A DNA stretch of 34,954 bases, taken from contig JACZQV010000009.1 in assembly GCA_022545545.1 (NCBI GenBank), forward strand, positions 1-34,954, read 5' to 3'. A model generated the notes under the pieces. It had not been told where the DNA came from. It ran no database searches and saw nothing but the letters and a program-made list of their open reading frames with translations. This DNA is from Pseudomonadota bacterium (GTDB lineage: Bacteria > Pseudomonadota > Alphaproteobacteria > SMXQ01). This document shows positions 1 through 34,954 of the stretch, piece after piece (position 1 is the first letter of the stretch; each line of letters opens with the position of its first letter). The position numbers and the translations under genes were made by a program.

Positions 1-184
1 TCTGCGCCTGCACTTCCGCGTTCAACCGCGAACCGATGGCCAGGGACGCAGCATCGTCCTTGGCCGAAAGGACACGGCTGCCCGAAGAGAGCTTGGCGAG
101 AGAGGAACTCAATTCACGATCGGAAACGATCAGGTTCCTGTGCGCGACGTTAGCCGCGAAGTTGGAAATGATGTTAAGAGCCAT
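1..184 (-). CDS. fliC: Flagellin, N-terminal fragment (cut by window edge)
   Basis: This is the first 61 codons of a flagellin, the filament subunit exported through the flagellar type III apparatus. The ATG is at 184-182 and is preceded by GTAGGAG about 9 bases upstream. The protein starts MALNIISNFAANVAHRN and continues through SSSLAKLSSGSRVLSAKDDAA to SLAIGSRLNAEVQA, the conserved D0/D1 coiled-coil start of flagellins (the usual form is SxxKLSSGxRVxSAxDDAAG). The frame is open to base 1, so the rest lies outside the window. It has its own sigma-54 promoter and upstream palindromes (see those entries). The TPR glycosyltransferase gene diverges from it, which suggests that this flagellin is the glycosylation target; that is inference. 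The family call is certain. Which flagellin paralogue it is cannot be told. Confidence 0.93.
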   Translation of the reverse strand, partial: MALNIISNFAANVAHRNLIVSDRELSSSLAKLSSGSRVLSAKDDAASLAIGSRLNAEVQAQ

Positions 185-358
185 TAGAAGATCTCCTACT
201 TGGATGTTGTTTCCAGGCTTCCTGCCTGTCGAGGCGTCGAACGCTTCAAATTCTTAAGCTTGAGAGGCGTCCGTACCTCCTTCCATAGAGACATGTGCTG
301 TTACTCGTGCATACACGTCTCGAGCTCCGGGCACACGCCCGGGGCTCGCGTCCTCACA

Positions 359-374
359 CGCAAGTTCCGGTCCA
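359..374 (-). promoter_or_regulatory. Sigma-54 promoter of the flagellin gene
   Basis: Reading the minus strand from 374, the sequence is TGGACCGGAACTTGCG. It has the invariant GG and GC dinucleotides with exactly ten bases between them and a full TTGC at -12. The predicted start of transcription is near 348, giving a leader of about 164 nt. Late flagellar genes of alphaproteobacteria are typically read by RpoN, and two further promoters of the same form occur in this window. The -24 box (TGGACC) departs from TGGCAC, so this is the weakest -24 of the three. Confidence 0.6.
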
Positions 375-437
375 GAATCCCGTATCCTTGTTTTTCAAGA
401 ACTTCTGCCGTTAGCGGCGGCAAAAGAGCGGGTTGGG

Positions 438-502
438 GCGGTAAAATTTGCCGGGTTGGACGGATTTTACCGGGCAGAAATTGCCGCGGCAATTTCTGCC
501 GC
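438..502 (-). promoter_or_regulatory. Cluster of three palindromic activator sites upstream of flagellin
   Basis: Three 17-base inverted repeats of the form CGGCA-N5-TGCCG, allowing small changes, sit in tandem: GCGGTAAAATTTGCCGG (438-454), CGGGCAGAAATTGCCGC (471-487) and GCGGCAATTTCTGCCGC (486-502). The last two overlap and together form a perfect 28-bp palindrome at 473-500. Their centres lie about 98, 131 and 146 bp upstream of the predicted start at 348. That is a normal distance for an NtrC-family enhancer; in this setting FlbD is the expected protein (inference from Caulobacter). A further stem, CGGTAAAAT (439-447) with ATTTTACCG (464-472), overlaps the first site. Confidence 0.6.
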
Positions 503-753
503 CTGCCTCCCGCCATGTGCGCATTTCCTTCCAGTGGAAGAACGCCGGGTTGCCCGAAGGCCGATCGGCGGCCGTGGTTAAGGCTTTGTAAAGGATGATT
601 TGCCAGTTTGGCCCGATCCCGGGATGCGTGCTGCCAGCCCGCGCAAGGCCCCGGCAGTTTGCCGGGAAAGCACGGGCGGCCCCGGCAGCCCGCGGTTTTG
701 GAAGAACGGGGATTTCCCGGAATCAGATCATTGGGTCACGGCGCGAGGCGATC

Positions 754-3321
754 TTGAGCGAGGCGGTAGGCGAAAAGACGGTAAAAGGCACAGGCGATAG
801 CGCCGGCCAAGGCATGGATGCCGCGGCCAACGGCGTTGCGATTTCCGTCCTTCAGGTCCTTGGTTCCGCCACGGACCGGCACCAGACGGGTGCGCTGGAA
901 GAGGCGGAGAAAGGCTACCGCACGGTTCTTGCCGTCGAGCCCGAGAACACCGATGCGCTACAGCTTCTGGGCGTCCTGCGCCACCAGCAGGGCGACAGCG
1001 ACGAAGCCATCCGTCTGATCAAAGAGGCCCTCAAGCGCGATCCCCGGAACCCCCGGTGCCACAACAATCTTGCCAGTGTTTTCAATGCATTAGGCCGGCT
1101 GGACGAGGCCGAGAAACACTTCCGCAAGGCCGTCCGCCTCGATCCCGATGAGGCCGAGTACCACGCTAATCTCGGCGTCGTGCTGGGGCAGAAGGACAGG
1201 GAGGAGGCGGCGATCGAGTGCTTCGAGAACGCCCTTCGGGCCGATCCGAACTTTTCGCCCGCCAACAGGGAGCTGGGCGGCATCTGGCTGGATAAAAGAG
1301 AATTCGACCGGGTGGAGAAGTACTTCAGGGCCTATTTGGAACTCGTTCCAAGCGATGCCGAGACGACCAGCAACCTGGGTTACGCCGTTCAGCAGTTGGG
1401 CAGGCTCGACGAGGCCGAAGAACTGTTCCTGAAGGCCGTGGATCTCGCATCGGACTCGCCGGAGTTACGCCACAACCTCAGGAGTCTTATGACGCTCCAG
1501 GGCCGTGGCGAGGAGGCGCGGGAAAGCTTCCGGGAACTCCTCAAAGAACGACCGGAACTGTGGACGGCCGAGGTCGGCCTGGCCAGGAACCTGGCGAAGA
1601 AGGGTTTGTTCGAGGACGCCATGGAAACCTTCCGGGACATCCTCGCTCTCTATCCTGACGATGCCAACGTATGGAATGATATCGGCGCCATTCTGCTGGA
1701 TCTCGAGAAGTTCGACGAAGCGCGCGAAATCCTGACACGTGCGACGGAACTCGATCCGGCCCTGCCGGAGGCCCACAACAACCTTGCCAATGTCCATCTG
1801 AAGACGAACCGCGCCGACCTAGCGGTTCCGATTTTCAAGAAGGCGCTGGCGGCAAGGCCGGATTTTGTCGAGCCCCATGTCAACCTGTGCCGGGCGCTCA
1901 GGCAGCTGGCCGAGTTCGACCAAGCCAACATGTTCGCCCATGCGGCGCTGATGCTGGATAAGTATCAGCCCAAGTATTTTCCCAACCTCGTCCAGGTATT
2001 CCGTGCGACTTGCGATTTCGACGGCCTTGAAGCGGCGGGAAACGTTTGGGAAAATTGCGATCAAATCGCCAGCGAGAACCTACCTGGCGTGTTCCTCGAT
2101 CTGCTGGTGTTTGCCGACGACGTCGACTCGGTACGCCGTTTCCGTGACCTCGTGTTGCGGTGGGCGAACTTTGTCGAGCGTCAGGCCGCCGCCGCTCCGT
2201 TGCCCGAGCGTGGGAAGCGCAGATCCGGCTCTAAATTGCGCGTCGGCATGCTCTCGGCCGACCTGCGGTCCCATTCGGTCTCGAGGTTCCTCATTCCCCT
2301 GCTGCGAAATTATGACCGCGAGCGGTTCGAACTCTATTGCTACACGCCCGTTCGGCATGTCGGAGATCCCATACAGAACCTGTTTATGGAGAGCGTCGAC
2401 AAATTCACCTTCGTCGAGAACGTCACCGGGTGGGAAATCGCCAACACGATCAGGACCGACGAGGTGGACATACTTCTCGATCTCAATGGCTTCACCCAGG
2501 GAAGCCGGGTCGCTTCACTTGCCCACAAGCCGGCGCCCGTGCAGATCTCGTGGCTCGGCTATCCCTTCACCTGTGGCCTCGAGGCGATCGATTACGTGGT
2601 CATGGACCGGTTCGTGAAGCCGGCCGATGAAGACCTCATGGTCGAGGAACCGCTTATCATGCCCGACGCCTGGGCCTGCTTCGGAAAATTTCCCGACGTT
2701 CCGATCGAGGAAGGCCTGCCAGCGGACCGTAGCGGCAGGATTACCTTCGGGACGCTGAACAGTCCCTACAAATATACGCAAAAGACGATAGCCCTGTGGT
2801 CCGAGGTAATGAACCAAGTGTCGAATTCGGACTTTCTCGTCGTGCGACCGGAGACCCGTTCGCTGAACTTCTGCAAAAACCTGGCGGAGGAGTTCGCCAA
2901 GCACGGGATATCACCCGAGCGCTTGTTCCTGTCCGATAACCGGCAGGAGAAGAAAAACCATCTCTACTACTACAACGAGATCGATATCAGTCTCGACACC
3001 TTCCCGCTTACCGGCGGGACGACAACGTGCGAGGCGTTATGGATGGGCGTTCCGGTGGTGACGCTCGTGGGCGAGAGCTTCCACCAGCGCATCAGCTACA
3101 GCAACCTCATGCACTGCGGGCTCGAAGAGCTTTGCACCTTTACTCCGGAGAACTTCGTCGAAAGGGCGGTCGCGCTGGCCAATGAGCGCGAAATCCTTCT
3201 TGCCATGCGGCAGGGCTTGAGGGAGGTGATGCGGCAATCGCCGCTTTGCGACGAGGAACAATTCCTGTTCCAGTTCCAGGAGATGTTGGAACAGGTCGCA
3301 AATCTGCACGGCTTGCGTTGA
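754..3321 (+). CDS. TPR-repeat GT41 (SPINDLY/OGT-type) glycosyltransferase
   Basis: This is a cytoplasmic glycosyltransferase that probably moves a nucleotide sugar onto Ser/Thr of a protein. The first half (roughly residues 40-400 from this start) is a run of TPR helices with repeated NLGxxLxxxGRxDEAExxFRxAxxLxPD-like units. The second half (about 490-830) is the GT41 catalytic region: GMLSADLRSHSVSRF, DILLDLNGFTQGSR, APVQISWLGYPFTCGLEAIDY, FGTLNSPYKYT and GGTTTCEALWMGVPVVTL match the blocks of human OGT, including the GxTTxxxxLWxGxPxVT nucleotide site. Start choice: the ATG at 595 adds about 53 residues that do not look like protein and has no usable ribosome site. TTG at 754 has GCGAGG five bases upstream. 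ATG at 814 is a third option. The gene diverges from flagellin and heads a + strand run with the acyltransferase and aminotransferase, so flagellin O-glycosylation is the likely job (inference). Confidence 0.9.
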   Translation: MSEAVGEKTVKGTGDSAGQGMDAAANGVAISVLQVLGSATDRHQTGALEEAEKGYRTVLAVEPENTDALQLLGVLRHQQGDSDEAIRLIKEALKRDPRNPRCHNNLASVFNALGRLDEAEKHFRKAVRLDPDEAEYHANLGVVLGQKDREEAAIECFENALRADPNFSPANRELGGIWLDKREFDRVEKYFRAYLELVPSDAETTSNLGYAVQQLGRLDEAEELFLKAVDLASDSPELRHNLRSLMTLQGRGEEARESFRELLKERPELWTAEVGLARNLAKKGLFEDAMETFRDILALYPDDANVWNDIGAILLDLEKFDEAREILTRATELDPALPEAHNNLANVHLKTNRADLAVPIFKKALAARPDFVEPHVNLCRALRQLAEFDQANMFAHAALMLDKYQPKYFPNLVQVFRATCDFDGLEAAGNVWENCDQIASENLPGVFLDLLVFADDVDSVRRFRDLVLRWANFVERQAAAAPLPERGKRRSGSKLRVGMLSADLRSHSVSRFLIPLLRNYDRERFELYCYTPVRHVGDPIQNLFMESVDKFTFVENVTGWEIANTIRTDEVDILLDLNGFTQGSRVASLAHKPAPVQISWLGYPFTCGLEAIDYVVMDRFVKPADEDLMVEEPLIMPDAWACFGKFPDVPIEEGLPADRSGRITFGTLNSPYKYTQKTIALWSEVMNQVSNSDFLVVRPETRSLNFCKNLAEEFAKHGISPERLFLSDNRQEKKNHLYYYNEIDISLDTFPLTGGTTTCEALWMGVPVVTLVGESFHQRISYSNLMHCGLEELCTFTPENFVERAVALANEREILLAMRQGLREVMRQSPLCDEEQFLFQFQEMLEQVANLHGLR

Positions 3322-3376
3322 AGCGATAGCCGGTTCGCGCGGGGAACGGAACCTTCGCCATTACAATCGGGAGAGA

Positions 3377-4108
3377 GTGAAGTTGGAAGATAGGGCGGAA
3401 TTCGAGATGGGCGAAGGGCCCGCGGTGAAGGGCGAAGGGCACGCGGTGAAGGGAAAGGCCGGCGTTCTGCTGTGGGGCGGGGCCGGTCAGGCCAAGGTGC
3501 TGCGCCCCATCATCGAAGGGGCCGGCCATCGCGTCCGGGTGGTCTATGACCGCGATCCCGATCTTGCGCCGCCCTTCGCCGGCGTTCCCGTGATTTCCAG
3601 CGAGGTGGAGCTTAAGGCCTGGCTCGAAGAACGCCGGGACGAGGTATCGGCCTTTGCGGTCGCGGTGGCGGCCGACGGCCAGGAGCGCTGCGCCATCGCC
3701 CGCCGCCTCGTCCTCGACGGTCTTTCGCCCGTCACCGCCATCCATCCGAAATCATGGGTCGCGGATACCGCCCGGCTCGGCGAAGGCTGTCAGATCCTGG
3801 CCATGGCCGCGATCGCCGAGGAAGCGGTGCTCGGCCGTCACTGCATCATCAACACCAATGCCTCCGTCGATCACGAATGCAGATTGGGCGACGGCGTGCA
3901 CCTGATGCCCGGCGCGACGCTGGCGGGATGCATAAGGGTCGGTGATTTCGTGACCATCGGCGCCAACGCGACCGTGCTTCCGCGCATGTCCATCGGCGCC
4001 GGGGCCATGGTCGGCGCCGGCGCGGTGGTCACCCGTGACGTGCCCGAGAACGTGGTCGTTGCCGGTGTGCCGGCACGCCCTCCGCGCCAACAGGTCGTCG
4101 CGGTCTAG
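3377..4108 (+). CDS. NeuD/PglD-type sugar O/N-acyltransferase
   Basis: This is a left-handed beta-helix acyltransferase of the NeuD/PglD/perosamine N-acyltransferase group, which acetylates amino sugars on nucleotide carriers. An N-terminal Rossmann-like part (GVLLWGGAGQAKVLRPIIEGAG) binds the sugar nucleotide. The C-terminal hexapeptide repeats follow (AAIAEEAVLGRHCIINTNASVDHECRLGDGVHLMPGATLAG), with the catalytic His in the ASVDHECRLGD block, and the chain ends in the family signature GAGAVVTRDVPENVVVAGVPARP. The GTG at 3377 lies behind a GGGAGAGA purine run; TTG at 3383 and ATG at 3407 are also possible. Residues 11-27 come from a 21-bp tandem duplication and are absent from typical members, so the later start or an accreted N-terminus is plausible. 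It lies 34 bp before the aminotransferase, the usual PglD-PglE-type pairing. Confidence 0.88.
   Translation: MKLEDRAEFEMGEGPAVKGEGHAVKGKAGVLLWGGAGQAKVLRPIIEGAGHRVRVVYDRDPDLAPPFAGVPVISSEVELKAWLEERRDEVSAFAVAVAADGQERCAIARRLVLDGLSPVTAIHPKSWVADTARLGEGCQILAMAAIAEEAVLGRHCIINTNASVDHECRLGDGVHLMPGATLAGCIRVGDFVTIGANATVLPRMSIGAGAMVGAGAVVTRDVPENVVVAGVPARPPRQQVVAV
3410..3451 (+). repeat. 21-bp direct repeat, two copies
   Basis: GGCGAAGGGCCCGCGGTGAA plus G at 3410-3430 is repeated at 3431-3451 with one change (C to A). It encodes GEGPAVK then GEGHAVK at the extreme N-terminus of the acyltransferase. The period is a multiple of three, so frame is kept. Confidence 0.85.
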
Positions 4109-4141
4109 CCGGCCGGCGGGGCTCTGAGGTTAGTTGAGGCC

Positions 4142-5374
4142 ATGAAGCGCATTCCCCTCTGCGGTCCCTCGATCACGGAAAAGGAGATCGCCTACGTCAC
4201 CGACGCCGCGGCCAACGCGTGGTACGAGAACGCCAATAATTTCCATGAGCGGTTCGAAGCGGCGTTCGCGGAATATGTCGGCAGACGCCACGCCATGGCG
4301 CTGCCTTCCTGCACCTCGGCCATTCATCTCTCACTCGCCGCCCTTGGCGTCGGGCCGGGTGACGAGGTCATCGTTCCCGATATCACCTGGATCGCCTCGG
4401 CCGCGCCGATCAGTTACGTCGGCGCGACGCCGGTGTTCGCGGACGTCGACGCCAAGACCTGGTGCCTCACGGCCAAAACCATGGCCCGGTGCATCAGCGA
4501 GAGGACCAAGGCGGTGATACCGGTGGATCTTTACGGCAACATGGCGGAGATGGACGCCATCGGCGAACTCGCCGAACGCCACGGGATCGCCGTGATCGAG
4601 GACGCGGCGGAAGCCGTCGGATCGGAATATCACGGCAAGAAGGCCGGTTCCTTCGGCCATACCGGCGTCTTCAGCTTCCACGGATCGAAGACCATGACCA
4701 CCGGCGAAGGCGGCATGGCGGTGACGGATGACGAGGCGCTTTACCGCCGCATGCTGATGTTGCGCGACCATGGGCGCAAGCCGGGAGATACCGGGTTTTT
4801 CAACGCCGAGGTCGGCTTCAAATACAGGATGAGCGGCCTCCAGGCGGCCCTCGGGCTCGCCCAGATCGAGCGCATCGAGGAACTGGTCGCCGCCAAGCGG
4901 CGGGTCTTTTCCCTCTATCGGGCGCGGCTCGGTCATGTACCTGGCCTCACCCTCAATCATGAAGCGCCGGAGACGAAGAACACCTACTGGATGGTGACGG
5001 TGATATGGGATAGGGCGCTGGGGGCCACCAAGGAAGACGTGATGGCCCTGATGGCGGAGAAGAATATCGACACCCGGCCGTTCTTCTATCCCCTGAGTTC
5101 CATACCCGCCTACGCCGATGCCACCGACAGGGCCCGGGCGCGAGCCGAGAACAAGGTGAGTTACGCCTTAAGCCCCTATGGCATCAACCTTCCGAGCGGC
5201 GTAACCCTTACGGAAGACGAAATCGATTACGTTTGCGCCGAGCTTCTCGGCATTCTCGGCGGGCACCGGAGCAAGCGCGACATCGGCGTTCGGGAATTGT
5301 CGTCTTCAGCCACAAATTGCACAACGGCCTGGCAAGGGGACGAGAGAGAAGAGACGCCACAGATTGCCGAATAG
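4142..5374 (+). CDS. DegT/DnrJ/EryC1-family sugar aminotransferase
   Basis: This is a PLP-dependent aminotransferase acting on a 4-keto (or 3-keto) nucleotide sugar, closest in pattern to perosamine synthase/PglE-type enzymes. The fold-type I landmarks are present: LPSCTSAIHLSLAALGVGPGDEVIVPDITW near the start, the PLP-pyridine Asp in VIEDAAEA (Asp154), and the Schiff-base lysine in SFHGSKTMTTGEGG (Lys183). The later RMSGLQAALGLAQ and NTYWM segments are also typical. Its 410 residues include a C-terminal tail of about 30 residues after the last expected helix (from GGHRSKRDIG) that looks unstructured. The start ATG at 4142 follows GAGGTTAGTTGAGGCC. With the preceding acyltransferase it would make and acylate an amino sugar. 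It ends 7 bp from the convergent methyltransferase gene. Confidence 0.92.
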   Translation: MKRIPLCGPSITEKEIAYVTDAAANAWYENANNFHERFEAAFAEYVGRRHAMALPSCTSAIHLSLAALGVGPGDEVIVPDITWIASAAPISYVGATPVFADVDAKTWCLTAKTMARCISERTKAVIPVDLYGNMAEMDAIGELAERHGIAVIEDAAEAVGSEYHGKKAGSFGHTGVFSFHGSKTMTTGEGGMAVTDDEALYRRMLMLRDHGRKPGDTGFFNAEVGFKYRMSGLQAALGLAQIERIEELVAAKRRVFSLYRARLGHVPGLTLNHEAPETKNTYWMVTVIWDRALGATKEDVMALMAEKNIDTRPFFYPLSSIPAYADATDRARARAENKVSYALSPYGINLPSGVTLTEDEIDYVCAELLGILGGHRSKRDIGVRELSSSATNCTTAWQGDEREETPQIAE

Positions 5375-5381
5375 CCTGTAA

Positions 5382-6077
5382 CTATTTGATTCTCTTTATG
5401 AACCCGCTTGGCCAGTAGGTCACGCGGTCGGTCACGATACCTTCGTTGAAGGGCAATTCAGGCTCTTCGATGACATAGCCGGGATTGTTGGCGACGAAGG
5501 CTTCGGCCGCCGCCTTGGGATTGTTCCAACTCCAGTCGCTCTCGCTGCGCGGGGCGCCGGCCAACTGTTCCATGACCCCATCCGCCGCCAGGATGTAAGA
5601 GCCGACCGGGACCAACGGCGCGTAGGCCTCGAGCTCGGCCAGGACATGGTCCTTGGTGTGGTTGCTGTCGAGCGCGACCAGAACGGTTTCGGAAGGATCG
5701 ATCAGCGACTTCACCTGCTCGACCACCGTCGGATCGATGGAGCTGCCCTCGATCATCGTGATGTAGGAAAATAGCTCGTGGGCCTCGATGGCGGCGCGGT
5801 TGTGGGGGCGGATCTCGATGTCGACGCCGATGACCCGGCCCTTGTCCATCGCCTTGCACAGGCTGGCCGAGAATATCAGCGATCCGCCGTGGGCGATGCC
5901 GGTCTCGACGATGACGTCCGGCTTCACCCGGTAGACGACTTCCTGAAGGCGAAGCATATCGTCGGGCAACTGGATGATCGGCCGGCCCAGCCACGTGAAG
6001 CCATAGACATACTTGGTGTCCCAGCCGCACCTGATCCACGCCCTGCTGACCGCCCGGAAGGCTTCGGCGGAAGCCAT
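5382..6077 (-). CDS. CmcI/cephalosporin-hydroxylase-family SAM methyltransferase
   Basis: This belongs to the CmcI family (sugar O-methyltransferase or cephalosporin 7-hydroxylation partner), a Rossmann-fold SAM-dependent enzyme common in polysaccharide and glycan clusters. Visible landmarks are WDTKYVYGFTWLGRPIIQLP, the SAM-binding stretch DVIVETGIAHGGSLIF, the acidic motif VIGVDIEIRPHNR, and LVALDSNHTKDHVLAELEAY. The start is uncertain. The first in-frame ATG is at 6077, but the reading frame upstream stays open and protein-like for 28 more codons (ITTFQTITIDEAEGIVIVKD...). That extension begins with an ATA codon at 6161-6159 sitting 7 bases behind a perfect AGGAG. No ATG, GTG or TTG lies between. 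The natural start may therefore be 6161 with an ATG-to-ATA change. A role in O-methylating the glycan made by the neighbours is inference. Confidence 0.85.
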   Translation of the reverse strand: MASAEAFRAVSRAWIRCGWDTKYVYGFTWLGRPIIQLPDDMLRLQEVVYRVKPDVIVETGIAHGGSLIFSASLCKAMDKGRVIGVDIEIRPHNRAAIEAHELFSYITMIEGSSIDPTVVEQVKSLIDPSETVLVALDSNHTKDHVLAELEAYAPLVPVGSYILAADGVMEQLAGAPRSESDWSWNNPKAAAEAFVANNPGYVIEEPELPFNEGIVTDRVTYWPSGFIKRIK

Positions 6078-6161
6078 CGGATAGCGGTGCTCACCGTCCT
6101 CGTCCTTGACGATGACGATGCCCTCGGCCTCGTCGATGGTGATGGTCTGGAATGTCGTTAT

Positions 6162-6506
6162 CGGTCTGCTCCTTAGACGGCGGGGTGTAGCGTCCGGGAG
6201 GTCGCCATCCCCCGGTGCCGTTGACGAAGGCGTAATCGAAACCTATGCCCGATCACGCGAGCACTCCCGGTCTGTTGGTGAAGACATGTCTGGTGGTGAA
6301 GGTGTTTCTGGTGGTGAAGATTCGAAGATCCAGTTCGAAGGGCGCCATTCAAGCTTTCGGACAATGACGTGACCGTTTCCAGGCACTCCGGGCGGCCTAC
6401 GGGCTACCTTGGCCGCGCCGGCATTCTAGCAACATACGCCGCCCGTTACTACCCTGCGGGTACTGGCGAAATGTGAGGCCGCGGCGCCGGCTCGAGGAAG
6501 GTGTGC
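6162..6506. other. Intergenic region between rfbC-like and cmcI-like genes
   Basis: About 345 bp without a convincing gene. It contains the ribosome site AGGAG of the CmcI-like gene (6169-6173), a three-copy 18-bp tandem repeat (6271-6324) and the small palindrome TACCCTGCGGGTA (6450-6462). GC-rich inverted segments lie just after the rfbC-like stop. Open frames crossing it on either strand are repeat-driven (HHQ-rich on -, SGGE-rich on +) and not family-like. Confidence 0.5.
6271..6324. repeat. 18-bp tandem repeat, three copies
   Basis: Copies at 6271-6288 (TCTGTTGGTGAAGACATG), 6289-6306 (TCTGGTGGTGAAGGTGTT) and 6307-6324 (TCTGGTGGTGAAGATTCG) follow without a gap. The core TCTGNTGGTGAAG is conserved and the last five bases vary. 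It lies in the leader of the CmcI-like gene, about 110 bp upstream of its ribosome site. Confidence 0.85.
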
Positions 6507-7070
6507 TCAGGCCGCGGGCCGGTCGGTCAAGGGGATGGTGTCGCGGTAGAGGGGAAAGGCATTGTCCCGCTCGGAGATGACACACTCCTCGATTTGCGGC
6601 CAGTCGATGGCGAGGTCGGGGTCGTCCCAGCGAATGCCCCGCGACGCTTCGGGCGCATAGAATGCCGAGATCTGGTAGAACACCTCTGAGTCGTCGGCGA
6701 GGGTCTGAAAACCGTGGGCGAAGCCCTCGGGGATGTAGATCATCGCCCGGTTCTCCGCCGACAGCACCACGGCGGTCCACTTGCCCCTGGTCGGCGAGTC
6801 GGCGCGCAGATCGACGATGACGTCGAAAATACTCCCCATGGTGCAGCGCACGAGCTTGGTCTCGGCGTGGGGCGCCGCCTGGTAGTGAAGACCGCGGAGC
6901 GTGCCACGGGCGGCGTTGAACGAGGTGCTGCACTGGGCCAGGCCGGGATTGAGGCCCATGCCCTCGAACTCCTCGGCGCACCAGGTGCGGGCGAAGAAGC
7001 CCCGGGTGTCCGCGAGCCGCTCCGGTTCGACGACGAAGGCGCCGCTCAGTTCGGTTTCCGTGAAGATCAT
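6507..7070 (-). CDS. rfbC: dTDP-4-dehydrorhamnose 3,5-epimerase family protein (RfbC/RmlC-like)
   Basis: This is a cupin epimerase acting on a 4-keto-6-deoxy nucleotide sugar. The start is ATG at 7070 (MIFTETELSG), giving 187 residues, the usual family length; an upstream start at 7136 would run into the preceding gene and adds non-family residues. Landmarks are DTRGFFARTW, the catalytic His in LRGLHYQ, GFAHGFQTLADDSEVFYQISAFYAPEAS, and GIRWDDPDLAIDWP. It follows the C-methyltransferase stop by 14 bp and is the last gene of the operon. In CDP-glucose clusters of this type such RfbC-like proteins epimerise the methylated 4-keto intermediate, so the substrate is probably CDP-linked rather than dTDP-linked (inference). 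Confidence 0.92.
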   Translation of the reverse strand: MIFTETELSGAFVVEPERLADTRGFFARTWCAEEFEGMGLNPGLAQCSTSFNAARGTLRGLHYQAAPHAETKLVRCTMGSIFDVIVDLRADSPTRGKWTAVVLSAENRAMIYIPEGFAHGFQTLADDSEVFYQISAFYAPEASRGIRWDDPDLAIDWPQIEECVISERDNAFPLYRDTIPLTDRPAA

Positions 7071-7084
7071 CGCCGGGCTTCGCC

Positions 7085-8398
7085 TCAGTCGTAAACCTTG
7101 ACCTCGGGGATGGGGACCACGAACTTGCCGCCCCATTGGCGGATCGCCGACATCTTCTCCATGATCTCGTCCTTCAGGTTCCAGGGCAGGATGAGAACGT
7201 AGTCCGGCTTGGTCTCCAAAATCTTTTCCGGCGCATGGACGGGAATGTGTGTGCCGGGCAGATGGAGACCCTGCTTGTGAGGGCTGGCGTCCACCGTGTA
7301 GTCGATGAAGTCGCTGCGGACGCCGCAGTAGTTGAGAAGGGTGTTGCCCTTGGCCGGCGCACCGTAGCCGACGACGGACTTGCCCTGGTCCTTGGCCTCG
7401 ATCAGGAAGCCGAGGAAGGCGCGTTTGATGCGCTTGACCTTGTCGGCGAACCGCTTGTAGGTCGCCATGTCGTTCAGACCGGCGGCCATCTCGCGAGACC
7501 GGAGGCGTTCGACGCTTTCACTCGCCCCGACGCCCTGACCTTGGTGACAGGCGAAGATCCTGAGGGATCCGCCATGGGTCTCGAGTTCCTCCACGTCGAA
7601 AAGCATGAGGCCGTGATGGGCGAAAATCAGCTCCGCGGTGAGGAAGGAGAAATAGGAGAAGTGCTCGTGATAGATGGTGTCGAACTGGGTGAGTTCGATG
7701 AGTTTCAGGAGATGGGGGAACTCCATCGTCAACACCCCTTGGGGCTTCAGTGCAAGCTTCAGGCCGGCGACGAAGTCGTTGATGTCGGGGACGTGGGCGA
7801 GAACGTTGTTGCCGATCAAGAGGTCGGCCTGGGCGCCATCGGCTGCCAGGACCTTGGCGGTTTCGGCGCCGAAGAACCGGATCAAGGTAGGGATGCCCTT
7901 CTGCTCGGCGATTTCGGCGACGTTCGCCGCCGGCTCGACGCCGAGGACCGGTATGCCCTTGGCCTTGAAGTACTGCAAGAGATAGCCGTCGTTGCTGGCG
8001 ATCTCGACGACCTGGCTATGGGACCCGAAGCCGAACCGCCCAATCATCTCGTCGGTATAGCGCTCGGCATGGCTGAGCCAGCTGTCGGAGTAGGATGAGA
8101 AATAGGCGTAATAGGAGAACAGCTGCTCGGGCGTCTGGACTTTCTCGATCTGCACCAGATGGCAGTCGCCACAGACATAGGAGTGGAGCGGATAGAACAG
8201 CTCCGCTACGCCGAGTTCACCGGGCCACAGATAGTAATTGGCCGGCGGCATGGTCCCGAGATCGACGAAGCTCTCGACCAGGGGCGCGGCGCAGAACCGG
8301 CAGGTCCTGACGGACTCGATCTCGCCGTCAGGCGACGGCTTTTGCGACTCTGGCGCCGTGTGTAGCAGTTTTGCCGTGCTTTTCTGCACTTTTCGCAT
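7085..8398 (-). CDS. Sugar C-methyltransferase (NovU/TylCIII type)
   Basis: This is a three-domain SAM-dependent C-methyltransferase for nucleotide deoxysugars. An N-terminal zinc-binding module (CRFCAAPL ... YVCGDCHLVQ, two CxxC pairs) is followed by the Rossmann methyltransferase (VVEIASNDGYLLQYFKAKG, LLIGNNVLAHVPDINDFV) and a C-terminal domain with VVGYGAPAKGNTLLNYCG. The His-rich HEHFSYFS segment (after DTIY) is the expected catalytic region. The start is ambiguous: ATG at 8398 has AAAAGG directly before it, and GTG at 8389 has AAGG at better spacing. The start at 8476 is rejected because it overlaps the dehydratase by 149 bp. Even at 8398 there is a 71-bp overlap with the upstream gene. 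It sits between a CDP-glucose dehydratase and an epimerase, so methylation of CDP-4-keto-6-deoxyglucose, probably at C3, is likely. Confidence 0.92.
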   Translation of the reverse strand: MRKVQKSTAKLLHTAPESQKPSPDGEIESVRTCRFCAAPLVESFVDLGTMPPANYYLWPGELGVAELFYPLHSYVCGDCHLVQIEKVQTPEQLFSYYAYFSSYSDSWLSHAERYTDEMIGRFGFGSHSQVVEIASNDGYLLQYFKAKGIPVLGVEPAANVAEIAEQKGIPTLIRFFGAETAKVLAADGAQADLLIGNNVLAHVPDINDFVAGLKLALKPQGVLTMEFPHLLKLIELTQFDTIYHEHFSYFSFLTAELIFAHHGLMLFDVEELETHGGSLRIFACHQGQGVGASESVERLRSREMAAGLNDMATYKRFADKVKRIKRAFLGFLIEAKDQGKSVVGYGAPAKGNTLLNYCGVRSDFIDYTVDASPHKQGLHLPGTHIPVHAPEKILETKPDYVLILPWNLKDEIMEKMSAIRQWGGKFVVPIPEVKVYD

Positions 8399-9467
8399 CC
8401 TTTTCAAAGGCCTCGATCTGGGCCAGGGTGACATCGCGCATGTTCCCGCCCCCATGGAAAGCCCGATACCAGGCAACGGTGCGGGCGATGGCTTGGTGAA
8501 GGTTCCAGGTCGGGCGCCAGCCGAGTTCGGCGTGGGCCTTGACGCTCGAGAGGGTCAAGATCCGTGCCTCGTAGGGCCCTTCGCCTTCCACCGGTTGCCA
8601 CCGGGCGCCATTCCCCCACAAGGCCGTCATCTTGTCGGCGATGCAGGCAACGGTGCGCGCGTCCTCCTCGTCAGGGCCGAAGTTCCAGGCGCCGGTCCAT
8701 CCTGCCGGATCGTCCCATAGGCGCTCCGCCAGGTTGAGGAATCCGCGCAACGGGTCGAGCACGTGTTGCCAGGGCCGTACCGCTCCGGGATTGCGGATCT
8801 TCAATGTTTCGCCGTTGGCGAAGGCGCGCATGGCATCCGGAACCAACCTGTCCTCGCCCCAGTCGCCGCCGCCAATGATGTTGCCGGCGCGCACCGTGGC
8901 GATGCCCGGCTTACCGCGACGGTCCGACCCGCCGCCGTCGGAGAAGTACGACCGGCAAAATGCGCTGACGGCGAACTCGGCGCAGGCCTTGCTGTTGCCG
9001 TAGGGCTCCCGGCCGCCAAGCGCGTCGGACTCCCGGTACCCCCAGGCCCATTCGCGGTTCTCGTAGACCTTGTCGGTGGTGACGATGACCGCCGCCCGCA
9101 CACCTTCGGTAAGGCGCAAAGCCTCGAGCAGATTGACCGTGCCCATGACGTTGGTTCCGTAGGTTTCGACCGGGTTGGCGAAGGCGCGGCGCACCAGGGG
9201 CTGCGCGGCCAGATGCAGGACGATCTCGGGCTTGGCGGCACCGAGCGCCGTGGCCAACCGCTCGAAATCGCGGACATCCGCGACGGTCGAGGCGATATCG
9301 GTTTCGAGCGAGGTGGTTTCGAAGAAGCTGGGATGGGTCGGTGCCGTCAGGGCATAGCCATGCACCTCGGCCCCGAGGCGGGCGAGGGACAGGCTGAGCC
9401 AGCCGCCCATGAATCCGGTGTGGCCGGTGATGAACACCCGCCGGCCGGACCAGAAGCCGCCATTCAC
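8328..9467 (-). CDS. rfbG: CDP-glucose 4,6-dehydratase
   Basis: This short-chain dehydrogenase turns CDP-glucose into CDP-4-keto-6-deoxyglucose with NAD. The N-terminal NAD motif is VFITGHTGFMGGWLSL, followed by LHLAAQPLVRRAFANPVETYGTNVMGTVNLLEA and the catalytic region VIVTTDKVYENREW...GGREPYGNSKACAE, which holds the YxxxK pair. The start is GTG at 9467, which overlaps the cytidylyltransferase stop as GTGA, a classic coupling; the longer frame from 9569 would overlap the upstream gene by more than 100 bp. The last 25 residues (KDAKSAEKHGKTATHGARVAKAVA) run into the next gene and look like an unstructured tail. Confidence 0.95.
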   Translation of the reverse strand: MNGGFWSGRRVFITGHTGFMGGWLSLSLARLGAEVHGYALTAPTHPSFFETTSLETDIASTVADVRDFERLATALGAAKPEIVLHLAAQPLVRRAFANPVETYGTNVMGTVNLLEALRLTEGVRAAVIVTTDKVYENREWAWGYRESDALGGREPYGNSKACAEFAVSAFCRSYFSDGGGSDRRGKPGIATVRAGNIIGGGDWGEDRLVPDAMRAFANGETLKIRNPGAVRPWQHVLDPLRGFLNLAERLWDDPAGWTGAWNFGPDEEDARTVACIADKMTALWGNGARWQPVEGEGPYEARILTLSSVKAHAELGWRPTWNLHQAIARTVAWYRAFHGGGNMRDVTLAQIEAFEKDAKSAEKHGKTATHGARVAKAVA

Positions 9468-10324
9468 GCCGACAGCCGGCACTCTTCTTTCCGCCAGGTG
9501 TGCCAAGGCGCTTTCCCCTTGTCCCACAGTTCGTTCAGGAGCTCCATTTCGCGAGGGGTGTCCATGCACTGCCAGAAACCCGGGTGCTGGTAGACCGCGA
9601 GCTGGTTCTCCTTCGCCAGATGCTCGAGGACGCCGCGTTCCAGGCTCACGTTGTCACCGTTTGGGACATGCAAGAAGGCCTCGCGTTCGAATACGAAGAA
9701 ACCGCCGTTTATCCAACCATCGGTGACCTGCGGCTTTTCCTCGAAGGTCTGGACCACGCCGTCGATGATCGCCAGCTCGCCATAGCGCGAGGAAGGGTGG
9801 ACCGCGGTCACCGTCGCCAGTCTGTTGGTGTCGCGGTGATGGGCAAGCAGCTTGGAGATATCGATATCCGCGACACCGTCGCCGTAGGTCGCCAGGAACC
9901 TATCGCCGCGCACATATTTGAGCGCCTGGAGGATTCGCGCGCCGGTCAGGGAATCGGCGCCGGTCTCGGCAAGGACGACGCGCCAGTCCTCGTCGAAACC
10001 GTTGGACAGGGTCTCCATGTCTCCAGTCGTGAAGTCGAGGGCGAAGTCGGAATTATGGCGCCGGTAATTGAAGAAATAATCACGGATCACATCGCCCTTG
10101 TAGCCCAGGCACAGGATGAAGTTGCGGGCGCCGAAGCGGTGGTAATGCTTCATGATGTGCCAAATGATCGGCTTGCCGCCGATCTCCACCATGGGCTTGG
10201 GCTTGAACTCGGTTTCCTCGCGCATCCGGGTGCCAAGGCCGCCGCAGAGGATCACGACATCGAGCCCTTCGGCGGAGCTCCATGCCTCCTTCGGCGCACC
10301 GTGATCGTCAAATTGCTTCAACAC
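9464..10324 (-). CDS. rfbF: Glucose-1-phosphate cytidylyltransferase
   Basis: It makes CDP-glucose from CTP and glucose-1-phosphate. The nucleotidyltransferase signature VVILCGGLGTRMREETEFKPKPMVEIGGKPIIWHIMKHY is at residues 23-61. It is followed by the RfbF-specific NFILCLGYKGDVIRDYFFNY, the metal-binding TYGDGVADID, and WINGGFFVFEREAF. Length (286 with a short N-terminal extension) is slightly above the usual 257 or so, because MLKQFDDHGAPKEAWSSAEG precedes the core. The start is GTG at 10324 with GAGG six bases upstream. It is the first gene of the CDP-sugar operon rfbF-rfbG-methyltransferase-rfbC. Confidence 0.96.
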   Translation of the reverse strand: MLKQFDDHGAPKEAWSSAEGLDVVILCGGLGTRMREETEFKPKPMVEIGGKPIIWHIMKHYHRFGARNFILCLGYKGDVIRDYFFNYRRHNSDFALDFTTGDMETLSNGFDEDWRVVLAETGADSLTGARILQALKYVRGDRFLATYGDGVADIDISKLLAHHRDTNRLATVTAVHPSSRYGELAIIDGVVQTFEEKPQVTDGWINGGFFVFEREAFLHVPNGDNVSLERGVLEHLAKENQLAVYQHPGFWQCMDTPREMELLNELWDKGKAPWHTWRKEECRLSA

Positions 10325-10749
10325 GTCATTCCTCGCATTTCTCTCGTTGGTCCCTTGGGGCGCGGCGGGGCGCCTTGTGGCGCGGGCGCCGGCGGGCGGA
10401 AGGCGCGGGAACGGTCAGGGAAGCGCCGGCGGCGATACCCGTCTCCTGGCGCATGCCGGCGGTGCCGTCCCTTTCGCCCAAGGGCGCGGTCCTGACCGGA
10501 TCGCGGCCATTCCCACGGGTTTCGCTCACGGCGCCGGCGAGAATCCCGGCAATGGAAGGGCTGGGGATGAAGACCGGGCCGCCTTGGCGGAAGGCAACGG
10601 GGCGAGCCGGATTTCCGGGGCCTCCGGCGAGATCCCGTCCGAGGATGTGCGCCGCCGCCGGCCGGAGCTGAGGCCTGCTGGGGGAGAGGTTTCCCGGCGT
10701 GATGTTCGTGGCCAACATGCGGTGCGTTCGCTCGTCGTCGCCGTCCGGC
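10325..10749. other. GC-rich intergenic region between fliW and rfbF, possible small ORF
   Basis: The 425 bp between fliW and rfbF contain no recognised gene. One minus-strand frame (10326-10718, 130 codons) stays open and stops one base before the rfbF GTG, so its last codons contain the rfbF ribosome site. Its translation is rich in Arg, Pro, Gly and Ala (ending RRRPRHKAPRRAPRDQREK) with no domain I recognise, and overlapping plus-strand frames are equally open. I treat it as probably non-coding. No sigma-54 box or CGGCA-N5-TGCCG site was found here, and CsrA, a common fliW neighbour, is not present. Confidence 0.4.
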
Positions 10750-11256
10750 TCACAGACCGTGGCGGATCGAGTATTTGTTGTTGGGCATCACATACTGACG
10801 ACCCGTGCGTTTGCGACTGTCGATGAACAAGGGCGCGCGCAGGTTGACCGAAACGCTGGCGCCGTCGTCCTCGCGGCGCACGGTGACGATGAGGAACATC
10901 GCCAGTTCCTCACGCTCGATCGACAGCGCCTCACAGGCATCGTCAAGGTCGGCCTCGTCGATCGCTTCACTATCGATATTGAAAGGCACGACCAGGAACG
11001 CGACATCCGGCTCCGTCAGGCATTGAAGCACCCTGAACTGCGGATGTTTGCCGTCGGGCAGGTTGGCGACGCAGAAATCGTGGTATCCCGAGAACCCCAG
11101 CACGCCCTGGGGCAGCGTGAGGGCGTTCTCGCTGCGGAATTCGAGGTGGCCGAAGCGCGACTCGATGAGCGTCGTGTCGCCCCCCGCGGACGGCGCGTCG
11201 AGCGAAGCCTCGACATTGGCGCCGGGCCTTTCCGCTGCTTGGTCGTTTGCAAACAT
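10750..11256 (-). CDS. fliW: Flagellar assembly factor FliW
   Basis: FliW binds flagellin and the translational repressor CsrA, coupling flagellin synthesis to export. The family core is present: TLIESRFGHLEFRSENALTLPQGVLGFSGYHDFCV, then FRVLQCLTEPDVAFLVVPF, and LAMFLIVTVRRE ... SVNLRAPLFIDSRKRTGRQYV near the C-terminus. Start ATG at 11256 has AGGAGAGG upstream; a TTG three bases earlier is an alternative. Its 168 residues include a disordered N-terminal extension of about 27 residues before the core. It follows flgL by 61 bp and is probably the last gene of the flgI operon. In Caulobacter-type bacteria FlaF and FlbT also control flagellin; neither is in this window. Confidence 0.93.
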   Translation of the reverse strand: MFANDQAAERPGANVEASLDAPSAGGDTTLIESRFGHLEFRSENALTLPQGVLGFSGYHDFCVANLPDGKHPQFRVLQCLTEPDVAFLVVPFNIDSEAIDEADLDDACEALSIEREELAMFLIVTVRREDDGASVSVNLRAPLFIDSRKRTGRQYVMPNNKYSIRHGL

Positions 11257-11317
11257 CAATCCTCTCCTTTACTCAAGTCAAGCCGGGTAGAAATCCTTGG
11301 CGTTCGAAGTCGTCCTC

Positions 11318-12241
11318 TTAGCGCAGGAAGTTGGTCAGACTCAGGTCTCGCAACCGGGCGATGGTGTAGAACGAAGCCTCGAGCAGCACCTGATCGTTGG
11401 TCATCCGCGCGACGGCCGCCGGGATGTCGACATTTTCGATGTCGCTGATGGTTTCGTCGACGAATACGAGCATGTCGCGGTGCCCGTCGTTGGCCTTGTC
11501 CAGCGCGTTGAGCGAGGCGCCGATCCGGCTGCGGATATTCGGAATATCGGCGATCGCCTTGTTCACCACGGCAAGCGCCTCCTGCAGGCGCAATCTGTCG
11601 ATGGTGGGGCTCGTGCTGGCGGTCTTGACCATCTGAAGGGCGCGGATGAGCTCCTCGAACCCGGCCTCGTCCGCCGTCGCGCCGTAGGTCACGTCGAAAT
11701 CATCCGCCGCCCGCACCTTGACCCTGGTGCTGTCGCCCTGGAAGTAACCGGTGTCGGCGTTACTGGGATAGCTGGTGGGCGGCGCGCTATAGCCGGAGGC
11801 ATTGAGGTTCACCGGCGCGGTGTCGATGATGGTGCCGGCGAACAGGAAGCGGTCGCCGATCTTGACGTTCAATTGCTTGGACACTTCCTGGAGCAGGTTG
11901 TCGGCCTCGAGGTTGAGGGAGAACTCGCTCGCGTTCGATGCGTTAAGGCCGTTGACCAGCATGGTCTTGAGCTTGCTCGCCGCTTCGAAAACATTCGCCA
12001 CGGAAAGTTCCATGGTTTGCAGGCGCAAGGTGACGATCCGGTTGTTGGAGACGAACTGGTCGGCGCGTGCCCTGGTGCTCTCGAGATTGACCAGCCGCTG
12101 GGAATCATCGGCGATGCCTGAATAATTCGGCGATTTCATCCCCGTCGACAGTTGGAGCTGCGCCTTCTGCAGCCGCGACTGGGTCTCGAAAATCTGCGAA
12201 ATCGTCAGATTGTGTTGGGCAATGTTCGTGATGCGCGTCAT
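11318..12241 (-). CDS. flgL: Flagellar hook-filament junction protein FlgL (HAP3)
   Basis: FlgL joins hook and filament below FlgK. The flagellin-like N-terminus (MTRITNIAQHNLTISQIFETQSRLQKAQLQLSTGMKSPNYSGIADD) and C-terminus (QVLLEASFYTIARLRDLSLTNFLR) both have the coiled-coil D0/D1 character of the family, with the usual central GDRFLFAGT segment (residues 127-135). Length, 307 residues, is normal. The gene lies 10 bp after flgK in the same direction. Confidence 0.95.
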   Translation of the reverse strand: MTRITNIAQHNLTISQIFETQSRLQKAQLQLSTGMKSPNYSGIADDSQRLVNLESTRARADQFVSNNRIVTLRLQTMELSVANVFEAASKLKTMLVNGLNASNASEFSLNLEADNLLQEVSKQLNVKIGDRFLFAGTIIDTAPVNLNASGYSAPPTSYPSNADTGYFQGDSTRVKVRAADDFDVTYGATADEAGFEELIRALQMVKTASTSPTIDRLRLQEALAVVNKAIADIPNIRSRIGASLNALDKANDGHRDMLVFVDETISDIENVDIPAAVARMTNDQVLLEASFYTIARLRDLSLTNFLR

Positions 12242-12251
12242 GTCAAGGCCT

Positions 12252-14075
12252 CTATCGTCCCATTTCGTTGAGGATTTTCATCACTTCCGCGATCACGGTG
12301 ACCATGCGGGCCGAGGCCGCGTAAGCGGTCTGAAACATGATCAGGTTGCCGAGCTCCTCGTCGACGTTCACGCCGCTCGCGGATTCGGTCTTGTTGAGGA
12401 CTTCCTGGTAGACGATTTTGCGGAATCTCAGGTCGTCCGCAACGTTGGCCGCCAGGTTCGCACTGGTTGAAAGGATGGTGGCGCCGTAGCCGCTCATGGT
12501 GGTGGTGGTCTGAGGGATGCCGCCGGAGGCGGCGAAGGAGAGCCGCTCGTTGAACTTGTTGGCAAGCCGCTGCACCACCGTGTTATCGCCCACCGTAACC
12601 GCCGTGCTCCCGTTGGTGAGGGTGGCCTCGCTCAACTCGCCGCGCGCCAGATACTGGGGGTTGGCAACGATGTCGCTGCGGACGGCGATATTGCTGGCCA
12701 GCCCCGTCGCCGGGTCGCCGGTGAACAGGTCATTGAGGCCGAAATAGTGCGAGAACCCGAATCCGGTCGACGCTTCGGCGCTGGTTCTCTCGTTGATGGC
12801 GATGCCGTTGGCCGCGTTGTCCGCCGTGATCACCAGCTGTCCACTCGAGTTGACGCTGGCCGTTGCCCCTGCAAGGCCGGGGATCGCCGGGGTCGAGGCG
12901 GAATAAACGCCGTTGATGGCGTCCCTGACCTCGTTCACGGTAGGATTGGCGCCGGCCGCCAGGGTCGTGAGGTCGGCGAGGTTCAAATCCAGCGGCACAC
13001 CGACCGATTTGCCGTTGGCGTCGACGACGGCTATGCGCACGATGCCTGACAAGGTCACCAAATCGTTCGCGGGGTCGGCGAAGGTGCGGGTTCCGGTAAG
13101 GGCGTTGGGCGGCGGATACGAGGCGCCATCATTATGGACGGCGTTGATCTGGTCGCGCACGACCGTAGCAAGGGTATTGAATTGGGCGTTAAGGTCCGGC
13201 AGCGTGGTGTCGCGCAGATCGATCAGCGCCTTGAGCTTGCCGCCGGTGATGTCGGTGGTGATATCGTTGCCATCAAGGGTAATGCCGCCGATACCGTTGT
13301 TGGGATAGCTCGTGGTCGAGCTCATCGACGAGGCCGGGGTGTAGGCGAGCGTCGATGGAGTGATGTCGACGAGGGTCCGGCCCGATGCCGAGAATATCAC
13401 TATCTTGCCGTTGTCGCGGGTGAAGTAGGTGATGTCGATCTTCTCGGCGAGATCGGCGATGGCGGTGTCCCGCTGGTCCGCCAAATCGCCAAAATCGAAG
13501 CCGAGGGCCTTGTTGCGTGCGATCGAGGAATTCAGTTCCGCGATATTACCCAGCAGCCTGTTGACCTCTTTGACTTCAGCCGCGATGGCGATGTTGGCCT
13601 CGTTGCGCAGATCCTGGACGGTCTTGGCCATGTCATTGATCTGGCGGGTAAGATCCAAGGCGGCATTGACCACATCGATCTGCTCGTTCGACGAATCGGG
13701 ACTGACGGCGAGCGCCTCGAGGACGTTGCCAAGACTGGTCAGGGTGGCGGCGACCGAGGAGTTGGAGTCGGGCTGCCCGAACATACTCTCCATGTTGTTG
13801 TAAAACTGCTCCTCGACCGTAATCTTGCCCAGTAGCGACAGCTGGTCGCGCAAATCCCTGATCAAGAATTCGTTTACTCTGCGGGTGATCGAGGTGGTTT
13901 CGACCCCGGCGCCCTGACCGTCGAGAAGCCGCGATTGCCGATTGGCGGTCTTTTGGGTGTAACCCTCCGTAGTGGCGTTAGCGATGTTGTTGGCGGTCAC
14001 CGACAGCGACGCCTGGTTCGCCATAAGGCCGCTTAGCGCGGTACTCAGGGTAACGGAAATCGATGAAGCGGACAT
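12252..14075 (-). CDS. flgK: Flagellar hook-associated protein FlgK (HAP1)
   Basis: This is the first hook-filament junction protein. The N-terminal rod/hook motif SGLMANQASLSVTANNIANATTEGYTQKTAN and the C-terminal ESASGVNVDEELGNLIMFQTAYAASARMVTVIAEVMKILNEM are diagnostic. The middle (about residues 260-520) is a variable surface-domain region rich in Thr, Asn and Gly. Length 607 is normal for alphaproteobacteria. It follows the FlgN/FlbY-like chaperone gene by 22 bp, and FlgN is its usual export chaperone. Confidence 0.96.
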   Translation of the reverse strand: MSASSISVTLSTALSGLMANQASLSVTANNIANATTEGYTQKTANRQSRLLDGQGAGVETTSITRRVNEFLIRDLRDQLSLLGKITVEEQFYNNMESMFGQPDSNSSVAATLTSLGNVLEALAVSPDSSNEQIDVVNAALDLTRQINDMAKTVQDLRNEANIAIAAEVKEVNRLLGNIAELNSSIARNKALGFDFGDLADQRDTAIADLAEKIDITYFTRDNGKIVIFSASGRTLVDITPSTLAYTPASSMSSTTSYPNNGIGGITLDGNDITTDITGGKLKALIDLRDTTLPDLNAQFNTLATVVRDQINAVHNDGASYPPPNALTGTRTFADPANDLVTLSGIVRIAVVDANGKSVGVPLDLNLADLTTLAAGANPTVNEVRDAINGVYSASTPAIPGLAGATASVNSSGQLVITADNAANGIAINERTSAEASTGFGFSHYFGLNDLFTGDPATGLASNIAVRSDIVANPQYLARGELSEATLTNGSTAVTVGDNTVVQRLANKFNERLSFAASGGIPQTTTTMSGYGATILSTSANLAANVADDLRFRKIVYQEVLNKTESASGVNVDEELGNLIMFQTAYAASARMVTVIAEVMKILNEMGR

Positions 14076-14097
14076 GGTCGCTGGGTTTCCTTTGGCG

Positions 14098-14547
14098 TCA
14101 GAGTTGCTCGTTCAGCGTAAGGGGGACGGGCGTTGCGCCGGGGACTCCGGCATTGCCGCCGATCGCCCCTTCCTTGGAGTAGGCGGCGGCGTTGCCGCGC
14201 TGCTCGGTGACCGCGTTGGCGATCGCGGTCAACAGTTTTTCACTGACCGACTTGACGGCCTTGATCGCGCTCTCGTTCTCGTTGAGCACCTTCTGGAACC
14301 TGCCGGTGATCCGTTTGAGTTCCACCTTGAGGTTGGGCTTGGCGGCGGCGAGCAAGGACGGATCGTCCCGCAATTCCTGCATGTGCCTCTCATAAGCCAA
14401 AGCGAGGCTCACCTTGTCTTTCTGTAAGGCGCCGATGTCCTGCGGCCGCATGCTGCGGAGCATCTCGATCTCCTTGCCCATGAGGTCGATGAGGCGGTTG
14501 GTTATGGCGATCAAATCGCCGAGCCTGGTGGTCGTTTCCATGGTCAC
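14098..14547 (-). CDS. FlgN/FlbY-like flagellar export chaperone
   Basis: A 149-residue, largely helical protein (LGDLIAITNRLIDLMGKEIEMLRSMRPQDIGALQKDKVSLALAYERHMQEL) with the heptad pattern and the ALQKDKxxLxxxYE segment typical of FlgN-family chaperones, called FlbY in Caulobacter-type bacteria. FlgN holds FlgK and FlgL before export, which fits its place directly upstream of flgK and flgL. The tail after residue 120 is Gly/Ala/Pro-rich. The start is GTG at 14547, overlapping the flgJ stop as GTGA with AGGAG five bases upstream; ATG at 14541 is an alternative. The chaperone role comes from position and helix pattern, not from a catalytic motif. Confidence 0.78.
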   Translation of the reverse strand: MTMETTTRLGDLIAITNRLIDLMGKEIEMLRSMRPQDIGALQKDKVSLALAYERHMQELRDDPSLLAAAKPNLKVELKRITGRFQKVLNENESAIKAVKSVSEKLLTAIANAVTEQRGNAAAYSKEGAIGGNAGVPGATPVPLTLNEQL

Positions 14548-14858
14548 TCGATCTCCTGATACTTGAGGATTTCCCGGTAAACGGAATCGGCTATGCCGAC
14601 GCCACCGGTGCGGGCCATCACTTTCCCGTATTCCTGGGAGAGCAGCGAGCGGAAGACTTTCTCGCCCTGGCCGCCGCCGAACATTCCGTCGGTCGGCAGG
14701 TCCGCGAACATGCGATCGATGAACTGGGCGAGGAAGAAGGCCTCGAAGTCCTCCGCCGCCTTGCGCGCCTCGGCTGCCGTGCCCTTGGCGCCGACTTTTG
14801 GCGCCTGGGCGTGGAGGTCGACGATAAGGGACGGATCCTGGAGAGGAATTTCGCCCAT
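14544..14858 (-). CDS. flgJ: Rod-binding protein FlgJ, muramidase-less form
   Basis: This is the rod-capping domain of FlgJ, which helps rod assembly in the periplasm. The motif KAAEDFEAFFLAQFIDRMFADLPTDGMFGGGQGEKVFRSLLSQEYGKVMA is the FlgJ N-terminal (rod-binding) domain. The protein stops after about 104 residues, so the peptidoglycan hydrolase domain of enterobacterial FlgJ is absent. This single-domain form is normal in alphaproteobacteria. The ATG at 14858 overlaps the flgI stop by one base (TGATG); GTG at 14861 is the alternative. Confidence 0.92.
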   Translation of the reverse strand: MGEIPLQDPSLIVDLHAQAPKVGAKGTAAEARKAAEDFEAFFLAQFIDRMFADLPTDGMFGGGQGEKVFRSLLSQEYGKVMARTGGVGIADSVYREILKYQEIE

Positions 14859-16012
14859 CACATCACCCGGATTTCCGCCTGCAGCGCGCCGGCCGTCTTG
14901 ACAGCCTGCAGGATCGTGATCATGTCGCGCGGGCTGATGCCGAGCGCATTCAGGCCATTGACGAATTCCTGCAGGTTGACGCCGGACCTGAGAACCGTAA
15001 GCTTCTTGCCCTTGTCTTCGTCGATAGTGATTTCGGTGCGTTCGACGGTGGTGGTCGTGCCGGTGGTCGAGAACGGCGCCGGCTGAGAGACCTGCGGCGT
15101 CTCGGTGATGCGGATGGTGAGGTTGCCCTGGGCGATGGCGACGGTGCTGATGCGCACGTTCTCGCCCATCACGATGATACCCGAATTCTCGTCGATGACG
15201 ACGCGGGCGACCTGGTCCGGCGTTACGCTAAGCTGTTCGATATCGGTCAACAACGCGACCAGATCCCCTTTGTAGCTGGCGGGACCCGTAAGCATCACGG
15301 TGCCCGGATCCAAGGCTTTCGCCGAGGGGATGCCGAGGAAAGCATTGATGGCCTGGGCGACGCGCCTGGCGGTGGTGAAATCGGGATTGCGGAGCGACAG
15401 TTTGACGCGCTTCATGTTGACCATTTCGAACCCCACCTCGCGCTCGACGATGGCACCGTTGGCGATTCGGGCGCTTGTCGGTACGCCTTTGGTCACCGTA
15501 GTGCCCTTGCCACCGGCGCTGAAGCCGCCGACCGCCGGGTTGCCTTGGGCGACGGCGTAAACCTCGCCGTCGGCGCCGAGCAGAGGGGTCACGAGGAGGG
15601 TGCCGCCGCGCAGGCTCTTGGCGTCTCCCAGGGCGCTGACCGTCACGTCGATCTGCGTGCCGTGGCGGGCGAAGGGCGGCAATGTGGCGGTCACCATCAC
15701 CGCCGCCACGTTATCGGTCTTCAGAGCGTCGTCACGGACATTCACGCCCAGGCGCTCGAGCATGCCGATGAGGCTCTGCTTGGTGAACGGGGAATTGGAG
15801 AGCGAATCGCCGGTGCCGTTGAGACCGACCATCAGGCCGTAGCCGACCAGCATGTTACTCCGCACGCCCTCGAAGGTCGCGATATCCTTGATTCTCGAGA
15901 CCGCGCCGGCGGCATCCATCCAGAGCAGTACGAGCATCCCGAGGCTTAACCCGAGGGTGCCCAGTTTTCGTCCGAACGGCATCACGAAATGAAACAGGGT
16001 CATGGAGCGCAT
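14858..16012 (-). CDS. flgI: Flagellar P-ring protein FlgI
   Basis: FlgI forms the periplasmic P-ring around the rod. A signal peptide with hydrophobic stretch LGTLGLSLGMLVLLWM ends near AAGA (residues 34-37), and the mature protein begins VSRIKDIATFEGVRSNMLVGYGLMVGLNGTGD, the family hallmark. SLRGGTLLVTPLLGADGEVYAVAQG and the C-terminal LQEFVNGLNALGISPRDMITILQAVKTAGALQAEIRVM also match. Length (384) is standard. The ATG at 16012 has only a weak ribosome site (GAG about nine bases upstream). It is the first gene of flgI-flgJ-flgN/flbY-flgK-flgL-fliW, driven by the sigma-54 promoter at 16063-16078. Confidence 0.97.
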   Translation of the reverse strand: MRSMTLFHFVMPFGRKLGTLGLSLGMLVLLWMDAAGAVSRIKDIATFEGVRSNMLVGYGLMVGLNGTGDSLSNSPFTKQSLIGMLERLGVNVRDDALKTDNVAAVMVTATLPPFARHGTQIDVTVSALGDAKSLRGGTLLVTPLLGADGEVYAVAQGNPAVGGFSAGGKGTTVTKGVPTSARIANGAIVEREVGFEMVNMKRVKLSLRNPDFTTARRVAQAINAFLGIPSAKALDPGTVMLTGPASYKGDLVALLTDIEQLSVTPDQVARVVIDENSGIIVMGENVRISTVAIAQGNLTIRITETPQVSQPAPFSTTGTTTTVERTEITIDEDKGKKLTVLRSGVNLQEFVNGLNALGISPRDMITILQAVKTAGALQAEIRVM

Positions 16013-16062
16013 GGCGAAACTCGAATTTCTACGATCTGCAGATAGAGAAGCCTCCTTTGACT

Positions 16063-16078
16063 AGCGAATGTCGTGCCA
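16063..16078 (-). promoter_or_regulatory. Sigma-54 promoter of the flgI operon
   Basis: The minus strand from 16078 reads TGGCACGACATTCGCT. The -24 box TGGCACG is a perfect consensus and the GG-N10-GC spacing is exact; the -12 box is TTCGC rather than TTTGC. The predicted start is about 16052, 40 nt before the flgI ATG. The box lies inside the last codons of a minus-strand open frame (16061-16306), which argues against that frame being a gene. Confidence 0.72.
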
Positions 16079-16160
16079 CCAGGGGCCGTTAGGTAAAGGA
16101 TTGAAATTATTCCCTTTTCTCGGCTCGGAGTGAAGAACTACCAGGGGCTTGGCGGTTTCT

Positions 16161-16198
16161 CCGGCAAGGGCTGCCGCGGCGGCGGCAATTCTTGCCGC
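16161..16198 (-). promoter_or_regulatory. Two palindromic activator sites upstream of flgI
   Basis: CCGGCAAGGGCTGCCGC (16161-16177) and GCGGCAATTCTTGCCGC (16182-16198) are both CGGCA-N5-TGCCG inverted repeats. Their centres are 21 bp apart, two helical turns, and lie about 117 and 138 bp upstream of the predicted flgI start. The second differs from a site upstream of flagellin (486-502) at only two spacer bases. FlbD or another NtrC-type flagellar activator is the expected ligand (inference). Confidence 0.65.
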
Positions 16199-16327
16199 TT
16201 CCGGAGGCGTGAGGACGTTCCTCCAGGGAGCGTCGTCTATGCCGGCGGGCCGGCCCCCTAAGAGTGCCGCCTGGAGGCTGTGGCCGGAACCGGGATATGG
16301 CTCCATTTTGTGTGAAGTCCCAAAGAG

Positions 16328-16342
16328 TTAACCGCTTTTTAA
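16328..16342. promoter_or_regulatory. CtrA-type box upstream of fliX
   Basis: TTAACCGCTTTTTAA matches the CtrA consensus TTAA-N7-TTAA exactly. It lies 57 bp before the fliX ATG. CtrA control of fliX is established in Caulobacter; that this bacterium uses it the same way is inference. Confidence 0.6.
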
Positions 16343-16399
16343 CCACACTCGCGTCAGTTTGATGCACATCGGGTAGGAATAACGGTTCACGGCCCAGAT

Positions 16400-16822
16400 A
16401 TGAAGATCACCCAAAATGCACCCATCCGTTCGACGTCGATCAGGCGCTCGGGCAAATCGAGTGCCGGCAGGTCTGGTCAGTTCACAGATCATTTGGTGAC
16501 CGGGGAAGCGGGTGCCCCAACCGGGAACAGCAATTCCAGTACCCCGGTCAGTGCCGTCGATTCGCTCCTGGTGCTCCAGGAAGTGCCGGACGCGACCTCG
16601 GGTACATCGAGGGCGAAGCTCCGTGCCCAAGATCTACTCGATCAATTGGACGAGGTCCGTCACGGCCTGCTGGCCGGAGCGCTGTCGCGTCGGATGCTCG
16701 ATCGGCTCGCCCGGATCGCCCGGTCCGAGCGGCAATCGGTTGATGATCCCAGGCTCCAGGAACTGCTGGACGAAATCGAATTGCGCGCCGCTGTCGAGCT
16801 TGCCAAGTACTCGTCCCGCTAG
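16400..16822 (+). CDS. fliX: Flagellar assembly regulator FliX
   Basis: FliX links completion of the early basal body to activation of FlbD, and so to sigma-54-dependent late genes, in Caulobacter-type bacteria. The 140-residue protein has a disordered Ser/Thr-rich N-terminus (residues 1-55). A helical C-terminal domain follows: VDSLLVLQEVPDA, AQDLLDQLDEVRHGLLAGALSRRMLDRLARIARSERQSVDDPRLQELLDEIELRAAVELAKY. The VxSLLALQEV and LDxLExLRLGLLxG patterns are the family signature. Its position divergent from flgI is the conserved gene order. A CtrA box precedes it. Confidence 0.93.
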   Translation: MKITQNAPIRSTSIRRSGKSSAGRSGQFTDHLVTGEAGAPTGNSNSSTPVSAVDSLLVLQEVPDATSGTSRAKLRAQDLLDQLDEVRHGLLAGALSRRMLDRLARIARSERQSVDDPRLQELLDEIELRAAVELAKYSSR

Positions 16823-16965
16823 CGACGCTCCGCCAGCTCCTTAAGCTACTGATTAATAAGGACTTTGCTTGCTTCTGCCGAGGGTCTCTCGTAGTTCTTG
16901 CGGCCGGGCGGCGGGGTTCATATACTCCGCGCCGGATTTTTCCTGTCCTCAGTGCGGTGTAAGCA

Positions 16966-17382
16966 ATGTCCGTGACGCTGCCTCCAGATTACCGGCCGGT
17001 CGAGAGCGAGCCGTTCATGAATCCAAAGCAACGGGAGTATTTCCGCCAGAAGCTCCTGCGCTGGCGCGAGGATTTGTTGCAGGAAACATCCGATACCCTA
17101 CAGCACCTTCAGGAAGGCGGCTTGCAGGCGCCTGACATTACCGACCGGGCCTCGCTCGAGACCGATCGCTCCCTGGAACTCCGGACCCGGGATCGTGCGC
17201 GCAAGCTGATCGCCAAGATCGACGAGGCTTTGGAGCGCATCAAGGACGGCAGCTATGGAATTTGCGAAGAAACCAGTGAGCCGATCAGCGTGCGCCGCCT
17301 GGAGGCCCGTCCCATAGCGACACTCAGCCTGGAAGCCCAGGAACGCCACGAGCGAATGGAGAAGACCCGGCGCGACGACTGA
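16966..17382 (+). CDS. dksA: RNA polymerase-binding transcription factor DksA
   Basis: DksA acts in the RNA polymerase secondary channel with ppGpp. The coiled-coil hairpin (PKQREYFRQKLLRWREDLLQETSDTLQHLQ ... DRASLETDRSLELRTRDRARKLIAKIDEAL) includes the tip residues TDRAS. The globular part, GSYGICEETSEPISVRRLEARPIATLSLEAQERHE, keeps one cysteine of the four that bind zinc in E. coli (C-x2-T then I/V and E in place of the others). It belongs therefore to the zinc-independent, cysteine-poor alphaproteobacterial form. Start ATG at 16966 gives the family N-terminus (PPDYRPVESEPFMNPKQREYF). A dksA next to flagellar genes is common in Rhodospirillales. Confidence 0.94.
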   Translation: MSVTLPPDYRPVESEPFMNPKQREYFRQKLLRWREDLLQETSDTLQHLQEGGLQAPDITDRASLETDRSLELRTRDRARKLIAKIDEALERIKDGSYGICEETSEPISVRRLEARPIATLSLEAQERHERMEKTRRDD

Positions 17383-17415
17383 TCCCAGGACCGCTTACCC
17401 GTGGGCCCGGATCCC

Positions 17416-17680
17416 AGAGCACTATCCGGCCAGCTGGAAGCGATTTGATGGCGGCAAAACGGTCTCTCGGGTAGGAGCGGCGCGAAGCGCGATGTGGTTC
17501 ATCGGGCGAGCGTCGCGACGCACCCGAGGGGCCGTTTTGCCCCACCGGAGGCCGGGTTCTTTTGCGCCGTGGCGTCGTTGCGCCCCTTTGCCGATGCGCA
17601 AGCATCGCCATGCGGAGCGCGCCTAGCCACGGCGCAAAATAATCCCGGTCAAACGCATCCATCTGGCCGGATAGTGCTCT
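17416..17680. repeat. 265-bp inverted-repeat element with two hairpin arms (element 1)
   Basis: This fills most of the gap between convergent dksA and flgH. An 18-bp perfect terminal inverted repeat (AGAGCACTATCCGGCCAG at 17416-17433, its complement at 17663-17680) encloses two arms. Arm A runs 17453-17541: stem GGCAAAACGG/CCGTTTTGCC plus CTCGGGT/ACCCGAG and an inner CGATG/CATCG hairpin at 17490-17504. Arm B runs 17560-17639: a perfect 14-bp stem TTTTGCGCCGTGGC/GCCACGGCGCAAAA and an inner hairpin CGATGC-GCAA-GCATCG at 17592-17607. The linker between the arms contains CCGGAGG. A second element with the same plan lies at 21244-21510. It may be a non-autonomous mobile or palindromic repeat, a structured RNA, or a bidirectional termination device. 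No transposase is nearby. Open frames across it (for example 17324-17662 on -) encode only Arg/Pro/Ser-rich repeat translations. Confidence 0.8.
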
Positions 17681-17769
17681 CGGGCCAAGGAAGAGGCCGG
17701 CGCAAACACGCAGGCCTCTTTTCGACGCCGAACCAGGACTTCGATTCGAGGCCGGAAAAGGCCACCCGA

Positions 17770-18531
17770 TCAGAACGGTGATAGGATGTCCAGCACCTGG
17801 TAGCCAAGGCGAGGCTGCTGAACGTCCGAGATGAGGCCGCGGCCGCCATAAGACACCCGCGCTTCGGCGATCTTCTCGTAGGTGATGGTATTGCTCGAAG
17901 TGATGTCTTCGGGACGGATGATGCCGGCGACGGTCAGTTCGCGGACCTCGAAGTTGACCCGCACTTCCTGACGGCCATGGATAACCAGATTGCCATTGGG
18001 CAACACTTGCGTCACCACCGCCGCCACCTTTAGCAAGATTTTCTCTTTCCGGTCGATGGCGCCGGTTCCGGTGCTGCCGGTCCCGCCTTCGATGCCGATC
18101 AGATTGTTGTTATCTACCTGGTTCGGCAGGAATTTGTCGAGGTTGGCTTCAAAGCCGAAGAAACCGCCGATACCCAACGATTCATTGGCGTCGCGGGTTC
18201 GGTTGGAGCTATTGTCGAGCTTCGCGTTGTCATCGATATCGATGACCACGGTTAGGATGTCGCCGATCTGGCCGGCACGCTGGTCCTTGAAGAATGACCG
18301 CGCACCGGCGCGCCACAGCGAATTGGGCTCGTGCCCTATGGACTCGGCCCTGGGCATGGGGAGGCTGACCGGCCGGTAGGTGGGCGCCGCTGCCGGATTT
18401 TGGATCTGTGTCAGCGGTGGTGTTTCACCGACCTGTGACAGCCTCTTTGATAGCATGCAGCCGGAGACCGCCACGGCAAGGATCGCCATGGCGAGAAGCC
18501 GGTACAGTGGAATTCGGAAAAATTTCGTCAT
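17770..18531 (-). CDS. flgH: Flagellar L-ring lipoprotein FlgH
   Basis: FlgH forms the outer-membrane L-ring. A lipoprotein signal (LLAMAILAVAVSGC) places the lipobox cysteine at residue 25 when the start is ATG 18531, which has GAGG seven bases upstream; GTG at 18549 would overlap flgA. Family blocks are SLWRAGARSFFKDQRAGQIGDILTVVIDIDDNAKLDNSSNRTRD, KVAAVVTQVLPNGNLVIHGRQEVRVNFEVRELTVAGIIRPEDI and the C-terminal ISYGGRG-like ARVSYGGRGLISDVQQPRLGYQVLDILSPF. Length 253 is normal. It is the last gene of flgF-flgG-flgA-flgH, and element 1 lies directly downstream. Confidence 0.96.
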   Translation of the reverse strand: MTKFFRIPLYRLLAMAILAVAVSGCMLSKRLSQVGETPPLTQIQNPAAAPTYRPVSLPMPRAESIGHEPNSLWRAGARSFFKDQRAGQIGDILTVVIDIDDNAKLDNSSNRTRDANESLGIGGFFGFEANLDKFLPNQVDNNNLIGIEGGTGSTGTGAIDRKEKILLKVAAVVTQVLPNGNLVIHGRQEVRVNFEVRELTVAGIIRPEDITSSNTITYEKIAEARVSYGGRGLISDVQQPRLGYQVLDILSPF

Positions 18532-18545
18532 CGCTCGGTCCTCAT

Positions 18546-19481
18546 TCACGGCAGTATGACGGTCGAGTTCACGGTCACCCGGTTAGCGCCGGCGACCACC
18601 GCCTCGATGACGGTTTTGCTTCGGGTATTCATGATCTTAACGGTATCACCGATGGCGCCATTCTCGATGGCGCGGCCCTTGGAGGTCAGGATCATGTTGC
18701 GGGTCTTGAGTATCATGGTCACCAAGCTGCCCTTGGCGACGACGACGGGTGCCCGGACATCGCCATTGCGGATGGGCTGGCCGGCGCGCAATCCCCGCCG
18801 CGGCGTCTTGCCGATCAGACGGTTTTCATCGACGATGATGTTGCGCCGGACTTGGCTGGCCGGCAGCCTGATCCAGTCGATATCGTCCGTGGTGATGGTC
18901 TCGCCCTTGGGCACGCGCCGGTTCAGCACCGGCACCTCGATGACCTTGTAGACGCGCCCGGTGACGACCAGACTGGTGGCTGAGGGGTGATTGGCGGGCG
19001 CCGTTACGGTCGCGGTGAACCGGCCGGTACGCCTTTCATAATTCAGGTTCTGCACGGCCAGGGTCGCCGGGACACCGATGGGCAGGTGAATCGAGGTCCT
19101 GCGGTTGGTGAACTCGACCTCCGATCCCTTTGCGATACCCCGCTTCTCGAGTTCGCTGCGCAGGGCCGCATGGATTTCCTCGCGGCTGATGATCTGGCTG
19201 GCGCGCTTCACGATCACCCGATCGAACCTGCTTACCGGCCGCCAGGCGATGCCGTGGGAATAGGCTAAGGAGGCCAGCCGGGTGGCGTTGTAGACCGCGC
19301 GGACTCCCGGCGCCGGCGCGTGGGCGATGGCGACCGATGCCTTCTCGCCGATGCCTTCGAAGAGATCGCCGAGGCGCACGAAGTCGCCCGTGACGGTCAC
19401 GACGTCCCTGGTCTGGGCGGCGTCGGCGGAAGCCGCCGCGAGGGTGAGCGTCAGGGCGGCAATCGCCATTAAAGTTCGCAT
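18546..19481 (-). CDS. flgA: P-ring assembly chaperone FlgA
   Basis: FlgA is the periplasmic chaperone for FlgI polymerisation. A Sec signal peptide (MRTLMAIAALTLTLAAASADA, cleavage before AQTRD) is followed by an N-terminal domain. A SAF-type C-terminal domain comes next: VPVLNRRVPKGETITTDDIDWIRLPASQVRRNIIVDENRLIGKTPRRGLRAGQPIRNGDVRAPVVVAKGSLVTMI. The tail TVKIMNTRSKTVIEAVVAGANRVTVNS is characteristic. Its 311 residues are the longer alphaproteobacterial form. It starts 11 bp after flgG ends, and its stop lies 14 bp before the flgH start. Confidence 0.95.
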   Translation of the reverse strand: MRTLMAIAALTLTLAAASADAAQTRDVVTVTGDFVRLGDLFEGIGEKASVAIAHAPAPGVRAVYNATRLASLAYSHGIAWRPVSRFDRVIVKRASQIISREEIHAALRSELEKRGIAKGSEVEFTNRRTSIHLPIGVPATLAVQNLNYERRTGRFTATVTAPANHPSATSLVVTGRVYKVIEVPVLNRRVPKGETITTDDIDWIRLPASQVRRNIIVDENRLIGKTPRRGLRAGQPIRNGDVRAPVVVAKGSLVTMILKTRNMILTSKGRAIENGAIGDTVKIMNTRSKTVIEAVVAGANRVTVNSTVILP

Positions 19482-19492
19482 GCCATGCCTCC

Positions 19493-20278
19493 TTAAATCG
19501 TCGAGACCAGGGTGGACAGCATCTCGTCCGATGACTGCAGGACCTTCGAGTTCAGCTCATAGGCCCGCTGGGCGGCGATCAGGGAGGTGATCTCGGCCAC
19601 CATGTTGACGTTCGAGGTCTCGAGGAATCCCTGCAGGAGGGTCCCGAAACCGGTGGAACCCGGTGTGCCCGTAGTGGCGGCGCCGGAGGCGTCCGTTGCC
19701 TCGAACAGGTTGTCGCCCAGGGACTTCAGACCCGCCTCGTTGGGAAAGTTGGCAAGCTGCAACTGGCCGACGTTCTGGAGGGCCGTCTGGCTGGCGAGCT
19801 TGACCAGCACCTCACCGCTGTCGTTGATGGAGACCTCGAGCGCGTCATTGGGGATGGTAACGCCGGGCTGCACCGTCAACCCCTGGGAGGTGACGATGGT
19901 GCCCGAAGGCCCGATCTGGAAAGCACCAGCGCGCATATAGGCGGTGGTGCCGTCGGGCTTCTGGATCTGGAAGAATCCCTTGCCCTCGATGGCGAGGTCG
20001 AAATCGTTGCCGGTCCTCAGCAAGTTGCCCTGCTCGTGGATGCGGTACACCGAGCCGACCGTCACGCCGGTGCCGAACTCGGCGCCCGAGACTATGACAG
20101 TGCCCCCGTCCGTCGAGGTCGAACCCACCTGGATTTCCGTCTGGTACAGGAGATCGACGAATTCAGGCCGCTGACGTTTGAAAGCGGTGGTGTTCAGGTT
20201 GGCGATGTTGTTGGCAATGACGTCGACGTTGAGTTGCTGCGCGAGCATTCCCGTCGCCGCGATGTTAAGAGAACCCAT
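19493..20278 (-). CDS. flgG: Flagellar distal rod protein FlgG
   Basis: This is the distal rod subunit. The start MGSLNIAATGMLAQQLNVDVIANNIANLNTTAFKRQRPEFVDLLYQT carries the rod signature (ANNIANxNTxxFK), and the end NVNMVAEITSLIAAQRAYELNSKVLQSSDEMLSTLVSTI the matching C-terminal helix. Its 261 residues are the usual FlgG length and exceed FlgF. It starts 41 bp after flgF ends in the same operon. Confidence 0.97.
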   Translation of the reverse strand: MGSLNIAATGMLAQQLNVDVIANNIANLNTTAFKRQRPEFVDLLYQTEIQVGSTSTDGGTVIVSGAEFGTGVTVGSVYRIHEQGNLLRTGNDFDLAIEGKGFFQIQKPDGTTAYMRAGAFQIGPSGTIVTSQGLTVQPGVTIPNDALEVSINDSGEVLVKLASQTALQNVGQLQLANFPNEAGLKSLGDNLFEATDASGAATTGTPGSTGFGTLLQGFLETSNVNMVAEITSLIAAQRAYELNSKVLQSSDEMLSTLVSTI

Positions 20279-20319
20279 GGAATCACTCCTTCTTTCGAAT
20301 CACGCTGTTGATTCAAGCC

Positions 20320-21039
20320 CTAGGGCATGCGCCCCAGCCGCTCTATCGCCCGGCGCTGTCGTTCATGTTCCGAATCGATGGCCTTCTGGGCGGCTTTGTA
20401 GGCGCTCATCAATTTGATCAGGCGGGTAATTTCGAGGATAGGCTCGACATTCGATTCCTCGAGACTGCCCTGGATGACGAACGAACCGGTGGCGGGATCG
20501 GGGGCGGTCTCGGTGGTGAAAAGCCCGCCGCCGGCCTTCTTCATTCCTTCCGTGGTCGCGAAGCGGACCAACTGGATGCTACCGAAATCGCCGCTATCCC
20601 CGGACACGGTGCCGTCCCTGGCGATCGTTACCGCTCCCGCGTCCTCCGGGAGCACGATGGGCTGGTCGCCTTCGCCGAGAACGGAGTAGCCCTGGCTGGT
20701 CACGAGCTGACCGTTTTCGTCGAGCTGGAAATGGCCGTTACGGGTATAGCGCGGCCCTGCCGGTGTATCGACGACGAAGAAGCCGTCGCCCTGGATCGCC
20801 ACATCCAGGGAATTGCCGGTCTTGCTGATGCCGCCGGCGTAAAAACTCGTTTTCACGCCGGCCATGCGGGTGTAGGAGACACGGTCCCCGCGCTCGGGCT
20901 TGGCCAGGTGCTCGGCGAACAACAGGCGGTCGGCCTTGTAGCCGGGCGTTCCACTGTTGGCGACATTGTTGGCGATGACGCCTATTTGCTTGCGCATTAC
21001 CATTTGCTGGGAAAGCGCCACGTATGACGGAGTCTTCAT
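20320..21039 (-). CDS. flgF: Flagellar proximal rod protein FlgF
   Basis: This is a proximal rod subunit. It has the shorter rod-protein form (239 residues) with SQQMVMRKQIGVIANNVANSGTPGYKADRLLFAEHL at the N-terminus, a central GNSLDVAIQGDGFFVVDTPAGPRYTRNGHFQLDENGQLVTSQGYSVLG, and ESNVEPILEITRLIKLMSAYKAAQKAIDSEHERQRRAIERLG at the end. It is the first gene of the operon; the sigma-54 promoter at 21088-21103 leaves a 38-nt leader. The ribosome site before ATG 21039 is weak. Confidence 0.95.
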   Translation of the reverse strand: MKTPSYVALSQQMVMRKQIGVIANNVANSGTPGYKADRLLFAEHLAKPERGDRVSYTRMAGVKTSFYAGGISKTGNSLDVAIQGDGFFVVDTPAGPRYTRNGHFQLDENGQLVTSQGYSVLGEGDQPIVLPEDAGAVTIARDGTVSGDSGDFGSIQLVRFATTEGMKKAGGGLFTTETAPDPATGSFVIQGSLEESNVEPILEITRLIKLMSAYKAAQKAIDSEHERQRRAIERLGRMP

Positions 21040-21087
21040 TTCGTCACACCATCACTGATTGATAGATCCAAAATCCGGCTTCACCTG

Positions 21088-21103
21088 TGCATGCGCCATG
21101 CCA
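21088..21103 (-). promoter_or_regulatory. Sigma-54 promoter of the flgF operon
   Basis: The minus strand from 21103 reads TGGCATGGCGCATGCA, with GG and GC separated by exactly ten bases. The -24 box TGGCAT and the -12 box ATGCA both sit close to consensus. The predicted start is near 21077, 38 nt upstream of the flgF ATG. It is the third promoter of this form in the window. Confidence 0.7.
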
Positions 21104-21154
21104 AAAACATTTATCCTTTGATGACAAGCGGTTAAAGAGAGGGCGCGGGATCGG

Positions 21155-21207
21155 CGGCAGTTTATTTTGCCGACTTGGGTAGGCTTTGCCCGGCAGTTCG
21201 TACCGGG
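21155..21207 (-). promoter_or_regulatory. Palindromic activator sites upstream of flgF
   Basis: CCCGGCAGTTCGTACCGGG (21189-21207) fits the CGGCA-N5-TRCCG form and is centred about 121 bp upstream of the predicted start. A second inverted repeat, CGGCA (21155-21159) with TGCCG (21168-21172), has an 8-base spacer instead of 5 and is centred near -86. The second is a looser match and may be a variant or decayed site. Confidence 0.5.
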
Positions 21208-21243
21208 GCTCCGACCGGCGTCATGGATCCTGTACCCGGGCTG

Positions 21244-21510
21244 GTACTCACTTTCATAGAAGGGTGACACATCCGACGGCTTTGCGGGTTCTTCAGGCCC
21301 GGAGCGTGGTCCGCCGTGATGGCGGTCCATCACAAGGGCCGCGCGAGGTGAGCGTAAGAGCCTGCAAGGCCGCCCGGAGGGTCGCTTTTCGCGGCCGCCG
21401 GCGGGCGTATGTGCCGCTTGACGATGTCCGGACATCGCCGGCGCACCGCCTCCACCCCGGAGGCCGCGAAAAGACGATCATATGTATCCCCCTTCTATGA
21501 AAGTAAGTAC
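21244..21510. repeat. 267-bp inverted-repeat element with two hairpin arms (element 2)
   Basis: Terminal inverted repeats of 21 bp (21244-21264 and 21490-21510, 20 of 21 matching, core ACTTTCATAGAAGGG) enclose two arms. Arm A runs 21278-21371. Its stem, GGCTTTGCGGGTTCT against AGAGCCTGCAAGGCC, pairs at all 15 positions if three G-U pairs are allowed, and it has an inner hairpin GTGATGG-CGGT-CCATCAC at 21316-21333. Arm B runs 21385-21473: perfect 12-bp stem CTTTTCGCGGCC/GGCCGCGAAAAG and inner palindrome CGATGTCCGGACATCG at 21422-21437. The linker carries CCGGAGG. Size, plan and small motifs match element 1 (17416-17680) while most stem sequence differs. It lies between the flgF activator sites and the fliL regulatory region. 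No transposase or reliable gene is inside it. Confidence 0.8.
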
Positions 21511-21737
21511 TGGGGCCCAGGCTGAACGACGATCGCCGGCGCCACGGACCTTAACGAACCGTTACCTCAACCCATTCTTAACGGTCCCGGGCTACTCTCG
21601 GCGACGATCCTATTTTTTGCCCATTTGGCGCCGAGGGTCACCCGCCTCTCTCGGCCCTTCAACGTCTTGTTAACCTAGGTTGGCTAACCTGTGGTCCTTC
21701 GCCGCAGGCGTAATTTCATGGCAACCGAGTGACCTCG
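21511..21737. other. fliL upstream region
   Basis: The 227 bp before fliL are less GC-rich than the surroundings and contain the CtrA-like box at 21551-21565. A stem CTCGGCG (21597-21603)/CGCCGAG (21629-21635) surrounds a T-rich loop. A palindromic AACCTAGGTT and nearby TTAACC/CTAACC repeats lie at 21670-21690. No gene is seen. Confidence 0.5.
21551..21565 (+). promoter_or_regulatory. CtrA-like box upstream of fliL
   Basis: TTAACGAACCGTTAC differs from the CtrA consensus TTAA-N7-TTAA at the last base only. A further TTAACGG (21578-21584) and GTTAACC (near 21669) follow. fliLM is a CtrA target in Caulobacter. The box is far (about 170 bp) from the fliL start, so a leader or a nearer site must be assumed. 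Confidence 0.4.
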
Positions 21738-22274
21738 ATGACCGATCAGGCGTTAGAAGTAACCGAAGAAGTAGACGAGGAGTCGACCGAGGGAGAACAA
21801 GAAGGTTCTTCCCGCAAGAAACTAAGCGGCAAGAAACTCGTCCTATTCATCGTTCTTCCGATTTTCGTTATCGGGGCCGGCGCCGCCGGGGTCTATTACG
21901 GTGGCTTTGCCGATGCCTATCTCGGCATAGAGAAATCGGCCGAGGAGGAAGAGGCCGCCGCCTTCAAGAAGGCGGTGTTTTTCGATCTGCCCGAGATGCT
22001 GGTGAACCTCAATTCGTCGGGCCGGCGCACCAACTTCCTCAAGATCAACATCAGCCTCGAGCTCGAAGAGGAATCCGATATCAAAAATCTGGAGTCGCTG
22101 ATGCCCCGGATCGTCGACGGTTTCCAGATCTATCTGCGTGAGCTCAGGGTGGATGATCTCCGCGGTTCGGCGGGCATGTACCGGTTGCGCGAGGACCTTT
22201 TGAGGCGCATCAACGAAGTGGCCAAGCCCATCAGGATCAACGACATCCTGTTCAAGGAAATGCTGATCCAATAG
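21738..22274 (+). CDS. fliL: Flagellar basal-body protein FliL
   Basis: FliL is a single-pass inner-membrane protein around the stator that supports torque. An acidic cytoplasmic N-terminus (EVTEEVDEESTEGEQEGSSRKKLSGKK) precedes one membrane helix (LVLFIVLPIFVIGAGAAGVYYG). The periplasmic domain follows: FFDLPEMLVNLNSSGRRTNFLKINISLELEEESDIKNLESLMPRIVDGFQIYLRELRVDDLRGSAGMYRLREDLLRRINEVAKPIRINDILFKEMLIQ. The C-terminal VxDVLFxEMLIQ ending is the family signature. ATG at 21738 is preferred; GTG at 21729 is possible. It is the first gene of fliL-fliM-DUF6468-motE. Confidence 0.95.
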   Translation: MTDQALEVTEEVDEESTEGEQEGSSRKKLSGKKLVLFIVLPIFVIGAGAAGVYYGGFADAYLGIEKSAEEEEAAAFKKAVFFDLPEMLVNLNSSGRRTNFLKINISLELEEESDIKNLESLMPRIVDGFQIYLRELRVDDLRGSAGMYRLREDLLRRINEVAKPIRINDILFKEMLIQ

Positions 22275-22293
22275 TTGCGAGTGTCGATTTTCG

Positions 22294-23472
22294 ATGGCTG
22301 ATAACGATACCGAAGAAAACGCGGAATCCTCAAAGACCGACGACGAGGCCATGGCCGCGGAATGGGCGGCGATGGCCGAGGGCGCCGGTGACGACGACGG
22401 CAAGAGTGACGACGACAAACTGGCTGCCGAATGGGAGGCCGCCGAGGAAGACGGCGACACCGAAGGCGACGACGTCCGCGGCGATCCGACAAGCCGTGTC
22501 CTCAATCAGGACGAAATCGACAGCCTGTTGGGATTCGCCGACGACGACGGCAACGACGACAAATCCGGCATCAACGCGCTCATCAACAGCGCGCTCGTAT
22601 CCTACGAACGCCTGCCCATGCTGGAGGTCGTGTTCGACCGGCTGGTCCGCATGATGTCGACGTCGCTTCGCAACTTCACCTCGGACAATGTCGAAGTCAC
22701 GCTTGACAACATCACCTCGGTGCGCTTCGGCGACTATCTCAATTCCATTCCGCTGCCGGCCATGATCAGCGTGATCAAGGCCGAGGAATGGGACAATTTC
22801 GGCATCCTGACGGTCGATAGCGCGCTCATCTACTCCATCGTCGACGTGCTGCTCGGCGGCCGCAAGGGCACGGCGGCGCTCCGCATCGAGGGCCGGCCCT
22901 ACACCACCATCGAACGCAGTCTGGTCGAGCGTATGGTCCTTGTGGTCCTCGCCGATCTTTCCGCCGCATTCGATCCCCTGAGCCCGGTCAATTTCCGCTT
23001 CGACCGGCTGGAGACCAACCCTCGCTTCGCCACCGTCGCGCGTCCGGCCAACGCCGCCATTCTCGCCCGCTTTCGAATCGACATGGAGGATCGTGGCGGG
23101 CGGCTGGAACTGGTGCTTCCCTATGCCACGCTGGAGCCCGTACGCGAACTCCTGCTGCAGATGTTCGTCGGTGAGAAGTTCGGCCGCGACTCGATCTGGG
23201 AAATTCATTTGGCGAACGAGATGTGGAACACGGATATCGACATCGAGGCCGTCCTCGACGAGCAGGTCATGAGCCTGGAAGACGTCATGAATCTGAAGGT
23301 CGGATCGCGCCTCATGTTCAGCGTCAACGCGGACCCCAAAATCGAGTTCAGATGCGGCAACGTCCCGCTGCTGTCCGGGCGCATGGGACGCAAGGGGGAC
23401 AAAATCGCGATCCTCGTCGAGGATTCCAAGTTGGTCGATGCCGACGCCGTCGAGCAGGGGGAGGCATCGTAA
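22294..23472 (+). CDS. fliM: Flagellar motor switch protein FliM
   Basis: FliM is the C-ring protein that binds phospho-CheY and sets rotation direction. The CheY-binding peptide (VLNQDEIDSLLGF) sits at about residue 70 rather than at the extreme N-terminus. It is preceded by a 65-residue acidic extension in which DDEAMAAEWAAMAEG and DDKLAAEWEAAEEDG look like an internal duplication. The middle CheC-like domain (MMSTSLRNFTSDNVEVTLDNITSVRFGDYLNSIPLPAMISVIKAEEWDNFGILTVDSALIYSIVDVLLGG) and the C-terminal SpoA domain (VMSLEDVMNLKVGSRLMFSVNADPKIEFRCGNVPLLSGRMGRKGDKIAILV) are normal. Start ATG 22294 lies 20 bp after the fliL stop. Its TAA overlaps the next ATG. Confidence 0.96.
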   Translation: MADNDTEENAESSKTDDEAMAAEWAAMAEGAGDDDGKSDDDKLAAEWEAAEEDGDTEGDDVRGDPTSRVLNQDEIDSLLGFADDDGNDDKSGINALINSALVSYERLPMLEVVFDRLVRMMSTSLRNFTSDNVEVTLDNITSVRFGDYLNSIPLPAMISVIKAEEWDNFGILTVDSALIYSIVDVLLGGRKGTAALRIEGRPYTTIERSLVERMVLVVLADLSAAFDPLSPVNFRFDRLETNPRFATVARPANAAILARFRIDMEDRGGRLELVLPYATLEPVRELLLQMFVGEKFGRDSIWEIHLANEMWNTDIDIEAVLDEQVMSLEDVMNLKVGSRLMFSVNADPKIEFRCGNVPLLSGRMGRKGDKIAILVEDSKLVDADAVEQGEAS

Positions 23473-23912
23473 TGGTATCACTTCTGCTCGACGGCCTGGT
23501 GGCGGTATTGCTGGTCGCTACCATCGCCTATGCGGCGTTGCTGAACCGCCGCCTCGGGATCTTGCGAAAGGGCAAGGAAGAGCTTCGAGAAATCGTCAAC
23601 AGTTTCGATGCGGCGATGACCCGGATCGAAACCGGATTGAGGAAGCTGAAACAGGCCGGGAACCCGACCAGCGGAGAGCTCAAGGAACTGGTGGCAGAAG
23701 CCCGGGCGCTCAGGGACGAACTTTCGTTCTTGCTGGACCGGGGCGGTGCGCTCGCCGGTCGGCTCGAAAAATCGACGAAGGTGCGCTCCAGGAACGGTAA
23801 TGGACGCCCGAGGCCGGCGTCGGAAGGCCGTTACCAACCGCGTCAAGGCGCCGGCAGCGAGGCATCGGAGGCGGCCCAGGAACTCCTGGCGGCCTTGCGA
23901 TCCACGCGTTGA
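23472..23912 (+). CDS. DUF6468-type flagellar operon protein
   Basis: A 146-residue protein with one N-terminal membrane helix (LLLDGLVAVLLVATIAYAALLNRRL). A coiled-coil segment follows: ILRKGKEELREIVNSFDAAMTRIETGLRKLKQAGNPTSGELKELVAEARALRDELSFLLDRG. The tail is basic and low in complexity. It resembles the uncharacterised DUF6468 family that sits between fliM and motE in Rhodospirillales. Its ATG (23472-23474) overlaps the fliM stop as TAATG, so translation is probably coupled. Function is unknown; a membrane-anchored partner of the motor or export gate is a reasonable guess from position only. Confidence 0.8.
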   Translation: MVSLLLDGLVAVLLVATIAYAALLNRRLGILRKGKEELREIVNSFDAAMTRIETGLRKLKQAGNPTSGELKELVAEARALRDELSFLLDRGGALAGRLEKSTKVRSRNGNGRPRPASEGRYQPRQGAGSEASEAAQELLAALRSTR

Positions 23913-23922
23913 GTAGGGCTCG

Positions 23923-24705
23923 ATGAATATTCGTCTTCTTCCGGTCGCCATCTTCGTCGCCGTGCTCATGCTCGGCGTCAAGGCGAGCGACATCTGGCTG
24001 GGGATTGAGATGCTTGCAATCTCCCCATCCCACGCCCAGCAGGCAGCGGAACAAAAGCCGGGCGCCACCGCCGCCAAGCCGCCGGCCAAGGCCGGCGCCG
24101 AGAAGGCGAAATCGGGGCCCCAAGAATCGGGCGCGAAGGCCGCCGATAAACAGCAGGCCAAATCCGGGGACGGGAAGGCGGACGGGGCGGCGGAGGGAAA
24201 GAGCGCGGCGACCGACAAGAAGGACGGGTTTCCCGAGGACCCGATCCTGTTCACCCAGGCCGAGATCGACCTATTGCAGAGATTGGCGGACCGCCGGATC
24301 GAACTGGAGATTTGGCGGAGGGACATCGAGATGCGCGAACGCCTGCTCAAGGCGACGGAGAAGCGCCTCGACAAGAAGGTCGCAGAGCTCGAGGTCATCC
24401 AGCAGAGGATCAAGGGCCTCCTGAAACAGTACGACAAGGAGCAAGAGGCCAAGCTGAAGAGCCTGGTGAAGATTTACGAGAACATGAAGCCGAAGAACGC
24501 CGCCGTCATCTTCGGGGAACTCGAGATGCCGATATTGCTCGACGTGGTGGAGCGCATGCGCGAGGCGCGGGTGGCGCCGATTCTCGCCAAGATGAGCCCC
24601 AAGAAGGCCAAGCGGGTCACTACGGAACTGGTCCTGCGCCGCAAAATGGATTCGCAAGCCACGGGCCGCGCGGCGTCCACCCAAGCTTCCCAGGCCGCCA
24701 ACTAG
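23923..24705 (+). CDS. MotE-family flagellar motor protein
   Basis: MotE-family proteins act in the periplasm as chaperones of stator proteins such as MotC. An N-terminal signal or anchor (LLPVAIFVAVLMLGVKASDIWLGI) is followed by a long Ala/Lys/Gly-rich linker (residues 40-105). A coiled coil comes next (TQAEIDLLQRLADRRIELEIWRRDIEMRERLLKATEKRLDKKVAELEVIQQRIKGLLKQYD). The MgtE-N-like domain KSLVKIYENMKPKNAAVIFGELEMPILLDVVERMREARVAPILAKMSPKKAKRVTTEL ends the conserved part. This order is the family pattern. It starts 10 bp after the DUF6468 gene and ends 10 bp before the convergent leuD-like gene. Confidence 0.85.
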   Translation: MNIRLLPVAIFVAVLMLGVKASDIWLGIEMLAISPSHAQQAAEQKPGATAAKPPAKAGAEKAKSGPQESGAKAADKQQAKSGDGKADGAAEGKSAATDKKDGFPEDPILFTQAEIDLLQRLADRRIELEIWRRDIEMRERLLKATEKRLDKKVAELEVIQQRIKGLLKQYDKEQEAKLKSLVKIYENMKPKNAAVIFGELEMPILLDVVERMREARVAPILAKMSPKKAKRVTTELVLRRKMDSQATGRAASTQASQAAN

Positions 24706-24715
24706 CGCTCAAGTC

Positions 24716-25216
24716 TTACGCCGGCGGGGCGATGAGCCCTTGCGCTTCGAGTAGCGGGTAGATGCCCCCCGCCTTGAAGATCTTCAACAGTTGGTCGGGC
24801 ATGGCGATGCCGTCGAGATGAGCCCCCGTCGTCACGTTGCGAACACCGAAATCGTCGAACGAGATCTCGGCCGTGTCGCCTTCATCGAAAGCCGCGTCTA
24901 CACCGGGTATCTCCAGGGCCGGGAAGCCCCAATTGACACAGTTGCGGTAGAACAGGCCGTTGATCGAGTCGGCCAGCAGACAGCCTATGCCGAGATTCTT
25001 GAGGGAACGCGCGGCGGGCCGGCTCGACCCCATGCCGAAATTTCGCCCGCCGATGATGATATCGCCGGCCTCGACCTCATCGGCCCATCCCGGCCGGTTG
25101 GCCTCGAACACGTACCGTGTCTGCTCTTGCGGGGTCAAAAAGTAAATTTTCATCGGCAGGATGAGATCGGTGTTGATGTTGTCGCCGAACTTCCAGACCT
25201 TTCCGGTGATTTTCAT
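24716..25216 (-). CDS. Aconitase-family hydro-lyase small subunit (LeuD-like)
   Basis: This is the swivelling small subunit of an isopropylmalate-isomerase-type hydro-lyase, working with the LeuC-like large subunit. The N-terminus MKITGKVWKFGDNINTDLILP and the anchor GGRNFGMGSSRPAARSLKNLGIGCLLADSINGLFYRNCVNWGFPALEIPGV are typical. In standard LeuD the motif is NFGxGSSRExA; here the residues after GSSR are PAA, and the substrate loop differs. With the lyase next door, a substrate other than 3-isopropylmalate is possible (for example 2,3-dimethylmalate or a methylated malate). Length 166 fits the short prokaryotic/archaeal-type form. It lies 11 bp after the large-subunit gene. Confidence 0.85.
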   Translation of the reverse strand: MKITGKVWKFGDNINTDLILPMKIYFLTPQEQTRYVFEANRPGWADEVEAGDIIIGGRNFGMGSSRPAARSLKNLGIGCLLADSINGLFYRNCVNWGFPALEIPGVDAAFDEGDTAEISFDDFGVRNVTTGAHLDGIAMPDQLLKIFKAGGIYPLLEAQGLIAPPA

Positions 25217-25227
25217 CGACCTTCCTC

Positions 25228-26481
25228 CTACCGCAAAAATTCCGACGGATCGGCGATCGCGCCCTTGAGCGCCGACGCCGCGACGGTGGCGGGTGAGGCC
25301 ATGAAGATCCTGGCGCTGGGATCGCCCATGCGGCCCTTGAAATTGCGTGTGCTGGCGGTGATGCAGGTCTCATTGGGACCGAGGACGCCGAGGTGTCCGC
25401 CGCTGCAGGCGCCGCAGGTGGGGTTGGTAATCACCGCGCCCGCCTCGATCAGGGTGGCGATGATCCCCTTGCTGACGGCCTCGCGGTAGATCGTCTGGGA
25501 TCCGGGCGTAACGATGAGGCGGACCTTGGGCGAGACCCGCCGGCCGGCGACGACCTTGGCCGCGACCGTCAGGTCGTCCAGGGTCCCATTGGCGCAAGAG
25601 CCGATGAAGGCCTGATCGATCCGTTCTCCCGCCACTTCGGCCACCGGGCGCGAGTTGTTGAGCACGGTGTCCGGCAGGGCGACGAGGGGTTCCATTTCGT
25701 CGAGCTTTATGGTGCGAACATCGGCGTATTTGGCGTCCGCATCGGGGGCTTGCGCCTCGAAGGGCGCGGGGTTGCGGGCCCGGACGTAGTCGAGCAGCAC
25801 TTCGTCGGCCTCGAAGGTCGCGAACTCGGCGCTCAACTCCGCGGACATCGTCGCCAGCGTCCGCCGGGCATTGATGGAAAGGTTCGAAAGCGCCGGGCCG
25901 CCATATTCCACGTTCGTGTTGGTGTGCTCACCATAGGTTTCGGCGATATGGAGAAAGACGTCCTTCATCGAGACCGCCGGGCTAAGCGCGCCCTCGAGTT
26001 GGTAGCGAACGGTCTCGCCGACCCGGTACCAGGTCTCTCCTTTGGTGGCCGCGTACATGATGTCCGGCGCGCCCACTCCACGGGCGGCGCAATTGAACGC
26101 GCCGGCACTGCAGGTATGGGAATCGCTGCACACCAGCACCGTGCCTGGCAGGGCATAGGCATGATCAGCGACCAGCACATGGCATATCCCCTGCTTCGGG
26201 CCGACGTCGTGGAAACGCTCGATGGAAAACTTCTCGACGAAACGGCGCCCGTTCTGATGGGATATCGCGCTCGGTATGTCGCTGGCGGGAACGCGGTGGT
26301 CGAAGACGACGACGAGCTTCTTCGGATCGTCGAGCTTGAGGATCTCGCGCCAGATGTTCGGTAGGAAATTGTTGTCGAACATGACCACGGTATCGACCCG
26401 CACGCTGACGAGATCGCCCGGCGAGACCTTGGCCGCGCCGCTGGCGCGGGCGAGGATTTTCTCGATGATCGTCATACCCAT
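25228..26481 (-). CDS. Aconitase-family hydro-lyase large subunit (LeuC-like)
   Basis: This is the catalytic [4Fe-4S] subunit of a dehydratase/isomerase of the LeuC/homoaconitase/dimethylmalate dehydratase group. The cluster ligands are visible: Cys296 in FIGSCANGTLDDL, and Cys356 and Cys359 in TNPTCGACSGGHLGVLGPNE. VFDHRVPASDI and CSDSHTCSAGAFNCAARGVGAPDIMYAATKG are the substrate and His-containing regions. Start ATG at 26481 has GGAGGGAGAG upstream; the longer frame from 26646 runs into the neighbouring gene. The 417-residue length is that of the short form, not the roughly 470-residue enterobacterial LeuC. The call as hydro-lyase is firm; the substrate is not. Confidence 0.87.
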   Translation of the reverse strand: MGMTIIEKILARASGAAKVSPGDLVSVRVDTVVMFDNNFLPNIWREILKLDDPKKLVVVFDHRVPASDIPSAISHQNGRRFVEKFSIERFHDVGPKQGICHVLVADHAYALPGTVLVCSDSHTCSAGAFNCAARGVGAPDIMYAATKGETWYRVGETVRYQLEGALSPAVSMKDVFLHIAETYGEHTNTNVEYGGPALSNLSINARRTLATMSAELSAEFATFEADEVLLDYVRARNPAPFEAQAPDADAKYADVRTIKLDEMEPLVALPDTVLNNSRPVAEVAGERIDQAFIGSCANGTLDDLTVAAKVVAGRRVSPKVRLIVTPGSQTIYREAVSKGIIATLIEAGAVITNPTCGACSGGHLGVLGPNETCITASTRNFKGRMGDPSARIFMASPATVAASALKGAIADPSEFLR

Positions 26482-26548
26482 CGCTGCTCTCCCTCCATCC
26501 TTGGCGCGCCAATCCAGATAAGGCGTGCGCGACCGCCGTTCGCCGGCC

Positions 26549-27493
26549 TCATTGGCTTTCCTCGGCCTGACTTTGCCCACCAGGCGCCACCCCTGGCGGC
26601 CCGGCAGGGGCGACGAACCGTTCCTCCAGGTCCTTGAGTCTGCCAAGGCCCATCAGATCGTTCAACTCGTCGAACGAGACCGTGAGGTCCGGGCGGTCCA
26701 CCGTTTCGTCGTTCTCGACCGATTCTTCGAAGGCCGCGAGCGCGTTCATCATGCCCCGCACCGCGGCCGTGGAGAGCAACCGCGGGTAAGTAATCCCCGC
26801 CACCCCCATATCCTGCAGTTGGCGGGGGGTCAACAGTGGCGTCGTCGGCCGGGTGCGGATGCCCAGTCCCATGTTCACGGTCAGAGGCTTGGTAACGCCG
26901 CGCGCGACCTTCTCGATGTCCTCGGCCGACAGCAGGGCGTCGGCGAACAGGAAATCGGCGCCGGCCTCGGCGTAGAGGTTAAGCCGCCGGATCGCTTCAT
27001 CGACGCCGTAGATGGCGGTAGCGTCGGTCCGCGCCTTGATCGCGAAATGGGGATCAGTGCGGGCATCGGCCGCCGCCTTGATCTTCTGGACCATCTCATC
27101 GGCGCCGATGACCTGCTTGCCGGCCATATGCCCGCAGCGTTTCGGCCACACCTGGTCCTCGATCATGACGCCGGCGAGGCCGGCATTCTCGAAGGCGCGG
27201 ACGACGAAATGTACGTTCAAGGCATTGCCGTAGCCGGTATCGGCATCCGCCGTGAGCAGGAGATCGGTGCAGGCGGCGATCGCCCGGCAGGCCCTGAGGT
27301 TCTCCTCGAAGCCCATGATCCCCATGTCGGCCCATCCGAGGTTGCTCTCCGACAGGCCGGCGCCCGAGATCGCCGCGGTCCGGAACCCGGCCTTCTCCAC
27401 CAACCGGGCACTGTAGCCGTCGTAAACTCCTGGAGTGAGCAGGATCTCCGGGGACTCGATGAGGTCCATGAACTGGCGGCCTCTGCTGGTCAT
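26549..27493 (-). CDS. Isocitrate lyase/PEP mutase superfamily lyase (2-methylisocitrate or dimethylmalate lyase-like)
   Basis: This is a TIM-barrel lyase that splits a 2-hydroxy dicarboxylate carbon bond. The Mg-binding LLTADADTGYGN (Asp83, Asp85), the phosphate/carboxylate loop SGAGLSESNLGWAD, and above all the lyase signature PKRCGHMAGK with catalytic Cys120 point to a lyase rather than PEP mutase. KARTDATAIYGVDEAIRRLNLYAEAGADFLFADAL matches the barrel strands that follow. Start ATG 27493 has GGGAAG upstream; the first 19 codons of the longer frame are not family-like. The last 25 residues (PAGPPGVAPGGQSQAEESQ) are disordered. Its place 67 bp before the LeuC/LeuD pair recalls the dimethylmalate dehydratase plus dimethylmalate lyase pairing of nicotinate degraders; the substrate here is inference. 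Confidence 0.87.
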   Translation of the reverse strand: MTSRGRQFMDLIESPEILLTPGVYDGYSARLVEKAGFRTAAISGAGLSESNLGWADMGIMGFEENLRACRAIAACTDLLLTADADTGYGNALNVHFVVRAFENAGLAGVMIEDQVWPKRCGHMAGKQVIGADEMVQKIKAAADARTDPHFAIKARTDATAIYGVDEAIRRLNLYAEAGADFLFADALLSAEDIEKVARGVTKPLTVNMGLGIRTRPTTPLLTPRQLQDMGVAGITYPRLLSTAAVRGMMNALAAFEESVENDETVDRPDLTVSFDELNDLMGLGRLKDLEERFVAPAGPPGVAPGGQSQAEESQ

Positions 27494-27697
27494 TTCGGTC
27501 TTCCCTTTGGCGCTGGCGGTGAGGTCCGTTGCCCAATGCCGGTCCCGCAATCCGGCGACCGTCGTCCGGTCCTCTCTACCTTTGCAATGGATTATAACGC
27601 GCCCCGCCGCGGGATGCTCCGAAGATAGCGATTTTTTCCGCCGATCGAGTTTGCTATAGGTGGGCGTCGGCCGGGAACGACGCCTTCGTGGCCGATT

Positions 27698-27727
27698 TTG
27701 GCGTGCCCGATGTTGGCGTGCCCGATG
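27698..27727. repeat. 15-bp tandem duplication
   Basis: TTGGCGTGCCCGATG occurs at 27698-27712 and again at 27713-27727, identical. It lies between the divergent lyase and cyclophilin-like genes, about 65 bp before the latter. The rest of 27494-27792 shows no gene. Confidence 0.85.
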
Positions 27728-27792
27728 ACCTGCTTCTCCTAGCGGCTCCGCGACCGGCGCGGCGCCCGGCCTGACCGATCGATGGCGGTGAC

Positions 27793-28167
27793 ATGCGCAA
27801 AATCAGGATGACCATTGGAACCGTGGCGTTGACGGCCGAACTCTTCGACACGCCGACCGCCGACGCCATCCATGACAGCCTGCCCTTCGAGTCCACGGCC
27901 CAGACCTGGGGCGAGGAGGTCTACTTCGCGACGCCGGTGAAAGTGCCCCGCGAGGCGGACGCCAAGGCGGTGGTGGAGGCGGGGGAACTGGCGTTCTGGG
28001 TCGAGGGAAATTCGATCGCCATCGGCTTTGGCCCGACGCCAATCTCGCGCGGTGACGAGATTCGCCTGGCGGCGCCGACCAACATATGGGGCCGTGCCCT
28101 TGACGATGTGCGTCTGCTCGCGAGCGTCGAGGACGGGGATGCGATTCGCGTCGAGCGGCTCGAATGA
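27793..28167 (+). CDS. Cyclophilin-like (DUF369/TM1367-type) protein
   Basis: A compact 124-residue beta-barrel protein: KIRMTIGTVALTAELFDTPTADAIHDSLPFESTAQTWGEEVYFATPVKVPREADAKAVVEAGELAFWVEGNSIAIGFGPTPISRGDEIRLAAPTNIWGRALDDV. The TAxxxxxSLPFxxxxxxWGEEVYF and GxLAFWxxGxxIAIGFGPTP blocks are those of the TM1367/Cyclophil_like family. The fold resembles cyclophilin, but the known peptidyl-prolyl active residues are not all kept and the molecular function is unknown. Start ATG 27793 follows GGCGGTGAC. It stands alone on +, divergent from the lyase and convergent with natB. Confidence 0.8.
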   Translation: MRKIRMTIGTVALTAELFDTPTADAIHDSLPFESTAQTWGEEVYFATPVKVPREADAKAVVEAGELAFWVEGNSIAIGFGPTPISRGDEIRLAAPTNIWGRALDDVRLLASVEDGDAIRVERLE

Positions 28168-28194
28168 AGAGGCGAGCCGGCCCAAGCGCGCCCC

Positions 28195-29394
28195 TCAACC
28201 CAGGAGGAAGATCTTTTCGCGCTTGAACAGGTGAACCGACCACAGGAAGAAGGCGAGGGCCAACAGGGTGGTGGTGATGGCGGATAGCGCCAGATGGGCC
28301 GGGTCGACCTCCTGTCCCGAGATCAGGTGGGAAAACATCATCATTTGGCCGAAGCCGGGCGTCGCCGCCATCCAGGCATAGGCGCCGGGCGGTGAAAAGG
28401 CCATGGCGACGCCAGGAAGCGCCGGTATGACCGGCAGCAGACCGAGATAGATCTGGGCCTCCTTCATACTGCGCGAGACCGCCGCGATCGCTATCTGCAT
28501 GGTGACCGCAAGCGCCATGAGGGGGACGGCGACCACGAACATGTCGATGAAAACCCGGGTGTCGGGCGGCGGCGCGAGGCCGCTAGAGCCCGCCGCGACA
28601 GCCCCGAGAATCACGCGGAAAGCGGCGAAACTGACGATCATCGAAAACAGGGTGAACAGGAAGGCTGCCCCCGATTTACCCAACAACAGCTCCCAACGCT
28701 CCACCGGTGCGCTCAGCAACGGCTCCAGCGAGCCGCGCTCGCGCTCACCGGCCGTCAGGTCGACGGCGATGTGGGCGCCGCCGAGGAACACCATGAACAT
28801 CACCAAGGGGGTTATCATGTTGTAGAAGAACGAGGCGATATTGGGTTTGTGGGCGACGTTGATGTGCTCGACGACGATGGGTTGGACCATCCCGGGGTCG
28901 AGTTTTCGTGCTTCCATCAACCTTCGCGCCGTCCGTTTGCTGAAGGCGTTGAGCAGTTCCATGACGGTGACGGTGCTCGAGGCGTTCGCCATCCTGTTGA
29001 GATCGATCAACATTCGCACCGTGAAGCGGTCGCGCCCCGCGGCCTCGGGCGGTATGACCAGGACCAGGGGTACCTTTCCCGTACGTACCGCCGCTCTTGG
29101 ATTCGCCGGTGCCGGTTTCAGCGTCACCCCGTTTTTCTTGAAGAACTCGACCAGGCCCGGCGCATGTTCGGTGCCGATGGCGGCGACGGTTGACTCGGCG
29201 CCGGCCTGGCGCTGGAAATTCGTCGAGGCGAAGGTGAGCAACCCACCGAGAAGGGCCGGCCCCAGCAGGGGATAGACCAGACCGAGAAGCAGGCTCCTGC
29301 GGTCGCGCAGATGGTCGCGCATCTCTTTAACCAGCACCACCGTGCTGTGGCGGAGCCAGCGGCCGCCGGCTTTCTCGGTCGGCCGGGCCGTCAT
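28195..29394 (-). CDS. natB: ABC-2 type exporter permease (NatB-like)
   Basis: This is the membrane subunit of an ABC-2 exporter, possibly for sodium as in NatAB; the substrate is not provable. An N-terminal cytoplasmic stretch (STVVLVKEMRDHLRDRRSLLLGLVYPLLGPALLGGLLTF) leads into TM1. A large external domain follows (about residues 55-180, AGAESTVAAIGTEHAPGLVEFFKKNGV...), then five further hydrophobic segments (FFYNMITPLVMFMVFLGGAHIAVDL, AAFLFTLFSMIVSFAAFRVIL, DMFVVAVPLMALAVTMQIAIAAV and others). GERERGSLEPLLSAPVERWELLLGK is the ABC-2 coupling region. The ATG overlaps the natA stop as ATGA. Confidence 0.88.
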   Translation of the reverse strand: MTARPTEKAGGRWLRHSTVVLVKEMRDHLRDRRSLLLGLVYPLLGPALLGGLLTFASTNFQRQAGAESTVAAIGTEHAPGLVEFFKKNGVTLKPAPANPRAAVRTGKVPLVLVIPPEAAGRDRFTVRMLIDLNRMANASSTVTVMELLNAFSKRTARRLMEARKLDPGMVQPIVVEHINVAHKPNIASFFYNMITPLVMFMVFLGGAHIAVDLTAGERERGSLEPLLSAPVERWELLLGKSGAAFLFTLFSMIVSFAAFRVILGAVAAGSSGLAPPPDTRVFIDMFVVAVPLMALAVTMQIAIAAVSRSMKEAQIYLGLLPVIPALPGVAMAFSPPGAYAWMAATPGFGQMMMFSHLISGQEVDPAHLALSAITTTLLALAFFLWSVHLFKREKIFLLG

Positions 29395-30116
29395 TGCGAC
29401 ACCTGCGCCAAGGCGTTGATGAAGACATCCTCCAGATCATCGGCGCGTGTCCGCGCCCTGAGTTCGTCGGGCGTCCCTTCGATGATCTTGCGGCCGTGGG
29501 CGATGATGATGAGCTTGTCGCAAAGGACCGAAACCTCCGCCAGATTGTGGCTGGAGATCAAGGTGCAATGCCCTTCATCACGCATATCACGTATAAGCTG
29601 GCGCACGGCGCGGCTGCTCACCACGTCGAGGCCGTTGGTAGGCTCATCGAGGATCAGGTTGCGGGGCGAGTGCACCATGGCCCGGGCCAGCGCCACCTTG
29701 AGCTCCTGGCCGCGCGAATAGCCCTTGGCCGGCCGGTCGGCGAACTCGGTCATGCCGAGACAGCTAATCAGTTCCTCGGCGCGGGCCTCGAGTTCGGGCC
29801 CCTCCATCCCATGGAGGTTGCCGTAATAGCGAAGGTGCTCGCGCGCCGTAAGCCGGCGATAAAGGCCGCGGACGTCCGGCAGGACGCCGAGCCGGCGTTG
29901 TGCTTCGATCCGGTTGGTCACCGTATCGAAGCCGTCCACCGCGGCATGACCCTTGTCGGGGTGCATCAGACCGCCGACGACGCGGAAGGACGTGGTCTTA
30001 CCGGCGCCGTTGGGGCCTATCAGCCCGGTGATCTCGCCATCCGCCGCGGTCAGGCTCAGACCGGCGACCGCCTGTACCTTGCCGAAGGATTTATGAAGGT
30101 TGCTGATTTCGATCAC
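29391..30116 (-). CDS. natA: ABC transporter ATP-binding protein (NatA-like)
   Basis: This is the ATPase of the exporter encoded with the downstream permease. Walker A is GPNGAGKTT (residues 34-42), the signature is YSRGQELKVALARA rather than LSGGQ, Walker B is NLILDEPTNGLD, and the H-loop is LISSHNL. The YSRGQ form is common in NatA/Na+-export ATPases. It has 241 residues with no extra C-terminal domain. The start is GTG at 30116. The 260 bp upstream separate it from the histidine kinase; a possible TTGTTC/TTAATA promoter lies near 30140-30170, at low confidence. Confidence 0.92.
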   Translation of the reverse strand: MIEISNLHKSFGKVQAVAGLSLTAADGEITGLIGPNGAGKTTSFRVVGGLMHPDKGHAAVDGFDTVTNRIEAQRRLGVLPDVRGLYRRLTAREHLRYYGNLHGMEGPELEARAEELISCLGMTEFADRPAKGYSRGQELKVALARAMVHSPRNLILDEPTNGLDVVSSRAVRQLIRDMRDEGHCTLISSHNLAEVSVLCDKLIIIAHGRKIIEGTPDELRARTRADDLEDVFINALAQVSQ

Positions 30117-30330
30117 TGCTGGGGCCTTATCAACGACCTTTGGTATTAATGACGGATTCGCTTGAACAAGAGAGTTTACCTCGGCGCCCCGGCATGGATC
30201 ATGGCGCCCCGGCGGGCGGGTGCCGCCCGGGTTTCGTTCGCCCCCACCGCCGCACCTTATAAATGGCGGTTTCGAGGGATACTAGGGGCTTCACCTTTCC
30301 ATTTATTTAAGTTTCGTCAAGGATTTTCGC

Positions 30331-30355
30331 CCCCGAGCCCGCTGTCGGGCCGGGG
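30331..30355 (-). terminator. Possible weak hairpin after the histidine kinase
   Basis: CCCCGAGCCCG (30331-30341) and CGGGCCGGGG (30346-30355) can fold into a stem of about 9-10 bp with one bulge, 22-46 bp after the kinase stop on the minus strand. It is followed by GAAAATCC and not by a T-run, so it is at best a weak or Rho-assisted terminator. Confidence 0.35.
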
Positions 30356-30377
30356 CTTCGGTCTGTCCCGCCCAGGC

Positions 30378-31943
30378 TCATTCCGCGGGGATCGGCTCGA
30401 GCACCACCTCTTCAGGGGCGCTTAGCACCCGTTCGGCGGGGAAACGGATCGTCACCGTGGTGCCGACGCCGATGCCGCTCTGGATGTCGAGTGTTCCGCC
30501 ATGTAGCTCGACGAACGACTTGACCAAGGGCAATCCCAGTCCGGTTCCTTCATACTTGCGGCTGAGAGAGCCGTCGGCCTGCCCGAAGGGCGCGAGCACG
30601 CGGGGTATTTCGTCCTTCTCGATGCCGATTCCGGTATCGGCGACCGATATGACCATCGTGCCGTCCGGCCCGTTGAGGGCGCGTACGATGATGTATCCAC
30701 CGTCGGGGGTGAATTTGACCGCGTTGGAGAGCAGGTTGATCAAGCATTGCTTGATCAAGCGTTCGTCGCCGTAGATCCCCCGGAGGCCGGACTCGGTCTT
30801 GACGGTGACGGAAAGGCCGGCCTCCTTGGCGCGTACCGCTATAAGGCGGACCGAATTGCCGATGAGATCGCCGACATCGACAGCCTCCTCATGGAGTTCG
30901 AGCTTCCCGGCCTCGACTTTCGAGATATCGAGGATGTCGGTGATGACCTGGAGCAGATGGGTGCCGCTCTCATGGATGTCGCCGGCATAATCGCGGTACC
31001 GCTGGTTCCCCAAGGGTCCGAGGAGCTCGTTCTTGATCAGTTCCGAGAAGCCGAGTATGGCGTTGAGCGGTGTACGCAATTCATGGCTCATATTGGCGAG
31101 GAATTCCGTCTTGGCGCGGTTGGCCATCTCGGCCTGGTGCCTGGCGGTCTTGAGGCCCTCCTCGCGAGCGTGAATCTGTTTCAGCATGCGGTTGAAACCA
31201 TCGGTGAGAACGCCAAGCTCGTCGTCCCCGTACTTTTCGGCTTCGATCTCGTAGCCCGATTCGTTCGATTCGCTCCTGGTCGACACTCTCTTCATCGTAT
31301 TCGCCAGCTGCAAGATCGGCTGCGAGATCACGCGCTGGAGCTTGGCGGACAATATCAATGCGACCAAGAACGACAGGAAGGTAACGAACGCCGCGACAAT
31401 GAAGTACAGGTTCAACTGCGCATACATATCTTCCAGGTTGGAGCGTAAATAAATTATACCGATGACTTCGTCGTCGAGAATAATGGGCGTATAAACGTCG
31501 ACATAACCATCCAGGAAATGAATATCCTGACCGGCTTGACGGCTGGTTTTTATGCCCTCGTTCCACAGCGTATCCATGATTTCCTTATTGACACCTGGCG
31601 TTGCCTTATTCGCTTCACCACCGGCCACGTTATATCCGGAAAAAGGCCCGCCTTCTTTTCCATCCACCTTCCTGAAGATGTAGGCCGAGACGACGTTGGG
31701 CTTGGCGCTGAGCGCCGACAGTGTCTCCTCGGCGGACATTTCATCGTCGAACACCAGGGCGGCGGTGCTGTTGTTGCCTATGATCACGGCAATGGTGGAC
31801 AGTTCCTGAACGATGGCGCGCCGGGATGTCAGCAATTCACTCAGGATGAAACCGGTGGAGGCGATGAGCAACACGGCGCAGCTCGTCAGCATGATGACCG
31901 CCGTCAGCTTGCGCTTGATCGAGAGATCTTTGAAGGCGGTCAT
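30378..31943 (-). CDS. Membrane sensor histidine kinase (CHASE8-like, HAMP, HisKA, HATPase)
   Basis: This is an inner-membrane kinase of 521 residues. TM1 is near residues 13-35. A periplasmic sensor of about 140 residues follows (SRRAIVQELSTIAVIIGNNSTAALVFDDEMSAEETLSALSAKPNVVSAYIFRK), with the look of CHASE8, the sensor of YfiN/TpbB. TM2 (178-200) leads to a HAMP segment, then HisKA with the phosphoacceptor His287 in FLANMSHELRTPLNAILGFSELI. The ATPase carries N403/N407 in LINLLSNAVKFTPDGG, the G1 box ADTGIGI and the G2 box GTGLGLPLV. No receiver domain and no response regulator gene are seen nearby. The start overlaps the yfiR stop (ATGA), so the periplasmic YfiR is its likely input partner (inference by analogy with YfiR-YfiN). 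Confidence 0.93.
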   Translation of the reverse strand: MTAFKDLSIKRKLTAVIMLTSCAVLLIASTGFILSELLTSRRAIVQELSTIAVIIGNNSTAALVFDDEMSAEETLSALSAKPNVVSAYIFRKVDGKEGGPFSGYNVAGGEANKATPGVNKEIMDTLWNEGIKTSRQAGQDIHFLDGYVDVYTPIILDDEVIGIIYLRSNLEDMYAQLNLYFIVAAFVTFLSFLVALILSAKLQRVISQPILQLANTMKRVSTRSESNESGYEIEAEKYGDDELGVLTDGFNRMLKQIHAREEGLKTARHQAEMANRAKTEFLANMSHELRTPLNAILGFSELIKNELLGPLGNQRYRDYAGDIHESGTHLLQVITDILDISKVEAGKLELHEEAVDVGDLIGNSVRLIAVRAKEAGLSVTVKTESGLRGIYGDERLIKQCLINLLSNAVKFTPDGGYIIVRALNGPDGTMVISVADTGIGIEKDEIPRVLAPFGQADGSLSRKYEGTGLGLPLVKSFVELHGGTLDIQSGIGVGTTVTIRFPAERVLSAPEEVVLEPIPAE

Positions 31944-32536
31944 CGATCCCTCCCTTGGCCTTGGCGGTCCCGGACAATCTCTGCCAGCCTGAGTAGCTTG
32001 GAACTGAACTTCAGATGCGCGCGCTTCGCGGCCGTTATATTGATTTCGAAACGGACCTTGTTGCGCACCGTCTTCAGATTGATGATACCGCCCGAATGGG
32101 CGAAGTTCGGCATATCTCCGATCGCCAACACCGGCATGCCGCGTAAGACCTTGAGGATCGTAGCCAGGCGCTTGTTTTCGGACGCGCTGACGAAAAGCAG
32201 ATGACATTTCCCCAGGCCGCTCGTCTTGGCCAACCGGTGGATCTCGAGCCTGCGCTTTCGCACCGTTTTGCCGGCCAGGGAATCGAGCGCCCCTTGAAAC
32301 GGGTCCTTGCCGAGCAGGCAGAGCCTGAGCGGCGTCTCGGGATCGGCGAAGGTCTTGGCCGGCCAGACGGTGAATTTGGCGAAGTTGTAGAGGAACGCCG
32401 CCTTGACCAGATATTCCCGGGAGGGACCGGCGCGTCCCGGCGCATCGCGGCTTGGGGCCGCGTCGGTACCGGCGCCGTAACCCATGATGGCTACGGCGGC
32501 GGCAATTAGGGCCATCTTGAATGCTTTTTCGATCAT
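31940..32536 (-). CDS. YfiR-family (DUF4154) periplasmic protein A
   Basis: This is a periplasmic regulator of the YfiR family, which in Pseudomonas holds the CHASE8 diguanylate cyclase YfiN inactive. The signal region is MIEKAFKMALIAAAVAIMGYGAGTDA. The core is EYLVKAAFLYNFAKFTVWPAKTF, LRLCLLGKDPFQGALDSLAGKTVRKRRLEI, GKCHLLFVSASENKRLATILKVLRGMPVLAIGDMPNFAHSGGIINLKTVRNKVRFEINITAAKRAHLKFSSKLLRLAEIV, with the cysteines seen in the family. Start ATG 32536 is preferred over 32620, which lies in A/T-rich non-coding DNA. The stop overlaps the kinase start by four bases. It is a close paralogue of the gene at 32687-33352. Confidence 0.9.
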   Translation of the reverse strand: MIEKAFKMALIAAAVAIMGYGAGTDAAPSRDAPGRAGPSREYLVKAAFLYNFAKFTVWPAKTFADPETPLRLCLLGKDPFQGALDSLAGKTVRKRRLEIHRLAKTSGLGKCHLLFVSASENKRLATILKVLRGMPVLAIGDMPNFAHSGGIINLKTVRNKVRFEINITAAKRAHLKFSSKLLRLAEIVRDRQGQGRDR

Positions 32537-32548
32537 CCGCCCAGTCTG

Positions 32549-32590
32549 CGAAATAAATAAGGTAAATAAATCAAGTAAATAAAGTGTAAA
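32549..32590. repeat. A/T-rich imperfect tandem repeat upstream of yfiR A
   Basis: Three staggered copies built on AAATAAAT (GAAATAAATAAGGT, AAATAAATCAAGT, AAATAAAGTG) follow one another. This is an isolated A/T-rich patch in a GC-rich chromosome and is likely to hold the promoter of yfiR A and the kinase. No exact -35/-10 pair is claimed. Confidence 0.5.
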
Positions 32591-32602
32591 GATGAAAAAA
32601 AG

Positions 32603-32643
32603 GTAAAAAAAACAGTGCAAACGACGGCGTCGCTCACACTGTT
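32603..32643 (-). terminator. Rho-independent terminator after yfiR B
   Basis: On the minus strand, AACAGTG (complement of 32637-32643) pairs with CACTGTT (complement of 32611-32617) around an inner CGACG/CGTCG stem. A run of eight T (complement of the A-run at 32605-32612, partly shared with the stem foot) and a second T-run follow. It lies 44 bp after the yfiR B stop and so separates that transcript from yfiR A and the kinase. Confidence 0.78.
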
Positions 32644-32686
32644 ATTTCTCTATCGGCCGGACGTTCGGGATCGCCGGTCAAGGTGG

Positions 32687-33352
32687 CTAATGTTCCAGCG
32701 ATATCCCGCTGGCCGGGGAGAAGGTGGCGAGCCTTGCCGCCTCCTCGGCCGTTGCCGCCTGCTTGGGCAGGGATGCTGCGGATTTGCCGACGATCCTGCC
32801 CAGTCTCAGCAGCCGTGAATCGATCTTCAGCTTGGCATGCTGGGCCGCCCCGACGTTGATTTCGAAGCGGACCTTGTTGCCGACGATCTCGAGGCGGATG
32901 ATGCCGCCGGACCTGGCAAAACCGGGCGTGTCGCCGACCACCAGGACGGGCATGCCGCGCAGGGACTCGAGGATCGTCCCGAGGCGCCCATGTTCCGATG
33001 CGCTGACGAACAGGAGGTGGCACTGCCCCAGGGGATCCCTCGACGACAGCCGGCCGGCGACGATCGGGCGGTTCTTCACGGTCCTGCCCTCGAGGGCCGC
33101 CAAGGCGCCATGAAAAGGATCTTCGCCGAGCACGCAAAGCCTGAGAGGCGCCTTGGCATCGGCGAAGGCTCCGGCCGGCCAGACGGTGAATTTGGCGAAG
33201 TTGTAGAGGAACGCCGCCTTGATACGGTACTCGCGCGAGGCGGACGCCTTGGTGGAATCGAGGTCCGCCAGCACCGCCGGGACGTTGGCGGCGCCGATGA
33301 CGAGGGCGCTAACGGCGAGGGCGAAGATCAGGCCCGGGAGTTTTTTCGTCAT
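32687..33352 (-). CDS. YfiR-family (DUF4154) periplasmic protein B
   Basis: This is the second YfiR-family protein. The signal peptide MTKKLPGLIFALAVSALVIGAANVPAVLA is followed by EYRIKAAFLYNFAKFTVWPAGAFADAKAPLRLCVLGEDPFHGALAALEGRTVKNRP, GQCHLLFVSASEHGRLGTILESLRGMPVLVVGDTPGFARSGGIIRLEIVGNKVRFEINVGAAQHAKLKIDSRLLRLGRIV. It shares long identical runs with protein A (AAFLYNFAKFTVWPA, CHLLFVSASE, NKVRFEIN) and has an extra Ala-rich C-terminal tail. ATG 33352 has AGGAGG six bases upstream. That ribosome site begins directly after the stop codon of the repeat protein, so the two are probably one transcript, closed by the terminator at 32603-32643. Confidence 0.92.
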   Translation of the reverse strand: MTKKLPGLIFALAVSALVIGAANVPAVLADLDSTKASASREYRIKAAFLYNFAKFTVWPAGAFADAKAPLRLCVLGEDPFHGALAALEGRTVKNRPIVAGRLSSRDPLGQCHLLFVSASEHGRLGTILESLRGMPVLVVGDTPGFARSGGIIRLEIVGNKVRFEINVGAAQHAKLKIDSRLLRLGRIVGKSAASLPKQAATAEEAARLATFSPASGISLEH

Positions 33353-33363
33353 CTTCCCCCTCC

Positions 33364-34954
33364 TCACGCCGTGATGTCGCCGTTGACGGTGACGTCGGTA
33401 TCGACGAGCAGGGTCGCCAGACCCTGGGTGTAGGTGTGGAACCCGCCGGAGATTCCGCCATCGGTCCAGCCGGTGCCGGCCTCGACAGTATCAGGGGGCC
33501 CACCGACGATGGTCACGGTATCGGTGTCCGAGATGTCCAGCACGTCTTGGGCGGTGAGTGTTACGGTCTGATTGCCCACTGCCGAGAGATCGATCTGTTC
33601 GATGCCGGTGATCGTGCCGGCGAACGTAGTGATATCGACATCAGCCCCGCTGGCGTTGAGCGTGTCGGTCCCGCTGCCACCATCGATCGTCGTATCGATG
33701 GAATCCCATACCAGGATGTCATCTCCGGCGCCGCCGAACAGCGCGTCACTGTCGCCTTGCCCGTTCAGCGTGTCATTACCATCCCCGCCGTAAATCGTGT
33801 CATCACCGTCCCTGCCCTTCAGGTCATCGTTTCCGTCCAGGCCGAACATGATGTCTACGCCGTTGGTGCCGCTCAGCGTATCGTCGCCCGAAGTGCCCAT
33901 GATGCCGGTATCCACGTAGACCGTGACCGTTCCAGTGTCGCTGCCTCCTTGACCGTCATCGGCGGTGTAGGTGAAGGTATCGGTGCCGCTGAAGCTGAGG
34001 TTCGGTGTATAGGTGACGGTGCCGTCGCCGTTGTCGAGGGCCGTGCCGTTGGCGCCCTGGGTCACGCCCGTGATGCTGAGCGTGTCGCCGGTGTCCGGGT
34101 CGGTATCGTTGGCCAGGACCGAGATGATCACCGCCGTATCGACGGCGGTTGCCACCGCGTCGTCAACAGCAACAGGCGCGTCGTTGACGCCGGTGACGGT
34201 GATGGTGACCGTCGCCGTGTCGGTGCCGCCGTTGCCGTCGGAGACGGTGTAGGTGAAGGTGTCGGTGGTCGTTGCCCCGGCCGCCAGCGCCTGCAAGGTC
34301 GCCGAACCTGTCGGGTCATAGCTGTAGCTGCCGTCGGCGTTGACGGTGACCGCCGCGCCCTGGGCGCTGACCGCGTCGAAGGCGGTCACCGTCAGTGAGT
34401 CGCCCTCCGGGTCGCTGTCATTCGAAAGCACCCCGTCGGCCGTGATATAGACCGCGTCGACGTCCTCAAAAATGCTGGAGAACAACGCGCCGCCGTCGAA
34501 GTAGAGGGTCGCGGTATCGGCGACGGGATCGTAGTCGACGAGGTCGTCGTCGCCGAAGCTGAGCCCGCCAAGGGTGGCATCGCCTTCCGTCGACAGGATG
34601 ATGTGGCCGTTGGCAAGGACGTGGACCGCGTCGATGTCCTCATCTAGGTTGGAGAACAACGCGCCGCCGTCGAAGTAGAGGGTCGCGGTATCGGCGACGG
34701 GATCGTAGTCGACCAGGTCGTCGTCGCCGAAGCTGAGCCCGCCAAGGGTGGCATCGTTTTCCGTCGACAGGATGATGTGGCCGTTGGCAAGGACGTGGAC
34801 CGCGTCGATAGCCTCCTCCCAGGTGCCAAATAGCGGATCTCCCTCGAAGTAGAGGGTCGCCGTGTCGGCCACCGGATCGTAGTCGACCAGATCGTCGTCG
34901 GTGAAGCACAGGCCGCCAAGCGTGGCGCTGCCTTCTGTCGACAGGATGACGTTG
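33364..34954 (-). CDS. Large secreted repeat protein (cadherin-like + RTX), C-terminal part
   Basis: This is the C-terminal 530 residues of a surface or secreted protein; the frame is open to the window edge, so the start is missing. In order there are about 2.7 copies of a 58-residue repeat (ATLGGLSFGDDDLVDYDPVADTATLYFDGGALF...EDIDAVHVLANGHIILST), then two VCBS/cadherin-like modules (LSNDSDPEGDSLTVTAFDAVSAQGA...TFTYTVSDGNGGTDTATVTITVTGVNDAP, and VISVLANDTDPDTGDTLSITGV...FTYTADDGQGGSDTGTVTVYVD). A calcium-binding RTX block follows (GTSGDDTLSG, GLDGNDDLKGRDGDDTIYGGDGNDTLNGQGDSDALFGGAGDDIL). The end GFHTYTQGLATLLVDTDVTVNGDITA is of the kind used for type I secretion. An adhesin role is likely from architecture. 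Export genes are not in the window. Confidence 0.9.
   Translation of the reverse strand, partial: NVILSTEGSATLGGLCFTDDDLVDYDPVADTATLYFEGDPLFGTWEEAIDAVHVLANGHIILSTENDATLGGLSFGDDDLVDYDPVADTATLYFDGGALFSNLDEDIDAVHVLANGHIILSTEGDATLGGLSFGDDDLVDYDPVADTATLYFDGGALFSSIFEDVDAVYITADGVLSNDSDPEGDSLTVTAFDAVSAQGAAVTVNADGSYSYDPTGSATLQALAAGATTTDTFTYTVSDGNGGTDTATVTITVTGVNDAPVAVDDAVATAVDTAVIISVLANDTDPDTGDTLSITGVTQGANGTALDNGDGTVTYTPNLSFSGTDTFTYTADDGQGGSDTGTVTVYVDTGIMGTSGDDTLSGTNGVDIMFGLDGNDDLKGRDGDDTIYGGDGNDTLNGQGDSDALFGGAGDDILVWDSIDTTIDGGSGTDTLNASGADVDITTFAGTITGIEQIDLSAVGNQTVTLTAQDVLDISDTDTVTIVGGPPDTVEAGTGWTDGGISGGFHTYTQGLATLLVDTDVTVNGDITA
34501..34954 (-). repeat. 174-bp tandem coding repeats in the secreted protein
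   Basis: Copies at 34501-34674, 34675-34848 and 34849 onward (cut) share a 174-bp period, 58 codons. The first 125 or so bases of the two complete copies are almost identical, while the last third differs, as if homogenised by recombination over part of the unit. The last repeat in reading order is broken off after DVDAVYITADG and fused into the middle of a cadherin-like module. Confidence 0.88.

Follow-up and report, generated by a model that had tools for sequence, protein, structure and literature searches.

The two palindromic elements at the ends of a flagellar operon in the window (the whole 34,954-nucleotide stretch of DNA analysed here) are, at a probability that we put near 0.86, copies of one non-coding, non-autonomous MITE family, in which copies with E1 and E3 ends were most likely moved by IS630 and copies with E2 ends by a putative enzyme of similar habit. 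The family has many copies in its own draft genome (G000) and in a same-genus genome (G001), empty sites can be found between the two, and the elements of the window, E1 and E2, share a homologous core behind dissimilar ends. E1 lies downstream of flgH and E2 upstream of flgF.

Structure of the two elements

Folding recovered for both E1 (263 bp, with borders GAGC..GCTC) and E2 (267 bp, with borders GTAC..GTAC) the closing stem and two arms that a sequence-only reading of this DNA had described, and the coordinates given in that reading hold to within 1–2 bp (Table 1). The two terminal inverted repeats that it proposed are also present, but they are not 18–21 bp in length: they measure 33 nt (88 per cent complementarity) and 29 nt (90 per cent). 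The linker CCGGAGG occurs in both elements as claimed and varies among copies, with a consensus of CCGAAGG in both families. The G+C content of the elements is 62–63 per cent. Three open reading frames overlapping the elements were tested and had no Pfam match at E 0.001, and reading frames inside such elements should be taken as proteins only with caution.

Table 1. Positions of the two MITE copies and their parts in the window.
Feature	Position	Strand	Basis	Remarks
E1, MITE copy with E1-type ends (GAGCACTATCCGGCC)	17417..17679	+	pattern search	orthologous site in G001 empty
E1 left terminal inverted repeat	17417..17445	+		complementary arm reaches out to 17413
E1 arm A	17453..17541	+	fold	tip hairpin CGATG-TGGTT-CATCG
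E1 linker CCGGAGG	17545..17551	+	sequence and copy alignment	family consensus CCGAAGG
E1 arm B	17552..17650	+	fold	tip hairpin CGATG-CGCAAG-CATCG
E1 right terminal inverted repeat	17651..17679	+		complementary arm reaches out to 17683
E2, MITE copy with E2-type ends (GTACTCACTTTCATAG)	21244..21510	+	pattern search	
E2 left terminal inverted repeat	21244..21272	+		
E2 arm A	21277..21372	+	fold	tip hairpin TGATG-GCGGTC-CATCA
E2 linker CCGGAGG	21374..21380	+		copies mostly CCC-NNN-GGG, commonest CCC-GAA-GGG
E2 arm B	21380..21479	+		tip hairpin CGATG-TCCGGA-CATCG; extra palindromic modules inserted here in other copies
E2 right terminal inverted repeat	21482..21510	+		

Copies, end types and the common core

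E1 and E2 are not a local pair of the flagellar region. Within its own genome the E1 query had 96 matches at E ≤ 10 (40 of 110 candidates scored) and the E2 query 149 (40 of 166 scored), counts that include palindromic self-matches and part-matches, while a pattern of the E2 ends with up to three mismatches matched 105 times versus 0 with a reversed control. Further copies, which had been suggested as a check, therefore exist as tens of matches per element and in a same-genus genome as well. At the loci examined in G000, G001 and G003 the end pairs numbered 46 for E2, 23 for E1 and 8 for E3; two of the E1 pairs (26 and 44 bp) were excluded from later counts. Copies of the E1 type are thus found in G003 too. 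A plasmid collection had no match to E2 and a single 63-base match to E1, on an Agrobacterium plasmid. The gene context of the copies was tallied by a GC-frame heuristic only.

The consensus cores of the E1 and E2 families are homologous, with a local score of 50.5 versus 13.7 ± 2.4 in structure-preserving shuffles (0 of 400 as high), and the earlier statement that the stems mostly differ is accordingly right only in part. Because the interiors are homologous and the ends unlike, these elements are best described as one family with three end types. Variation is marked at the arm tips, where the loops are hypervariable: inserts of 30–120 bp, built of small palindromes, occur at the common GATG-loop-CATC hairpins in both families, and palindromic modules of 30–42 bp are nested there, some of them also free-standing.

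Insertion sites and candidate transposases

The site orthologous to E1 is empty in G001, in flanks of 93–94 per cent identity and with the operon genes present, although the exact target bases are unreadable there (the window has CA and TC as flanks where most other E1 copies have TA/TA, and the empty allele reads TCTT). At a second E1 site G001 reads GTTAAGATGG, and G000 has ATTA next to GAGC and GCTC next to TAAGATGG, on two contigs. TA stands at both sides of 15 of the 21 E1 copies and 6 of the 8 E3 copies, and the target sites of these two types have Y before and R after in 29/29 cases (YTAR).

E2 is also mobile. Only 8 of 46 E2 copies have TA at both sides, the commonest flanks otherwise being TA with TG (14) and CA with TA (8). 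Eight of ten E2 insertion sites of G001 align across the joint in G000, and at four of these eight, filled in G001 and empty in G000, a net 2 bp has been added next to E2, an addition that is clean at L130 and L248, split at L247 and accompanied by a diverged right flank at L256. In the reverse direction, ten E2 sites of G000 were searched in G001 and four aligned across the joint, with a clean 2-bp gain at 0/4; k-mer agreement alone gave no convincing E2 target duplication (best 7/46 versus 4.6 expected). At the site orthologous to the E2 of the window, G001 carries an E1-type element adjoining an E2 remnant. Empty sites in relatives had been another suggested check, and one is present at E1 in G001, while four can be read for E2. 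The family is thus short and non-coding, has terminal inverted repeats and many dispersed copies, and shows the empty sites and target duplication of a MITE.

Compared ungapped and with TA included, the ends of E3 and E1 are identical to an IS630 end in the genome at 24/34 and 21/34 bases, whereas the E2 ends have 11/34 in common with it and so lack the likeness to IS630. Given this resemblance and the TA duplication at YTAR, both as in IS630-linked MITEs, E1 and E3 copies most likely owe their movement to an IS630-family transposase acting in trans. Two reading frames of L217 match NF033545 (5.8e-18, 65 bits; 4.6e-9, 36 bits), both scores falling short of the cut-off of 100 in a gene truncated at the contig end. 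The first frame also matches HTH_Tnp_IS630, above its cut-off; the IS630 copies seen were fragments at contig ends only. No autonomous partner was found for E2 (ends GTACTTACTTTCATAG), a MITE for which we infer a putative transposase belonging to that TA-targeting class as well. The original suggestion that a diverse palindromic repeat family has spread here is upheld by the many copies in this genome and one relative, by empty sites and TA duplications, and by the match to an IS630 end.

Alternative explanations

The same elements could be structured RNA genes or cis-regulatory RNAs, maintained by selection on either side of the flagellar operon, a reading that we consider improbable. Both fold strongly, with MFE z-scores of −14.7 (E1) and −10.6 (E2) on the + strand and −12.0 and −9.4 on the − strand (0/200 shuffles as stable in each fold), and the + strand fold is the more stable in 16/16 E1, 8/8 E3 and 23/32 E2 copies tested. 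Pairs altered on both sides exceed shuffles as well, at 8/89 versus 3.3 in a first set and 32/96 versus 20.0 in E1/E3, where the terminal stem accounts for 15 of the 32, which largely track the difference between E1 and E3 ends; further pair types in E1/E3 show no excess (47 versus 47.7 in shuffles). Against an RNA stand the scatter of copies over many contigs, the empty E1 site in a close relative that has the operon genes, the E1-type element beside an E2 remnant at that relative's E2 site and the lack of any Rfam match to the window at gathering scores. Folded without GU, moreover, G-T versus A-C columns number 15 versus 20 in E2 and 12 versus 10 in E1/E3; earlier per-cell counts (130 versus 95, 38 versus 20 and 8 versus 9) favoured G-T in two of the three sets but came from cells that share ancestry. 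Since G-U positions have no significant strand difference, selection on RNA is not demonstrated, and the proposed selection on structure, as RNA or single-stranded DNA, is upheld only weakly: the excess of both-side changes stands and the strand bias of G-U does not. The palindromic DNA of a mobile element, kept complementary, suffices for the kept pairing, which on its own is no evidence for RNA, and a mild tilt to the + strand among majority-GU columns when GU is allowed (12 versus 5) leaves room for an RNA role.

Other kinds of mobility fare no better. IS1272 belongs to the IS1182 family, and we disfavour as very unlikely the reading of E2 as a stem-loop-replacing transposon of this sort and not a TA-targeting MITE. 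At L035/L260 a 12-nt hairpin (AGGC-AAAC-GCCT) occupies in the empty allele the place that E2 takes in the filled one, and passages on IS1272 report inverted-repeat replacement without duplication (PMC5678879). Against that one possible case of target stem-loop loss stand four further E2 sites, each showing a net gain of 2 bp, whose empty alleles have no extra hairpin; in addition, the flanks of 43–44 E2 copies are no more complementary than mismatched ones (p 0.15 to 0.84 in four settings), DUF772 was not found in either of two genomes searched, and flank complementarity is without excess around E2, E1 and E3 alike. Least probable of all would be a REP/BIME system mobilised by a RAYT tyrosine transposase, for which the mosaic palindromes, the partly free-standing modules nested at the tips and one Y1_Tnp gene (C86:715-1050) might speak. 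Against it, sharp borders of the terminal repeats, duplicated TA and empty sites are what a DDE transposase would leave, and the 2550 bases around Y1_Tnp hold, at ≤4 mismatches, three scattered E1 end motifs and no E2 or E3 ends.

Proposed mechanism and implications

We therefore favour a single MITE family, which would be spreading within one uncultured genus. Each copy is a nested palindrome of ∼265 bp in which terminal inverted repeats enclose arm A, a CCGAAGG-type linker and arm B, and the homologous core occurs with three kinds of ends. An IS630-family transposase acting in trans would duplicate TA at YTAR targets for E1 and E3 copies, and E2 copies lie at comparable YTAR-like sites, adding a net 2 bp where the empty site is readable. 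Pairing would be kept because the transposase requires matching ends and, probably, because correction or exchange tends to act on palindromic DNA block by block. As to the direction in which ends were exchanged, and any effect on the flagellar genes, we can only infer.

It is possible, if rather unlikely, that the hairpin core and not the ends is the conserved unit, recombined with unrelated ends, served by different transposases and growing inward at its tips. Such a core could outlive its original mobiliser and go on spreading, and its extruded hairpins (as cruciform or single-stranded DNA) might themselves be an insertion target, the tip loops being repeatedly opened and rejoined.

The same two-armed core behind three transposon ends would let a change of mobiliser be followed in a non-autonomous element, and with filled and empty sites in two genomes at ∼93 per cent identity the order of events is testable. 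The family also helps explain why several contigs of the draft genome end within such repeats.

Comparison with known repeats

No described family was recognised for these sequences among the top-ranked literature matches, in a search that covered few subscription journals. The closest known elements are the IS630-linked MITEs (RUP) and, by architecture, the two-armed CIR repeats of Caulobacter. RUP is described as a non-coding, intergenic MITE of 107 bp with IS630-Spn1-like ends, TA insertion and ∼100 copies (PMC2229807, PMC3049150), and the present family is likewise non-coding and intergenic, inserts at TA, has ends resembling the IS630 of the same genome and numbers about a hundred copies; RUP is simple, however, whereas the elements here reach ∼265 bp with two arms, a linker, three kinds of ends and the G+C content of 62–63 per cent given above.

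CIR (Caulobacter/Brucella) is an intergenic repeat of ∼110 bp with two long hairpin arms and a linker; it is entered as an element without terminal inverted repeats and has GANTC at a loop (PMC2229807). Our elements are similarly alphaproteobacterial and intergenic, and they too have a linker between two long hairpin arms, but they differ from the descriptions (not sequences) of CIR in their ∼265 bp and long terminal repeats, and in GANTC, which occurs in 0/40 E2 copies and, mostly within the terminal stem region, in 14/17 E1 and 6/8 E3 copies.

Terminal repeats and TA at the termini are common to Correia/NEMIS elements of Neisseria, for which the passages give terminal repeats of ∼24–26 bp, structured transcripts and lengths of 107/155 bp, with a two-arm core not among the features that they describe (PMC2229807, PMC3049150). 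BOX elements of streptococci are modular in the same sense, since in S. suis the shared middle part, boxB, is framed by either boxA/C or boxE/F (PMC3049150), although BOX has tandem boxB arrays where the present family has nested hairpins. The MITE kind is known, and what sets this family apart is an unusually elaborate nested-hairpin body with three different end sets.

Elements in the window and their gene context

The two hairpin-rich elements E1 and E2 lie where the sequence-only reading had placed them, on either side of the flagellar genes, and their arms, like their termini, are marked by inverted repeats. Both fold much more stably than their dinucleotide shuffles (z of -14.7 and -12.0 on the two strands for E1, -10.6 and -9.4 for E2), with 0 of 200 shuffles as stable in each of the four folds. 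E1 sits between two convergent genes and E2 upstream of flgF; the names flgG and flgF are taken over from the sequence-only reading, Pfam giving flagellar rod proteins. Three tested ORFs overlapping the elements had no Pfam match. By a rough heuristic, a likely ORF spans one of the 36 copies with enough flank, and the 34 copies flanked by called genes on either side lie between tandem (16), divergent (14) or convergent (4) genes.

Features of the window around the two elements
Feature	Position	Strand	Terminal inverted repeat	Source
dksA	16966-17382	+		Pfam
E1	17417-17679		33 nt, 88%	
flgH, flgA and two flagellar rod proteins	17770-21039	-		Pfam
E2	21244-21510		29 nt, 90%	
fliM	22294-23472	+		Pfam

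Copy number and distribution

Further copies, the check proposed with the original description of the pair, are present in the own genome and in relatives. A search of the own genome (G000; 2.75 Mb, 196 contigs, 97% complete) at E <= 10 gave at least 96 matches to E1 (from the best 40 of 110 candidates) and at least 149 to E2 (from the best 40 of 166), palindromic self-matches and part-matches included. The E2 end pattern, at up to 3 mismatches, matched 105 times vs 0 for the reversed control, and a third end type, E3 (AGAGCGGKTCTTGGTAGATAGGAA), 30 times vs 0. End pairs in the extracted loci numbered 46 for E2 (25 in G000, 21 in the same-genus relative G001), 23 for E1 (8 in G000, 13 in G001 and 2 in G003, a genome of another genus of the family) and 8 for E3 (6 in G000, 2 in G001); two E1 pairs of only 26 and 44 bp were excluded from later counts. 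Copies form the ends of several contigs, the breaks falling inside the element.

An E2 copy was searched against 61 genomes, taking the best 12 or fewer candidates from each: full copies occurred in the own genome and G001 and short partial matches (123, 30 and 28 bases) in three distant genomes; nine other genomes of the family had no E2 among their best 12 or fewer candidates. Of six relatives tested with a longer query containing E1 and E2, two (G001 and G003) had E1-type copies. Arm B of E1 has an 82.5% match of 63 bases on an Agrobacterium plasmid (NZ_CP045856.1:265279-265340), with no annotated feature listed there.

One core with three kinds of ends

The interior of E3 copies is that of E1, and local alignment of the E1 and E2 consensus interiors scores 50.5, vs 13.7 +/- 2.4 for shuffles preserving E1 pairing and composition (0 of 400 reached 50.5). 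The common pieces include TAGGAGCG, the GATG-loop-CATC tips, GCGACG and the CCGAAGG linker. These homologous interiors point to one core that occurs with three kinds of ends. The reversed orientation of the alignment scored 45.0. Arm B of E1 also matches, at 76-79%, the reversed arm A of other copies; thus the two arms resemble each other too.

Insertion sites of E1 and E3

Relatives had also been named as the place to look for empty sites, and the E1 site of the window is indeed empty in G001, with flanks 93-94% identical. At a second E1 site G001 reads GTTAAGATGG, and G000 reads ATTA/GAGC (contig C129) and GCTC/TAAGATGG (contig C16); comparison of the two genomes gives a plain TA duplication, the G000 flanks on different contigs being a possible result of rearrangement or misassembly. 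TA stands on both sides of 15 of 21 E1 and 6 of 8 E3 copies, and all 29 E1 and E3 copies counted have a preceding pyrimidine and a following purine. A 31-bp mini-palindrome built of E3 ends is missing from G001 at one site (L107 vs L151). Such palindromes, of the form AGAGCGGKTCTTGGTAGATAGGAACCGCTCT and some slightly changed, are the smallest form with E3 ends and occur at L096, L098, L105, L107, L109, L114 and L116, near position 1501. Elsewhere, flanks that lie on separate contigs in G000 meet at element sites in G001 (L015/L013 vs L150, L050/L034 vs L173), through either copy-copy recombination or draft misassembly.

Mobility and remnants of E2

The k-mer test alone found no target duplication for E2. 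When the joined flanks of ten G001 E2 sites were searched in G000, eight matched across the joint, and four of these showed a net gain of 2 bp beside E2: cleanly at L130 and L248, with the bases split around the joint at L247, and with a diverged right flank at L256. A remnant of one E2 end lies at L251, and differences are larger or unclear at L257, L246 and L122. In the other direction, four of ten G000 sites matched across the joint in G001 and none of the four had a clean 2-bp gain; the empty allele of L035 carries a 12-nt hairpin, and the alleles of L051, L046 and L044 are ambiguous. Of the 46 copies, 45 carry a pyrimidine at -3, 43 an A at -1, 45 a T at +1 and 44 a purine at +3. Only 8 have TA on both sides, the other common pairs being TA with TG (14) and CA with TA (8). 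From this flank pattern and the 2-bp gains, E2 appears to belong to the TA class, with relaxed dinucleotides.

The G001 counterpart of the window's E2 site holds an E1-type element flanked by TA at either end, adjoining AAAGTAGGTACT, the leftover of an E2 end. This arrangement suggests an order of events in which an E2 was present earlier, most of it was lost, and an E1 later entered at the TA beside the remnant. Since the E1 site is empty in G001 and E2 replaced there, with the operon genes present, the comparison argues against a conserved role of the pair at the flagellar operon. E1- and E2-type copies also abut at L118, L242, L254 and L225, and E2 copies lie inside E1/E3-type sequence at L024/L053, L113 and L126. 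Lone E2 ends (TTAGTACTTACTTTCATAGGAGGGTGA..) were seen at L065 and L085 near 1501 and at L069, L079 and L285; at L285 G001 has a full E2, so lone ends can be deletion remnants. Some may lie just 5' of start codons, where GGAGG would be a candidate ribosome site. At L072:1461-1523 the E2 end (CCAGTACTTACTTTCATAGG) stands three times in tandem as 20-bp repeats, one of them changed.

Candidate mobilisers

The single DDE_3 match in the own genome, under the family cut-off, lies at the edge of contig C179. Both ORFs of this insertion sequence hit the NCBIfam IS630 transposase with scores under the full-length cut-off (5.8e-18 and 4.6e-9). The first ORF additionally matches Pfam HTH_Tnp_IS630 above cut-off (7.9e-8), and the second is the one matching DDE_3 below it (4.6e-4). 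The end of the insertion sequence, TAGAGCGGTTTCAATGAACGCGGAATCAATTTGA, is identical, ungapped and TA included, to E3 at 24 of 34 bases and to E1 at 21 of 34, concentrated at both edges; E2 ends share 11 of 34, not above background. No mobiliser partner with E2 ends was found, and DUF772 had no match in G000 or G001. G001 has a second IS630 fragment at a contig end. The IS630 fragment of the own genome (L217) ends next to a coding sequence read as sigma-factor-like. Its transposase is spread over two frames that overlap at a run of T, and the gene may either be broken or rely on frameshifting. One RAYT-like Y1_Tnp gene (L218, G000:C86:715-1050) could belong with the free-standing small palindromes, not with E1/E2.

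Arm tips and nested modules

Arm-tip columns are more variable than the rest in E2 (mean diversity 0.293 vs 0.084; equalled or exceeded in 23 of 20000 random pairs of windows) and in E1/E3 (0.366 vs 0.150; 522 of 20000), which is suggestive only, because loops are expected to be freer. All 18 inserts of at least 15 bp in the 13 long E2 copies (at least 275 bp) map to the tip hairpin of arm B or immediately next to it, at consensus position 178, 190 or 192, the bigger ones being nested in each other (at position 178, with sizes of 42, 78 and 120 bp). Among the long E1-family copies examined, L170 contains E2-like sequence and L236 has 16 bp in arm A. The 42-bp palindromic module M2 occurs in E1/E3-type copies (L112, L173) after GCGCATC and, partly, after GGTGCATC, adjoining CATC as it does in E2. 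The modules M1, M4 and M5 are found outside the elements too. M4, a 41-bp palindrome, is 100% identical at L072:1693-1733, L174:6871-6911 and L173:5955-5995, one of these sites being apparently outside any E1/E2 element.

Pairing and strand

Pairs changed on both sides numbered 8 of 89 in E2 (3.3 in shuffles, 0-5 in slid controls) and 32 of 96 in E1/E3 (20.0 and 1-7). Fifteen of the 32 lie in the terminal stem, mostly dividing E1 from E3, and are most likely one block swap. Further pair types were in excess in E2 (34 vs 30.6 in shuffles) and not in E1/E3 (47 vs 47.7). With GU pairs left out, G-T vs A-C columns numbered 15 vs 20 (E2) and 12 vs 10 (E1/E3); with GU allowed, plus vs minus columns with any GU were 23 vs 19 and 15 vs 11, and majority-GU columns 7 vs 3 and 5 vs 2. 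The plus strand was the more stable in 16 of 16 E1, 8 of 8 E3 and 23 of 32 E2 copies. We read the asymmetry as not significant, with a mild tilt to plus; E2 and E1/E3 are homologous, so their votes are not independent.

Relation to known repeats

A look for the words IS630, nested and mosaic in one review (PMC10969869) found none of them. MITEs that have IS630-like ends and insert at TA are already known, RUP being one. For CIR, the two-armed intergenic repeats of Caulobacter, the combination of arms and linker is called unlike other bacterial repeats (PMC2229807); compared with CIR as described there, the present family has arms and linker plus a closing stem formed by the terminal repeats, and is more than twice as long.
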